This document shows, one piece after another, positions 1 through 64,000 of a stretch of 64,000 nt of DNA. This DNA is from Enterovibrio sp. JCM 19048 (GTDB lineage Bacteria > Pseudomonadota > Gammaproteobacteria > Enterobacterales > Vibrionaceae): NCBI GenBank assembly GCA_001310415.1, contig BAXE01000020.1, forward strand, positions 1 to 64,000, in the 5' to 3' direction. Position numbers and translations under genes: made by a program. Position 1 is the first letter of the stretch. Every line of letters starts with the position of its first letter. The notes beneath the pieces were generated by a model, which worked only from the letters and a program-made list of their open reading frames with translations, ran no database searches and was not told the DNA's origin.

Positions 1-54
1 ACTGCAAAAATCATCACCAACGGTCAAACAGCCCCTAGTGTAACAAACTGGCTA

Positions 55-540
55 TCAACGCTTATATTTATGCAGTAAATCCAATGGGATATGACAGTAA
101 TCACCAGGGAAGCGTGAAAGCCTGTCCTGATGCTCTTCATCGCTTGGGACAAAATTGGCTAAAGGCAGAACCTCGACGGCAATGCGGTCTGCATCCTCAC
201 AGCGAATAATAAACCGGCGGGCAGCGTCAAGATGCGCGGCCTTTTCGCTGTAAATGCCAGTGCGGTATTTTTCGCCCACATCGTCACCCTGTTTGTTAAC
301 GCTGTAAGTCGATGATCTCGAAAAAGTACCCCAGCAGGGTCTCGACTGACACCTTTTCAGGGTCGAATTGGGTTCGCACACATTCAGCGTAACCGTCATA
401 CGGGGATTGGGTCGTATCCGTGCTGCCATTGGCGCGTCCTGCCTTTGTGGCAATAACGCCGGAAGGTGGCGCACAAATTCCTGCACGCCCCACAAACAGC
501 CTCCGGCCAGATAGATCTCTTCCACAATGCTTCCTGCCAT
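55..540 (-). CDS. msrA: Peptide methionine sulfoxide reductase MsrA (frameshifted)
   Basis: Reduces methionine-S-sulfoxide in oxidised proteins. The N-terminus carries GGCLWG, matching the MsrA active-site motif GCFWG with its catalytic cysteine. The C-terminal part has the conserved NKQGDDVGEKYRTGIYSE block. The middle of the family sequence (GRANGSTDTTQSPYDGYAE, then DPEKVSVETLLGYFFEI) lies in another frame between about 305 and 470, so two compensating indels are present, near 480 and near 305. Length (about 160 aa) fits the short MsrA form. Its start overlaps the stop of the upstream dehydrogenase by one base, so the two are probably cotranscribed. Family assignment is firm; the frame breaks look like sequencing errors. 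Confidence 0.85.
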   Translation of the reverse strand: MAGSIVEEIYLAGGCLWGVQEFVRHLPALLPQRQDAPMAARIRPNPRMTVTLNVCEPNSTLKRCQSRPCWGTFSRSSTYSVNKQGDDVGEKYRTGIYSEKAAHLDAARRFIIRCEDADRIAVEVLPLANFVPSDEEHQDRLSRFPGDYCHIPLDLLHKYKR

Positions 541-1253
541 CAGTCCTGATAAATCATCTTTTTGGTCATGCCGCCATCCACCACAATGTTGGCACCGTTA
601 ACGAAATCATTCTCTGCATCGGATAAAAACAGGCAGGCATTGACGATATCTTTCGGTTTACCAACACGACGCGACGGGTGCTGGGCGTGGTCTATGTCGC
701 GCAGCGCGTCGTAATCAGAGGTCTGGATCCAACCTGGGCTGACAGTATTCACGGTGATAGGTGTTTCAGAAAGCGAGTTCACCAGTGACTGGCTGAGTGA
801 CACCAAACCGCCTTTTGATGCGCCATAGGCATCCCAACCGCTTTCGTTTTGCTGCCAGCGGGTGGAGGCAATATTGATGATACGGCCATAATCCTGCCCC
901 TGATTGGCAGCAATCATTTCACTGGCACAGGTAAATGCCCCAACCAGATTGACGTTCACCACATTGGCAAACTCTTCCGGCGTCAATTCCGCGACCGGTT
1001 TGTTGAACGTGGTGATAGCACCGTTGTTGACCAACACATGCACCGCACCAAAACGGCGGCGGATTTCCGCAAAGGCGGCAGCGATAGCGGCTTTGTCCGC
1101 CAGATCCGTTTGAATAAAATAGCCGCGAGTTGCCTCGCCTTCGGCGATATCCAGATTCACCACGACAGCATCGCGTTCAGCGTAAGCATCGACCAGCGCA
1201 GCACCGATGCCGTTGCTGCCACCGGTGATCACCACCACTTTATCGGTATACAT
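540..1253 (-). CDS. Short-chain dehydrogenase/reductase (SDR)
   Basis: Classical SDR of 237 aa in one intact frame. Visible motifs are the nucleotide-binding TGGSNGIG at residues 10-17, NNGA, the serine strand IINIAST, and YGASKGG with the catalytic Tyr and Lys. The end has the usual VNGANIVVDGGM. It should be a cytoplasmic NAD(P)H-dependent oxidoreductase; the substrate cannot be read from sequence. It lies 24 bp downstream of the histidine kinase and overlaps msrA, so it may belong to the transcript of the two-component system. Confidence 0.9.
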   Translation of the reverse strand: MYTDKVVVITGGSNGIGAALVDAYAERDAVVVNLDIAEGEATRGYFIQTDLADKAAIAAAFAEIRRRFGAVHVLVNNGAITTFNKPVAELTPEEFANVVNVNLVGAFTCASEMIAANQGQDYGRIINIASTRWQQNESGWDAYGASKGGLVSLSQSLVNSLSETPITVNTVSPGWIQTSDYDALRDIDHAQHPSRRVGKPKDIVNACLFLSDAENDFVNGANIVVDGGMTKKMIYQD

Positions 1254-1277
1254 ATTTGTCCGTCCTGACTGTTGAAC

Positions 1278-2483
1278 TTACTGCGCCCCCGGCATGGTGA
1301 CGCGGACCCGAAGTCCCGGATGGGCATCTTCAAGGCGAATATCGCATGATGCAGTCCAGCGACGGCTTTTGCCAGCGAAAGTCCCAGTCCCAGCCCACCG
1401 TCTGTGCGGCTTTTGTCCACCCGGTACAGGCGTTCAAATACCCGCGCTTTTTCCGATTCAGGAATACCGGGGCCATTGTCAGTCACATCCAGCCACACTG
1501 CACCGTCAGTGGGGTTGCCACCACAACGCAAGCGGATGGTGCTGCCCGCTGGGCAGTAACGCAGGGCGTTTTCAATCAGATTTGCGACCTGCTGGATAAG
1601 CAATTCACGGTCACCCTGCAACCAAAGCGGCGAGTCAGGTTTTTCCACCGTCAGCGACATGCCTGCGTCGTCGGCCACATCTTCATATATCTCCGCCACG
1701 GTCGCGACCACGGCAGTGAGGTCAATCTGGCTGAAACGGGCACGACGGCACCGGATTCAATCTGGGAGATGCGCAGCAATGCATCAAAAATCGAGGCCAG
1801 ACGCTGGGAATCGTTCAGCGCGTTTTCCATTTCGTTGAGGAAGCTGTCACTGCATTGGCTGCCCATTTCATCCGCTTCTTCTTTCAGCGTCAGCAAGTTG
1901 TGACGTAAACGGGTGATGGGGGTTTTCAGCTCATGGGCGATGTTGGCAGAGATATCGCTCATGGCCGACACCGAGCCTTGCAGGCGCGAAAGCATGTCAT
2001 CCAGCGATACCGAAATCTGTGCCAAATCGTTCACTGTATAGCGCTCACCGGTGCGGGCAGTAAGGTCACCTTCCGCCGCTTGCGCCAATACCTGCTCTAT
2101 GCGGGTAATGCGTTTTTGGCTGTGACGGCTCATCGCGACAATCAATGCCACGGTAAACAGGGAGACCAGAACGCCCGCCAGCACAAAGCCAGACATCAGA
2201 ACGGTGAGAATGTCCTCATCATCAATTGGGTCATCATCGATCTCTTTCTGATGCCCTTGTGCCAGTTCCCGGGTTTCTTTAACGATCTCCTGGTTCTGGC
2301 TTTTCAATTCATGTTCCACATAGAAATAAGTCACCGATGCCATCAGCACCAGGCTTATCAGGGACACCGCGCCAAACATCATGCCCTGCTGGGTGGCAGA
2401 ACTTTTCGCCCAGCGCGGCAGCATTGCAGATATCCGTGCAGGAGAAAATGGCGGTTAAACCAGACGGACGCACGCTGCTTCAT
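1278..2483 (-). CDS. Sensor histidine kinase (frameshifted)
   Basis: Inner-membrane sensor kinase, about 400 aa. In order: N-terminal membrane segment, a short periplasmic acidic stretch (DDDPIDDED), a second membrane segment, HAMP-like linker, H-box IAHELKTPITRLRHNL, N-box LIENALRYCP, DNGPGIP, and GLGLGLSLAKAVAGLHH. I place the start at 2483, where ATG overlaps the response regulator stop as ATGA. Frame changes are needed near 2430, near 1720 and near 1345; the last restores an end reading DAHPGLRVRVTMPGAQ. The acidic periplasmic loop could bind a cation, which is inference. It pairs with the adjacent OmpR-family regulator. Confidence 0.85.
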
Positions 2484-3171
2484 TGCGCGTCCTCTTTGCG
2501 TTCCAGCTTATAACCTGCACCGCGCACAGTCTGGATCAGGGTGTCACCAAAAGGTTTTTCCAGCTTGTTGCGAAGGCGGCTGATATGGGTTTCCACCACA
2601 CTGGTTTGCGGGTCGAAATGGATATCCCACACATGCTCAAGCAACATGGTTCGGGTGATCACACGCCCCGGATGACGCAGGAAAAGCTCAAGAATACGGA
2701 ATTCCTTGGGCTGCAAATCCAGCGCCTGCCCTTGACGGGTAGCCGTGTGCTCGAAAAGGTTCAGCACCACATCACCATAGGTCAGTTGTGGGTCGGCTTC
2801 GGTAGATTTGAGCACTGCGCGGCGGGAAAGCGCCGTAACACGCGCCAGCAATTCAGAAAACGCGAACGGTTTGGTGAGATAGTCATCGCCCCCGGCCTCA
2901 AGGCTTCAACGCGATCGTCAACGCCGCCAAGTGCAGTAAGGAACAGGATAGGTGTACCAACTTGGGCTGCACGCAGTGCTTTTACCAGAGATAAGCCATC
3001 AAGCCCGGGCAACATGCGATCGACAATCGCCACGTCGTAGCTTTCGGTCAGGCTAAGGGACAGGGCAACTTTGCCATTGTCTGTCACTTCTACCTGATGC
3101 CCGGCTTCTTTCAGCCCTTTTTCAATAAAACGGCTAAGGCTTACATCGTCCTCCACCAGCAATACGCGCAT
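2480..3171 (-). CDS. OmpR-family response regulator (frameshifted once)
   Basis: DNA-binding response regulator, about 230 aa. The receiver domain begins MRVLLVEDDVSLSRF and contains the phosphoacceptor in DVAIVDRMLPGLDG and the conserved FLTA. One indel near 2900 separates this from the rest (TKPF-type end, then a winged-helix domain ending VVETHISRLRNKLEKPF and IQTVRGAGYKLE). It partners the overlapping kinase gene. The neighbouring PepSY and small membrane protein genes are plausible targets, as in other PepSY-linked two-component loci; that link is inferred from position. Confidence 0.9.
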
Positions 3172-3198
3172 AGAAACTCACTCGTCAGAGACTGCGGT

Positions 3199-3468
3199 TT
3201 ACACCGCAGTAATAGGTTGGTTATTTTCTTCTTTTGGATTGTAGTCCGGGTTGGCAACGTCGTTTTGCATCTTACGTTGATGCCATTTGGCGATAAGGAT
3301 CGCGGTCACGCCGGCGAGTAAACTCATGCCAAGTGTAACCAGTCCCAGCATAAAAAGCAGTGAAAAGCTGAAGACCTCAAACAGGGCTTTCGGCCCTTCC
3401 TGACGCAGTTTTTTCACTGCGTTTTTCGTTCGTTGCCAGTAAGTTTGCTTAACTGTCTGTTCTGTCAT
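3199..3468 (-). CDS. Small membrane protein, unknown function
   Basis: About 89 aa from the ATG at 3468, which has GGAGG seven bases upstream; an upstream in-frame ATG lacks a good ribosome site. The sequence is a basic N-terminal part (QRTKNAVKKLRQEG), a hydrophobic hairpin of about 40 residues (FSFSLLFMLGLVTLGMSLLA and on) giving one or two membrane passes, and a polar proline-rich C-terminal tail. I do not recognise the family. It sits between the PepSY gene and the response regulator, 27 bp from the latter, suggesting it belongs to that signalling group. Confidence 0.7.
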   Translation of the reverse strand: MTEQTVKQTYWQRTKNAVKKLRQEGPKALFEVFSFSLLFMLGLVTLGMSLLAGVTAILIAKWHQRKMQNDVANPDYNPKEENNQPITAV

Positions 3469-3516
3469 AACTGCCTCCAAAGTGGCTGTTGCGCCGAATG
3501 GCATCGGGTCGGTTTA

Positions 3517-3542
3517 CGTGGCGTATTTTTCGCTACGCCACG
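3517..3542 (-). promoter_or_regulatory. Perfect hairpin between PepSY gene and small membrane gene
   Basis: A 9-bp perfect stem (CGTGGCGTA with TACGCCACG) and an 8-base loop lie in the 95-bp gap. No T-run follows in the direction of transcription, so it is not a standard terminator. It could stabilise or process the mRNA between a highly expressed PepSY gene and the genes downstream. Confidence 0.45.
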
Positions 3543-3563
3543 CAATATCTGTTGGACGGACGC

Positions 3564-4106
3564 TTATTTTGCGATATTGGCATCAAGGTGTTTTTCAACA
3601 CGTTTGCCGTTTGGCATCTACCAGTTTGATTTCGTAGCTGGTGCGGCCGTGATCATCATCGTGCTCTGCGCTGTAGGCCTTACCGCCAAATTCCGCTTCC
3701 GCCTGTTTAACCGCCTGCTCCAGTGACATAAACGTGCCGTTGTTGATGTGTGACATCCACTCTGCATCTGTCATGTCGTCGTCATGGTCGTCACCGTCGT
3801 GGTCACGGCGGCTTTTGGTTTTGATCACTTCACCGTTGGAAGCGTTGATCACCGCTTTGATATCCATGCCGTCTTTGCCAACCAGTTCGATTTCATACAC
3901 GGCCTGGCCATGCTCCATATCGCGGTCAGCTTCCAGAGCTACACCACCTGTGGTGTTTTGCGCAATCTCAACCGCTTGCAGCAAGCTGAATGCATCCTGG
4001 TTCATGGTGTTTGGTGCATCACCAGCGTTTGCGGTACCTACCGCCATCATTGCAGAAAGGCCAATCAGGCAGAAAGAGCAGCAGGCTTAAATACGTTCTT
4101 TTTCAT
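3564..4106 (-). CDS. PepSY-domain periplasmic protein (frameshifted)
   Basis: Secreted protein of about 180 aa with two PepSY repeats (each ends in a YEIELV or YEIKLVD strand), linked by an Asp/His-rich segment (RRDHDGDDHDDDM) that may bind metal. The natural start is ATG 4106, with GAGGAAA upstream, giving signal peptide MKKNVFKPAALSA; a frame change near 4060 joins it to LSAMMAVGTANA. A second near 3600 restores the end GKRVEKHLDANIAK. PepSY proteins are often periplasmic modulators encoded next to two-component systems, as here. Confidence 0.8.
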
Positions 4107-4300
4107 TGTTATTTCCTCGTTATTGTTCGTCACTGGACAAGGACTGTTCCCTGTCGATGAGATAACTATACCCAGCACGCTTTTCGCCAAGCTTGCCGCA
4201 ACTATACAATTTTGTAAGGTTGGCCACGGCGCGGTGTATTGTTCACGGGAGTGAGGAAGAAATGCGCCAGACCGCCGACAGAAAAGGTTTTGGGAATAGG

Positions 4301-4313
4301 TATACAGTGTAAA
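4301..4313. promoter_or_regulatory. Near-match parS2 site (one mismatch)
   Basis: TATACAGTGTAAA differs at one base from the Vibrio parS2 pattern TTTACANTGTAAA. It is intergenic, like the four perfect copies in this window. Binding by ParB2 is uncertain with one half-site altered. Confidence 0.35.
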
Positions 4314-4317
4314 AACT

Positions 4318-4352
4318 AAAGAGGTCGGCGTTAAAGCCGACCTTTTGAAAAC
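4318..4352 (-). terminator. Rho-independent terminator
   Basis: Stem AGGTCGGC/GCCGACCT with a 6-base loop, just beyond the stop of the phytase/esterase-like gene and T-rich on the minus strand. It closes that transcript. Confidence 0.7.
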
Positions 4353-4374
4353 AATGAATGCGTTATTTGTCAGT

Positions 4375-6580
4375 TTACGGACGCAGAGTGTTGAAATTGA
4401 GCGGTTTACCCTCTTTGGTCAGCATAAAGAAGAAGGTTTCTCCACTGCTGTCATCCACACCGTCATTGTCTGTCACTGCGTACGCGATGCCTTCTTTGGT
4501 GATGGCAAAGCCTTCGATTTTGTCAGTGACATAGCCGCCCTGCGCTTTCAGATCCGGCAGAAAGTCATACACCACGTCTTTTCTCACCAGCGGCAACTTG
4601 CCATCCAAAGGCGCAGGTTTGGCATCAGCCAGAATCACGCGGGTCAACTGTTTGACCCTGGCGTTCTCGCCAATCTGGTTGTCACGCTCAATAATATAAA
4701 GCGCACCGCCATACGCGGTGATTTCCGATAAACCCACCCAACCTTTGTCTGCTTTCTCTGTGGGATAACGGACGGCTTTCCACTCGCCGGTTTGGGTGTT
4801 GTACCGCACCAGTTTCACGCTGTTTACCGGGTCATCTTTCCAGCTGCGTTGGATGGCGATCCAGAGCGTATCGCCAATCCGGGTGATACCTTCCGCGCCA
4901 AAGCGTGTTTCCACCGCCAGCAGCTCAGGCGGGAAAGGAACGGTTTCGACGATATTGCCCTTGGCATCAGTGCGGTAAAGAGCATGGGGAATACCTTTGT
5001 CTGTGCGGCCTTCAGACGCAAGCCAAAATCCGCCGTTGCCGTCGGTGGTAATGCCTTCCAAATCGAGTTTCTCTGCTGCCTTTCCGTCGCGCTTCACCAG
5101 AATACGTTCGGCAATTTTGGCCGGTTTGGACGTTGCATCAATCACGAAAATGGAGGGCTGTTTCGCATAGAAACTGTCATTGACCGCATAGAGAATGCCG
5201 TCATGTTCCGGGTCTGAAACCAGTCCGGAAAGCGCGCCCCATCCAATCGGTTTGCCATCGACCATCACTGATTCAATCTGCGGATAGGCAGGCGCTTTGT
5301 CCATCATTTGGTAAACCATGACATGGGCACGGGGGCCACCGTCTTCAATCAAATCTTTTTCATTCGCCGTCACGAACAGCCCGCGCTCAGATGGTGACAG
5401 CGGATTCTGGTGCAATGCCCGATGGAAGCAACTGCACAAACTCCGGTGCTGCGCCAGTATCTCGGTACACGCCCACAACGGAGCCACGTTCAGACAACAC
5501 AAAGATGTAACGTTGGCTGTTAAATTCGCCCACCGCCAAGCCCTCCGGCTCAGCCCCTTTATTGCCGGAGCGTTTTTCCGGATAGTGCCCAGCCTGCGCC
5601 ACGCGGTATTCAAAATCGAGCCCCGACTCATACAGCACATCACCTTGCTTGTTGAAGATGGTAAAACCGCGGGAGCCGCCCTGGTAATCCCCTTCGTTGG
5701 CGATCACGAAGCGTTCATCATCCAGCCATTTCACCGCATCCGGTTCGCGTTTACGGTTTGGCTGTTTGCCATCAAAGGTCAGGGCGCGCTCTTCCTCAAT
5801 GTCCACGTTTTCCAAATCAACACTGCCTGCCGGAAAGTGGTTGATGATTTCCCCGGTTTTGCCATTCACGATAGCAAGGTGGTTGTTTTCCTGAAGGGTC
5901 ACAACCACTTCGCCCAGGCTGTTGATGTCGACAAACTCAGGTTCAGGATCGCTGGGTGCAATTTCCGACAGCCCAGTCATCTCAACCTTCTTTTGCTCAG
6001 CGCAAACCAACTGGCCACCTTTTACCGGCACTAGCGTCAGGTAACCCGCGGGCATTTGCGGCAGGTCGCCATCATTCAGCTCTTCATCGCGCTCATTTTC
6101 GATAGCCACGGCGACAAAACTGCCATCTTTTGCCACGGCAACGGAATCAGGTTGTCCGCCGAGATCGCACTTCCACATCTGTTTTCCGGTGTTGATATTG
6201 CGCTGCACCAGATACCCGGAGGGTTCGATAAAACTCTTCGATGTGTTCACGCCGGTGACAAAGGTGTCATTCAGCACCGCGACGGAGGTCGGTTCGCCAC
6301 CCATGGAAATGAACCCTTTCCCGGCGGGTTTTCCTGGGTTTGAAATATCTACCAGACCCACGCCTTTCATCGGGCTGTCTGAATACACCAGGGTATTTCC
6401 ATCTTCACTCACAGCAATGATTTCTGCCGAGGTTTCCGTTTCCAGCGGCTGCCCCGGTGGCAGGTTTTCAACGGTCGACACCGAGGAGATACGGTGAAAA
6501 GTCTGAGTCTCGGCGGCGTGTAATCCCGCACTGATTGACAAGGCAAGCACAGAAAGAAGTAATTGGGGCGAGCGGCGCAT
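4375..6580 (-). CDS. Secreted beta-propeller protein with phytase-like esterase domain (one frameshift)
   Basis: About 735 aa including a signal peptide (MRRSPQLLLSVLALSISAGL, then HAAE). The N-terminal 390 residues form WD40-like propeller blades (LVYSDSPMKGVGLVDISNPG; DSVAVAKDGSFVAVAIENE). The C-terminal half matches the esterase-like activity of phytase family: GLVSDPEHDGILYAVNDSFY, EGITTDGNGGFWLASEGRTD, KIEGFAITKEGIAYAVTDND. One indel near 5400 splits it. The family is linked to phosphoester hydrolysis, but the substrate here is unknown. No clear Pho box was seen upstream. Confidence 0.8.
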
Positions 6581-6918
6581 GACAAATTCCTTTTATATCA
6601 CTGACAACAGCCCGTTACCTTCAATGTGGTGGATGTCACTTCAATGACACCCAGATGCAATTCGGTGATCACACTGAATTTTGGATCTGTTGTAACGACG
6701 GGGATCGCGATTTTTTAACCGATATACACAGGGTAACCGAGCGTGTGTTGGATAGGTCAAGTTGTGGGAATCTAGACAGAAAACAACCATTCCCCGTTTC
6801 AGGTAAAGCGGCACTGATCCCAATGGCTTTCAGCGCGTTACCGTATTCTGTATTTATATCTATATTTCTATTTAAACCTTGCGACCTGCCCTGTTGCAGC
6901 ACCTTTTGGAGTGAGCCT
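6581..6918. other. Intergenic region between divergent genes
   Basis: This stretch separates the divergent propeller gene and the VOC gene and must contain both promoters. I see no strong sigma-70 match, repeat or RNA structure in it. Confidence 0.5.
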
Positions 6919-7272
6919 ATGAATCAACATCAGAAACTCAACTATGTTGAATTTCCTGCCCGCGATCTGCTTTCGACAAAATCCTTCTTTACCCAAGCCT
7001 TCGGCTGGAACTTCACTGACTATGGTCCTGATTACACCGCCTTTAGCGATGAAGGGCTGGACGGCGGGTTCTTCCGCTCCGAGCAACATTCAACCACCGA
7101 TTCCGGCTCGGCACTTCTGGTGTTTTACAGCGAGCATCTGGAACAGACGGAGACCAACATCCGTCAAAGCGGCGGCGAAATCGTCAAACCGATATTCCCG
7201 TTTCCCGGTGGGCGGCGCTTTCACTTTACCGAGCCGAGCGGTAACGAGTTTGCGGTTTGGTCTGACAAATAA
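6919..7272 (+). CDS. VOC-family (glyoxalase-like) protein
   Basis: 117 aa from the ATG at 6919, preceded by TTGGAGTGA. The fold signature is one beta-alpha-beta-beta-beta pair: KLNYVEFPARDLLSTKSFF at the start and RRFHFTEPSGNEFAVWSD at the end, typical of glyoxalase/bleomycin-resistance proteins. The metal-binding His/Glu pattern is only partly conserved, so activity cannot be assigned. It appears monocistronic and is followed directly by an inverted-repeat element. Confidence 0.85.
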   Translation: MNQHQKLNYVEFPARDLLSTKSFFTQAFGWNFTDYGPDYTAFSDEGLDGGFFRSEQHSTTDSGSALLVFYSEHLEQTETNIRQSGGEIVKPIFPFPGGRRFHFTEPSGNEFAVWSDK

Positions 7273-7273
7273 C

Positions 7274-7539
7274 ATATACCCAAACGACCTGAAGATGCTC
7301 GCATTCAGAGGTCATCAATGTGTTCAATTCGAGGCAAATTTTACGAGGAATAGTCGTTCTATTTCCGTGGAATTTAACGAAGAGTGGGCGCATTGATGGC
7401 CTCCCTTTGGGCGAGTTGACTGACGCCGTGCTCTTTGTTGTTCCTTTTGATGGAGGTGACTACACCTACAAAGGAACGCCGCGATCACAACGCCAGTCAA
7501 TCTCGCTGAATCCTGCATCTTCAGGTTGTTTGGGTATAT
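7274..7539. mobile_element. MITE-like element with 25-bp terminal inverted repeats
   Basis: The ends at 7274-7298 and 7515-7539 are inverted repeats matching at 24 of 25 positions (core CCAAACGACCTGAAGATGC). Similarity continues imperfectly inward for about 13 more bases (CTCGCATTCAG and its mate). The 266-bp interior has no convincing gene. It starts two bases after the VOC stop codon. This is the architecture of a non-autonomous transposable element; no transposase or clear target duplication was seen. Confidence 0.6.
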
Positions 7540-7652
7540 CCACCAACTCAGGGGCGGGGAAAATGCCCGCCCTTTCCTTTTCTATAATCAGGTACAACTT
7601 CATTGCGCAGACTGATAGACTTCGCGCCCCTAACGTCTAACCGTAACTGACC

Positions 7653-8888
7653 ATGACTTTCGATACCCTGACCCTTTCTTCTGACATCTTGCGCGCACTG
7701 CCTGCGCAAATGACGACGCCAACCCGCATCCAGCAACAGGCTATTCCTGCCGTGCTCCGTGGCTCAGATGTTCTGGCACTGGCACAAACCGGCAGCGGTA
7801 AAACGTTGGCGTTTGGCCTGCCGATGCTGCAGCGTATTGATACCGGTGTAAATCAGGTGCAGGGCGTGGTGTTGGTGCCGACCCGTGAACTGGCGGCGCA
7901 GGTAAGCGTTGCGTTAAACCAGGTGGCAACGCCATTGGGTATCAAGGTTGTGATGCTTTGCGGTGGTGTTGACCAGGCGCAGCAGATTACCGAACTGGAA
8001 AACGCCCAGTTGGTAGTCGCAACCACCGGCCGTCTGCTCGATTTCATCAACCAGGGTGTGGTGTCACTGGATGCCATGACTGTCTGGGCAATGGATGAAG
8101 CAGACCGCTTGCTGGAAATGGGCTTCTGGCCGGATGTGCAACGCATTATGGCAGCCATGCCTGCCAAACGTCAGACCTTGCTGTTTTCCGCCACCATGCC
8201 TGCAGCGCTGGAGACCATTGCTGATTCTCTGCTGTTTAAACCGGTGCGCATTGAAGCACATGAAAAGAACAGCGTGGTGGAAGACATCGAAGAGCGTTTG
8301 TATCTGGTTAACAAAGGCAGCAAAGCACAGGCGTTGATTGCGCTGATCAAACAACATGACTGGAAACAGCTGCTGGTGTTTGTCGCAGAGAAAGGCAGTG
8401 CCGATGCCTTGGCGAAAAGGCTGGCCAAAGCAAGTTTGTCGGTGGCAGCATTGCACGGTGATAAAGATCAGTCCGCCCGCGAGCAAACGCTGGCAGATTT
8501 CAAGGCCGGTAAACTCAAGGTACTGATCGCCACAGATTTGCTTTCACGCGGTATTCATATTGATGCGCTGCCTGTGGTGATCAATGCGGATTTGCCTGCC
8601 AACGCACCTGTGTATGTGCACCGTGTAGGCCGCACCGCACGTGCCGGTGAAAACGGTCTGGCGCTTTCGCTGGTTTGCCACGGTGAAACTGAAGCCTTGA
8701 ACGCCATCCGCCAGCTGACTGGCCGTGAATTACCTTTGTTGGAACTGGAGGGATTTCCGGTCACCGACAAACCGGCGGCGGAATCTGCAACCGGCGAGCG
8801 CAAACGTGCGCCACGGGACAAAAAAGCCAACCGTCGCACCAACGCCAAGAAAAGCATCAAACAGTTCAAACCAAAAGGGCGCGGATAG
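7653..8888 (+). CDS. DEAD-box ATP-dependent RNA helicase (RhlE-like)
   Basis: Intact 411-aa DEAD-box helicase. In order: Q motif PTRIQQQAIPAVL, Walker A AQTGSGKT at residues 44-51, PTRELAAQ, TGRLLD, DEAD box in MDEADRLLEMGF, SAT in LLFSATMPA, then helicase domain 2 with ATDLLSRGIH and HRVGRTARAG. The C-terminal tail is Lys/Arg-rich, suited to RNA contact. It should remodel RNA in the cytoplasm, in ribosome assembly or decay. RhlE-type is my best placement. The following terminator suggests a single-gene unit. Confidence 0.93.
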   Translation: MTFDTLTLSSDILRALPAQMTTPTRIQQQAIPAVLRGSDVLALAQTGSGKTLAFGLPMLQRIDTGVNQVQGVVLVPTRELAAQVSVALNQVATPLGIKVVMLCGGVDQAQQITELENAQLVVATTGRLLDFINQGVVSLDAMTVWAMDEADRLLEMGFWPDVQRIMAAMPAKRQTLLFSATMPAALETIADSLLFKPVRIEAHEKNSVVEDIEERLYLVNKGSKAQALIALIKQHDWKQLLVFVAEKGSADALAKRLAKASLSVAALHGDKDQSAREQTLADFKAGKLKVLIATDLLSRGIHIDALPVVINADLPANAPVYVHRVGRTARAGENGLALSLVCHGETEALNAIRQLTGRELPLLELEGFPVTDKPAAESATGERKRAPRDKKANRRTNAKKSIKQFKPKGRG

Positions 8889-8919
8889 AGCCGTTTGCGC
8901 TAGCAACAACAAAGACAAC

Positions 8920-8946
8920 AAAGCCCGGCGAGCCGGGCTTTGTTTT
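8920..8946 (+). terminator. Rho-independent terminator
   Basis: AAAGCCCGGC, GA, GCCGGGCTTT followed by GTTTT, placed 32 bp after the helicase stop and facing the end of yehS; it could serve both converging genes. Confidence 0.85.
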
Positions 8947-8969
8947 AACTTTTTCAGCGCTTTACAGAC

Positions 8970-9452
8970 TTAGGCGTCGTAGTCGCTCATGTCTTCCGGA
9001 CGCAGTTTACGCTGCACGCCCAGCAGGAAGTTACGCAGGATCTGGTCTTTACACTGGCGGTAGTGTTTGTTTTCCGGTTTGCGGAAGAATGCGCTCAGCT
9101 CGTGCTTGCTCAGACGGAAATCAGCCAGTTCAAGGATTTCCAGGATATCTTCTGCTTTCAGGTTGAGGGCAATACGCAGTTTCTGGAAAACCATGTTGTT
9201 GCTCAACTGGCTTTCTGGCACCGGTTGCTCGCCTTCACGTCGACCGCGCTTGTGGTTGATCAAACCATTCAGGAATGACGACAACTCAATGCTGTTCATT
9301 TTTACAAACGCATCATCTTCATCGCGCTTCATCCAGCCCGCGACTTGCTCAAGGGTAACGGTGACATCCGCCTGCGCGAAGATTTCTACAACTTCTTTAT
9401 CTTTAAAATCAAACGCGTAACGGATACGACGCAAAATATCGTTGTTAGTCAA
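8970..9452 (-). CDS. yehS: DUF1456 family protein YehS
   Basis: About 160 aa. The family N-terminus (TNNDILRRIRYAFDF) begins at a TTG at 9452 with AGGAA upstream; an earlier in-frame ATG would add an unlikely 13-residue hydrophobic extension. The protein is a tandem duplication: two halves of similar pattern, each starting with an RIRYAF/KLRIAL helix and ending in a LSSFLNGLI or LSAFFRKPENKHYR element. The function is unknown. The RR and KPE-rich C-terminal end is typical of the family. Confidence 0.88.
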   Translation of the reverse strand: MTNNDILRRIRYAFDFKDKEVVEIFAQADVTVTLEQVAGWMKRDEDDAFVKMNSIELSSFLNGLINHKRGRREGEQPVPESQLSNNMVFQKLRIALNLKAEDILEILELADFRLSKHELSAFFRKPENKHYRQCKDQILRNFLLGVQRKLRPEDMSDYDA

Positions 9453-9554
9453 AGCAATTCCTAGTGTTAGGTAGTGCGGCAGTATCAACATGATTCACCG
9501 ACGAGGCGGGGGAGTCTAACAGAGATCGGGGACGAGCCCTAAGGGAATTGGGCT

Positions 9555-9592
9555 GGAAAAAATAGAGCCCGCAATGGGCGGGCTCTAGTTTG
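9555..9592 (-). terminator. Rho-independent terminator
   Basis: Stem AGAGCCCGC/GCGGGCTCT, followed on the minus strand by ATTTTTTCC; it ends the DUF3297 transcript. Confidence 0.8.
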
Positions 9593-9617
9593 TCCAAGCA
9601 TTTCCGTAATGGATAAC

Positions 9618-9866
9618 TTAGATGTAGTAAGCTTCTACAGTGCCTTTCAGGGTGATCAGCAGCGGTTGGCCGCGACGATCCAGCGCTTTAGGTGAAGGGA
9701 TTTTGATCCAACCTTCGCTGATACAGTATTCCTCAACATCCGTACGCTCTTTACCGTTAAAACGGATACCGATTTCGTGCTGGAAGCACTCTTCCACGAA
9801 ATGTGGGCTACGTGGGTTACCAGAAAGATGGTCTGGCAGCGCTGGTTTTGAAGTAGTGTCGTTCAT
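9618..9866 (-). CDS. DUF3297 family protein
   Basis: 82 aa, complete. The sequence (LPDHLSGNPRSPHFVEECF, then IGIRFNGKERTDVEEYCISE, ending in a short beta strand VEAYYI) matches the small conserved DUF3297 family, whose function is unknown. It has its own terminator and a ribosome site ahead of the ATG at 9866. Confidence 0.85.
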   Translation of the reverse strand: MNDTTSKPALPDHLSGNPRSPHFVEECFQHEIGIRFNGKERTDVEEYCISEGWIKIPSPKALDRRGQPLLITLKGTVEAYYI

Positions 9867-9984
9867 GGTTGTGACCTGATGTCATTAGAAAGTGCGCCAT
9901 TGTAGACGTTGCAAGGTAAGTGCTCAAGCAATCTGAGAAAGGCAAATCAACACACTTACGTTTTCATTTCGTGGCTGCCAGAAA

Positions 9985-10016
9985 CGACAAAGCCACCGGG
10001 ATGGTGGCTTTGTAAA
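9985..10016 (-). terminator. Rho-independent terminator
   Basis: Stem ACAAAGCCACC/GGTGGCTTTGT with a short loop, 17 bp past the alaE stop. The T-tract on the minus strand is interrupted. Confidence 0.65.
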
Positions 10017-10032
10017 CGGCTGCGATTCAGGC

Positions 10033-10479
10033 TTAAGCAGCAGGCATTGCAGTCGGCGCAACACGGAACAGTTTACGGCACCTTTCCAGAAACGAACCAT
10101 AAACCACACCCAGTACGCCTGAAAGCAGCGCATTACTCGCGACCGCGGTCAGAATTTGCTCCGGCGCTGCGCCCACGATAAACAGAATGGCAGCATAAAC
10201 CGGTGACTGGAATGCCACATAGGCAACAAAGTCCGCTGCACGTTTCATCCACTTACCGGAGGACTGACGTTGCGCCGCCTTTTGCACTGCATCGCGGAAT
10301 ACACCATATGGCCAGGCGATCAGAATATTGACAGGGATGGAGAGCAGTCGTGAAGCCAGCGATTGTTCAAATGACATTCCGGACACGAAAATTTCAACCA
10401 TCATCCCCGTGACAAAACAAAACACAACCATGGCAAACATATCAGCCACGACACTACGAACGCGGTTAGCGCCACTCAT
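10033..10479 (-). CDS. alaE: L-alanine exporter AlaE
   Basis: 148 aa with four membrane segments (the first is [20 protein letters not shown]), within the usual 149-aa AlaE size. The conserved stretches [20 protein letters not shown] and [14 protein letters not shown] identify the family, which exports L-alanine and related dipeptide products across the inner membrane. The start at 10479 follows GGGGTGAGAA. It stands alone. Confidence 0.93.
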
Positions 10480-10773
10480 TTCTCACCCCAAAATCGCAAA
10501 AAAGTAAACCGGCAAAATGCCAAAAAGAGTAAATAGACTGAGGATTACAAACCAACGACCTGAAGCATCCACATTTGTGCAAACTATGCCCGTAACTGGA
10601 TGAAAATCAGGTTAAAAAACCCGCCGTCATAATCGCTATTAGAACAAAACACCTCTGGATTTAGGCACTATATTTAAATCTCAAACCAGTGTTTTATTCT
10701 GTTTTGGATTAATTGAACAGCCTATATGACCGATTAAATGCTTTGCGAATTTAGTGAGTATTTTGAAGATATT

Positions 10774-11292
10774 TCAATCGATCTTTCTAGAGAGATCACG
10801 TGCCATGATCAGCGCCAACCCCAGTATCTGCAGGAATAGCGCCAAATTGCGGTAACCTGAGATACTGCCAGTGATTTCGCGCTGGGAATCGCTCAATTGC
10901 AGGTTATTCAGATATAGCGTATCTATCTTGTTTCTCAGGAGATCCTGCTTTTCATCAATACCTTTCATGATTTTGCTGAGATTTTCACTGTTGATGGGCA
11001 TGTCGGCCATATTGCTGAAGGGTTGAAGCAATTGGTGGGCAAATGGGACGGGTAAAACGCTCTCCTGAGGGCGCGTTGACATAATGGTCAGTATGGTTTC
11101 CCGGCGGCGTTCCAGGGCATCCACCTGTTGCCAGGTCAGTTGGATAAGTTGGGCGTTAGCGCTTTGGGTTTCAGCATAGGAGGCAGCCTGCTCGCCAAGG
11201 TCATCAATGACAAAATTGGTCATCAGCGCTGCAACGATGTTCATTACCAGGCCAATCGCCACGATCACCCACGTTGGTAAGCCTATCCGCAC
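10774..11292 (-). CDS. Membrane-anchored helical protein, unknown
   Basis: 172 aa. An N-terminal membrane segment (WVIVAIGLVMNIVAALMTNF) is followed by about 115 mostly helical periplasmic residues and a C-terminal membrane segment (NLALFLQILGLALIMARDL), with a short positively charged tail. The topology resembles the sensor part of chemoreceptors or kinases, but no signalling domain follows. I do not recognise the family. The 294 bp upstream of alaE before this gene hold no feature I can support. Confidence 0.7.
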   Translation of the reverse strand: MRIGLPTWVIVAIGLVMNIVAALMTNFVIDDLGEQAASYAETQSANAQLIQLTWQQVDALERRRETILTIMSTRPQESVLPVPFAHQLLQPFSNMADMPINSENLSKIMKGIDEKQDLLRNKIDTLYLNNLQLSDSQREITGSISGYRNLALFLQILGLALIMARDLSRKID

Positions 11293-11382
11293 GGTATCCC
11301 TCCCCTGTCGTTAGAAAAGGTATAGCGCAATTCCATACGCTGAGGCTTCTTATTCCCGTTACGGGTGCGTTCACCAAAAACA

Positions 11383-11409
11383 AAAAAGGCCAGCAGTGGC
11401 TGACCTTCC
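11383..11409 (-). terminator. Rho-independent terminator
   Basis: Stem GGTCAGC/GCTGGCC on the minus strand followed by a run of six T; it ends the gene at 11434-11951. Confidence 0.8.
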
Positions 11410-11433
11410 GTCGATAAAATGGTTATTCAGTTG

Positions 11434-11951
11434 TCAGGCGCTTCTTGCAACTGGCATTACTTGCGCCAGTTTCAGGTAGGCATGCAGCTCACCGTTTTAT
11501 ATTCGATGGCCGAGTGGATGTTGACGGCCTTATTGGCAATCACCCGGCTTTGGTAGCGGTTACCATCCTTTTCTATTTCGAGTTCAAGGATCCCTTGTTC
11601 AAGACGCCAAAAGCCCCGCGCAGGACGACGGTTGAACAGGGTGTACTCTTCCAGCGAACCATCGGCATTAAGCTGTAGTTCTGTCACATAGCCCGCGCTG
11701 CAGCTTTTTATCCAGCGTTGACCACTCACATCCTGCGAGGAAAAAGAGCGTTTGCCCGACATCCAGTCAAAAAGGGCGACTGCATCGACATCTGAGACAT
11801 GGGGCAGGCGGTCGATGTCCAGCATGGCTGCCGTCGAGGATTCACGCATAAAAAGCTGTAGATAGGAGTTGTTTACCTGTTTCTGCATTTCACTTGCCGT
11901 CTCATGTTCCTTGAAAAAGAAGAAGATAACCGCAAGCTCAGTCGCCTTCAT
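11434..11951 (-). CDS. Hypothetical protein (one frameshift near the end)
   Basis: About 172 aa. No family recognised. The body looks like a compact alpha/beta protein with several Trp residues (ALFDWMSGKRSFSSQDVSGQ; RPARGFWRLEQGILELEIE). The frame as read ends at 11472, but a shift there continues as GELHAYLKLAQVMPVARSA to a stop at 11434, which is directly followed by the terminator, so I favour the longer version. The first 20 residues are poor in typical start signals, so the start is uncertain. Confidence 0.6.
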
Positions 11952-12125
11952 CTCCCTTTGGGCAGGAATGTTAACCCGCGCTGAAAATGTACAAACCCGC
12001 GTTGGGAATCACTGCCAATTTCATCCCAGTTTGTTCTGAATCAAATTAGATATAGCAGTCTCACTGGTGAGGCATTGTCGCGTGAACTATCTTTAAACAA
12101 GTGGTTTCGTTGACAGGGGTTAATC

Positions 12126-12455
12126 ATGCGGCAACATATTGTTTATTCAGTATTAATTAGCGCAATACTGGTAGCTGGCGCACAGGCAGCCAGCAAAGAA
12201 GAGCTGGGTGAAGTGGTCACTGAGCGTAACGAAAGCATTTGTAAGCAAAAATTCACTCAGGAAATATTCACCCAACAGCGCATTTTCAGCTCAGACCGCA
12301 ACGGTGCCAAACAACGCCGCCTGGCCGAGCGTAAAATTGAAGCGGCGAGAAACAAATTCAGCCTGACTGCCAGTTACTGTGATGCGTACGATGAACTGAT
12401 TACCTTTACCCCCGAGACACTGGATCGCCGCCCCGGTGATGCCATGTTTGAGTAG
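12126..12455 (+). CDS. Small secreted protein, unknown function
   Basis: 109 aa with a clear signal peptide (hydrophobic YSVLISAILVAGAQA, cleavage after AQA), leaving about 88 residues with two cysteines (SICKQKF and ASYCDAY) that could pair in the periplasm. The mature part is helical and basic. No family recognised. It precedes creA by 100 bp on the same strand. Confidence 0.75.
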   Translation: MRQHIVYSVLISAILVAGAQAASKEELGEVVTERNESICKQKFTQEIFTQQRIFSSDRNGAKQRRLAERKIEAARNKFSLTASYCDAYDELITFTPETLDRRPGDAMFE

Positions 12456-12555
12456 ATTTCTCATCACTGCGCCTATACGTACCTGCCGTTATTAGACTTT
12501 TGCTACAAGCGACTGATAAAGTGTCGCAAAACGCTAACAAACGACAGGTGCTGCT

Positions 12556-13064
12556 ATGCTTACCAACCGTTTTAAATCACACAAGAATACCCTTCGCGCG
12601 GCTGTCGCAGCCTCAGTGATGGGTTTGGCACTCGCGGGCTGTTCCGATAAAGATGAAGTCGGGGATGTAAGCCTTGGATTGTTCACTACCAAAGACATCA
12701 AAATCCAGATTTTCAATGACCCTGAAGTCCCTGGGGTAACCTGTCACATCAGTCACGTCAAAGCAGATTTGGATTTTTCTGATCCTTCCGATATGGGTAT
12801 TTCTTGTCGCCAGACCGGTGAAATTACCGAGGAGATGATTGAACAGGTCGACAAGTCGAAATCCGGTGAAGTGATATTCACGGCATCGAAAAGCATCCTG
12901 TTCAAATCGATGAAAATCCGCCGCATCTTCGATTCAGAAAACCAGACCCTGATGTACCTCTCCTACTCCACCAAGGAAACCCAGGCAGCCACAAGCACAG
13001 CCTTTCTACTGTACCGCTTTGGGGAACCAAAGCGTGGCAATCGCCTGAAACGGCGAAACAATAA
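12556..13064 (+). CDS. creA: CreA family lipoprotein (one frameshift)
   Basis: About 169 aa. The signal sequence ends in the lipobox LALAGC, so a lipid-anchored form is expected. The core GDVSLGLFTTKDIKIQIFND, PGVTCHISHVKADLDFSDPS and the CRQTGEI element are diagnostic of CreA. A frame change near 12985 restores the conserved end HKHSLSTVPLWGTKAW and a TAA at 13064. The periplasmic role is not established. A terminator follows. Confidence 0.85.
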
Positions 13065-13070
13065 GCTTTG

Positions 13071-13103
13071 CGGCGGATTTGCACTGTAAATCCGCCTTTC
13101 TTT
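13071..13103 (+). terminator. Rho-independent terminator of creA
   Basis: Stem GGCGGATTT/AAATCCGCC with a 7-base loop, then TTTCTTT. The loop also contains a one-mismatch parS2-like sequence at 13078-13090, best explained by the stem itself. Confidence 0.8.
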
Positions 13104-13174
13104 AACAGGAATAAGCGTTGGGTTTTCGGTGTGCTGCGATTACCATGCAACCGTCACGTTCAATGGAAGTTCCC

Positions 13175-13753
13175 ATGAAAAACCCATACTCCACTCAAGA
13201 AGTCGAAGCCATCACCACAGAATGGCTGGAGAAGGTCGTTATTGGCCTGAACCTTTGCCCGTTCGCGGCAAAGCCTCAACGCAACAAACAAATCAAAATT
13301 CATGTCACTGAAGCCACCAGCGATGAAGCCATCATGGAGTGTTTGGTTGAAGAGTTGACCCTGCTGGATCATGCTGAAGTTGCGGATTTGGAAACCACCT
13401 TGGTTGTTACCCCAAATCACTTTGCGGATTTTGATGCTTACAACCAGTTTCTGGACGTCGCTGACATGCTGATTGACCAGTTCGGCTGGCGCGGCACTTA
13501 CCAAATCGCGAGTTTCCACCCGGATTATTGCTTTGCCGATTGCGAGCCTGAAGATGACAGCAACCTCACCAACCGTTCACCGTTTCCGGTATTCCACCTG
13601 ATCCGTGAAGCGAGTATTGAGAAGGCGCTGCAATATTACGGCAAGAACGCGGAAGACATCCCGGAGATCAATATCGACCGCGTTTGTAGCCTGACGGATG
13701 AAGAAAGACGCGCACTGTTCCCGTATCTGTTCAGGGCGCCTCAACACAACTAA
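13175..13753 (+). CDS. DUF1415 family protein
   Basis: 192 aa from the ATG at 13175 (GGAAG upstream). Family landmarks are KVVIGLNLCPFA near the start, QIASFHPDYCFAD in the middle and LTNRSPFPVFHLIREASI near the end. The conserved Cys, His and Asp residues hint at a catalytic or metal site, but the function is unknown. Its 3' end overlaps the 3' end of the convergent FAH gene by 23 bp, so both strands are coding there. Confidence 0.88.
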   Translation: MKNPYSTQEVEAITTEWLEKVVIGLNLCPFAAKPQRNKQIKIHVTEATSDEAIMECLVEELTLLDHAEVADLETTLVVTPNHFADFDAYNQFLDVADMLIDQFGWRGTYQIASFHPDYCFADCEPEDDSNLTNRSPFPVFHLIREASIEKALQYYGKNAEDIPEINIDRVCSLTDEERRALFPYLFRAPQHN

Positions 13754-14395
13754 ATTGTGCCAATCGGGTATCACCAAGGGTGAGGGTCAGTGCATCACCA
13801 TTATAAAGCTGCCCTACGCCCTTAGGTGTGCCGGTCAGGACAATATCTCCCGGCTGCAGGGTGAAATACTGGGTAAGATGACAAATCAGCTCAACGACCG
13901 GATTTAGCATCATCCCGGTATCGCCCTGCTGACGGGTGGCACCGTTAATGTCCAACTGGTACTGCAGACGGGTTAGATCCTGCCCGTCAAATGGCACAAA
14001 CGGGCTTTGCACGCAGCTGCCATCAAATGCCTTCGCCAGCTCCCACGGCAACCCTTTTTCCTTCAGTGCGCTTTGCGCTTCCCTACGGGTTAAATCCAGC
14101 GCCACACCAAGCCCTGCAATCGCCGCGATCACCGCCTCCGGTGTTGCGTTTGTCAGCGGTTTATCCACCAGCACTGACAACTCTGCCTCATAGTGGATTG
14201 GCGCCAGCCGCTGACTGAGTGACAGACTGGATGACGTGCCAACCAGCGCACTGGCAGGCTTGATAAACAAAACCGGTTCATCCGGCACAGGGTTGTTCAG
14301 CTCTTTGGCATGTTCAGCGTAATTGCGCCCGATACAAACTGCTTTGCCGGTAGCAGGGCGATTGCATCGCCATTTAGCCACTGGTGTGAGTACAT
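13731..14395 (-). CDS. Fumarylacetoacetate hydrolase family protein (one frameshift)
   Basis: About 220 aa FAH-fold hydrolase. The family motifs are GRNYAEHAKELNNPVPDEPV, the metal-binding HYEAELSVLV (Glu-x-Glu) and DIVLTGTPKGVG. The start is ATG 14395 (AGGAG upstream), giving MYSHQWLNGDAIALLPA, joined by a frame change near 14345 to TGKAVCIGRN. Close relatives hydrolyse acylpyruvates or decarboxylate oxaloacetate; which of these applies is not visible. Confidence 0.87.
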
Positions 14396-14625
14396 CCTTT
14401 TTCTCCTGTTCTGGCGACGTTTCAATCCGTGATTCAAGTTGGGTTTCTGTTGGCTTAGAGCCTGTGTTTCACTCTTGATAAAACACGATCTTAGATGGAT
14501 TTTTCTTTTAATTCTGCGCCCATGGTAAGACCTAGTTATCACTTTGCCAATTGGTACGTTGTCGGAATAGCTGGTCAGGTCAACGCTTTAGATAAATATA
14601 ATTATCCGGGAATGCGCTGATCATA

Positions 14626-15318
14626 ATGGACGACTTTGACTACGAGGTCCCTGTATCCTGCATCATTTTTGACTGCGATGGCACGCTTGTCGACAGTGAA
14701 GTTCTGGCACAAATGGCCATTGTCGAAGTATTTGCCAAGCATGGTGTGAAACTCGATTTGCAGGATTGTCTCGACAACTTCCAGGGCGGAAAGCTGGCCG
14801 ATGTGTTAATGCAAACCTGCGAGCGCTACCAGCTTCAGCTCTCTATCGATGAGCTTGAACTCCATTACCGGGAAATTTGCCAGCGGCTATTTTCCGACCA
14901 CCTTGAGCCAATTGAGGGGGTACCGGAGCTACTCCTGATGCTGAAAGACGTCGGCATTGATATGTGTGTGGCATCTAATGGCCCGGTGAGCAAAATGGAA
15001 ATGTCGCTGGAAATGACTGGGCTGTTGCCGTATTTCCGTGACCATCTGTTCAGTGGCTTTGATGCGAACAGTTGGAAGCCTGCACCGGATTTGCTCCATT
15101 ATGCTGCCATGAATATGGCCGTCCCGACGCAGGAGTGCATGTTTATCGATGACACCATTTTGGGTGTACAAGCGGGGATCAACGCGGGCATGCGGACGGT
15201 ATTTTTCAACTCGCGCCAGAATGTGATTGTCGACCATCCACTGGTGGTGACTGTGACGTCGATGAATGAGCTGAAAACGCTTCTGGAGCGCCTTCCTCTC
15301 TCCAATTGCTGGGCATAA
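14626..15318 (+). CDS. HAD-superfamily phosphatase
   Basis: 230 aa, intact. Motif I is IIFDCDGTLVDSE, with both catalytic Asp residues. Motif II is VASNGPV, motif III the Lys in SWKPAPD, and motif IV FIDDTILG. A helical cap lies between motifs I and II, the IA subclass of HAD enzymes. Nearest by memory is YieH, a 6-phosphogluconate phosphatase, but substrate specificity in this class is broad. It is divergent from the FAH gene across 230 bp. Confidence 0.88.
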   Translation: MDDFDYEVPVSCIIFDCDGTLVDSEVLAQMAIVEVFAKHGVKLDLQDCLDNFQGGKLADVLMQTCERYQLQLSIDELELHYREICQRLFSDHLEPIEGVPELLLMLKDVGIDMCVASNGPVSKMEMSLEMTGLLPYFRDHLFSGFDANSWKPAPDLLHYAAMNMAVPTQECMFIDDTILGVQAGINAGMRTVFFNSRQNVIVDHPLVVTVTSMNELKTLLERLPLSNCWA

Positions 15319-15344
15319 CTGACCCTGACGACATTTATGCGCGA

Positions 15345-18300
15345 TCAGGAGTGCGCGATCAAGGCGCCATCTTCTATCATACGCCCCAGAATTTCTGCAC
15401 CTGAGCCACCACTGACACCAAGCAGTTCCACGCTCAAATCATCCAGTGTTTTGTTTTCAAACACGATGACCTGATCTTCCGTCACGCCGTCGCTGGCAAT
15501 AGTCAGAGTCGCATTCCCATCTGTGTTGGTCAGTGACACCAGATAATCATCAAGGTTTTCTGCTGTCGCGCCATCAAGCAAATCCGATAAATCCAACACA
15601 TCCGAACTGACATCAAAATCTGTCAGGGTATCGATGGTGCCCACGCCGGCATCCCCGGAAAGGAAACTGAAGAGATCTTCTCCCTGCCCGCCGGTCAAGG
15701 TGTCACTGCCCTGACCGCCAACAATCAAATCGTTACCCAAACCACCATCAATCAAGTCCGCTCCGGCATTGCCATATAGGCTGTCATTGCCCCCTTCACC
15801 CACTATCACGTCGTCTTCGCTGAAGCCGACCAAGGTGTTGGCAAAGTCATCACCGGTCAATTCGGTGTCATTGATCAGATCGCTCAGGCTAGCGTCATTG
15901 TTGTCTTCAAGACGGATATCCAAACGGCTTTCGACCTGCAATCCCGATGCGTTCTCCAGGGTGTAGGAGAATGATTCCAGCAAATCGGCCGCGGGGAGAT
16001 CTATCATCAGGTGGTAGGTAAAATCCCCTTTGTTGTGCACACCGTCATCCTGACCGTATACCGTGAGCGAACCATAGGGGGTTTCAATCAGTATCGTGCC
16101 TTCAGAAGCATTGTAGGTGGCACCGTCGTACTGGATAGCAGCGAATGTCCACTCCCCGCTTAACGCATCGTTGGTAAACAGGTTCCCCATTGCCATATGG
16201 GTATCGGCCACTTCACTACCCAGACCCGCAGTTTGCACTGTCACAACATCCGCAACCGGGCGCAGTAAGTCGTTGTAACTAAGCGTGAGATCGGCCTGCG
16301 CGCTGTTGCCTGCATCATCGGTGAGGGTATAGGTGAACACTTCATCCAATACGGAGACAGCGGATAGTGAGGCAAAAACGGAATCTACAGTGACACCCTC
16401 TTTATCCACCACCAAATACTGGAACGCGCCGGACGCAGAGACAGACAGCTCGCTGCCGTCATAAGTGCTGCTACCTGAATCCACCACAGTGCCCGCAGAA
16501 TCGTAGACATACCAGTCGACCGTTTCACCGGTGCTGATGCCATCGAGCGCAAGTGTGGCGCTGTCGACATCCTGCTCAAAGCCATAAACGGTTGCGTGGT
16601 ATGTGATAGAACCTGCATCAGTATCAAAGGTAAACATGGCTGCTGTCAGGTCGTCTTTGTCGACGTTTTCCAGCGTCAGTGTGCCATTATCCAGCGTGAT
16701 CACCGTGTCGGCACCGTCTTGCACCAATGCCAGTTCAGCAAAGGTGTCGATGTTGGTGGCGTTTTTAATAACAATGGTTTCGTTTGCCGTTTTGAAGTCC
16801 GTGATGACATCATCACCGGATTCATACACGAACACGTCTTTACTGTTGCCGCCGGTTAAGGTGTCATCGCCCTCACCACCGCTGAGGTAGTCTTTACCGT
16901 TTCCGCCATCAAGGCTGTCGTTGCCTTCACCGCCATAGAGTAAATCTTCCCCGTTGTTGCCGCTCAGGTATCGTTGCCACCGTAACCATAGAGTGTGTCT
17001 CCCTGGTTAGTACCATTGAGCACGTCATCACTGGTGTTCCCTGCCGGTACCTCTGCACCGGAAGGGTTTAGCATGGCCTCCAAATCAAGACCCGCACCAG
17101 GGTCATCACTGATGAACAGTGCGTCACTTCGGTCATTGCCAAAGAAAGTCACCCCATCTGAAGTCTGTTCAAATGTGGTGAGGTTGCTGGCATAGAATTC
17201 GGTTTGAACGCTGGAGGTGTACTGGTAATTGCCGCTTTGTGACAGAGTCAGCGAACCGAAATCCGTTTCAATAGTAACGCCGGAAGACGGTACGTCGTAA
17301 TCAATGCCATTGTGAGTCACTGTTTCTACGCGCAGGGTTTCAACTGACAGTATGCTGTCTTCACCCGCGCCATTTGAGCCCGAAATTACATTGCCGCTGG
17401 CTACTGACAGTGTCGCTGTCACAGCCGCATCATCAGCCGCAGAGATATCTTCCACGCGGGTGATGTTGATTGTCTCACTCGCGCTTGTGGTATACACGCC
17501 GTCCGTGGCAGAGACAGACAGCGACAGAGTGCTCAGCGCCAGCAAGTCATTGTTCACGGCCGCCACACCGGCTTCTGTCAACAGAACCTGATCCCCACTC
17601 AACACAAAGTACCCATCGCTGTTGTTGGTGAGCGACACGGATGTGCCGTTTTCGTCAGCGTCTGTGACCATGACAGTGGCGACCACGGTGGCAGTGCTGA
17701 CGGATTCTTCAGTGAGTGTATTTGCTGATATCACCACGTCCGGCGCATTGTCATTCACCCTGGTGACAGTCACATCACCATCCGCGGTGACTTCGTGGAC
17801 CGTGTCACTGGCCTTAACAGTAAACGAAATGCTGCTTAGCTCTGCCACATCGTCATTAATGGCGGCAACACCTGCAGCGGTAAGCTGAACTTCATTGCCG
17901 ACTATCTTGATCCAATCGCCATGCTCAGAGGTCAAGGTATAGGTCAGGGTATCCAAATCTGCATCGTGACTGATAATGGTCGCCAACACATCGTTTTCGG
18001 CGACATCCTGTTCGGTGAGATCGCTCAGCGCCAGACTGATTTCCGGTGCGTTGTCGTTAACCCGGGTCACGCTAACGTCGGCATACTCGACCACGTTGTA
18101 GGCACCATCAAAGGCACGCACATACAAAGGCATGTCTTTGATGGCAGAAACACCGTCAAGGTTGATGGCGGCAACACCTTCTGCCGTCAGGTATACCTCG
18201 TTGCCTTCCAGTCTGAAATAGCCATTGTCGTCGTTGACCAGAGAAAGGGTAATATCATCGCCGTCCGCGTCTGACACTGTCACGGTTGCGACGAGAGTTT

Positions 18301-19849
18301 GCTCGGTGACCGCTTCTTCTGTCAGGGTCTCCAGCGCCAACGAAATCTCCGGGGTATTGTCGTTCTCACGGCCAACAATAAAGGCCGCCGACGTTTCACT
18401 GGTGTTGGTACCGTCCGACGCCCTGACGGTCACCGTCAGGTTTGTGATATCCAGCGAATCATCCTGAATAGCGGTAACGCCCGCCGCAGTCAGGGTGACG
18501 TTGCCATCCGAAAGGGCAAAGTAGTTGTCGTCGTTGTTGAGAAGTTCAAGGGTGACTTCATCACCATCGGCATCGGAAACCGCCACCACAGCGACAATCT
18601 GTCCAACCGCAGCAGAGGTTTCACTCACATCACTGGTGGTGATATCTACGGCAGGTGAGTTGTCATTAACACGAGTGACCACCACAATGTCGGATGCACT
18701 GACTTCAAACAGGCCATCTGTGGCGGTCAGGTATATCTCGAGTGATTCAATCGCCAGCGCATCATTTTCGATCGCTTCAAAACCTGCTCTGGTCAGGGTT
18801 ATCTCACCATCACCAAGGGCTAGATAGCCGTCGTCATTGTCTGACAGCGTATAGGTCAGGGTATTGCCGTCTGCATCTGAACCAGAGAACGTCGCGACGA
18901 CCATGCCTTCTTCGACGGCATTTTCGGTGAGAGGTATTGTAGCTAAAGTGATATCCGGCACATTGTCATTCACCTGATTGACCACCAGCTGTCCACTTGC
19001 CCGGACGGTAAACTCGCCATCACTGACTTCCACTTCAACTTGCATCGCAGTCAGTGAAAGGGTGTCGCTGTTTACCGCATCCACACCCGCCTGTGTCAGG
19101 ACAACCTGATTTCCTTCGATACGGAAATAGCCTTCGCCGTCCCCGACCAACGCGTAACTCAGGCTGTCATTGTTGGCATCTACCGCGTTAATGTTGGCTA
19201 CCGCCTGGCCTTCGGAAACCGCTTCTTCGGTGACCGCCTGCATACTGAGTGAGACGGTTGGTGCTTCGTTTACTTCTGTGGTTTCAGTTTGAATGGGTGT
19301 TTCCGGAGCAGGTGTCGCCGCAACCGTGGTTTCTTCATTTTGCGCTTCAAGCAGGCGCTCGTAGAAAAGACGCTGCAAGGTTGAGAGTGAGCCCAGCTGC
19401 GGACTGGATAATATGTCGGCCGTCAGGGATTCAACGTCATCCGCTTGTTCATCCTGGGATTCTTCAAGCAGTTCAGAGACCGTTTTTCCTGATGAAGCCC
19501 CGTTTTGGATGCTGACATCGCCAGCGACAAAGAAGCTGGATGTGCTCGTGCTTTGGCCTGCCGCAGGATCGGCGTTTTCGGTGGGGTCTTCACCCTCTTC
19601 AACATCGCGTTGCAGGGCATTGATTGCGGCATCTGCATCCGGGGGTGTTTCGAAACGAAAACCACTGTTGGCGTTGACGCGGATTTCCCGCTCACCGTTT
19701 TCTTTTAATAACGCCTGACTGCCATTTTCGGTCACCAGTACTTCTTCTGGCTTAAGTTCGGCATAAAGCTCAGCCGCCCGGACACTGCCGTCCGGTGCAA
19801 AGATGATGGCATTCCCATCGAGTTCTGTGATGATCATCTTGCCGGCCAT
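15345..19849 (-). CDS. RTX adhesin with LapG-cleavable retention module (one frameshift)
   Basis: Large secreted surface adhesin, about 1,500 aa. Start chosen at ATG 19849 (MAGKMIITELDG), with GAGG eight bases upstream. Order: an N-terminal retention module of about 90 residues, a PAAG motif at residues 95-98, a Gln/Glu-rich linker, six tandem cadherin-like repeats of about 97 residues (each begins near NDN-PEISLA and contains DGYFxLxGNxVxLTxAGV), then glycine/aspartate RTX repeats (GGLGNDLIVGGQGSDTLTGG) and a C-terminal type I secretion signal. A frame change near 16965 lies inside the first RTX block. The PAAG position matches the di-alanine site cut by LapG in LapA-type adhesins. Its exporter and protease are probably those at 34-42 kb. 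Confidence 0.88.
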
Positions 19850-20049
19850 AGCAATGTCCTCACTTCTACCCAAATCCGCGGTTTTCAAGGCTCCAACGCG
19901 CCATCAATGCTTCAGATACACGTCCCCGCTACTAACTCTAGTTGACATTTCTCGTATGTGACAAATTTGTCATTAATACGATAATCAGTCTAATTTATGG
20001 CAAAACTGTTAGCTTGCTTCAGAAGCTTGCCTAACTACATGATTTGAAA

Positions 20050-20079
20050 TAAAAAAGGGACGCTTTCGCGTCCCTCGGT
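20050..20079 (-). terminator. Rho-independent terminator of putP
   Basis: Stem GGGACGC/GCGTCCC with a tight loop and a T-run on the minus strand, 15 bp after the putP stop. Confidence 0.85.
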
Positions 20080-20094
20080 TCAATAAATTATCAG

Positions 20095-21589
20095 CTATGG
20101 CAGGGTTTTGAGGCTCTGCTCATAATCGTCAAATTTTTCCATCACAGAAGCTTGTGCTCCACCGGTTGCCTTACTCACAAGGACAATAGCCAGCGATGCA
20201 AGGATAAACCCTGGGACTATTTCATACAGGTCGAAAATGCCGCCAGTCAGCTGTTTCCACACCACGACAGTCACACCACCGATTACCACACCCGCCAGTG
20301 CGCCGTTGCGGTTCATGTCTTTCCAGAACAGGCTCAGCAACAATGCAGGGCCAAAGGCTGCTCCAAAGCCAGCCCAGGCGTAGGACACCAGACCCAGCAC
20401 CGAACTTTCAGGGTTCATCGCCAGCACAAGGGCAATCACAGAGATACCGATCACGCAAAACGGCCAACCATGACCACTTCTTTGGTAGACGCATTCGGAC
20501 GGAATACTTGCTTGTAGAAGTCTTCCGCCAGTGCAGAAGAGGAAACCAGCAGCTGGGAGTCTGCGGTACTCATCACCGCCGCAAGGATAGCCGCCAACAG
20601 GATACCCGCTACCACTGGGTGGAATGCGGCGTTAACCAAGTACATAAAGATGGTTTCGCCATCTGCCAATTCACCGCCCAGGTGTTTGTCCACATACAGG
20701 ATACCAACCAGACCGATCAGGATAGCGCCAGCCATCGACACTCCACTCCAGCCTACCGCGATACGGCGGGCGGTGGTGATGTCTTTGTTGCTGCGGGTTG
20801 CCTGGAAACGCGCCAGAATGTGTGGCTGGCCGAAGTAACCTAGACCCCATGCAACCAAAGACAGGATAGCAACCGCTGACAACGGTTCGCCGCTGATGTC
20901 ATTCCACAGGGTCAGAAGCTCTGGGTTTTTCGCTTCCAGAGCGCCCGGCAGCGCAGTGAATGCGCCATCCATGGTCGCGATTGGTACAATCATCAGCGCC
21001 GCAGCCATCAGCAGACCTTGCACCAAATCCGTCCAGGATACCGCAAGGAAGCCACCAAACAGGGTGTAAGAAACCACGCACACGGTACCTACAATTACCG
21101 CGGTGCTGTATTCCAGGCCAAATACGGTTTCAAACAGCTTACCACCGGCTACCAGACCTGAACTGGTGTAGAAAAGGAAGAACAGCAAAATGAAGAAGGC
21201 TGAAATGGTTTGCAGCAGTTTTGAGTTGTCTTCAAAGCGGCGCGACAGGAACTCGGGGATAGTCAGCGCATTGTCCACTTCGATACTGTAGGTGCGCAGG
21301 CGCTTTGCACAAATCAACCAGTTTAAGTAAGTACCCGCTAACAGGCCACCCGCCAGCCACAGGGATTCAATACCTGCTGCATACGCATAACCCGGCAGAC
21401 CGAGCAGCAGCCAGCCACTCATGTCTGACGCCCCGGCAGAAAGTGCCGCAGGCCAAGGGCCCAGTGAACGTCCACCTAAAAATAGTCTTCCGAGTTGGAG
21501 GTACGTTTATAGGCGTATACCCCAATGGCAAGCATTAGAATCAGGTACACGATAAACGTGGCACTGATTGCAAAGCTGTTTTCTATCAT
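20095..21589 (-). CDS. putP: Sodium/proline symporter PutP (two frameshifts)
   Basis: About 498 aa, SSS-family transporter. The start at 21589 gives MIENSFAISATFIVYLILML. The conserved loop [35 protein letters not shown] is recovered only if one T is restored to a T-run near 21484. A second frame change near 20452 joins two later membrane segments. Twelve to thirteen hydrophobic helices are visible. It imports proline with Na+, feeding the adjacent putA; the genes are on one strand with about 120 bp between. Confidence 0.92.
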
Positions 21590-21707
21590 GGTTTTTCCCT
21601 CTCAATACAAAGCACAAAAGGAACCCCAACCCCAAGTGCCCCCGCTGTCACCAGACAGTGAAGGCACACTGGAGCCAAAGGCTCTGCGTGCCTAATTCCG
21701 CGTAGTT

Positions 21708-22439
21708 TTAATGTTCGCCACTGCCTAATTCGAGCAGGGTGGCATTCCCCCCTACTGCAGTGACATTTATGGTTCTGGTTCGCTCGGTAATAAACCGGAG
21801 CAAATAGGTTGGCGAGGCGACAAGAGGCAGGTTTTGGGCGTCGTCTTCCGCAACGAACTGCACCAATACGCCATCCCGCGCTGCCAGTTTACGATTGAGT
21901 TCAATCAGGTTGGATGCGTTTGCCACAGCAGCAAACCCGCTTAAGGGGGCTGAGGCAATCGCGGTGTCCAAGGTTTCAACATCAATCAGTGATACCAGAC
22001 GGCTGGGCACACCGGTTTTCACCAGATCGCCCAACAATGCGTCAGCATCATGTTTCAATGCGGCCGGTACGGCGACCAGCACACAATTTCCGGTCACCAG
22101 CGCTGCGGCCAGTTGTCCGGTCAGGGCGATCAGCGACAGCGTCTCGTCCCCGGTTACCACAAACAGTCCCCTGCCTGCGGTGTAAAGTTCGTTTGTTTCG
22201 CCTGTTGGCCCCGGCATCAGGTGAACCGGCGCAATCAGCGTGTTTGCCTGGTTAAGATGGAAACGGATCATGTCTGCCGCCAGCGCAAAGTCGCCTTCGC
22301 GCATGGCCAGGTTGTCCGCCCATTCCGCCAGATGCTTCGCGCGGCTGTTCACGCCCTCTGCATTCCACTCTTCCCAAACCGCCAGGCACTGGGTTGCCAA
22401 TGTCATCACTTCATTCATTTCCTGCACTCCCTTGCTCAT
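21708..22439 (-). CDS. Stand-alone C-terminal domain of trifunctional-type PutA
   Basis: 243 aa. It resembles the C-terminal region of long PutA proteins, including the closing block RFITERTRTINVTAVGGNATLLEL, which in E. coli PutA is part of the same chain. It looks like a degenerate aldehyde dehydrogenase fold (GRGLFVVTGDETLSLIALTG; ALVTGNCVLVAVP) without a catalytic cysteine. It starts with ATGA overlap on the putA stop, so translation is coupled. I infer it associates with PutA to complete the substrate tunnel or oligomer. Confidence 0.75.
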   Translation of the reverse strand: MSKGVQEMNEVMTLATQCLAVWEEWNAEGVNSRAKHLAEWADNLAMREGDFALAADMIRFHLNQANTLIAPVHLMPGPTGETNELYTAGRGLFVVTGDETLSLIALTGQLAAALVTGNCVLVAVPAALKHDADALLGDLVKTGVPSRLVSLIDVETLDTAIASAPLSGFAAVANASNLIELNRKLAARDGVLVQFVAEDDAQNLPLVASPTYLLRFITERTRTINVTAVGGNATLLELGSGEH

Positions 22440-25400
22440 GCCACCACCTCTTCTTTCGTGAAACGATAGAGATAGTGCGGCCCACCCGCTTTCGGACCCG
22501 TCCCTGACAGCCCCTGGCCGCCAAACGGTTGTACGCCAACCACTGCACCTACCTGATCGCGGTTGATGTAACAGTTACCGACACGTGCACGCGATTCAAT
22601 GTGGCAGTAGGTGCTTTCGTTGCGGCTGTGAACACCAAGGGTAAGCCCGAAGCCTGCTGCGTTGATGTCGTTGATCACGCTATCAAGCGCATCGGCTTTG
22701 TAGCGGACAACATGAAGGATTGGGCCGAAATGCTCTTCGCTAAGCGCCGCGATGCTGCCGATTTCAAATGCGATTGGCGCAATGTAAGTACGGCACGGGT
22801 CTCGCTTTTCATAGGTGCTTGGCAATAAATTTCGCGGTTTTGAACAGATGATCGATATGGTTTTGCAACTTGTCCTGCGCCACATCATCAATCACAGGGC
22901 CAACATCTGTGGAGTGCAGATACGGCAAGCCGACACGCATTTCAGCCATCGCCCCCTTGATGAGATTGATAACCCGATCTGCCACATCCTGCTGCACATA
23001 CAGCACTCGCAGCGCCGAACAGCGCTGACCGGCAGAAGCAAATGCCGAACGCAGTACATCGCGCACCACTTGTTCTGGCAGGGCGGTACTGTCCACCAGC
23101 ATGGCGTTTTGCCCGCCGGTTTCTGCAATGAAGGGCACCGGTGACGCCTGACGTGAAGCCAAGGTACGGTTGATGCGCTGCGCGGTTGGTGTCGAACCGG
23201 TAAAGGCCACACCCGCGATACGATCGTCGCTGGTCAACGCGCTGCCAATGGTGGCGCCAGATCCTGGCAACAGGTGAATAACCCCTGTGGGAATGCCGGT
23301 TTCAAGTAACAATTCGATAGTGCGGAATGCAATCAGTGAGGTTTGCTCAGCCGGTTTGGCAACCACGGTGTTACCCGCCACCAATGCTGCTGAGATTTGG
23401 CCGATAAAAATAGCCAGCGGGAAGTTCCATGGGCTGATACAGGTAAAGACGCCACGACCTTCACGGCGCAGTGTCACTTGCTGACCATCGAAACGTGTAA
23501 ACGTGGTGAGATCACCTTCGATTTTTTCCGCCTGAACTGGGTAGTAGCGCAGGAAGTCGACCGCTTCACGCACTTCATCAATACTGTCGTGAATTGTCTT
23601 GCCCGCTTCGCGGTGACAAATTGCCACCAGCTCACCCAGGTTCTCTTCCAGCTTATCAGCCAGCGTGAGTAAGTACTTACCGCGTTCTTTAGCTGTCAGA
23701 CTGCGCCAGGCATCGACATTGGATGCAGCAACGTCCAAAGCAACATCCGCATTTTCTTTGGTCGCCCAGTTCAAAGAACCGACAACAAGTTTGTGATCAA
23801 ACGGCGCAACCACAGCGTGTTCATCACCCACCAGACGGTCGCCATTGATGATGGGGCCCGCCTGCCACTTGGTTTGCATGAAAGGCTGCACCTCAGCCTG
23901 ATATGCCGCCCATTCGCTTTCGATATCCGTCGCCACCCCTTTCGAATTCGCGCGCTCGTCACCGAAGATCTCCAGCGGCAACGGAATGCGGGAATTGTGC
24001 AATGTCGGACGTGACAGCAGGGTATCGACCGGATGTTGGGTCAGATCACTGATCGGACAGGCTGCATCAACCAAACGGTGAACAAAAGAGCTGTTGGCAC
24101 CGTTTTCCAGCAGGCGGCGCACCAGATACGGCAGCAAATCTTTGTGGCTGCCCACAGGCGCATAGATGCGTACTGATTGGCCGAACATGGATTTCGCATG
24201 GTTATACAGGGCATCGCCCATGCCATGCAGGCGCTGGAACTCGTAGTGATCGTGACGCGCCATCGCATTGATTGCAGAAACCGTATGGGCGTTATGGCTG
24301 GCAAACTGCGGGAAGATCAGTCCTTTTACGTGTTCTGACAGCAGGAAGCGTGCGCAGGCAAGGTAGGCCACATCGGTCGCTTCTTTGCGGGTGTAAACCG
24401 GGTAACCCGGCAAACCACGCTGCTGTGACCATTTGATTTCGCTGTCCCAGTATGCGCCTTTCACCAGGCGCATTGGGATCACTGTGCCATTTTCTTTCGC
24501 CAACGCCGCCAGCCAGACGATGACCGGCAAAGCACGCTTGGAATAGGCCTGAACCACCAGACCGAAACCGCCCCAGCCTTTGATATCCGGATGGGTGAAG
24601 AGCTTTTCAAACAGCTTCAGGGAGAGTTCGAGGCGATCCGCTTCTTCGGCGTCAATAGTGATCGCCACTTTCAGCTCGCGGGCACGTTTGAGAAGACGCA
24701 GGACGATGTCAAACATCTCGCCCATAACGCGATCTTCATTGGCCACTTCATAGCGGGGGTGAAGCGCAGAAAGCTTGATAGACACTGACGGCGCCGGTGC
24801 ATTGCCAACGTTGAGTTGCTGCGCGACGGTTTCGATTGCCGTCATGTAGTCATCAAAATACTTGCGCGCATCTTCCATGGTCAGCGCCGCTTCACCCAAC
24901 ATATCAAAGGAGTAGGTAAAGCCTTTCTGGCGATTGGATTTGCCGTTATCCAGGGCTTCATTGATGTTGCGCCCCAGCACAAACTGGTGCCCCATGATCT
25001 TCATGGCCTGGTGCATCGCCTGACGGATAACAGGCTCAGACATCTTGTTCACCAGTTTATTGATGACTTTACCGGCACCACCCTCTTTTTGCTCGTCAAT
25101 GCTCACTACCTTTCCGGTAAGCATCAGCCCCCAGGTAGACGCGTTTACAAACAGGGATTCGGAGCTTTTTAAATGGGCTTTCCAATCCGCCACACCGAGC
25201 TTATCGCGGATCAATGCATCTGCGGTTTTGGTATCCGGCACACGCATCAAAGCCTCAGCCAGACACATGAGCAAAATGCCTTCGCGGGTATCCAGACTGT
25301 ATTCCAACAGCAATGCATCAATCATCTGCACTGCCGTTTTATCGGCGCGGACACGCTCGATCAGGGATGTTGCCGTTTTATCCATCTGGCGGCGTTCATC

Positions 25401-25541
25401 GTCAGCGGGCGTGGCAAGAGGCAGCAACGACTCGAGCAACGCACCTTCATCAACACAGTAGTGTGCTGAAATTTCAGGCCATAAAGCCGCCGTGGGTTGC
25501 TCAAGGTAACTTGGCACCAACACATCGGTCGCTTTTAACAT
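22436..25541 (-). CDS. putA: Bifunctional proline dehydrogenase / P5C dehydrogenase PutA (one frameshift)
   Basis: About 1,035 aa. The FAD-dependent proline dehydrogenase half shows GFTYSFDMLGEAA, SIKLSALHPRYE and MRLVKGAYWDSEIK. The P5C dehydrogenase half shows ISPWNFPLAIFIGQ, FTGSTPTAQRI, the catalytic Glu in FIAETGGQNAML and the catalytic Cys in AGQRCSALRVLY. A frame change near 22815 joins the rest, ending GGQGLSGTGPKAGGPHYL. There is no N-terminal ribbon-helix-helix, so unlike E. coli PutA it is unlikely to repress its own gene; the adjacent AraC regulator probably does this. It converts proline to glutamate. Confidence 0.94.
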
Positions 25542-25745
25542 AAGCAGATTCCTCTCTCCTTGATACCACGAGGCAGTGGCAAATGTTACTAATATGTTAG
25601 ATTAACGACCGATTCTAGGTATGAGGTGCCGGTGAGTCTTTCAAAATTCTGCGGCATTATTGCAAAAAAGTCCGATGATTAACAAACAGAGAACCATCGC
25701 CTCCGCCTGCGCATAACAAGTTTTCTTGCTTTTTAATGATTTAGA

Positions 25746-26519
25746 TCAGTGTTGCTGGCGGAAACGGGATGGGGAAATGCCGAAATAGCGGGTGAAGGCT
25801 GAGGTAAATCCACTTTGGGACGCAAAACCACAGCTGTCTGAGATTTGTGCAAGGTTTAACTGACTGTTACAAAGCAGCTCCTGCGCCATTTCAAAGCGTC
25901 TTTTCAATACGTATTGATGCGGCGTTACACCAGTCTGGGTTTTGAACAGCTGATGAAACTGGCTTTCGGCCAGGAAAACCGAGCCTGCCAACTGGGCAAC
26001 GCTGATTTTGCGACTGATGTGTTTGCGGATATACAGATCGATGATGTCCATGTTCAGACGATGACCATGGCGGCGCGGGGCGATTTGATCACGAAAATGC
26101 CGCTCCATGACACAAAGCAGGGTGTCTGCGCAGGCGCGTCCCAGCATTTCATCGTGCGGATTGGCAATCATCTCGGTTGTCAGGGCTTTAACCAGTGTTT
26201 GAGCCTGGCTGTCGAGCTGGAAATAGGCATCGCGGTCGAAAAGGCGGTCCATACGGTCTTTCATCCCCAGTTCACCCACCAGCACAGGTGAGGGCAGGTT
26301 AATCACCAGTATTTCATTCTGGCCGACGCCGGAGAAAGAATGCAGTTCGGATTCAGATACCAGACACCCCTGACCCGGCCCGACAAGGCTGCCGCGCCCG
26401 GAAAGCTCAAACTCAGTTTGCCCTTGCAGACCAATCACCACCTGACGGTAGTCATGCGCATGCAACGACGGGTGGTTAGGCAACGCCATAACCTGTGAGT
26501 GCTTCAATTCGGATGCCAT
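25746..26519 (-). CDS. AraC-family regulator, probably of the put genes
   Basis: 257 aa from the ATG at 26519 (MASELKHSQVMAL); the in-frame extension to 26609 runs into an RctB-like site and lacks family sequence. An N-terminal cupin (HAHDYRQVVIGLQGQTEFEL) is followed by two helix-turn-helix units (ISVAQLAGSVFLAESQFHQL and LAQISDSCGFASQSGFTSAF). It sits upstream of putA on the same strand, so control of proline catabolism is likely from position and from PutA lacking its own DNA-binding domain. Confidence 0.85.
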   Translation of the reverse strand: MASELKHSQVMALPNHPSLHAHDYRQVVIGLQGQTEFELSGRGSLVGPGQGCLVSESELHSFSGVGQNEILVINLPSPVLVGELGMKDRMDRLFDRDAYFQLDSQAQTLVKALTTEMIANPHDEMLGRACADTLLCVMERHFRDQIAPRRHGHRLNMDIIDLYIRKHISRKISVAQLAGSVFLAESQFHQLFKTQTGVTPHQYVLKRRFEMAQELLCNSQLNLAQISDSCGFASQSGFTSAFTRYFGISPSRFRQQH

Positions 26520-26594
26520 AGTAATCAAAAAACAACAACAATATTGCGGGCTATTTTGCCACGCCGACCCACTTAACGAGAAGCGAAATCGCAA

Positions 26595-26609
26595 CGGAAA
26601 CATGATCAA
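26595..26609 (-). promoter_or_regulatory. RctB iteron-like site outside ori2
   Basis: On the minus strand this reads TTGATCATGTTTCCG, with the same TGATCAT core and T/C-rich flank as the ori2 iterons. It lies just upstream of the AraC gene start. Confidence 0.55.
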
Positions 26610-26794
26610 GAGTGGTACAAACTACGGCATTTGTCATTTCGATTTAAAAACTGTGCAGGATCTCGACATTTCCGGCGCTTAAGATCGTCTTCCGGTCATC
26701 GGACCAAAGCTAACCTGGGGGCAATAAACGCGCAACTGAATGATATTAAAAGCATTAACTGCTCCACTTCATCGATTTACATCATCATCAATGC

Positions 26795-26809
26795 TTGATC
26801 ATGCTTTCA
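26795..26809 (+). promoter_or_regulatory. RctB iteron-like site outside ori2
   Basis: CTTGATCATGCTTTCA here is identical over 16 bases to a site in the ori2 region (50561-50576). It contains a Dam GATC. Confidence 0.65.
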
Positions 26810-26833
26810 AGGGTTCAGCCACAGGATCATTTC

Positions 26834-26849
26834 ATGATCATCGTTCCGG
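26834..26849 (+). promoter_or_regulatory. RctB iteron-like site outside ori2
   Basis: ATGATCATCGTTCCGG matches the ori2 iteron at 51221 (ATGATCATCATTCCGG) in 15 of 16 positions. It starts 39 bp after the previous site. Confidence 0.65.
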
Positions 26850-27217
26850 TGAAACCGGATCTTTGCCCTTTCATTTATTTGTTATTTCACACGCGCTATT
26901 CAGTTTAATTCAAAGTCCCGTCAATAAAATGGCGGAAATTATGCTTATGAACGTCAAATAAAATGGCATTTCTGAAAGTTTAACTACAATTAAATGAGTT
27001 ATTTCTTAGTGCAGCAAAAGTAGATAAAATTTATTGGGTTATTTGGCAAAACATCAGAATTGAAGAATAACGATAAACGTCAAATAATGAGTAACATCGG
27101 AAAGCTATTTATCATTTCCATGTTAATCTACAAATTTGGGACAGGCTTTTTGATATCAAGCCCACGTTATATCTAGGGACTTGGTATCGGTAGGTATTGA
27201 GAATAAGCAAGGGACAT

Positions 27218-29054
27218 ATGAAAAGTAATCGCATCACCGCGTTGGTATTCGCGTTATCGCCGATACTTCTTAGTAGTCAACCGCTTGCCAATGAGGCCAC
27301 TGTCGCAACCAACGATCCTGTGGTTGCGCTGGAGCAGAAGCTAGCTGATAAAAGAAGTGAAATTAGCGCACATGCCGAAAACCTCCAAACGCAGAGAGAT
27401 AAGCTGGAAGCGTTATTAACAGAGCGCGAAACGCTGGCGACTAAAGCTATTGAGCTTGAAAAAAACGTACTCAGGCACAAGAACGATTAGACGAGCAATT
27501 CCGTCGACTGATTGAAAACCCTGATACCGACCTTACTCAGTACAGAGACGACTACCAAGTTGCATGGAATGCGTTAAAAGAAAACCAAGCAGCGACGTTG
27601 GTAAATGATCAGGCTATCTCTGAACAACAGCGCATTGTTGAAGGTGAAAACCGTCAGAAACAACTGTTGGTCAGCACACTCGAAAATCTGCAGGAAGCGA
27701 AAAAAGAAGCGCGTGTTAAACGCCTTCGTCAAGAGCTGACTTTCGCCGACACCATTGAAGTGGTTCACACCATCACCTGTAGCGAATCAATGACGCTCGC
27801 AGCGTGTGCAAACCAAGGTAAGACACTGACCATGCAAAAGGCAGTGAACACCTTCCAGTCACAGGTTCTGGATAACGTCACCGAATCCACAACAGCGAAG
27901 CTGAACGCGAACCGCGTATCGTTCAATATCCATGTGATGAACAGCAATGTGGTTGACAGTGGCTTTAGTGGTACCAACCGCTATATCACACGTATGCAGG
28001 CAGAAATGCGCAGCCAGCCAGACGAAAATGCAGCATGTAAGCTGCTTGATTTTGCTGAGCGTTACTGTGTAGAAGAACCTTTTACTACTGCGAAGCAGGC
28101 TACCAAGCAGCAGGCAAAACGCTGGGTTAACGTCAAAATCCGTTCTAACCGTTACGAAGACAATGTGACGATCAACGGTGTAACTTACGGCTCAACACCG
28201 GTTGAAATCATGCTGCCCGCCGGTCAACACCAACTGACTGTCGAAAAGCCTGGGTTTGAAGCGTACAGCCGCCAAATGTACATGAACAAAGATTCTGAAA
28301 TTTGGGCCAACCTGCGCGAACAGGAGAATCGTCCAAAGCCGGGAAAGCAATTCGCTGACAAACTTTCTAACAACCATCAGGCACCTAAAATGGTGGTCAT
28401 TGGCGCGGGTCAGTACCGCGTAGGATATGAAGCCCAACAGCCTGTCTTGGTTGATCAACCTTTCTCGATTGCGGCAACCCCGGTTACCGTGAAGCAGTTT
28501 GGAGAGTTTGTCGCCGCCACCGGATATGTCACAGATGCGGAAGAAGGCCAAGGTTGCACCACGCTGATGAACGGTGAGTCCAAACAAATGCTCAACCATC
28601 ACTGGCGCAAACCGGGTTTTGACCAAAGTGAAAACTCTCCAGTGGTATGTATCACTAAAGACGATGCGAAAGCCTATTCTGACTGGCTGAGCAAACAAAC
28701 TGGATTTGATTACTCCCTGCCAACAGAAGTGCAATGGGAAGTCGCAGCACGTGCTGGTAGCGAGTCTGATTACTGGTGGGGCGATGACATTGGTGTTGGT
28801 AACGCCAACACAGGTTGGAGCGGTACTGTGTGGTCAAACAAAAGTACGTCTCCGGTGGGCAGCTTCCCAGCCAACCCATTTGGTGTCTATGACACCGCGG
28901 GCAACGTATGGGAATGGGCGGAAAGTCAAGCACCGGTCGCACGTGGAGGCGCCTGGAGCTTCTCGCCAAGCAGCGCCCGTGTTGCCGAACGATTAGAGCT
29001 GAAATCCGACCTTAGCGCGAACTATCTGGTTTCCGCGTCGTCCGCAATATTTAG
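27218..29054 (+). CDS. FGE-sulfatase/PEGA-domain secreted protein (two frameshifts)
   Basis: About 610 aa. A signal peptide (TALVFALSPILLSSQPLANE) leads into a long coiled coil (residues about 35-170), then a PEGA-like beta domain (VTINGVTYGSTPVEIMLPAG) and a C-terminal formylglycine-generating-enzyme fold: PFSIAATPVTVKQFGEFVAA, SPVVCITKDDAKAYSDWLS, LPTEVQWEVAARAG, NPFGVYDTAGNVWEWAES, ARGGAWSF. Frame changes near 27475 and near 29030; the second, a missing G, restores the standard ending LGFRVVRNI. The Cys pair of true FGE is not evident, so it is probably a binding or structural module acting in the periplasm. Confidence 0.82.
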
Positions 29055-29077
29055 TCCTGACACAACATTGTCCCTAA

Positions 29078-29103
29078 AGCCCGCTGATGCGGGCTTTTTT
29101 TGC
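29078..29103 (+). terminator. Rho-independent terminator
   Basis: AAAGCCCGC, TGAT, GCGGGCTTT followed by TTTT, 23 bp after the FGE-domain gene. Confidence 0.88.
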
Positions 29104-29246
29104 TTTGTTTTTGCCAATGGATAATTTCCCAGACACCATTGTCTGCACATCTTAAAAACGCGATCAAGTTCTCTAATAAGAAACTGATTAATCAATAAAT
29201 TACAAAATAGTCCAATCCCCCCCTGTCCGGTTTTCTGGCTGCTGAG

Positions 29247-29443
29247 TATAGTGTTTTCCGAACAGCGGGGTACTTGGTTATCCCGCTGTTTCATCACTGA
29301 AATTTACCTCGGTGAACCACTTGCTCCCGTGTCCAAACCCTCGAGCACGGAAATGAGTGGCCTCTTCTACACGTCGAACAGGAAATACTCAATTTGAGTA
29401 AGACTTGTCTTTACCGGCTCCCTACGAGCCGGTTTTTTTATGC
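29247..29443 (+). ncRNA. Possible small RNA ending at a strong terminator
   Basis: The 473-bp gap before the LuxR gene contains an isolated terminator (ACCGGCTC, CCTAC, GAGCCGGTTTTTTT, about 29413-29440) that no upstream gene uses, since the FGE gene already has its own. A TATAGT hexamer at 29247-29252 could be a -10 box, but I see no good -35. A transcript of about 185 nt would include a hairpin near 29263-29290 (AACAGCGGG with CCCGCTGTT). Speculative. Confidence 0.3.
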
Positions 29444-29527
29444 TATAAAACTCTTAATTTTCATGTTTTTACTGTAAACTGCATCCAATTTACAATACAC
29501 CGACCTATAAATAAGCATCCTACAGCC

Positions 29528-30238
29528 ATGTTTGACCAAGCCCTCCCCCCTACACAACTTATTGCCCTGTTCGAGCAACTCCCGGGATGCTGGGGATGCA
29601 AGGATACGCAGTCCCGGTTTGTTCACGTGAATAAAGCCTACGCCAATCTGGTGGGGGTCAGCTCACCCAATGCTTTGGTCGGGCAAACAGACGATGATTT
29701 ACCCGGGAGGTTGGCAAGCTGCGCCGCCAGGTTCCAGCAACAGGATAAACAGGTTCTGGCAACCGGCCGCCCGATGCGGGTACTGAACATCCACCCTTAT
29801 ACAAACGGATACTGGCAAGCCCATGTATTTACCAAGATATTGTGGAAAGATGATGAGGGGCGTGTATTGGGCACCATTTTTCATGGTCAGCCACTGGACG
29901 AAAACCCGATGCTGGAAGTGGGACAATGGTTGTGCAAAGCCTTTGAAGGACAAGGGGATGCGGCATTTTCAACCCACAGGGCTGACTTGTCCGTCCATCT
30001 TTCCAACCGCGAATCTGAAGTGCTGTTTTTTCACCTTTATGGCAAAAAGCCACAGTTTATCGCGCAGGCGCTCGGGGTCTCGGTCAAAACCGTCGAAAAC
30101 CATTTTGCCAATTTACGGGTTAAGCTGGGCGCGGGCAGTAAGACAGAAATCGTAGACAAGGCGTTAGAGCTCGGGGTTGGGTGTAAAATCCCTGCCTCTT
30201 TGCTCAACCAACAACTCACGATGGTGCTGGCCAATTAG
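29528..30238 (+). CDS. PAS-LuxR transcriptional regulator
   Basis: 236 aa from the ATG at 29528; the open frame upstream crosses a terminator. The N-terminal PAS-like sensor (PGCWGCKDTQSRFVHVNKAY, then DDDLPGR) is followed by a C-terminal LuxR helix-turn-helix (LSNRESEVLFFHLYGKKPQF, then VSVKTVENHFANLRVKLGA). No receiver domain is present, so it is not a standard response regulator. Targets are not visible. It converges on pdxH with a shared terminator. Confidence 0.88.
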   Translation: MFDQALPPTQLIALFEQLPGCWGCKDTQSRFVHVNKAYANLVGVSSPNALVGQTDDDLPGRLASCAARFQQQDKQVLATGRPMRVLNIHPYTNGYWQAHVFTKILWKDDEGRVLGTIFHGQPLDENPMLEVGQWLCKAFEGQGDAAFSTHRADLSVHLSNRESEVLFFHLYGKKPQFIAQALGVSVKTVENHFANLRVKLGAGSKTEIVDKALELGVGCKIPASLLNQQLTMVLAN

Positions 30239-30256
30239 TTGCGGCAAACAAACAGG

Positions 30257-30287
30257 GTCAAAAAAGCAGCCGAGGCTGCTTTTTTGC
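30257..30287. terminator. Bidirectional terminator between the LuxR gene and pdxH
   Basis: AAAAAAGCAGCC, GAG, GGCTGCTTTTTT is symmetrical, with A- and T-runs on both sides, and lies between two convergent genes. Confidence 0.9.
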
Positions 30288-30289
30288 GT

Positions 30290-30928
30290 TTATGGCGCTA
30301 AGCGCTCAATATCCCATTTTCCATTCTCTTCGTCCTGGTAAACGAAGCGGTCATGCAGGCGGTGCTCACCACCTTGCCAGAATTCGAATGCTTCAGGCTT
30401 AACACGAAAGCCTCCCCAAAATGTCGGCACCGGCACTTCGCCTTTCTCAAACTGTTGCTTTAGCTCCATGTATTTGGACTCAAGTGCAGAGCGCGCGGTA
30501 ATACGCTCACTCTGGCGGCTCGCCCATGCAGCAAGCTGGCTTTCTTTTGGACGGGAGAGGAAGTATTTCATCACTTCCAGCTTACTCAGCTTTTCAGCGC
30601 GCCCCATGATGTGCACTTGTCGCTCAAGCGGGTGCCAGGGGAAATGGAGGCTTATCTTGGCATTATGGGCCAGTTGTTTCGCTTTACGGCTACCGAGGTT
30701 GGTATAGAAGATGAAACCATCACTGCCGACATGTTTTAGCAGCACAATACGTTGAAAAGGCTGGCCATTTTCGTCAACAGTCGCCACTGTCATGGCTGTC
30801 GGGTCTGGAAGCTTGGCATCAATGGCTTGTTTGAGCCAGTGCTCAAAGAATTGAACAGGGTTTTCCGGCAGGTCTTTGCGTCTCAAACCGCCTTGGTTAT
30901 ATTCTCTGCGAATATCATACAAATCCAT
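30290..30928 (-). CDS. pdxH: Pyridoxamine 5'-phosphate oxidase PdxH
   Basis: 212 aa from the ATG at 30928; the upstream extension is not homologous. The family signature runs from [20 protein letters not shown] through [20 protein letters not shown] and [16 protein letters not shown] to [16 protein letters not shown] and the C-terminal WDIERLAP. The FMN-dependent enzyme makes pyridoxal 5'-phosphate from the pyridoxine or pyridoxamine phosphate in the cytoplasm. Intact frame, own promoter region, shared terminator. Confidence 0.96.
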
Positions 30929-31067
30929 CGTGGTGCTCCGAATACGTTTTTCGCCATTGTGAGGTGACCGATGGCATTTCTCAAGCGAATTTGCCCAAGA
31001 TAGACGGGAACAGAGCGCTTTACCGGCACTCTTCATCCAGAAAGCACCACACACATGCAGGGAAGCC

Positions 31068-32895
31068 ATGCGCCGACACTCCTTCATTATCGCCGTCACT
31101 TTGTTCGGGATTGCCTTGGGCGCAATGGTGGCGGCTTTCACCTATTATTCGGTTGAAAAGCGCTTTATCAAAGATATCGAAAACGATGTCTTCCAATTAC
31201 AGGAGAAGCTCGCTGCCGAACTCGCACGATACAGCGAAATTCCGGTTGTCCTTTCTACTGATCCACGCTTAAAGCGGTTGCTCCGCGTTCCTAACAGCAA
31301 ACGCTTATCCAGCGGCACTAATCAATTGCTCGAAGACTGGAACGCCCGATTAAACAGCGATGTTATCTATCTGATGGACAAAGACGGCCAGACACTTGCT
31401 GCCAGTAATTTTGCCAGCGACAGCAGTTTCGTCGGGTACAACTACAGCTACCGCCCATACTTCCAACAAGCCATTGAAGGCAACAAAGGCCGCTATTATG
31501 CGTTAGGCGTGGTGTCCGATAAACGCGGCTACTACTTTTCTTACCCAGTATGGGATGGCGACACCATCAGCGGTGTCCTCACCTTGAAAGTCGATTTGTC
31601 CATCATTGACCGCATCTGGGATCAGCAGCAGTTCGACTATCTTATTGCCGACCCCCTGGGCGTCATCTTCTACAGCTCCCGTGATGAGTGCTCTACCAGA
31701 CACTGCCCATTCTGACCGAGACGCAAAAGGCCGCTATCCGAGACTCACGCCGATACGGTAAATCCACACTGGAGAGTCTCACCGCCTACCATGAGCTGGA
31801 AGAAATAGAGCCTTTAACCACGCTCGACATCGGGTATGAAGAAATCGGCCGGGAGCATGTGTTGGTCTCCAGCACCGATCTGGGCAGCGCGGGTTGGCGT
31901 ATTTACGGGTTTACCCCTACCAGTCAGGCATGGCCGATTATGATCCAGTCTGTGCTGCTGTTTTCTACCTTCTACGTGCTGTTGGCTCTGGTGCTTACCG
32001 CCTGGCTGCAAACGGTGAAAGCTCAGCGCAAACTGGCCCTACTCAATGATGAGCTGGAGCAAAAGGTCGCTTCACGCACAGCGAGCCTTGAAGATACCAA
32101 CGCCAAACTCCGCGAAAGCATTGCTCAGTATGAAGACACCCAAAAAGCGCTGCGCCAGACAGAAAACGAACTGATCCAGGCCGCCAAGCTTGCCATGCTG
32201 GGTGAGCTTTCCGCCAGCATTAACCATGAAATCAACCAGCCGCTGGCGGCCATGCGTACCTACACCGAAAACAGCATCAAACTGATGGAAAAGGAACGTT
32301 TTGATGCGGTAAAAGGGAACCTCACTACGCTCAACGAATTGATTGGCATGGTGGCAGACATTGTTGCCCGCTTTAAGATCTTCGCCCGCAAGCAAAATGC
32401 CGGTGGCAAAGCCCGCGCCAACCTGGACGATGTGCTGTCGGCATCGCTCAAACTCTCTTCGGCCAGCTTTATCAAGAAAGGGATCCAGATAGCCTGCCAC
32501 AAGCCGGAAAAAGGAATAATCGTCAATGCCGATACGGTACAACTGGAACAGGTAATTCTAAACCTGCTTAACAACGCTTCCCACGCGGTTGAACATGCCT
32601 CGATGCCGGAAATCGGCATTACTGTCGAAACCTTTCTCGACCGGGTTTCCATTCACGTATGGGATAACGGTGCCGGACTCGACAATGACTCCAAAAAGCA
32701 GGTATTCACCCGTTCTACACCACCAAACGGGATGGTCTCGGCCTTGGCCTGACAATTTGCCGCCGGATTATTGAAGGCTTTGGCGGTACCCTGCAGGTCG
32801 GGGATCACGCCAGTGGCGGTGCCGAATTCACCATCAGTTTGCAGCGGCTCTATGAAGGAGAACAACCCAATGACCCCGGAAATATGGATCATTGA
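31068..32895 (+). CDS. dctB: DctB-type sensor histidine kinase (two frameshifts)
   Basis: About 610 aa membrane sensor kinase. Two membrane helices flank a periplasmic double-PAS (Cache-like) domain with the ligand-site region [24 protein letters not shown]. Coiled coil and kinase core follow: H-box [22 protein letters not shown]-box [16 protein letters not shown] frame change near 31690 lies in the sensor domain and another near 32712 leads to [20 protein letters not shown] and an end at 32895. The DctB family senses C4-dicarboxylates; no dicarboxylate transporter gene is nearby. It overlaps dctD by 26 bp. Confidence 0.87.
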
Positions 32896-34176
32896 TGACG
32901 AGCGTTCTATTCGGGACGCCCTGAGCCAAACGCTCGACATTGAGGGCTTTCAGGCTCGCGCCTTTGCTTCAGTCAAAGAGGCTTTGAGCCAACTGAACAA
33001 CGCGTTTGAAGGTGTCATCATTTCGGACATCAACATGCCTGTCATGGATGGCATGGCGTTTTTACAACACGCTTTAGACATCGATCCGGAATTGTCGATT
33101 GTGATGCTGACAGGGCACGGCGACATTTCAACGGCAGTATCCGCCATGCGAAAAGGTGCCTACGACTTTCTGGAGAAGCCTTTTCAACCGATCACCTGAT
33201 GGATGTGTTGCGCCGGGGCATTGAAAAACGCGCATTGGTACTGGAAAACCGCGAACTGAAACGTGAACTGGAAACCCAAAGCGCCCCCGGCCCCCGCATT
33301 CTGGGGAATTCGGAATCCGTCAAACTGCTACGCCGGACAGTGTTTTACCAAAAAGATCAGACCGGAGACATCCTGCTACAGGGTGAACGCGGAACTGGGA
33401 AAGAACTGGCTGCGCGGCTCATCCATGATCAGGGAAACCGGCAAGACGAGCCGTTCGTGGCCGTAAAATGCCGCCAGCTCCCGGAAGCCCTGTTGGATAT
33501 CGAGCTTTTTGGCTCCGATCAGCACGGTTTCGCCACCCTGCCAGGTTATAAAAACAGCAAGGTGGCTGCGGCGGGAAAAGGCACCCTTTTTCTCGACGGC
33601 ATCGAAGCCCTGCCGGCAAAATCGCAGGCCAGGCTCTCAGAGTTGCTGACAACGGATGAACGCCCACGGGTCATTGCTTCAAGCCGGGTTGATCTGGCCC
33701 AAAGCGCAGGGCAAGGCAAGTTCAATCCGGCGCTTTACCAATCGCTGTCGGCGCTCAAGCTCCATTTCCCTCCTTTGCGCGAGCGACAAGAGGATGTGAT
33801 CACACTGTGCCAGAACTTTGTCCGCACCATTGCGTCACGCTTCGGGGTTGCCCCGCCAAGTGTAGATGCCGACCACAAAGCCATGCTGCTGCAACATTCC
33901 TGGCCCGGCAATGTGCGAGAGCTACGAACCTTTGCTGAACGCTGGGTGTTGATGGGCGAAATCTCCCTCGATGATGCACAGGGGGATGGACAGGATAAGG
34001 AGCACGACACCCTTGCCGATCGCTTACTCAAAGTCGAACGCTCTATATTGTTTGATGCGCTTAACCGGCACAACGGCATGCTCAAAGAGGTACAAAACGA
34101 GCTAGGACTTGCCCGCAAAACACTCTACGAAAAGCTAAAAAAGCACCATCTGGACAAAGAAAATTTCAAGGGCTGA
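32870..34176 (+). CDS. dctD: DctD-like response regulator with degenerate sigma-54 activator domain
   Basis: About 435 aa. The start at 32870 follows GAAGGAGAA. The receiver begins [19 protein letters not shown] with the phosphoacceptor in ISDINMPVMDG; a frame change near 33190 follows KPFQ. The AAA+ domain has Walker A GERGTGKE, but the GAFTGA loop is replaced by LFGSDQHGFATLPG (around residue 212) and Walker B reads TLFLDGIEAL instead of FLDEI. The C-terminal Fis-like helix-turn-helix (LKEVQNELGLARKTLYEKLK) is intact. It can probably bind DNA and receive phosphate from DctB, but sigma-54 activation is doubtful. Confidence 0.85.
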
Positions 34177-34191
34177 TCTCAGCCCTTTTTT
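34169..34191 (+). terminator. Rho-independent terminator of dctBD
   Basis: AGGGCTGA/TCAGCCCT followed by TTTTT, overlapping the dctD stop codon. Confidence 0.82.
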
Positions 34192-34340
34192 ACATCATCC
34201 CGCTCACAGACTGGCTTCACGCTCCGTTCCTGCATTCTCTCCATTGAGAAAAAAGCACCTACTCAATATCGGTACACTGTTCGCAATTAGTGAGAATCCG
34301 ATAGATAAACTACGCTTTTATAAGTGCTTTAGTGGAATTC

Positions 34341-35754
34341 ATGGTCGAGAAAACAATGACAACAAATAAACAGTCTGAAACCAGACTGCCTGCCAACGAG
34401 CACCTTGATTATATCGATGACAAAACGGCAGCCTTGCTGCTCACTTCACCTAAAAGCGCCCGGGTGCTGCTGTGGGTGATCGCACTGTTTATCACTGTTT
34501 CCGCCGTTTGGGCAGCGTACGCGGAATTGGACAAAGTCACCGTTGGGCAGGGAAAGGTGATCCCATCTTCCCAGCTCCAGGTGGTACAGAACCTTGAAGG
34601 CGGTCTGGTCAAGGAGCTGTTGGTACGCGAGGGTGACAGCGTGACAAAAGGTCAGCAGCTTTTGCTGATCGACGACACCATGTTCCGTTCAGACTTCCGT
34701 GAACGGGTACAGGAACTGACCAGTTTGCAAGGGGATGCCGTTAAACTCAGCACCCTGCTCAACTCCGTGTCCGTCAATCCGGAAGTGGACGTGGCTAACT
34801 GGCAAAATCGGTGTCCGTCAAAAGCAACGAATTGGTCTTTGAACCGGATTTTATTGAAGAGCACCGCGCGTGGTGTCTCGCCAGCGGGCGGAATACCGGG
34901 ACAAGCTCAACAACCTGCAAAACCAGCTTTCAGTAACGGCTCAACAAATCCGTCAAAAGGAGCAGGAGTTGATTGAGGTGAAGGCTCGGGTTCAAAACCT
35001 CCGTCAAAGCTACAACTATGCCCGGGAAGAGTATTCCATCACCAAACCCTTGGCAGATGAAGGTGTGGTACCACAAATCGATCTGTTGAAATTGCAGCGC
35101 CAGGTCAACGACACCAAACGGGAGTTGTCGACCGCGGAACTGTCACTGCCCTCAATCAGCTCTGCCTTGCAGGAAATGGTGTTCAAACACATTGATGTGG
35201 CGCTGAAATTCCGCGCAGAGCAGCAAGAGCGCTTAAGTGATGTGGAAGACAAACTGCTGGCGATGACCGAAACCCGCGTGACCCTGGCTGACCGGGTAGA
35301 GCGAACCGTGGTGGTCAGCCCGGTGGACGGCACCATTAAGAAATTGCACGTCAACACAGTAGGCGGCGTTATCCAGCCGGGTATGGATTTGGTGGAAATC
35401 GTGCCGAGTGAAGACAACCTGCTGATTGAGGCCAAGATCGCCCCGCAGGATATCGCCTTTTTACGGCCAGGCCTCGACGCAGTAATTAAATTCAGTGCCT
35501 ATGATTTTACCGTGTACGGCGGCTTGAACGGGATACTCGAAACGATCAGCGCCGATACCATTCAGGATGAAGAAGGTAACAGTTTCTATCTGGTGAAAAT
35601 CCGAACCGAGTCCAACAACCTCGGGGATGGCGAGGAGTTACCGATTATCCCGGGAATGACGGCATCAGCCGACATCATTACCGGAAAACGCAGCGTGCTG
35701 GATTACCTTTTAAAACCAATACTGCAAGCGCAGAAATCCGCACTCCGCGAATAA
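34341..35754 (+). CDS. lapC: Type I secretion membrane fusion protein LapC (one frameshift)
   Basis: About 470 aa, HlyD family. One membrane helix (ARVLLWVIALFITVSAVWAAY) near residue 40, lipoyl/barrel halves (GKVIPSSQLQVVQNLEGGLV; VVVSPVDGTIKKLHV), a long periplasmic coiled coil and the C-terminal PGMTASADIITGKRSVLDYL, with the family's YLLKPI tail. A frame change lies near 34800. The start could also be ATG 34356. It links the LapB ABC transporter to the outer-membrane channel LapE. First gene of the operon, separated from dctD by a terminator. Confidence 0.9.
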
Positions 35755-35827
35755 CAAACATAAACAGGGATCGGTCAGATCCCGGTGATTTGGCGTTCTG
35801 TCGCTGCATTTCATGGGGGAATGTGTT

Positions 35828-37145
35828 TTGAACTGGAAAAAGTTAACCATTGCATCGCTGGTCAGCGCTATGTGCGCACCCGCTTGGTCGATGTCTGTCG
35901 AACAGGCTGTCGCCACCACGCTGGCAACCGATCCGGAACTGAAAAGTGCATTCAATGACTTTATGAGTAACCGGGAAGAGATAGACGCCGCCCAAGGCGA
36001 CTATCTACGATGTCAATTTGAATGCGGGTTACGGCTATGAGCACATTAATAACAGCACCACAAAGGCAAGCGGCGATAAAAACTTCAATCGCAAGGATGC
36101 CAATATCAGCCTGACTCAGCTTATCTGGAATGGCACGGCACTGAACAATATCGACCGCACAGAGTTTGAAGCAGAGGCGCAGCGCCATCAATTGCTCTCA
36201 GACGCTCAGGACAAGTCTTTGCGCGTCACGGAAACTTACGTCTCCGTGTTACTGGCCAAGCAACTACTTAAACTGTCTGAAGACAACGTGAAGGTGCATG
36301 AAAAAATGCTGGCCGACATTCAGCGCCGCGCTGAATCAGGTATTGGCTCCACGGCGGATTTGTCTCAGGTAGAGGCACGTGTCGCCCGTTCTATTTCCAA
36401 TATGCTGGCGGCGCGCAGTAACCTTGACGATGCCCGTACCGAGTTTTTCCGTCTGGTTGGCACTGAGATCGACGAGCCGGTAGACCCGGAAGTGGATGCG
36501 CTGTATTTGCCCAACTCACTTAATGACGCACTGGACGTCGCTTACGCCAACAACCCGGTGATCAAGCTGGCAACCTACGATATTGAAGCGGCGCGCGCAC
36601 AGTATCGCCAGAACAAAGGCAATATGTACCCATCACTCACCTTTGAAGCCAGCCAAAATTGGACCAATGACGCTAACGGTGTTGAAGAAAACACGGACGA
36701 ATTCAGCGCCATGCTCAGGCTACGATTTAACCTGTACAACGGCGGCTCTGACACTGCTAATGTGCGCCGCAGCGCCTACCAGCTAAATAAATCCAAAGAT
36801 ATTTACGACAATGCTTCACGTCTTTTGCGGGAAAGTACGCGCCTGGCCTGGAGTGCCTACGAGCTGACAGAGCAACAAAAGAAATACCTGGCAGAGCACG
36901 TAGACGCGGCCTCTGAAACGGTCATTGCATACGAAAAGCAATTCCTGATTGGTCGCCGGACTTTGTTGGATTTGCTCAATACCGAAAACGAACTGTTTGA
37001 AGCAAGGCGTTCCTATTTGGATGCCCACTACGGAAACATCACCGCCAAATACCGCGTCCTGAACAGCATGGGCAATCTGCTTGATGCCCTGCGAGTGGAT
37101 GTACCGGAAGAATGGCTTGAACCGGTAATTGATGAAGAAGGTTAA
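35828..37145 (+). CDS. lapE: TolC-family outer-membrane channel LapE (one frameshift)
   Basis: About 440 aa. The start is taken as TTG 35828, eight bases after GGGGG; ATG 35813 is an alternative. Signal peptide (LTIASLVSAMCAPAWS) and then the two TolC repeats rich in helices: VEQAVATTLATDPELKSAF and, half-way, SLNDALDVAYANNPVIKLA. A frame change near 36010 interrupts the first repeat at the conserved GDYLPSV. The C-terminal helix RTLLDLLNTENELFEARRSY is typical. It is the outer-membrane exit for the adhesin. Confidence 0.9.
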
Positions 37146-37147
37146 CC

Positions 37148-37741
37148 ATGAAACACGTTTTGTTATTCAGCAGCATTCTCCTGGCACTTGGCGGGTGTTC
37201 CCTCTCCGCCGATACGCCTCCCCTCGCTGAGCAACGTTCCAATTTGTTGGATGACGACAGTGACGGTGTGATCAACGCGCGTGATTTATGCGATGACACC
37301 CCTTTAACAGCAGTTATCGATAATGACGGCTGTCCAACATACCTTTTACTGGAAAGTGACAATTCAATCAGAGTCCAGTTTGCTAACAACTCTGCAATTG
37401 TCGAACCTGCTTACCGTGAAGCACTGGACAAAATGGCCCAATTCCTTAAGCTTTACCCCGAAACCTCGCTTGAACTTCAAGGACATACAAGCTCACCCGG
37501 TTCGGAAGACTACAATCAAGACCTGTCTGTTCGCCGAGCCGAAGCTGTGAAGTCAATTTTGATCGAGCAAGGTGCACCCGAAGCGCGCGTTAACATCGTT
37601 GGCCTGGGTGAAGGCGCGCTGATGCTGCCGGACAGTACGGAAACGACGCAGTTGGTCAATCGCCGTGTTGTTGGTCGCGTAAAAGGTTTTAAAGGGGAAT
37701 TTAAGGAAGCATGGACCATCTTTACCCAACGGAATCAATAA
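37148..37741 (+). CDS. OmpA-domain lipoprotein of the Lap operon
   Basis: 197 aa, intact, starting 2 bp after lapE. A lipoprotein signal ends in LALGGC. Next is a thrombospondin type 3-like calcium motif (DDDSDGVINARDLCDDTP) and an OmpA peptidoglycan-binding domain (LELQGHTSSPGSEDYNQDLS, then RRAEAVKSIL, then NRRVVGRV). It should anchor to the outer membrane and touch peptidoglycan. Its place inside the operon suggests support of the LapE channel or of adhesin retention. Confidence 0.88.
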   Translation: MKHVLLFSSILLALGGCSLSADTPPLAEQRSNLLDDDSDGVINARDLCDDTPLTAVIDNDGCPTYLLLESDNSIRVQFANNSAIVEPAYREALDKMAQFLKLYPETSLELQGHTSSPGSEDYNQDLSVRRAEAVKSILIEQGAPEARVNIVGLGEGALMLPDSTETTQLVNRRVVGRVKGFKGEFKEAWTIFTQRNQ

Positions 37742-37757
37742 CAGTTGAGGTAGCCTA

Positions 37758-38426
37758 ATGCGCAAGCGGGCGATACTGTTTGGGCTGTTTCTGTTGCCGT
37801 CTATCGTGACGTTTGCGCTGAACAACAGTGATGCGCAATGGATTGACAAAGTGGCGAATTTCTATGGAGAGAGAGCGGGTAAACGTGTCGCCGCATGGCG
37901 AAATGTTGTCACCGAATCTGCCGAACTCTCCGAACTGGAAAAGCTTTCCGCCGTGAACAACTTTTTCAATCAGCTCTACTTTGTCAACGATATCGACTTA
38001 TGGGGAAAGAAGGATTACTGGGCGACACCTCTCGAATTTTTGGGAAGTGCCGCCGGAGATTGTGAAGATTTCAGTATTGCGAAATATTTCACTCTCCGGG
38101 AGCTAGGGATAGACGATAAAAAGCTACGCCTCGTCTACGTTAAAGCCATCAAACTGAACCAGTTTCATATGGTGGTTGCATACTACCCTTCGCCGTCTTC
38201 AGAGCCGGTTCTGCTCGACAATATTGACCCCGAAATCAAACAGGCCTCAAAACGCAGAGACCTACTCCCTGTTTACAGTTTTAACGGTAGCAGGCTGTGG
38301 CTCATGAAAGAACGTGGTAGAGGTGAGCTCGCAGGAAACTCCTCGCGACTGGGATTGTGGAATGATCTCCGGGCGCGCATGGGTTCTGTGAAGCTAAACA
38401 GACCGATCAAAAACTATGATGGGTAA
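37758..38426 (+). CDS. lapG: Periplasmic cysteine protease LapG
   Basis: 222 aa, intact. Signal/anchor sequence (ILFGLFLLPSIVTFALN), then a transglutaminase-like cysteine protease domain. The catalytic triad is visible: Cys102 in AGDCEDFSIAKYFTL, His137 in NQFHMVVAYY and Asp154 in LLDNI, with the spacing known for LapG. The acidic residues around Cys102 fit its calcium site. LapG cuts adhesins after the retention module at (T/P/A)AAG, and the adhesin at 15-20 kb has such a PAAG motif. Confidence 0.92.
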   Translation: MRKRAILFGLFLLPSIVTFALNNSDAQWIDKVANFYGERAGKRVAAWRNVVTESAELSELEKLSAVNNFFNQLYFVNDIDLWGKKDYWATPLEFLGSAAGDCEDFSIAKYFTLRELGIDDKKLRLVYVKAIKLNQFHMVVAYYPSPSSEPVLLDNIDPEIKQASKRRDLLPVYSFNGSRLWLMKERGRGELAGNSSRLGLWNDLRARMGSVKLNRPIKNYDG

Positions 38427-38432
38427 ACGTCT

Positions 38433-40361
38433 ATGACTTTATACCGGCAATTGTTTACATGGATGTTGGCGATATTCTTCCTGCTTATTCTCGCAGTGAC
38501 AGGGTTGAACTAAACACCACTCGTAATTTTCTCCTTACCCAGCAAACTGCTGAGGTAAATAACACTATTAACTCGATGGGCCTCGCCCTCGCGCCTTACC
38601 TTGAGCAGGATGACAAAGTCGCCACGGAATCGGTTATTAATGCCCTATTTGATGGCGGTTTCTACCAGGAAGTGCGCCTCAAAATGCTGTCTGATGGCAG
38701 TGAAATCGTCCGGGAATACCCGATAACGGTGGAAGGCGTACCTGACTGGTATACGTCGCTAGACCTTTTCCCAGTCATTACTGAAGAGCGCACCTTTACT
38801 AGCGGCTGGCTTCAGCTGGCTGAAGTAAAAGTCGTGTCTCACCCGGTTATGCCTACAAGGAAATGTGGCGATCCACCGTGCAACTGGGGATTTGGATTGG
38901 CATCCTGTTTGTCACCGCCATGCTGATTATCGGCTTGCAGTTAAGCCGTTCACTGCGTCCGCTGGCAACCATCACGTCCCGTGCCCGCGAAATTGCGCGC
39001 AATAAGTTTGGTGAACCGATCCCGCTCCCACCGACCACAGAACTGAAAACCGTGGTTCAGGCCATCAACCAGATGAGCAGCCAACTGGAAGCTTACTTTG
39101 AACAACAGGCCAAGGAAGCGGACCGTCTTCGTGAACACGCTTATCGCGATACGGTTTCCGGCTTGGGTAACCGCAGTTTCTTTGTCGGTCAGTTGAAATC
39201 CTGGCTGGCAGAATCTGCCGTCGGTGGCCTGATTATGATGAAAGTGGATCTCATCACAGACACCTACCGCAACCAGGGTTTTGAACAGGGCGACACCTTG
39301 GTTAGTCAGTTTGCCAAGAAAGTGAACACGACACTGACCGATGCCGACTGCACGGCGTCACGTATTTCCAAGGATGAGTTTGCCATTCTGGCACCGAACT
39401 GCGGCGCAGAAGATCTGCAAATGATTGGCGAAAGCATCATGGCGATTGTCAACGATATGCAGCATGATCCGATGGGCCTGAGCCCACCGAAAGTCGCCAT
39501 CGGTCTGGCGGTCAATAATTCTGACAACCGGGATGCCAGCGTACTTTTGGCACAGGCAGATAACGCCCTGACCCAGGCACGTAATACGCCGAACCATCCG
39601 TTGTCCATGATTGACCAAACCGCCAATGACTCTTCAATGGGTAAACAGCAATGGAAAGCGCTTATCCTTGATGCCATCGCCCACGAGTGGTTCGTGTTCA
39701 AATTCCAGTCAGCCTCCACTTCGGATAGCAAGGTTATCCACCAAGAGGTGTTCTCAGCGATTGAGAAGGGCTCCGATTACTATGGCGCAGCGCACTTCCT
39801 GGGTGCCGTGGAGCAACTCGAGCTTGGCGAGTCCTTTGACCGCTACGTTGTCAGCCACCTGATCGAGCGACTGACTGATGACGCGAACCTGGGGCCTGTT
39901 GCGGTCAACCTGACGCAAAACAGTGTCACCAACGCGTCCTTTATTCGCTGGTTGACCACGACCATGCAGAAGCACCGCAACCTGGCCGGTCGTCTGTTCT
40001 TCGAAATCCCGGAAAGTGTTTTCGTTCGCTACCCAGACCACGTCAGTCTGCTGACAGAGCAAGCACACCGTTTCAACTTCGGCTTTGGTGTCGATAACTA
40101 TGGACGCAATTTCCAGTCGCTGGATTACCTGAATAAATTCAAGCCTTCATACGTGAAGATTGACTTTGCTTACACCAGCAACCTGGACGACGAGTCGCAA
40201 AGCCATGTGCTAGCCTCAATATGTCGTACCGCGCACAACCTGAATATCACCACTATCGCAACCCGAGTGAAACCGAAGCCCAGCTTAACAAGCTGTCTGA
40301 ACTGTTCGTTAACGGTTTCCAAGGTTTTATCTTCGAGAAGAAATCAGAGAATCATGGTTAA
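38433..40361 (+). CDS. lapD: c-di-GMP receptor LapD with degenerate GGDEF/EAL (three frameshifts)
   Basis: About 640 aa inner-membrane protein. N-terminal helix (LFTWMLAIFFLLILAVTG), periplasmic domain with FNTTRNFLLTQQTAEVNNTI, second helix, HAMP, then GGDEF and EAL domains. The GGDEF signature reads RISKDEF and the EAL motif reads HQEVF, so neither active site is conserved, as in known LapD. The C-terminus ([18 protein letters not shown]) fits the family. Frame changes near 38510, 38845 and 40265. With c-di-GMP bound it sequesters LapG and keeps the adhesin on the surface. Confidence 0.9.
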
Positions 40362-42467
40362 AGACCCGCTGCTGCAATCTTTGGTGTACGTCAGCCGATA
40401 TTTCGGTCAATCCAACTCGCCGGATGCGTTGGTATCCGGCTTGCCCATTTCGGACGCTACCTCTCCCCATTCCTCTTTCCGCGCGCTGCGGAAAGAGCGG
40501 GGATTGACGCCAAAGAAAGCCGCATGCCCCTTAACAACATTTCTCCTATGCTCTGCCCGTGTATCCTGCTGTTAAAAGACAATCAGGCTTGCGTGCTGCA
40601 GAGCATTAACCACGCTACCGGTGAAGCAGAAGTGGTTGAACCGTTGACGGAAACCACACCGGTCACCAAGAAAATCGACCTGCTCAATGAAGAGTATCTC
40701 GGCCGCGTTTTCCTGCTGAAAAAGCAGTTCAGATATGATGAACGTTCACCCGAGATTCTCAAGGAGCGTCAGGGCCACTGGTTCTGGAGTACACTTTGGG
40801 AGTCCCGCTCGATTTACCGAGATGTGCTGATCGCATCGATTTTTATCAATGCTTTTGCGATTGCCACGCCTCTCTTTTCCCGTATCGTTTACGACAAAAT
40901 TGTTCCCAATCTTGCCTTCGACTCGCTCTGGGTGCTGGCAACCGGGGTTTTCGTGATTTTCATTTTCGACCTGGTGTTGAAAATGCTACGAAGTTATTTC
41001 ATCGACATATCCGGGAAAAAATCAGATTTGCTGATCTCCGCGCGTATCTTCCAGAAAGTGATGGGGATCCGTATGGAGGCAAGGCCGCCTTCAGTCGGCG
41101 CCTTCGCGCGGCATATGCAGGAGTTTGAATCGATACGGGATTTCTTCACCTCGGCCTCGGTATCGGCACTGATAGATTTGCCGTTTGCACTGTTTTTCCT
41201 TTTCATCATTTGGATAGTCGCCGGGCCGTTGGTGATTGTGCCTATTGTGGCCGTGTCGATACTGGTTATCCACGCCATGATTATCCAAAAACCGCTGCGC
41301 CGCACCATTGAAGAAGGCTCCCGACTCTCCTCACAGAAAAACGCCAACTTGATTGAAAGTCTGGCAGGGCTCGAAACCATCAAGCTTTTTGGTGCGGAAA
41401 GCCAGTTTCAATACCGCTGGGAAGAAGCTGTCGCCCACATGGCAAACTGGGGGATCAAAACCCGTCGCCTGACAGATTCAGTACAAAACGCTGCGGGTTT
41501 TATCCAGCAATTTGTTAACGTCTCAATGATTGTGTTTGGTGTGTACCTGATTGCCAATGGCGACCTCACCATGGGTGGTTTGATTGCAGCAACCATGTTG
41601 AGCTCACGTGCAGTTGGTCCTATGGTGCAGCTGTCTTTGCTTTCTACCCGTTACAATCAGGCTAAATCCGCCATGCGATCATTAGCCAGCTGATGGATAT
41701 GCCGTCAGAACAGGAAGAGGGCAAACGCTACATCCACCGCCCCATCATCCGCGGTAAAATTGAATTCGACCGGGTTAATTTTAGCTATCCAAATTCCGAT
41801 GTCGCCGCGCTGCGTGATGTATCGCTTACCATTCTCCCCGGAGAAAAAGTGGCCATCATTGGACGGATTGGCTCGGGGAAAACAACATTAAGCCGGCTGT
41901 TAATGGGCCTGTATCGCCCCACAGAGGCTCAGTACGGATTGATGAGACCGACATCAGCCAAATCCACAATATCGACATACGACGTAATATAGGCTGTGTA
42001 CCGCAAGACCCGGTTCTGTTTTTCGGCTCTATCCGCGATAACATTACGCTGGGGCGCCCATTGGCCGATGACAGGGATATCATTGATGCGGCAAACCGCG
42101 CCGGTGTCACTACCTTTACCCAACGGGATCCCGCCGGGCTTGAGCGCCAGGTCGGTGAAGGCGGTAATCAGCTATCCGGTGGCCAGCGTCAGTCGATTGC
42201 TATAGCCCGCGCCATGCTGGGTCGGCCTCCGGTACTGCTGATGGATGAGCCGACCAGCGCCATGGATAACCGCACAGAGCAATACATCAAGCAGCAACTC
42301 TCTTCATTACGCCGCGACGAGACCCTCATCCTGAACACCCATAAACCGGCATGCTGGATGTCGTTGACCGTATCATTGTGGTTGAGCAAGGCTCCGTGGT
42401 TGCCGACGGCCCTAAACTTGCCGTACTTCAGGCACTCAAAGACGGGAAGGTTCAAAAGGCAGGTTAA
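40354..42467 (+). CDS. lapB: Type I secretion ABC transporter LapB (several frameshifts)
   Basis: About 705 aa. It starts at ATG 40354, overlapping the lapD stop. The N-terminal C39-like domain ([16 protein letters not shown]) has no catalytic cysteine, so it docks rather than cleaves cargo. Then six membrane helices and an ATPase with Walker [17 protein letters not shown], signature [18 protein letters not shown] and Walker [13 protein letters not shown]. Frame changes near 40465, 41690, 41935 and 42345; the last restores the end [16 protein letters not shown] and a stop at 42467. It exports RTX adhesins through LapC and LapE. Confidence 0.92.
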
Positions 42468-42486
42468 CTTCCCTCACCTCCGAAAA

Positions 42487-42516
42487 TACAAAAAGCACCT
42501 TCGCGGTGCTTTTTGT
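42487..42516 (+). terminator. Rho-independent terminator of the lap operon
   Basis: AAAAGCACC, TTCGC, GGTGCTTTTTG followed by TTTTTG, 20 bp after lapB. Confidence 0.9.
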
Positions 42517-42527
42517 TTTTGTGGCCA

Positions 42528-42540
42528 TTTACACTGTAAA
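42528..42540. promoter_or_regulatory. parS2 centromere site
   Basis: TTTACACTGTAAA is a perfect match to the Vibrio chromosome 2 parS2 pattern TTTACANTGTAAA. Intergenic, between the lap terminator and the end of the FapA gene. Confidence 0.8.
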
Positions 42541-42571
42541 CATTGTCAAAAAATACAGTGTGGCTGCCGGT

Positions 42572-44225
42572 TTAAAGTGGCTCGATTTGGATCTCTTTAC
42601 CGTTAGTCACCAACAAGCTAGGCCCCAATTCATGGCTGATTTGCAATGCGTTGTCCCCTATCTGGCAATGAATACCGGGGAAGCCATTTTTCACCACTTC
42701 GATGACATGCCGGCGGTACAGGGAGCTTAGCTCAGACGCACTGCTTTCCATCTTGGCCTTCAACTCAGCGATACGTTCAAAGTGATGGGTCTTGGTCCAC
42801 GCCAGACGCTCTATCAGCTCATCCGGGCGTTTGTTGGGCGGTTGCTGAAGCAACTTCATTTCAGCATCTTTCACTTTCATCAGCTGCTCGTGCTCGTGTT
42901 CAAGCTCTTTCACCAGCCCCGCCGTATTTGCCAACAAATCCCCCAAACCGGTAAAGGCGTGAACATGCGTGGCTGTGCCGGAGGCGGCACCAAGCGTGAG
43001 CACCTTGATACCGCGTTGCGCCACGTGCTTACACCGGTTAACGTGCCATGGCGCTTATTGGCATCACAGACAATCAGGTCACCTTCGGTAAATGTGCGGC
43101 AATGCATAGCATGCTGGCTGATGTTGATATCACCTTTAGCACGGACATTCGCATACTGGGCGAATTTCGCCACAATGGAACCTTTGGCTTTCAGGCTGGT
43201 GGTCAGCTCCTGATCAGCCTGCACCTGACGTCCTAAAACACCATTGTGTATGACAATATCCCCCCGCTTCTAGCATGGCCATTTCAACCACCCCACCGAC
43301 AGTGATGGAGCCCGTCGCTTTGACCTTCATACCCGAATTGACATCACCGTTGATGACGACACTGCCTTCAAAATCCACGTGTCCGGTCGCCACCGTCACT
43401 GATTTCATACACAGCGCATTGTCGACCTCGACACCGTCTGGGTGAAGAATTGGCATCCCTGCGATTTCAGCGACAATCACATTTTCGTCTTTGGCGCTGT
43501 ATTTGCTGCCGGGAAACAGGCGGATAGGCATATCCCGCCCCGGGGTTGTTGTCAGGATCTCCCCAGTAACGCGGAATCCTTCAATCCCTTTGGTCGGGGG
43601 AATACGTTTTGCCAGAGGTTGACCTTCCTGCACCGTGATCATCTTTCCGAGATCACGCATGTCGACTGTTCCGTCATCGCGCTCCTGCGGACGTAGAACA
43701 CGTGATTTACTGTCTTGTACCAGATAGGCCAATTTGGAATCTTCGCCCGGAATGGGCCATTTACCTGCTGCGATGGGCACTTCCAGGTACTCACCTGGCT
43801 TAAGGCGGGCAGAGGCGGTTAGCAATTTTTGCAGCGTCTGTTTCTTTACGCCACGCACAATTTGCGCTTCTTTGAGCGCAGCAAGTAAATCATTTCCTTT
43901 GATCGGGGTTCCGCCGCAAGCACCATTCACTCGCAAAAAGGCCGTCATTTTTGGTCGTCGAAACGCGCACTCACCGATGCATCGCGTAACTCGGCCACAA
44001 CAACATCGTCAGGCTCGCCTTTCCACTCATCGTTGGAGGCGTTAATTTTTCCGAGTACTGACTCTATGGTTTCTTCATAGCGGAAAAAGCTGGCAACATT
44101 GTTTGCAACCAGCCATTCGACAATATGTTTTTTTCAATATGGGGCGCATCTTGGTCTGCTTTAGGCACTACAGTCATGTAGACCCTGCGACCATCGTTAG
44201 AGAGCCGCAAAAGCTGTTGCAGCAT
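42572..44225 (-). CDS. FapA/DUF342 polymerisation-type protein (four frameshifts)
   Basis: About 550 aa. The start at 44225 gives MLQQLLRLSNDGRRVYMTVV. The conserved FapA core is spread over several frames: CGGTPIKGNDLLAALKEAQI, the beta-helix SVTVATGHVDFEGSVVINGD, VKATGSITVGGVVEMAMLEA, then GSIVAKFAQYANVRAKGDI. The C-terminal coiled coil is KELEHEHEQLMKVKDAEMKL. Frame changes near 44125, 43945, 43255 and 43020. FapA proteins polymerise at the membrane or division site; in Vibrio the role is not settled. It lies between lap and PilZ-like genes. Confidence 0.82.
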
Positions 44226-44451
44226 GTAATCCCCTAATCCAATACATTAAACTACGAACTAACATCACGTTCGCATTCTACCCAGATGAAACATTTCAAC
44301 TGAAACACGGCAATGTCCAAGTTAGATTCAGATCGCATTAAATTGTTGACCACTTCATCAATTAAGTTACACGTGTCATATAAATGAATTATAGAGACTT
44401 TTATGCATTCTGCTGCATGATAGCTCCGGTTTCTTCTGACTCAGCAAAACT

Positions 44452-44482
44452 AAAAAGGCACGCTGGGTGAGCGTGCCTTTTA
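44452..44482 (-). terminator. Rho-independent terminator of the PilZ-like gene
   Basis: Stem AAAGGCACGCT/AGCGTGCCTTT with T-run on the minus strand, 22 bp from the stop. Confidence 0.85.
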
Positions 44483-44503
44483 AATCAGCATGTTAAAGGA
44501 TTG

Positions 44504-44890
44504 TTATGGCGCCAGCTTTTGGTGGGCATCATCTGTAAGCCACTCATCCAGACTGAAGCCATATCGATTCCGACCGTCAGGTTCTTGATTGCAGTAGATA
44601 AGCGTCCCTTTAAGCGGCGGCATATCAACCACCTGCAGATAACAGACCTTATCCAGCGCAAATGAATCCAGCGACAAAAGTCCGATTCCGCTTCGGCTTA
44701 CATCGCGGATAATAACGCGATGCCCGAATTCCTCATCCAACGGCTCATCTTCAGGATGGTGGGATTGGATATGCAATCTTGCATGTATCCCGCCCGTGCC
44801 CAATTCAATGCGCTCCTGAAACCGCTGGCATTCATTTTCCCCACCCGCTTTTCTGATGAGGGTGTCACAGAGCTTGTCATAGTCATTCAT
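44504..44890 (-). CDS. PilZ-like c-di-GMP-binding domain protein
   Basis: 128 aa from the ATG at 44890 (GGAGG upstream). After a helical N-terminus of about 45 residues comes a small beta domain containing HRVIIRDVSRSGIGLLSLDS, which matches the (D/N)xSxxG half of the c-di-GMP site of PilZ proteins; the RxxxR half is less clear. The ending YCNQEPDGRNRYGFSLDEW fits the last PilZ strands. It is a candidate c-di-GMP effector next to the Lap system. Confidence 0.7.
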   Translation of the reverse strand: MNDYDKLCDTLIRKAGGENECQRFQERIELGTGGIHARLHIQSHHPEDEPLDEEFGHRVIIRDVSRSGIGLLSLDSFALDKVCYLQVVDMPPLKGTLIYCNQEPDGRNRYGFSLDEWLTDDAHQKLAP

Positions 44891-45020
44891 TGTTGAGGCC
44901 TCCCACACCAGCGTTCTTACCGCAAATCACGCCGTAAACTTATTATTATATTGATAGATAACCAGTTTGCATGTATTGAAAGTTAGATAGCGCAATGCTC
45001 GAATTTACAGACAACATCCG

Positions 45021-45033
45021 TTTACAGTGTAAA
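45021..45033. promoter_or_regulatory. parS2 centromere site
   Basis: TTTACAGTGTAAA, a perfect parS2 match, in the 147-bp gap between the PilZ-like gene and the end of ycdX. Confidence 0.82.
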
Positions 45034-45037
45034 ATTC

Positions 45038-45787
45038 TTACCCTATACCTAACTCGCACAGACGTCGTTGCCTGATTGAAAGCCGCTTGGACTGAAATTC
45101 TTCAAACAGCGCTGCACTGCTTGTGATCACTTGGTCGCGACTCATTCCAACTTGTTCTATAAGCGTAGCCACACTACCGAGGTTGCCAACATCCTGTGAA
45201 AAATGAGCATCCGACCCAGTGGTGATCCAGGCACCCTTTTCTTTTGCTAATGCGGCGATTGCCAAGCAATTGGGCTCACTGCCTTTTCGGGAACCGTTCA
45301 ATGAAGAGTTATTAAGCTCGATCGCGACGCCAAGATCGGCCGCAGCTGACACAACACGCTCTATATCGATGGGATAAGACGGATTGCCGGGATGGGCAAT
45401 CGCATCCACCAATTGTGACTCCATCGCGTGGACCATGGCCTGAGTATGGGCAGCTTCGTCCTGCGCTCTAAAAACCGCTTCGTGGAGACTGGCGTTTACC
45501 CATTCAAGACTGGCATAGACATACAAAGGCAAATCCAGTTCACCATCAGAATTGAGGATGTTCGCTTCAACGCCGCGGACAATGCGGACGCCACTGAGAT
45601 AGTCTGGTAGCACACGTTGGTTAACAAAATGCCAATGGTGTGGCGCGCCGGGCATGGTGGAAGCATGATCAGTGACGCAAAGGAATTCAAGACCCGCGTC
45701 GGCTGCTGCCTGGGCATTTTCGATGATGGTGCTGTAGGCATGCCCACTGGCAATTGTGTGGGTGTGGGTGTCCGCGATCAGTTTCAT
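45038..45787 (-). CDS. ycdX: PHP-domain phosphatase YcdX
   Basis: 249 aa, intact. PHP metal-binding motifs in order: DTHTHTIASGHAYSTI, CVTDHASTMPGAPHHWHF, RGVEANIL, AIAHPGNPSYPID, ELNNSS and TTGSDAHFSQDVGNL. These bind three metal ions in relatives. YcdX-type proteins are phosphatases of unclear physiological substrate. It follows tmcA with no gap, so it is translationally linked to that tRNA modification gene by position only. Confidence 0.92.
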   Translation of the reverse strand: MKLIADTHTHTIASGHAYSTIIENAQAAADAGLEFLCVTDHASTMPGAPHHWHFVNQRVLPDYLSGVRIVRGVEANILNSDGELDLPLYVYASLEWVNASLHEAVFRAQDEAAHTQAMVHAMESQLVDAIAHPGNPSYPIDIERVVSAAADLGVAIELNNSSLNGSRKGSEPNCLAIAALAKEKGAWITTGSDAHFSQDVGNLGSVATLIEQVGMSRDQVITSSAALFEEFQSKRLSIRQRRLCELGIG

Positions 45788-47857
45788 TTAGCTTCCTTTT
45801 TGCTGATGTGCCAATTGACGCGTAATCCATACTCGCATCGCCGATTCCGTTTCTTTTCTGCCGGCATAGCCAAACTGCTTTGCTGTTTCTTGCCAGGTGC
45901 GTCGTTGCAACACACGGGCAATGAGCAGCGCACAGCCATTTGATTCATTGTCTACCGGATTTGTGGCAAGCCAATGAATAAGCCAAAGCCAAAGACTGCC
46001 CGTGCATAAATCGTACCCTAAATGGTTGTCTGCAAACAGTGCAACCTGCTGGTTAATCGCTTCGCAAGGAAGCGGCGCTTCGCGGTGCGCTAAGAGTTTG
46101 GCAACCAGATTGGGGTCAAGATCTGAGAACTGTTCGCACAGTTGATGGGCAAAATTGCACGAAAACAAACGACTGGCGATCGCGAACCAGCTTGGACTAT
46201 CGCCCAAAGGTTTGACAAGTTGCAGCGAGTGGGTGCCACTGGCCGCATCCCGGCTGACACCCAATCTCAGCGGCGCATACCCGAGAGCCGACCAAAACTG
46301 CCATAGGGGCAAGGTTGCACCAAAACTGGTACCAATCAATCCCATTCCCTGCTGTATGGTCGTTTGCTCTGCGTGGGCAATGAGCGCGCGTCCAATTCCC
46401 TGGCGTCGGCAAGCCGGCAACACGGCAACGCGGGAGATCCGGTTCAAGGTTGACGTTAAGACCTCAGGGAGGCCGACATGGCTCGCCAGACTCTGAGCGA
46501 GAAGGTGCCCACGCAAACGGCGCTTTCCGGCAACAACATCCTTCGCCAATTGGGGTTCAAAGCCGCCCTCACGGAACAGCAACACTGCACCCACTAACAC
46601 CTCATCCATAAAGGCCGCGATCAATAACTGGTCCTCGCCATCGAGAAGCTGAACCAAATCATTGGGAGATGTTTGATAGTGTGCCGTAACCAGCAAGGCA
46701 AAAAGCTGTTTAAGCAAGGCTTCATTGCCTGCGAGTTCTGTCGACGATATCTCGCGGTAACTGACTGTTGCCCTATTTGGGGGCGAGACAGGTTCTGCGT
46801 CAAACAAAAAGGCATCAAACAACCACCGCTCGAGGGGATCACGCTCTGCCCATCGCACAGGCGTGTGGAGTTTCACTTCCTTCCAGCCTTTGGCGTTGTC
46901 ATCCAACAACGCGCGGAAACGGGTGCTGAACGCCCTGCCCGATCCTTCATAGCCATGTTCAGTGGAAGAGAACACAATCCGGCTGTAGCTGCTGAGCATG
47001 TCTGCCAGCAAAGGAAGCGGAATCGCTGCCGCCTCATCCACCATCAGCAAATCGCATGGCGGCTGTTCACGCAAAAGCGCATCAGGCGCCACGAATTGCA
47101 ACGTGCCGCCATTGTCCGCTTCAAGGGAGAATTTCCCTTTGGCATGGATGTGTTCGGCCTGCGCCGCATGCCGAAAAAGCGTCTCTGCATTGGCAAACCT
47201 TGGTGACGTGACAATGATGTGTTTCGGCGAATTAGCGAGAATGTCGCTGACAGCCATTCCCATTGAGGACGATTTTCCCCTGCCCCGGTCAGCGACTAAA
47301 AGTGCAGGTCGACGACGGTGTCCATGCAATACACGACCAACGGCGTCGATGGCCGTGTTCTGATCATCTGTCCGTAACCGGCTTTCTGCTGACACGGAAC
47401 CATGCTGATCCGGGTATGCGTTTTTTGGTGGTCGATAGCCGGAATGTTGGCAAATACACGCAACGTCATCGTGGTTGGCGTACTCAAAAAAGCGAGATGC
47501 AAAAAGGCTGCTTGAAGCCGATGTTTTGTCGCCTGCGACCATAAACACCAACTCTCCACCTCGCACACAGCCAGTAATCGCGCAAAGCCGCTCGACATCT
47601 ATGTGATAGCGGAGATCAAGCGCAATGGAGCCCAGCTCCTGCCCCAATAACTGCTTCGTCTTTGACCATGGTAGCGAGGCGCCACTGCCTGTCTTGTCGC
47701 TCACCCATTGCGTATCAGGCATGGTGCCTAACAGCGACGACACGAATTCATCGTCACCAAAGACAAAAACAGGGATACGGATAAACGCACGCTGCGCCAT
47801 TGCACGCAATTCACTTAAAGCAGTTACAAAGTCAGGATTCACGATAATGCCATTCAC
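45788..47857 (-). CDS. tmcA: tRNA(Met) cytidine acetyltransferase TmcA
   Basis: About 689 aa. The start is taken as GTG 47857 (VNGIIVNPDFVTALSEL), since the frame further upstream belongs to parB2 and joins it only through a frame error. Domains: N-terminal DUF1726-like part, RecD-like helicase with Walker A ADRGRGKSSSMGM and Walker B LMVDEAAAIPLPL, then a GNAT acetyltransferase (RVAVLPACRRQGIGRALI) and a C-terminal tRNA-binding part. It makes N4-acetylcytidine at the wobble position of elongator tRNA-Met using ATP and acetyl-CoA. Confidence 0.92.
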   Translation of the reverse strand: MNGIIVNPDFVTALSELRAMAQRAFIRIPVFVFGDDEFVSSLLGTMPDTQWVSDKTGSGASLPWSKTKQLLGQELGSIALDLRYHIDVERLCAITGCVRGGELVFMVAGDKTSASSSLFASRFFEYANHDDVACICQHSGYRPPKNAYPDQHGSVSAESRLRTDDQNTAIDAVGRVLHGHRRRPALLVADRGRGKSSSMGMAVSDILANSPKHIIVTSPRFANAETLFRHAAQAEHIHAKGKFSLEADNGGTLQFVAPDALLREQPPCDLLMVDEAAAIPLPLLADMLSSYSRIVFSSTEHGYEGSGRAFSTRFRALLDDNAKGWKEVKLHTPVRWAERDPLERWLFDAFLFDAEPVSPPNRATVSYREISSTELAGNEALLKQLFALLVTAHYQTSPNDLVQLLDGEDQLLIAAFMDEVLVGAVLLFREGGFEPQLAKDVVAGKRRLRGHLLAQSLASHVGLPEVLTSTLNRISRVAVLPACRRQGIGRALIAHAEQTTIQQGMGLIGTSFGATLPLWQFWSALGYAPLRLGVSRDAASGTHSLQLVKPLGDSPSWFAIASRLFSCNFAHQLCEQFSDLDPNLVAKLLAHREAPLPCEAINQQVALFADNHLGYDLCTGSLWLWLIHWLATNPVDNESNGCALLIARVLQRRTWQETAKQFGYAGRKETESAMRVWITRQLAHQQKGS

Positions 47858-47916
47858 AAGAAAACTGGCTCTATGATACCGGATCCGGCAAGGCGGATAA
47901 CAGCGAATGCAAAGAA

Positions 47917-47944
47917 ACAAAAAACGCGCCGGAGCGCGTTTTTC
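47917..47944 (-). terminator. Rho-independent terminator of parAB2
   Basis: AAAACGCGC, CGGA, GCGCGTTTT with a T-run on the minus strand, 17 bp after the parB2 stop; separates parAB2 from tmcA. Confidence 0.88.
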
Positions 47945-47960
47945 TAACGTTTCTTTCTGG

Positions 47961-48927
47961 TTAGGAAAGACGTGATTTGATAAAGGCCAAAATGGCTTCA
48001 GCGTCTGCATCGCCCATTTTTTGAGGTTAATCGCCAGTGCATCGCCGCGACGGCGGTAACTCACGCGCCCTTTGACAAGATCAATGGCCGGCGCTTCAGT
48101 GTTAGCCGCTTTTGGTTTCAGCTCTTCACACCACTGCTCCAGCACCAGGGTTACCTCGCGGGTAATGCGGCTTATCCCTGTAGCATCTACCGTTTGCCAA
48201 ACCGGCGTAGCGCCCAACTTAGCCAGCAGAGTCGCCTGCTCAGCATCGGTCAGGGTAAAGAAAAGGCGGTGAAGTTTCACAATGGTCGGGCGGCCAAGTT
48301 CAGCCACACTTGGGTAAGCCTGCAACAAAGGCAATGGCAGAGATGCCGCTTTCAGCGCCCCACTAACCAGCGCTTCGCTGCACTGGCACACTTTCGCCAG
48401 CTCTTTTTGGTCGAGCGCATCGCCGCGATCAAGCATGGCCTGCATCTCTTTACCGCGCTCAAACAATGACAGCGGCTTGTGGGCATTTGCTACGTCTGAC
48501 AGGAACTTGGCATGCTTGCTGTTGATGCCTTTAGCAACATAAATCAGGAAATCCTGCTTGGCAATAATACACGACATGCGACGGCGGCTACCGTCCAGCA
48601 CTTCGATTTTATTGCCTTCAGCCAACGGCCGACCGCCGGGTATTGCTGACCACGATCTTTCAGCGTTGTCAGGATATCAGCCAGTGCCAACTCGTTCAGA
48701 AACGATTGTTCACGGGCATTTTCAGCAAAGACCGAAGTGCGGGTTTCCACATCTGCAGCAGGCACGCGAACCAGTTCAAATTCAACGGTTGCTTCACCGG
48801 CGACAGACAGTTCAATCACGGCCGCTTTGTCTGAAGCAGCTTTCTGCGCTTCTTGCGCAGTGGTTGCGCGTCGTTTGTCGACTTTACCAAACAGGCGCGC
48901 ATTTAATTCTGAGGTTTTAATGGCCAT
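47961..48927 (-). CDS. parB2: Chromosome 2 partition protein ParB2 (two frameshifts)
   Basis: About 322 aa, the usual ParB2 size. It starts 3 bp after the parA2 stop with AGGAG in place. The N-terminal part is MAIKTSELNARLFGKVDKRR; the middle carries the ParB helix-turn-helix (LDQKELAKVCQCSEALVSGA). Frame changes near 48605, just before EGNKIEVLDGSRRRMSCI, and near 48022, which restores the end MGDADAEAILAFIKSRLS. It binds parS2 sites and loads the partition complex; four perfect sites occur in this window. Confidence 0.92.
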
Positions 48928-48930
48928 TTA

Positions 48931-50137
48931 TCACTCCTGATTGCGTTGCGACCAGTGACTATGGAGCACACGTTCAAGCTCCAATCCTGCGCGGTGCACA
49001 GCTTCTTGTGCGGTAGACAGCGTCTTTTTGCCGCCTTCAAATCTTGCGCTGTTAAGTCAAACACAGTGCTGTAGGTATCGGCACAGGTTTCAAAAGCACG
49101 GCTACGAGGAATTGTCGCCATCATCACCTGATCGCCCAGCAAGTAGTTCATCTCTGTCAGCACAGACACTTGCTTCTTGTTGTCATCTTCGAACATCGTA
49201 GGTACCAGACGGACAAACTCAAGCCCCGGCCAATCTTCCGGGAACATGCCATATACAGTTGCAAATGCTGGAAGAAGTTCACTGTAGATGCCCAGTCCAG
49301 ACGTTTTGCCGCACAAGGGATCAACAAGGCGTTAGACGCATACATGGCGTTCCACACCAGAGGATCAATGTGTGGACCGGTATCAATCATGATGACATCA
49401 AATTCATCAGCAATAACGTCAATCACCTTCTCCTGCAGCAACTGCACGATATCCAGTGAGCCGTTTGTTGCCAGGTTCTGCCACGCTTCGGCGTTGAACA
49501 TGGCGTCTTCAGGGAAAGCCGCAATGGTCTTCAGGTTCGGATACTGGGTAGGCAGCAGCACGTTCTTCATCATGAACTCTTTGTCTGCTTCCTGTGGCGT
49601 ATTCCCCAACATCACGTCCACCGCTGAATAAATCCCTTCCTGCTCCGTCACACTGATTTGCGGGTTGAGGAACAGACGCAGCGAGCCTTGCGGGTCAAGG
49701 TCGACCAGACAGATGCGGTAGCGTTTTTCAAGGTTCAGCGCCAGACAAGCAGCCAGGTGGACTGCACTCATGGACTTACCGGTACCGCCCTTCTGGTTCT
49801 GGATATTAATAACCCAAGGTTTGTAGCCCTTGCCTTTCCCCTCATGAAAAGCAGGGATCTTGGCGGCTTCCATAATTTGGTGCGCTTCATCCAGCGTAAT
49901 GGAATAGTGGTTCGCATTGTTTTTGGTGAATTGATGACCGCCTTCTTCCATGCGGGTGATCGCTTCATCCAGTTTACGCCGCGTCAGACCGGAGCGGGTT
50001 TCCATCAGCGCTTTCGACATCGGTGGGAACAGTTGCTCGTGACGTTCCTCCATTACGATTTCGATGCGGTCAGCCTGTACCTGCTTCGTTTGCTCTGCAA
50101 TAGTTTGCAGGTTTTCTATCGTCTTTTCCCTATTCAT
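48931..50137 (-). CDS. parA2: Chromosome 2 partition ATPase ParA2 (two frameshifts)
   Basis: About 405 aa, a type Ia ParA: an N-terminal helical/HTH region of about 105 residues precedes the ATPase. Deviant Walker A NQKGGTGKSMSAVHLAACLA, then LVDLDPQGSLRLFL and DVIMIDTGPHIDPL. Frame changes near 49265 and 49040 restore PAFATVYGMFPEDW and the end HRAGLELERVLHSHW. It forms ATP-driven filaments or gradients on the nucleoid that position the ori2/parS2 complex. It is divergent from rctB across ori2. Confidence 0.94.
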
Positions 50138-50331
50138 TTTTCTTTTCGCCTTAGAAGAGAATTAAAATGAATTGTACAGCATAATTCACCACATTCAACA
50201 AAACGCTGCACGCAGTGCAAAATAATTAAGATCACGCTCACTTTCTGACAATTCCTTGAAAATTCGCACTAAAATTTTGCGAACAACACGCCACTAAAAA
50301 TACTACATTTAAAGTGTTACAGCGTCACGTC

Positions 50332-50344
50332 TTTACAATGTAAA
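50332..50344. promoter_or_regulatory. parS2 centromere site near ori2
   Basis: TTTACAATGTAAA, a perfect parS2 match, about 195 bp upstream of the parA2 start, at the edge of ori2. Confidence 0.85.
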
Positions 50345-50376
50345 CCGGGATTAATGACAAAACGACGATGTAAAGT

Positions 50377-50421
50377 CCGGAACGGTGAAAAAGGTCGTCG
50401 AAATTACGGACGGTGTCATTT
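50377..50421 (+). repeat. 39-mer-like RctB regulatory repeat, copy 1
   Basis: It begins CCGGAACGGTGAAA and matches a second copy at 50715 in 32 of 45 positions without gaps. Long repeats of this kind on the parA2 side of ori2 are expected to be RctB 39-mer sites that inhibit initiation; assignment is by position and pairing. Confidence 0.6.
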
Positions 50422-50493
50422 CAACTTTTAAATTGCAGTGATTGCCGCGCAGAGAATAGAAAACAGGGGGATAGGGAGACATTATTGGGAGCC

Positions 50494-50527
50494 ACCTTGA
50501 TCATTTTTCTGAAAACATGATCAAGGT
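50494..50527. promoter_or_regulatory. Inverted pair of RctB iterons
   Basis: Two iterons in opposite orientation form an 11-bp perfect inverted repeat (ACCTTGATCAT and ATGATCAAGGT) around a 12-base spacer, in the part of ori2 expected to hold incompatibility or negative-control sites. Confidence 0.6.
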
Positions 50528-50561
50528 AGAGTCATCAACATCGTTTTGGCTTACTGTTCTC

Positions 50562-50688
50562 TTGATCATGCTTTCACGAAATTCACCTAGGATAGGAAAA
50601 ATGATCAAGGTTTGAAAAGCGTTGTATTTTTCGTCATCTAAACCCGCATACGGATCCTTTTTCCCGAATCGATGATCAAGTAAATCCA
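50562..50688. promoter_or_regulatory. Scattered RctB iterons in the ori2 regulatory region
   Basis: TTGATCATGCTTTCA at 50562 (plus), TTGATCATTTTTCC read on the minus strand at about 50597-50609, and an ATGATCAAG site at 50672. They share the TGATCA core with the ordered array but are unevenly spaced and in both orientations. Confidence 0.6.
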
Positions 50689-50714
50689 TGCCGGATTGAC
50701 GTAGAGGAAGGTTG

Positions 50715-50759
50715 CCGGAACGATGAAAGGTAGCGGCGAATTTACGGTTGATGCCTTTT
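50715..50759 (+). repeat. 39-mer-like RctB regulatory repeat, copy 2
   Basis: Begins CCGGAACGATGAAA; aligns without gaps to the copy at 50377, with matching blocks at both ends and in TTTACGG/ATTACGG. The two copies are 338 bp apart in the same orientation. Confidence 0.6.
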
Positions 50760-50856
50760 GTATTCTGACTTTATGCCCTTTCCAACGGGTTTACAGGCAA
50801 AATCAGTGCGCTAGCATGTCCTATGCAGGTGAAGATTGAAATGCAATGCCGCTATC

Positions 50857-51043
50857 TTGATCATCGTTTCCATGTTTCCCGTGAGATTAGGCCGACGAAC
50901 CGCAACAAACCGTCATTGCATTTCAACCGGATGCCAACACGTAAACGACCTACGAAAGGGAGCAACCTGGCCAATATTTAAACATTGGGCTTCGTTGGCT
51001 ATGAAATTTCATTCTAAATGACGTTTCCCTGATCATTTTTCCG
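50857..51043 (+). promoter_or_regulatory. Two further isolated RctB iterons
   Basis: TTGATCATCGTTTCC at about 50857 and CTGATCATTTTTCCG at 51029, both in the orientation of the main array. The segment between them (about 170 bp) holds no gene I can support. Confidence 0.55.
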
Positions 51044-51105
51044 TATCCTGAAAGGGCAAATCCCAGCTCCAATCAAAGAAAGGGAAGACGATGGCTAGCG
51101 CGATC

Positions 51106-51114
51106 TGTGGATAA
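51106..51114 (-). promoter_or_regulatory. DnaA box of ori2
   Basis: TGTGGATAA is the complement of the consensus TTATCCACA. It lies 15 bp before the first ordered iteron, the usual single DnaA box of chromosome 2 origins. Confidence 0.82.
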
Positions 51115-51128
51115 CTTGTGTGATTACC

Positions 51129-51259
51129 ATGATCATGCTTTTGAGGCGGTGATGATCACGGTTTCGGGGTGTTGATGATCATTGTTGCGGGTCTCTAATG
51201 ATCATGCTTTCAATACTTTAATGATCATCATTCCGGCATTGTCATGATCATTGTTTCGG
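51129..51259 (+). repeat. Six RctB iterons at exact 23-bp spacing
   Basis: The units start at 51129, 51152, 51175, 51198, 51221 and 51244, each beginning ATGATCA followed by a T/C-rich tail such as TTGTTTCGG. All face the same way. Each contains GATC, so Dam methylation can control RctB binding. The spacing is close to two helical turns, placing all RctB molecules on nearly one face. Confidence 0.9.
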
Positions 51260-51490
51260 AGTGGGCAAAATTTAAATCAATATACATCAACAAGTTACGG
51301 CAAACTCTCCGCTCGGATCAATAGATCAATACATCAATAAGATCCTATTAAATCAAAAAGATCAGTTAAAAAGCGCCAACAAAAAAGATCTTTCTTTCTT
51401 TTATTTTTTCTTATAATCTTTCGGAAAAATGGCTTAATTACGGCCATATGTATTCTGATAACACACCGGCTTAGCAAGGAGCGGCGGCGA

Positions 51491-53473
51491 ATGGCCTCTA
51501 GTCCCGCGGAAAAAATACTGATCACTGCCCCTCGATCCCACAAAGATGGGCACCTGTTTGAAGTGCATTCACAGTTGATCGACTGGCTTCCCCAATACGA
51601 GCATTTCAAAGGGGTCACCAAAAGCATATTGGAGCTGCTCAACCTCATTTCCCTGCGAGGCTTTTCATCCAAAGACGGCCTGGTTTCTACAACGGAACTG
51701 GTCGAGGCCACTGACGGGCATTTGACCCGCGCTGCTATCCAGCAACGCTTGCGTGCTGCCGTACAGATTGGTTTGTTTACCCAGCAGGGTGTCCGCTTTG
51801 AAGAAGGGCTGGCGGGGAAAACCATGCTGCACCGCTTTGTCAATCCAAGCCAGTTGATCTCGGTACTGGGCTCTGCTGGCCTGCAGTCTGAAAAGACCCG
51901 TGTTATTGCCAAGCAAAAGCGCTCAAAAGCACTGGCACAAAATCACGTGAACAAGCAGCTGCTGAGTGAACATGGCCTCGGTACGCCGCCAACCATGCCG
52001 GATGAGAAAGATCAGATCCTGATCTCCCCCACCAGCTGGGCGGGCATTATTGACCAGGCACTGGCGCCACCGCGCACCAAAAAGAGCTACCAGAAATCCA
52101 TGGTGGCGATCAGTGGCACTAAAGCGATCATCGAAACCCGATCATCCAAGTCAATCATGACTGTGGACGATCTGATGACGCTGTTTGCCCTGTTCACATT
52201 GACGGTGCAATACCACGATCATCACCTGCCAAGCTATGAGCTTCAGACCCAGAAGGTGGGCAACAAAACCCCGGTATATATCACCGATATTCTCTCGCTT
52301 CGCGGCAAAAAAGACAGCGGCCCGGCCCGTGATTCTATCCGTGAGAGTATTGATCGGATCGAGTTTACTGACTTCCAGCTTCATGAACTCACCGGCCGTT
52401 GGTTGAGTGAAAACATGCCGGAAGGTTTCAAAAGTGACCGATTCCGTTTTATCGCACGGACCATTACTGCGTCAGAAGAAGCACCACGTGAGGGGGAAGA
52501 CGGTGAAATCCGTATTAAACCCAACCTGTACATCATGGTGTGGGAGCCGTCATTTTTTGAAGAATTGATGACCCGCGATTACTTTTTCCTGTTTCCACCG
52601 GAAATCCTGCGTCAGCATACCCTGGTGTTCCAGCTCTATACGCTCTTCAGAAGCCGTATGTCGCGTCGACTGGAAGATTCCATGCTCCTGAGCGAATTGA
52701 ACCAGAAAATGGCGAGAAACATCGAATGGCGGCGTTTTTCGAGTGATCTGATCCGGGAGCTGCGTAAGCTGGCGAAAAAAGAGAGTCAGGCAGACGGTGT
52801 GTTTGCGGTAAACCTGTACGGTTATCACTTGACCCTGTACCGCATGGACGATGACAAAAAGCATCCGGACTACCGCATGGATATCAAATGCAACGTCGAC
52901 GAGGTGATCCGTTTCTCACGTGCCAAAACGTACAACGAAGGCAAGCGATCCCTGGCGCCGACCATGCCTAACCCGCTGCGTAATGAGATCATGCCTAAAC
53001 AAGACCTTGATCAGCTTTCCGGGATCATCGACGGAGAGTTTGAACCTATCCAGCGCAAAGAGAAGCGGGGAGGGCGCCTGGGACGCCGCGTGAAGCTGCG
53101 CAAGCACCTGGTGGAGATCAACGCTGACGAGTTGACCATTACGCTGTCAAAATACACCTCGCCGGAAGCGCTGCAGCGCAGTATCACCGCTTTGTCTGCC
53201 ATGACAGGTCACCCCGCAGCAACCATCGCTGAGGAATGTCAGGCCTTTATGGACAAGCTCGACTGGCTGCGTGTGGATGGGGAAGTGATGTCCTACGACA
53301 CGCTGAGTAAAACCATTGAGTTTTACAACAGCCAACAGGATGAAAAACATCTTTCGATTGAGCGTTTAATTTCCGGTTTGGCAGTACGCCGAAAGGTTTG
53401 CCGCCAAGTATATGACGGTCATTTAGACAGTACGGTACTGGCTGTACTGGATGAAGTGGCGTCCGGTGCCTGA
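51491..53473 (+). CDS. rctB: Chromosome 2 replication initiator RctB
   Basis: 660 aa, intact (V. cholerae RctB is 658). The start has AAGGAG eight bases upstream. The sequence opens AGCAAGG..MASSPAEKILITAPRS and contains VHSQLIDWLPQYEHFKG and IIDQALAPPRTKKSYQKS, which I recognise as RctB of Vibrionaceae. It has winged-helix domains and binds iterons and 39-mers to start chromosome 2 replication. It lies directly beside ori2, as expected, and probably controls its own promoter through the adjacent sites. The family occurs only in Vibrionaceae, which sets the taxonomic placement. Confidence 0.96.
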   Translation: MASSPAEKILITAPRSHKDGHLFEVHSQLIDWLPQYEHFKGVTKSILELLNLISLRGFSSKDGLVSTTELVEATDGHLTRAAIQQRLRAAVQIGLFTQQGVRFEEGLAGKTMLHRFVNPSQLISVLGSAGLQSEKTRVIAKQKRSKALAQNHVNKQLLSEHGLGTPPTMPDEKDQILISPTSWAGIIDQALAPPRTKKSYQKSMVAISGTKAIIETRSSKSIMTVDDLMTLFALFTLTVQYHDHHLPSYELQTQKVGNKTPVYITDILSLRGKKDSGPARDSIRESIDRIEFTDFQLHELTGRWLSENMPEGFKSDRFRFIARTITASEEAPREGEDGEIRIKPNLYIMVWEPSFFEELMTRDYFFLFPPEILRQHTLVFQLYTLFRSRMSRRLEDSMLLSELNQKMARNIEWRRFSSDLIRELRKLAKKESQADGVFAVNLYGYHLTLYRMDDDKKHPDYRMDIKCNVDEVIRFSRAKTYNEGKRSLAPTMPNPLRNEIMPKQDLDQLSGIIDGEFEPIQRKEKRGGRLGRRVKLRKHLVEINADELTITLSKYTSPEALQRSITALSAMTGHPAATIAEECQAFMDKLDWLRVDGEVMSYDTLSKTIEFYNSQQDEKHLSIERLISGLAVRRKVCRQVYDGHLDSTVLAVLDEVASGA

Positions 53474-53883
53474 CAGAAATGACGGGATATTGACAGAATC
53501 CTGACATAGCAACCCCTGATGAAAACTAGGATTAACGGCGAATAGATACCTTTGTCCTATTGGCATCAGGCTTGCCCGATGCATTGATTTGCTAACCCTT
53601 TCACGAGCCTTCTGGCTCGTTTTTTTGTCTAAATTATCGGCAAAACTGGGCTGTCGTCACGCCCTCAAACCTGTCTCATTATTGAACGTTGCCAATTTGT
53701 AAACGCGATGCTAGTTTTTGGACATAGCCGCAGATATCGGCTGGCCGCCCACGCTGGCAAAGCTCACGCAATATCTACTTCCTAACATACTTCTAAGAAA
53801 TTGGTTGTCACCCGGAAGGGATGCTGGCGTCGAGTGGGCCATGCCGTGCGCATTTTGAACGGTCATTATCCTAAGGGAATACA
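53474..53883. other. Intergenic region downstream of rctB
   Basis: 410 bp with one terminator and otherwise no feature I can support; no iteron or parS2 copy was seen here. Confidence 0.5.
53602..53626 (+). terminator. Rho-independent terminator of rctB
   Basis: ACGAGCC, TTCT, GGCTCGT followed by six T, 129 bp after the rctB stop. Confidence 0.82.
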
Positions 53884-54253
53884 GTGACACCCAATAACCT
53901 GACTGCTTCAGACATCAAGGCCTTTAAACGCCAAGCCAAACGCCTAAAGCGTGAGCTGAGTTGCTCGCACATGCAGGCGCTGGAATTGCTTGCGCGTCAG
54001 CATGGCTTTTTGTCCTGGCATCAGGTGCAGAAGATTGCCGAACAGACTTCAGACACCGTTTCAACGGCTGACGCTGCCAACGCCCAGCGCGTTTTACTGG
54101 AAAGTGCATTGTATTCCTCTGTCCCCTTTGGATGGTTGATCGGGCGAAAGTCCCACCCAGAATTTTTCTGTGTCCCAGGATGGTTACCCAGAAGCCAGCG
54201 ACTCTGAGCTTGAAGTACCATCATCACGCTGGCAGGCAGAAAAGCGGGGTTAA
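53884..54253 (+). CDS. Small basic protein, unknown function (one frameshift)
   Basis: About 122 aa from a GTG at 53884. The N-terminal half is helical and strongly basic (SDIKAFKRQAKRLKREL), followed by SHMQALELLARQHGFLSWHQ, a pattern I have seen in small conserved proteins but cannot name with confidence. A shift near 54165 continues as YPEASDSELEVPSSRWQAEK to a stop at 54253, which gives a more credible end than the direct frame. It lies between rctB and the ABC operon. Confidence 0.55.
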
Positions 54254-54283
54254 AAACCGGGTTGACGCGACAGGGAGCTATCC

Positions 54284-55544
54284 ATGAAACGTTCAATCTT
54301 CGGAGTTGTTGTTGCATCCACACTGCTGAGCGTTAGCGCTTATGCCGACACCATTTCCATCTCCTGCGGCGCTGTTGGCCAGGAGCTGGAACTTTGCCAG
54401 GAAGGCGTGGCGGCGTGGGAGAAAGAAACCGGCCATACCGCAAAAATTGTCACTACCCTAACTCAACCACAGAGCGTTTGGCGCTTTACCAGCAGCTGCT
54501 GGCGGCGGGTGCCAAAGACATCGATGTGTTCCAGATTGATGTGATCTGGCCGGGGATCCTCGGTAACCACTTTATTGATCTGAAAGAGTATTCAAACGGT
54601 GCGGAAAATGCGCACTTCCCGGCGATCATTGCCAACAACACGGTGAGGATCGTCTGGTTGCCATGCCATGGTTTACCGACGCCGGTGTGCTCTACTACCG
54701 TAAGGATCTCCTTGAAAAATACGGAGAGAAGCCACCGACAACCTGGGAAGAGCTGACAGCATCGGCTGAAAAGATCATGAAAGCCGAACGCGAAGCCGGT
54801 AATGACAAGATGTGGGGCTATGTCTGGCAGGGACGCGCCTATGAAGGCCTGACCTGTGATGCACTGGAATGGGTCGCTTCTTACAATGGCGGCACCATCG
54901 TTGATCAAAACGGTAAGGTGACGATTAACAACGACAACGCCAAGAAAGCCCTGACCACCGCAGCAGGCTGGGTTGACACCATTTCTCCTCCGGGCGTGCT
55001 GAACTATGGCGAAGAGGAAGCGCGTGGTGTGTTCCAGACCGGTAACGCGGTGTTTATGCGTAACTGGCCGTACGCCTGGTCGCTGGGTAACAGCGATGAC
55101 TCCCCGGTCAAAGACAAAATCGGCGTCGTTGCCCTGCCTAAAGGCGGTGAAGACGGCAGCCACGCCGGCACACTCGGCGGTTGGCAACTGGCCGTTTCCA
55201 AATACTCTGATAACCCAGAGGTGGCGGCAAGCCTGGCGATGTACCTGACCTCTTTTGAAGAGCAGAAGCGCCGCGCCATTGAAGGTTCCTACAACCCTAC
55301 CATCGAAGCCCTTTACCAAGACGAAGAAGTGCTGACAGCGGTGCCATTTTTCGGCAGCCTCTACAACACCTTCGCCAACGGTACACCACGCCCATCAACG
55401 GCGACCGGGGCCAAATACAATCAGGTATCCAATGCCTTCTGGAATGCTACCCACAGCGTCCTTTCCGGAAGTGAAACTGCCGATGCCGCCCTTGCCAAAC
55501 TGCAGAAAAACCTCAACCGCATCAGCCGCGGTGGCCGTTGGTAA
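54284..55544 (+). CDS. Sugar ABC transporter substrate-binding protein (two frameshifts)
   Basis: About 420 aa periplasmic binding protein, extracellular solute-binding family 1. The signal peptide is FGVVVASTLLSVSAYA. The conserved parts are GQELELCQEGVAAWEKETGH, RLALYQQLLAAGAKDIDVFQ, MPWFTDAGVLYYRKDLLEKY, FQTGNAVFMRNWPYAW and LGGWQLAVSKYSDNPE. Frame changes near 54462 and 54650. It resembles the alpha-glucoside or trehalose binding proteins of the AglE/ThuE type. First gene of the five-gene import operon. Confidence 0.88.
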
Positions 55545-55606
55545 GGTGATATCCGGCTGTCAGCGCCATAGAGCCTGACAGCCTCTACAGGAAAAAAGGA
55601 TTGTAT

Positions 55607-56525
55607 ATGGAACAGACCAGCGCACTCACGCGTAAACGCGTCCGCGCCGCCTGGTGGTTTCTGACGCCCATGATCATCACGCTCGCAATGGTGGCCGGTT
55701 GGCCCTTGTTGCGCACGTTCTGGTTCAGCCTGACCAATGCCACCCTGGATGGCAGCGGCGTCGCTGAATTTATCGGGCTCGATAACTACTTTATTTACGA
55801 AGACGGCGAATTTTACGGCATTTTGTTTGACCCGACCTGGTGGCAGGCGGTGTGGAACACCCTCTATTTCGCCGTGGTATCTGTCAGCCTTGAGACCATT
55901 CTCGGCATCGTTGTGGCATTGGTGCTCAACACCAAATTCCGTGGTCAGGGACTGGTGCGTGCTGCGGTACTCGTCCCCTGGGCGATCCCGACCATCGTTT
56001 CGGCCAAAATGTGGGGCTGGATGCTGCACGATCAGTTCGGGATCGTGAACGACTTCCTGATGACACTCGGTGTGATCGCCGCGCCTCTGGCGTGGACGGC
56101 AGATTCGGATCTCTCGCTGAATGTGGTGATCGCCGTGGATGTGTGGAAGACCACGCCGTTTATGGCACTTCTGGTGCTGGCGGCATTGCAAATGCTGCCG
56201 TCTGACTGCTACGAAGCGGCCAGGATTGATGGCATTCACCCGGTGAAAGTGTTCTTCAAGGTGACGCTGCCACTCATCATGCCTGCGGTTATGGTAGCGG
56301 TGGTATTCCGCGCCCTCGATGCTGCGGGTGTTCGATCTTATCTATGTGCTTACGCCATCCAACGAAGCGACCATGTCGATGTCCGTCTACGCACGGCAAA
56401 ACCTGGTGGATTTTCAGGATGTCGGTTACGGCTCCGCCGCCTCGACGCTGCTGTTCTTCATCGTGGCTCTGTGTACCGTTGCCTACCTCTATGTTGGGCG
56501 CAAAAGCATGAATCAGGGAGGCTGA
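55607..56525 (+). CDS. Sugar ABC transporter permease, MalF type (one frameshift)
   Basis: About 305 aa with six membrane helices. The start is ATG 55607, with AAAGGA upstream. The EAA loop that contacts the ATPase reads [21 protein letters not shown] frame change near 56325 joins it to [20 protein letters not shown] and the end at 56525. It pairs with the permease 1 bp downstream. Confidence 0.9.
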
Positions 56526-56526
56526 T

Positions 56527-57357
56527 ATGTCGAAAAAATGGTATTGGCGTGTTGGGTTTTACTTCTTGGTGGTGGCGATCGTATTGTTTTCGGTCTTCCC
56601 GTTTTACTACGCCATTCTCACCTCGTTTAAATCCGGCTCGGCGCTGTTTGAAGTGGAATATTTCCCGTCAGTCTTTGACTGGGGGAACTACCAAAGTGTC
56701 TTTTCCGGCGGCGTGTTCGGGCGAAACCTCCTGAACTCCGTCGTGGTCTCGACCGTGGTAGTAGCGATCTCCCTGCTGCTCGGCGTTACCGCCTCCTATG
56801 CGCTGGGACGCATCCGCTTTCGCGGTCGCAATGTGGTGCTGCTGACCATTCTGGGGGTTTCCATGTTCCCACAGGTGGCAGTGCTCTCCGGGCTGTTTGA
56901 GCTTATCCGCGCATTCGGGCTTTACAACTCCATGCCGGGTCTGGCGCTGGCCTACATGATTTTCACCTTGCCGTTTACGGTCTGGGTGCTGACCACCTTC
57001 ATGCAGCAATTGCCGCTGGAGCTGGAAGAAGCGGCCATCGTGGATGGTGCCACGCCGTGGCAAATCATCACCAAGGTGCTGATGCCACTGCTCTGGCCGG
57101 CACTTGTTACCACTGGCCTGCTGGCCTTTATCGCTGCGTGGAACGAATTTCTGTTCGCGCTCACCTTCACCCTCACTAACGAGCAGCGCACTGTTCCGGT
57201 TGCTATTGCGCTTATTTCCGGGGCAGGGCAGTACGAGCTGCCGTGGGGCACCATCATGGCCGCGTCGGTCATAGTGACGGTGCCGCTGATTGTGATGGTG
57301 CTGGTTTTCCAACGTCGTATTGTTTCCGGCCTGACTGCCGGAGCTGTTAAGGGATAA
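56527..57357 (+). CDS. Sugar ABC transporter permease, MalG type
   Basis: 276 aa, intact, six membrane helices. The EAA loop is [20 protein letters not shown]. Other MalG-type landmarks are the start [31 protein letters not shown] and the C-terminal [16 protein letters not shown]. It forms the pore together with the preceding permease. Confidence 0.93.
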
Positions 57358-57366
57358 AACACAATC

Positions 57367-58998
57367 ATGAAACAACAAGAACTTGCCTGGTGGCGTGGTG
57401 CGGTGATTTACCAAATCTATCCGCGCAGTTTCGGCGATGCTAACCAGGACGGTATCGGCGATTTGCCGGGGATCACCGCCAAACTGCCGTATGTGGCGTC
57501 ACTGGGTGTGGATGCGATCTGGCTGTCACCGTTTTTCAAATCACCGATGAAGGATTTCGGTTACGACGTATCAGATTACTGCGACGTGGATCCGCTATTC
57601 GGGACGCTGGAGGATTTCCGCAAGCTGGTGGATGTGGCGCACGATCTTGGCTTGAAAGTGATGATCGACCAGGTGCTGAGTCATACCTCGGATGAGCACC
57701 CCTGGTTTGAGGAAAGCCGTGTCAGCCGTGATAACCCCAAAGCCGACTGGTATGTCTGGGCCGATCCGAAACCGGACGGGACACCGCCCAACAACTGGCT
57801 GTCGATTTTCGGCGGTTGTGCATGGCAGTGGGAAAGCCGCCGCCAGCAGTATTACCTGCATAACTTCCTCGTCAGCCAGCCGGATCTCAACTTCCATAAC
57901 CCGGATGTGATCACGCACCTGCTGGAAACCGTGAAGTTCTGGCTCGACTTGGGGGTAGACGGTTTCCGTCTCGATACGGTCAATTTCTACCTCCATGACC
58001 GCCAGCTTCGCGACAACCCGCCGCTGTCGGCAGGGGACAGCAAATCGCTGGGGGTGCCGGGCACCAATCCCTATTCGATGCAAAAGCACCGCTACGATAT
58101 CTCCCAGCCGGAAAACATTGGCTTCCTGCAGACGCTGCGCATCTTGCTGGACCAATACGAGGGCATTACCACTGTCGGTGAGATTGGTGACGATAACCCG
58201 CTGCAGCTGATGGCGGAATACACCTCGGGTAACGACAAGCTGCACATGGCCTACACCTTCGATCTGCTCAACGTACACCGCTCACCCGGCTATGTGGCGT
58301 CGGTGATCGAGAAAATCGAAGGTGCCATCAACGATGGCTGGGCGTGCTGGGCACTGTCAAACCACGATGTGGTGCGCTGTATCAGCCGCTGGGGCGAGAG
58401 TGAAGCGGATCAAATGGCTTACGGCAAAGTGCTGTTGGCACTGCTGACTTCGCTGCGCGGAAGTGTGTGTCTCTATCAGGGTGAAGAGCTGGGCTTGCCG
58501 GAGGCGGAGATCCCGTTCGAGAAAATCCAGGACCCTTATGGCATTCCATTTTGGCCGGAATACAAAGGTCGTGACGGTTGCCGGACACCGATGCCCTGGA
58601 TGTCTGAAGCCGGTAACGCTGGATTTAGCAGCGCTGAACCCTGGCTGCCGGTAGACGACCGCCACTATCCACTGGCGGTGGACAGGCAAGAGCATGACAG
58701 CAACAGTATGCTGGCGCATTACCGTCGTTACCTGCACTGGCGGAAAGCGCACCCGGCATTAATTTCCGGTGAGCTGTCAGATGTTTTCTCCAACACGCAG
58801 GGACTGCGTTTTGTGCGCCAAAGTGACGGTGAGCGTGTGCTGGTCGCCGTTAACCTCTCAGACACCCCTATGACCATTGCGTTGCCTGAAGGCAACTGGC
58901 AAGCCCTCTCTGGGCATGGTTTTACATTCTCTGTTGCAAACGGTGAGGTAAGCCTCCCGCCTTATCAGGCGGCGTTTTGCAACCACGAAAACGGGTAA
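57367..58998 (+). CDS. GH13 alpha-glucosidase
   Basis: 543 aa, intact, 9 bp after the permease. Retaining alpha-glucosidase of GH13. The conserved regions are all present: DQVLSHTSDEH, GVDGFRLDTV with the nucleophile Asp (near residue 202), VGEIGDD with the acid/base Glu (near 271) and LSNHDVVR with the stabilising Asp (near 334). The start is WWRGAVIYQIYPRSFGDANQ. No signal peptide, so it cleaves imported alpha-glucosides, maltodextrin-like or trehalose-like sugars, in the cytoplasm. Confidence 0.94.
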   Translation: MKQQELAWWRGAVIYQIYPRSFGDANQDGIGDLPGITAKLPYVASLGVDAIWLSPFFKSPMKDFGYDVSDYCDVDPLFGTLEDFRKLVDVAHDLGLKVMIDQVLSHTSDEHPWFEESRVSRDNPKADWYVWADPKPDGTPPNNWLSIFGGCAWQWESRRQQYYLHNFLVSQPDLNFHNPDVITHLLETVKFWLDLGVDGFRLDTVNFYLHDRQLRDNPPLSAGDSKSLGVPGTNPYSMQKHRYDISQPENIGFLQTLRILLDQYEGITTVGEIGDDNPLQLMAEYTSGNDKLHMAYTFDLLNVHRSPGYVASVIEKIEGAINDGWACWALSNHDVVRCISRWGESEADQMAYGKVLLALLTSLRGSVCLYQGEELGLPEAEIPFEKIQDPYGIPFWPEYKGRDGCRTPMPWMSEAGNAGFSSAEPWLPVDDRHYPLAVDRQEHDSNSMLAHYRRYLHWRKAHPALISGELSDVFSNTQGLRFVRQSDGERVLVAVNLSDTPMTIALPEGNWQALSGHGFTFSVANGEVSLPPYQAAFCNHENG

Positions 58999-59007
58999 GG
59001 ATGCATT

Positions 59008-60141
59008 ATGGCTGAGGTCATTTTAAACAAAGTAAACAAGAAGTTTGGCAAGGTGCATGTCACCAAGGACGTGGATTTGCAAATTGACTCGGGCGATTTT
59101 GTCGTCTTTGTCGGCCCGTCCGGCTGCGGTAAATCCACCCTGCTGCGACTGGTCGCGGGGCTGGAAGACATCACCAGTGGCGATCTGAAAATCGATGGCA
59201 AGCTGTGTAACGACCTGCCACCGCCGGAACGCGGTATCGGCATGGTGTTTCAGTCTTACGCCCTTTATCCGCACATGACGGTGTACGAGAACATGGCGTT
59301 TGGCCTGCAACTGGCAAAAACCGAAGCCAAAACCGTGGATCAGAAAGTGCGTGAAGTGGCCGCGGCATTGCAACTGGAGCCATTGCTGGAGCGCAAGCCG
59401 AAAGAGCTTTCCGGCGGTCAGCGTCAGCGCGTGGCGATTGGCCGCGCCATTGTGCGCGAGCCCAAGGTATTCCTGTTCGATGAGCCTTTGTCGAACCTTG
59501 ATGCGTCACTGCGTGTGCAGATGCGCATGGAGATCGCAAGGCTGCATGAACGCCTCGGTGCGACCATGATCTACGTGACCCACGATCAGGTAGAAGCGAT
59601 GACGCTGGCGACCAAGATCGTGGTGCTGGATGCGGGCAGGGTAGAGCAGGTGGGATCGCCGCTGGAACTCTACAACCATCCTGCCAACACCTTCGTTGCC
59701 GGATTTATCGGATCGCCGAAGATGAACTTCCTGACCGCGGATATTGTCGAGACCGGGGAAGTGACTACCAAGGTGCAAATTCACCGTGGACAGGAAATCG
59801 AAGTCTCGGCCAATACGATTGGTGCCAGTGTTGGCGACCCGTGCATGGTGGGTATCCGTCCTGAGCACATCCGTTTCGGTACCAAGGACGCGATCCAGGA
59901 AGGAGGCGTGGAGCTGAGTGTGGTTGAACAACTCGGGAATGAGTGCCTGATGTACTTCAACACGCCACAAAGCGCGGAACCCGTTGTGATCCGTACCGAA
60001 GGGCAAACCAGCATCCGTGCCGGAGACAAGCGTTGTATCGAGTTTCCGCCTGGTTATTGCCACCTGTTTGATCGCGACGGAAAGGCGTTCAAACGCTCTG
60101 TGGTGGGCGAAACCAAACCTTCGCTGGTCGTGACACCATAA
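59008..60141 (+). CDS. Sugar ABC transporter ATPase (MalK/UgpC family)
   Basis: 377 aa, intact. Walker A GPSGCGKSTLLRLVAG, Q-loop FQSYALYPHMTV, signature ELSGGQRQRVAIGRAI, Walker B VFLFDEPLSNLD and switch VTHDQVEA, followed by a regulatory OB-fold domain (VGIRPEHIRFG). It powers the two permeases. It is the last gene of the operon and is followed by a strong terminator. No regulator gene is adjacent. Confidence 0.95.
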   Translation: MAEVILNKVNKKFGKVHVTKDVDLQIDSGDFVVFVGPSGCGKSTLLRLVAGLEDITSGDLKIDGKLCNDLPPPERGIGMVFQSYALYPHMTVYENMAFGLQLAKTEAKTVDQKVREVAAALQLEPLLERKPKELSGGQRQRVAIGRAIVREPKVFLFDEPLSNLDASLRVQMRMEIARLHERLGATMIYVTHDQVEAMTLATKIVVLDAGRVEQVGSPLELYNHPANTFVAGFIGSPKMNFLTADIVETGEVTTKVQIHRGQEIEVSANTIGASVGDPCMVGIRPEHIRFGTKDAIQEGGVELSVVEQLGNECLMYFNTPQSAEPVVIRTEGQTSIRAGDKRCIEFPPGYCHLFDRDGKAFKRSVVGETKPSLVVTP

Positions 60142-60168
60142 ACACCGCTGAATGGCTTAAAACGCGAA

Positions 60169-60200
60169 AGAGGCAGGATTTTGTTCCTGCCTCTTTTTTT
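60169..60200 (+). terminator. Rho-independent terminator of the sugar operon
   Basis: AGAGGCAGGA, TTTTG, TTCCTGCCTCT followed by a run of T, 28 bp after the ATPase stop. Confidence 0.9.
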
Positions 60201-60217
60201 ATTTCACGGCCGTTGCT

Positions 60218-61756
60218 TTAAAGCTCCAGCGACCCCGCACCGGAATACTGGATACCAGCCAGTTCGGCCATTTCTTTGCTGAAGGTGGCGATATCGCGTC
60301 TTGAGAACTGGTTAAGGTGCTCATGGCCACAGGCGCGTGCCATCACCTGCATCAGGTGGGTGGACGCCGTGAAGAAATTGAACAGCCTTTCGCTGGCTGC
60401 GTCGATATCCAGCCGCTGCCTCAACGCCGGATCCTGGGTGGCGATGCCCGCCGGACACATGTTGGTGTTGCACATACGCGCTCCGACACACCCAATTGCC
60501 TGCATGGCACTGTTGGAAAGGGCGATGCCGTCGGCGCCCAGTGCCAGTGCCTTGATAAAATCACTCGGCACACGCAGCCGCCGGTGATGATCAGGGTGAC
60601 ATCCTTGACGCCCTGGGCATCGAGAAACCGCCGCGCGCGGGCAAGGGCAGGGATGGTCGGTACACTGATGTGGTCACGGAACAGAGCTGGTGCAGCGCCC
60701 GTGCCACCGCCACGTCCATCAAGGATGATGTAGTCCGCACCGGCATCCAGCGCGAAGTCGATATCCGCCTCGATGTGGTTGGCACTGAGTTTGAAACCAA
60801 TCGGGATCCCACCGCTCATCTGGCGCACCTCATCGGCCACACGGGCAAAATCAGCGGACGTTTTCAGGTCGGTAAAGGTCGCCGGAGAAATGGCATCTTC
60901 CCCTTCAGGAATACCGCGCACCTGGGAAATCTTGCCATGGTTTTTTATCCCCGGCAGATGGCCGCCGGTACCGGTTTTCGCTCCTTGTCCACCCTTGAAG
61001 TGAAATGCCTGTACGTTTTTGACCTTGTCGAGAGAAAAGCCGAATTTTGCGCTGGCGAGTTCGTAAAAATACCGGCTGTTGGCAGCCTGCTCCTCAGGCA
61101 ACATGCCTCCCTCGCCGGAACAGATGCCGGTGCCTGCCTTTTCAGCGCCAGTGGCAAGGGCAACCTTGGCCTCTTCAGACAGCGCACCAAAACTCATGTC
61201 GGAGACAAACAGCGGCGTTTGCAATACCAATGGCTTGCGCGCCCGGGGGCCGATCACCAGCTCGGTTGCGACCGGCGCGTCATCCAGCAGGGGTTTTGTG
61301 GCCATCTGCGCCACCATGATTTGGATATCATCCAGGTCGGCAGTTTGTAACGGGGAACGCCATGGAGGTCATGGGGCCGTGGTGACCGAAGGTGTCCAGC
61401 CCATCTTTGGCGAGCTGGTGTATAAGCTCGACGTAAGGTTCCTCCTGCGTCGCTTTGGGTGCAGGAGCCCCGCTAGACTTTTTTACCTCTGGCATCTCCT
61501 TGCCAACATCGTCATCGCTGTAGCGTGTATGGGTGCCATCGCAAAACGGCGCATTGCCAGTGTGTTTGCAGGCGCAGAACCAGACATCCCCGTCTTTGTC
61601 AGCCTTGTAGGCGAGGGGAGTAAACGTTGTGCCTGCGTGGGAACCGTCACAGAAAGGCTGTTTTTGTGAACGGCCACAGCGGCAATAGTAATAGGTTTGG
61701 TCTTTTTCGAGTGTAACTTTGATAGGGTTGTTGGCGGACACAACAGGATCGGACAT
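60218..61756 (-). CDS. CDGSH iron-sulfur / glutamate synthase-like fusion (two frameshifts)
   Basis: About 510 aa. Residues 22-76 hold two CDGSH motifs (CRCGRSQKQPFCDGSH at 25-40 and CACKHTGNAPFCDGTH at 61-76), each a possible [2Fe-2S] site. The rest is the FMN-binding domain of glutamate synthase: FVSDMSFGALSEEAKVALA, GSGICSGEGG-type GTGICSGEGGMLPEE, YIILDGRGGGTGAAP and the 3Fe-4S motif CVGARMCNTNMCPAG. Frame changes near 61345 and 60570. No glutaminase domain is present, so it is not a complete glutamate synthase; it is probably an oxidoreductase of unknown substrate. Confidence 0.85.
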
Positions 61757-61884
61757 AAGGAGCTCCTTGCTTGGCAGTGACGAAGGCTTCGCTTCAAGAT
61801 AAAAGCCTTTTCCTTAACTGACAGTATGGCTGGAAATAACGCCACAGTGGCGCTGCAGAACTGAGGCAAAAGATGCAATAGCTG

Positions 61885-63509
61885 TTACGGATTATGAAGT
61901 TCGCCAACCCACACCTGCCAAGGTGCCAACAACAGGCACCGCTGGGCGAAGGTTCCCCCGCTTTCATATGCGGAACCGGAACGCTGGTGGCGGATGCCGG
62001 CAGGTTCAGTCGGATAGTGGCATCTTGGTTTGATGCGTTAAGGGCAATGATCAGCGTCTGTGAGCCTTCGGGTGAGGTGAAATGGCGCTCTAAAACCATG
62101 AGTGATGCATTGAATGCCAGTACGCGGCAACTCCCGTGCTCAAGGGCGGGGTGGGTCTTGCGCCAGCGCAGCATGTCACGGGTAAAGTGGAGCACCGATG
62201 CCCCTTCTTTTTGCTGCTGATCCACAGCGTACTGCGCATGGTTTTGATCGGCGGGCAGCCAGGGTGAGGCTTCAGAAAAGCCTAAATTGGGCGCATCGCT
62301 TTGCCAGGCATTGGCGTGCGGCACCCGTCGCGTCCCACGTAGTTGGCGATAACTTGCTTGCCGAACAGGTCTCGGCGCTGTGCCGGAGGAACGGACGCTT
62401 CGGGAAGCCCCAGCTCTTCGCCCTGAAAAAGGCTTATCACACCTTGCAATGAAAGCAGCATGGTCAGCAACAATTTGGCGGCTTCCGGCTGGTTGTTGGC
62501 ATCTTGCCAGCGTGACACGGTACGCGCGATATCGTGGTTACCCATGCTCCAGCAGCCAATCCCCGGGTGAACCGCCGAAGAAAAGGCGCTCAATTGCTCA
62601 CCCACTTGCGACACATTGCAACACAGGCTCAGGGATTCAAATATATTGGCCGCATCCAGCGCATCCCCTTCGCTGGTGTAGCGGTCAATCACCGCATAAG
62701 GGGAAGGGTCGCTGAGGGAACCAAGCAGCCATATTTTGGAATCGTAACCGTCAGCAATGACGCGCAGTTGCTTTAACAGGTGGATATTTTCCGGCCGGCT
62801 GATGTTGTAGCGCTGGCTCTGGTAGCGGTAAGGATCGCTTCGCGCTTCATCCTGCCAGCCAGGTGTCTGGGCGGGTTGTTGCGCAGTCTGTCATCGTGCA
62901 AAAACAGATTCACCGAATCGAGCCGCAAACCATCCACGCCGGTATCAAGCCAGAAACGCACGCTTTTCAGCAGTTCGCGGATCACATCCGGGTTGCGGTA
63001 GTTAAGATCGGGCTGGTTACTTAACGTGTTGTGCAGGTAATACTCGCCGCGGGTGGGGTGCCAACGCCAGGCCGATTCGCCAAAGATGGTCAGCCAGTTA
63101 TTGGGCGGCGTGCCATCGGCGCGCGCCTGCGCCCACACATACCAATCGGCTTTTGCCGCATCCGCGCCTTTGCAGCTTTCCAGAAACCAGGGGTGTTGGT
63201 TGATGTGTGGTTGGCGACGAAATCCAGCATGACTGCCAACCCGCGGGATTTGGCTTCCTTCACCAGACTTACAAAGGTCGCCATGTCGCCATATTCAGGG
63301 TTCAGGCCACGCAGATTGGTAATGTCGTATCCAAAATCACTCAACGGCGATTCAAATACCGGCGAAAGTAAAATGCCGTCCACCCCCAGCCATTGTAAAT
63401 AGTCCAGCTTATCGATCACCCCTTGAAGGTCGCCCACCCCATCGCCATCGCTGTCAAAGAAGCTGCGCAGGTAAATATGGTAGAGAACTGGCGATGCACT
63501 TGGTTTCAT
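61885..63509 (-). CDS. GH13-family protein lacking the acid/base glutamate (several frameshifts)
   Basis: About 540 aa and related to the GH13 enzyme at 57-59 kb. The barrel regions are VLYHIYLRSFFDSDGDGVGD, DFVANHTS, GVDGLRLDSVN with the nucleophile Asp, and MGNHDIAR with the stabilising Asp. But the region that should read VGEI is LLGSLSDPS, so the acid/base Glu is missing in a stretch free of frame errors. Frame changes near 63150, 62855, 62305 and 61925; the last gives the end LLAPWQVWVGELHNP. It may be a non-catalytic or altered-mechanism homologue. Divergent from the PAS gene. Confidence 0.8.
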
Positions 63510-63586
63510 GTTTTTTCTATATGGCTTAAAGGGTTACCTTTTTTAGCGTAGTGCAAGAGACTGAAGTCGCCTCTCGATGATGTTTG

Positions 63587-63599
63587 TTTACAGTGTAAA
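63587..63599. promoter_or_regulatory. parS2 centromere site
   Basis: TTTACAGTGTAAA, a perfect parS2 match in the gap between the GH13-like gene and the PAS gene, about 12 kb from ori2 on the rctB side. Confidence 0.82.
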
Positions 63600-63757
63600 T
63601 GACGTTGTCATCACACCTTTCGCTATATGGCGCTGAAGCGTGTAGCGGAAAAAGAAACGCGATAAATTTGAGAGCACTTTTACCTGTGTCTAATATTTGA
63701 GAACAAGCAATCGCTTTGGACTATTTCGGCTCCTTTTTGGAACGCGGGTGATGACCT

Positions 63758-64000
63758 ATGGGACTATTTGGCAGCAATCCTGATCGTGTTATGAAGCAAC
63801 TTATTGATAATGCAGAAGATGCGATCCTGTACACCGATAAAAACAACAAGATTAGCTACTTGAATCCGGCGGCACTCAAACTGTTCAAAACCACGCTGAA
63901 GGAAAGTGTTGGCAAACCGTTGGATTCGCTGGCGCTCGGTGATGTCAAAGAAGGCAATGTGGAAGTGGACTGGCAGGATGGCAAGAGCCTGGAAGCCAAC
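63758..64000 (+). CDS. PAS-domain protein, cut by the window edge
   Basis: The first 81 residues are visible, starting MGLFGSNPDRVMKQLIDNAE. A PAS domain follows at once (AEDAILYTDKNNKISYLNPA, then FKTTLKESVGKPL). No membrane segment precedes it, so the sensor is cytoplasmic. The output domain lies beyond the window; a chemoreceptor, diguanylate cyclase or kinase are all possible. Confidence 0.8.
   Translation, partial: MGLFGSNPDRVMKQLIDNAEDAILYTDKNNKISYLNPAALKLFKTTLKESVGKPLDSLALGDVKEGNVEVDWQDGKSLEAN

What the first reader, a model, noticed from the sequence alone, without database searches (positions are those of the whole stretch)
26595..26849. RctB iterons 24 kb away from ori2, next to the proline regulator
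The gene-free block between the AraC regulator and the FGE gene carries three sites with the ori2 iteron pattern: one identical over 16 bases to a site inside the ori2 region and one matching another iteron in 15 of 16 bases. In V. cholerae, as I recall, extra RctB-binding sites outside ori2 help restrain chromosome 2 initiation. These could titrate or hand over RctB, or let RctB affect the araC-putA promoter.
Basis: partly seen in the sequence, partly recalled or inferred. Interest (0 to 1): 0.75.

Follow-up and report, generated by a model that had tools for sequence, protein, structure and literature searches.

The report
Conserved second-chromosome replication brake site
A short stretch of DNA 24 kb from the origin of the second chromosome carries binding sites for that chromosome's replication starter protein, is kept in most relatives (even where the neighbouring regulator gene is missing), and is probably the counterpart of a known brake on replication in the cholera bacterium.

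Summary
Together they form a 39-bp hybrid (26595-26633): a 39-mer whose distal half is a complete, Dam-methylatable iteron. In the fetched Vibrionaceae loci the hybrid has one geometry, a gap of 8 or 9 bp in 114 of 114 pairs. The paired TGATCA is present in 76 of 78 putR-upstream 39-mer heads but 1 of 95 ori2 heads. A profile matches 319 of 329 family genomes, against 10 of 184 genomes of other families, weakly. It is present in 10 of 13 genomes without a PutR match, so it is hardly a PutR operator. The external iterons belong to the ori2 regulatory class, not the array class. Spacing in a V. cholerae-like genome places the locus on the published external RctB sites, which bind RctB and lower ori2 copy number. 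Best reading: a conserved, datA-like RctB control site. Regulation of putR is possible but unsupported. RctB binding was not measured here.

The parts
26595..26633 (.). Hybrid RctB site: 39-bp element made of an iteron (minus strand, 26595-26610) and a 39-mer head (plus strand, TACGG at 26623), back to back
   Evidence: iteron score 20.4; 39-mer score 23.4; fixed gap; best profile match in own genome, E 2.4e-14
26619..26645 (+). 39-mer head AAACTACGGCATTTGTCATTTCGATTT (scored stretch)
   Evidence: third best of the window after the two ori2 39-mers
26794..26809 (+). Regulatory-class iteron CTTGATCATGCTTTCA, identical over 16 bases to 50561-50576
26833..26849 (+). Regulatory-class iteron CATGATCATCGTTCCGG, 39 bp from the previous one in the same orientation
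25749..26519 (-). AraC-family regulator next to putA (PutR-like); the hybrid lies about 75-115 bp upstream of its ATG
   Evidence: Pfam HTH_18/HTH_AraC; homologue at E<=1e-40 in 88 of 101 family genomes
22809..25541 (-). putA (proline dehydrogenase), shorter than in relatives
   Evidence: Pfam Pro_dh and Aldedh; 910 aa against about 1035 aa in most loci shown
27598..29124 (+). PEGA plus FGE-sulfatase domain gene, right neighbour
   Evidence: Pfam
29405..30238 (+). PAS-LuxR regulator, VqmA-like (name recalled); the element stays near it in several genomes without PutR
   Evidence: Pfam PAS_4 and GerE
50378..50415 (+). ori2 39-mer without GATC (comparison)
   Evidence: score 32.6; distal half GATC-less
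50716..50753 (+). second ori2 39-mer without GATC (comparison)
   Evidence: score 28.6
51129..51259 (+). six ordered ori2 iterons, 23-bp spacing (comparison)
51491..53473 (+). rctB, chromosome 2 initiator
   Evidence: Pfam RctB_central E 1.2e-185 and HTH_55

Best explanation
The block is a conserved extra-origin RctB control site on chromosome 2. Its core is a 39-bp hybrid of an inhibitory-type 39-mer and a complete iteron; two more regulatory-class iterons lie about 190-230 bp away in opposite orientation. RctB binds it, and the site lowers initiation at ori2 by holding initiator (titration), by bridging RctB-bound DNA to ori2 (handcuffing), or both, much as the homologous V. cholerae sites do on a reporter replicon. 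Shown here: sites, geometry, conservation, class, presence without PutR. Shown by others in V. cholerae: RctB binding and inhibition. Inferred: that this species' block does the same, and the balance of titration and bridging.
For: Site quality and rarity. Hybrid gap 8 or 9 bp in 114 of 114 pairs. In 14 Grimontia/Enterovibrio sequences 42 of 48 site columns are invariant against 56 of 322 neighbouring columns. 319 of 329 family genomes match the profile at E<=0.01 (by hand count 277 at <=1e-7); outside the family 10 of 184, best 4.5e-5. Present in 10 of 13 genomes without a PutR match. Regulatory iteron class: C at -2 in 97% of putR-upstream sites, 92% of ori2 non-array sites, 21% of array sites; -2 was not part of the matrix. 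Agreement with the published V. [quoted passage not shown]
Against: No binding or replication data for this species. The element need not be near ori2: 12 of 70 putR-rctB pairs lie over 100 kb apart. In V. cholerae the inhibition was seen with sites cloned on a plasmid vector; the three sites later mutated singly had minimal effects, but those were on Chr1. 10 of 329 family genomes have no profile match, four of them 99-100% complete and 3.6-5.9 Mb (G101, G221, G246, G286). Of the 13 without PutR, G001 shows none and the fragmented G041 and G067 only E about 0.008. In 16 of 94 putR loci no 39-mer head reached the cut-off, so that half is weak or absent in parts of the family.
Confidence: 0.74

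Rival explanations
1. RctB works here as a transcription regulator of putR/putA (proline use), linking chromosome 2 initiator level to metabolism.
For: The 39-mer head starts about 95-290 bp upstream of putR in most loci, up to 452 bp in a few, and the element goes with putR where putR lies over 100 kb from rctB (12 of 70 pairs).
Against: The element is present in 10 of 13 genomes without a PutR match; in G086 it sits by the VqmA-like gene while a diverged putR lies 7 kb off. RctB hardly affected the two other genes tested in V. cholerae.
Confidence: 0.1
2. The sites are operators of PutR or another regulator that only resemble RctB sites.
For: Position upstream of a regulator gene.
Against: Both the iteron and the 39-mer halves match matrices built only from ori2; present in 10 of 13 genomes without a PutR match; the V. 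cholerae sites that I take as homologous bind purified RctB.
Confidence: 0.04
3. The block is a relic of a duplicated ori2 control region with little present function.
For: It shares site types with the regulatory part of ori2.
Against: Invariance of site columns amid diverged flanks in 14 sequences, presence in genomes of 2.1 and 2.6 Mb, and the consistent difference from ori2 39-mers in having TGATCA.
Confidence: 0.08
4. Chance matches.
For: None seen.
Against: Rarity and clustering in the genome and family-wide conservation.
Confidence: 0.005

Closest known systems
Vibrio cholerae external chrII RctB sites chrII-1, -5, -6, -9, -10, -11 (Baek and Chattoraj 2014, PMC3937223)
   Same: Same put-FGE neighbourhood for most of them, inferred from spacing in a V. 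cholerae-like genome; [quoted passage not shown] in V. cholerae they bind RctB and lower ori2 copy number.
   Different: About 25 kb from rctB here, 57 kb in the V. cholerae-like genome; no iteron pair inside putA in this window; the parts of the paper I read do not describe gene context, conservation of these sites or a fixed hybrid geometry.
ori2-inc 39-mers and regulatory iterons
   Same: Same half-elements; an ATnnTTyC tail stands at the iteron's offset in 37 of 95 ori2 heads; same iteron class.
   Different: ori2 39-mer heads lack TGATCA in the distal half (94 of 95), the external ones have it (76 of 78).
E. coli datA
   Same: Initiator-binding locus outside the origin that restrains initiation (comparison made in PMC3937223 and PMC6090056, passages).
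   Different: Different initiator and sites; datA promotes DnaA-ATP hydrolysis, and the passages I saw describe no such activity for RctB sites.
crtS
   Same: Extra-origin RctB site conserved in Vibrionaceae.
   Different: On chromosome 1, enhances initiation, reported to bear no similarity to iterons or 39-mers.

Membership tests
RctB iteron (11/12-mer) | TGATCA with conserved flank, matching ori2 iterons | tested here: met
   scores 20.4, 21.6, 22.2 against training median 19.6
RctB iteron (11/12-mer) | Dam-methylation-dependent RctB binding | not testable with these tools
   GATC present in all three; binding not measured
RctB 39-mer | TTACGG-type head with TG/CATTTCA downstream and a TTCCG half-site at fixed distance | tested here: met
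   score 23.4, layout as in ori2; the first T of TTACGG is C in the 14 Grimontia/Enterovibrio sequences
RctB 39-mer | No Dam site inside (stated for ori2 39-mers in PMC6090056) | tested here: not met
   TGATCA lies inside the 39 bp, so it is called a hybrid and not a standard 39-mer
V. cholerae external RctB inhibitory locus | Same chromosomal neighbourhood | tested here: met
   putA-putR-FGE-vqmA-like order in G290; site spacings of 5.85 kb and about 67 kb agree with the published coordinates within about 1.3 kb; G290's identity rests on a recalled diagnostic primer, exact in 1 of 227 genomes
V. cholerae external RctB inhibitory locus | Iterons plus iteron-in-39-mer composite | tested here: met
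V. cholerae external RctB inhibitory locus | RctB binding in vivo/in vitro and lowering of mini-ori2 copy number | not testable with these tools
   no wet data for this species

The most novel reading that the evidence does not exclude
The hybrid is a fork-passage sensor. Fully methylated, it can hold RctB through its iteron half (which needs methylation) and its 39-mer half (which does not); just after the fork passes, hemimethylation (and SeqA) blocks the iteron half, so only the inhibitory 39-mer mode is left. Doubling and switching together would make a timed brake on re-initiation of chromosome 2, which would explain why TGATCA is kept in the external 39-mer and absent from ori2 39-mers across the family.
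Probability: 0.2. Interest if true: 0.85.

Novelty: new member of a known kind. Interest (0 to 1): 0.62.

Why it matters
In the papers I saw, external RctB sites are described in one species and treated as titration sites of uncertain weight. Here the same element is traced through most of a family, with one geometry, and it is found where its neighbouring regulator gene is missing. That points to a core part of secondary-chromosome copy control and not a species detail. It also sets apart a kind of RctB site, a methylatable 39-mer hybrid, in which the two binding modes of RctB meet at one place and can be tested apart with single-base changes in laboratory species.

Tried and rejected
Chance clustering: rejected. 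PutR operator: rejected as sole reading because the element is present without a PutR match. Strict need to lie near ori2: rejected, 12 of 70 pairs are over 100 kb apart. My own early note that genus g5 (G005, G015) lacks an external cluster was wrong: I had taken sites 13-15 kb from the record end for ori2; searches show hybrid plus iterons next to putA. A known RNA in 25500-31500: none at Rfam gathering scores. A paper search for PutR in Vibrio gave nothing relevant among the 15 listed of 1,059; a search for at least two of four VCA107x gene names found no paper. The reversed-pattern control of the genome search is weak for this motif (CTAG is rare in general; recalled), so I relied on genome counts, Markov sequences and the other-family control.

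Limits: the iteron matrix was trained on TGATCA sites, so conservation of TGATCA among sites found with it is circular; therefore started from 39-mer heads alone. The 114 pairs are 110 distinct sequences, 4 of them in ori2 loci with degenerate iterons. 'Without PutR' means no match at E<=1e-40; loss of putA was seen only in the fetched stretches, not tested genome-wide. Up to 49 of the 329 genomes supplied a training sequence. Counts at 1e-5 and 1e-7 are by hand. The 70 distances are putR to rctB; one further same-contig pair, G027, whose diverged putR carries no hybrid, was left out. The places listed were cut by the tool.

Full report
What is there. The window is C20:1-64000 of a 5.27-Mb draft genome in 70 contigs; the named records with PutR 79-91% identical are Grimontia and Enterovibrio (12 loci), with Veronia at 68%. 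rctB lies at 51491-53473 (Pfam RctB), preceded by ori2 with six ordered iterons. The block between a PutR-like AraC gene and a PEGA/FGE gene holds three iterons, at 26595 (minus), 26794 and 26833 (plus). Their scores of 20.4, 21.6 and 22.2 lie above the median (19.6) of the 240 training sites from 34 ori2 loci. In the whole genome TGATCATNNTTYC occurs 25 times: 8 in ori2, 3 here, 14 elsewhere and not clustered.

The missed half. Aligning 14 Grimontia/Enterovibrio upstream regions, the window's included, showed an extra conserved stretch beside the 26595 iteron. A matrix from 65 ori2 39-mer heads (32 of 35 ori2 loci) ranks the block's AAACTACGGCATTTGTCATTTCGATTT third in the 64 kb (23.4), after the two ori2 39-mers (32.6, 28.6). 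The next best is 11.8; 40 random 64-kb sequences gave at most 20.8.

One geometry. In the 144 sequences then held (143 loci and the window), every back-to-back pair of iteron and 39-mer head had a gap of 8 or 9 bp (82 and 32 of 114; 0-14 allowed), while other arrangements gave 10 pairs in all. The reason is visible in ori2: its 39-mer heads often carry an ATnnTTyC tail at the same offset (37 of 95), but without GATC. Starting from 39-mer heads only, TGATCA stands at the fixed offset in 76 of 78 putR-upstream heads and 1 of 95 ori2 heads. 16 of 94 putR loci had no head above the cut-off and are not in that count, 5 of them from genus g10; in several of the 16 an iteron is present while the 39-mer half is weak. 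In the window the element spans 39 bp, 26595-26633. So the external site is a 39-mer whose distal half is a full iteron.

Two iteron classes. Array iterons prefer A at -1 (73%) and T at +11 (61%) with no strong bias at -2. Non-array ori2 iterons and putR-upstream sites mostly read C-T-TGATCAT-nn-TTCCG. C at -2 is 21% (191 array sites), 92% (213) and 97% (268 sites from 91 of the 94 putR loci plus the window); -2 is outside the matrix. The external sites are therefore of the regulatory class.

Conservation. In 14 sequences 42 of 48 site columns are invariant against 56 of 322 others in the same stretch. A sequence-only profile from 49 hybrids matches 319 of 329 family genomes at E<=0.01; by hand count 302 reach 1e-5 and 277 reach 1e-7. 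Ten have no match, among them four that are 99-100% complete and 3.6-5.9 Mb. This genome has two matches, the block at 2.4e-14 and an ori2 39-mer at 3.7e-6. In an order-wide draw of 197 genomes all 13 family members match, and 10 of 184 others do, best 4.5e-5.

Presence without putR. Of the 13 genomes without a PutR match at E<=1e-40, 10 have the hybrid. In G042, G056, G082 and G094 it lies within about 2 kb of the VqmA-like gene. In G068 it lies at the end of another contig. G002 and G021 are small (2.1 and 2.6 Mb) and have it within 6 kb of rctB. In G005, G011 and G015 it lies next to putA. It was not found in G001, and G041 and G067 gave only E about 0.008. In G027 and G086 a diverged putR lies elsewhere while the hybrid stays by the VqmA-like gene. 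Of 70 putR-rctB pairs on one contig, 56 are within 35 kb, 2 at 57-61 kb and 12 over 100 kb (G027 left out).

Link to published work. Baek and Chattoraj (PMC3937223; abstract and two stretches read, plus passages) found six V. [quoted passage not shown] G290 is taken as V. cholerae-like from a recalled primer, exact in 1 of 227 genomes, and a 1.106-Mb contig that holds rctB. Its sites lie at 567,730 (FGE gene), 570,443-570,507 (hybrid), 573,537 and 573,629 (inside putA) and 640,474. The distances of 5.85 kb and about 67 kb between the putA pair and the outer sites agree with the published coordinates within about 1.3 kb. One more G290 site, at 412,769 on the other side of rctB, has no published counterpart in that span. 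I infer that chrII-5/-6 are the putA pair and chrII-10 the hybrid; the paper's table of sites was not seen. The later ChIP-seq paper (PMC11711613; section 6 read, and passages) reports 6 regions on Chr2 and minimal or no transcription effect of RctB on two tested genes, with a weak significant one on VC1803. The passages that I saw of PMC6090056, PMC5854411 and PMC5991422 do not mention conservation of these external sites. My searches listed no paper titled or abstracted on it; this does not prove that none exists.

How it probably works. RctB bound at the block would take initiator from ori2 and could bridge to ori2 sites; both modes are described for 39-mers and ori2-inc iterons (PMC6090056 passages). 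Which mode dominates is not known. The retained GATC inside a 39-mer suggests, but does not show, sensitivity to hemimethylation after fork passage.

Noticed in passing
22436-25541: putA reads as a 910-aa frame followed by a 150-aa frame in another register, while most relatives shown have one frame of about 1035 aa; either a sequence error in the draft or a real frameshift. Described only.
   Followed up: partly
27219-29124: The likely start of the PEGA/FGE gene at 27219 is in a different frame from its main ORF (27598-29124), a second apparent frameshift close by.
   Followed up: no
43636, 45659 (window) and C20:77731: Single iteron-like sites on the same contig, the first two inside ORFs between the block and ori2; 3 of the 14 sites outside the two clusters are on this one contig. 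Conservation not tested.
   Followed up: no
L097:8537-8641; L054, L069, L149 inside putA: Vibrio genomes, the V. cholerae-like one included, carry a pair of opposed regulatory iterons inside the putA coding sequence, about 92-104 bp apart; the window has none there.
   Followed up: partly
L026, L028, L032, L034, L038, L042 upstream of putR: These genomes of genus g7 (Photobacterium-like) have a second hybrid on the opposite strand in the same intergenic region, with an iteron on either side of its 39-mer.
   Followed up: partly
PMC5854411 methods passage: The published crtS search string ends in ATGCTTTCGG, which looks like the tail of an RctB iteron (ATnnTTyCG).
   Followed up: no
G329, G354, G488: Three genomes of one genus outside the family match the hybrid profile weakly (E 4.5e-5 to 2.1e-4) at similar model positions; origin unknown.
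   Followed up: no
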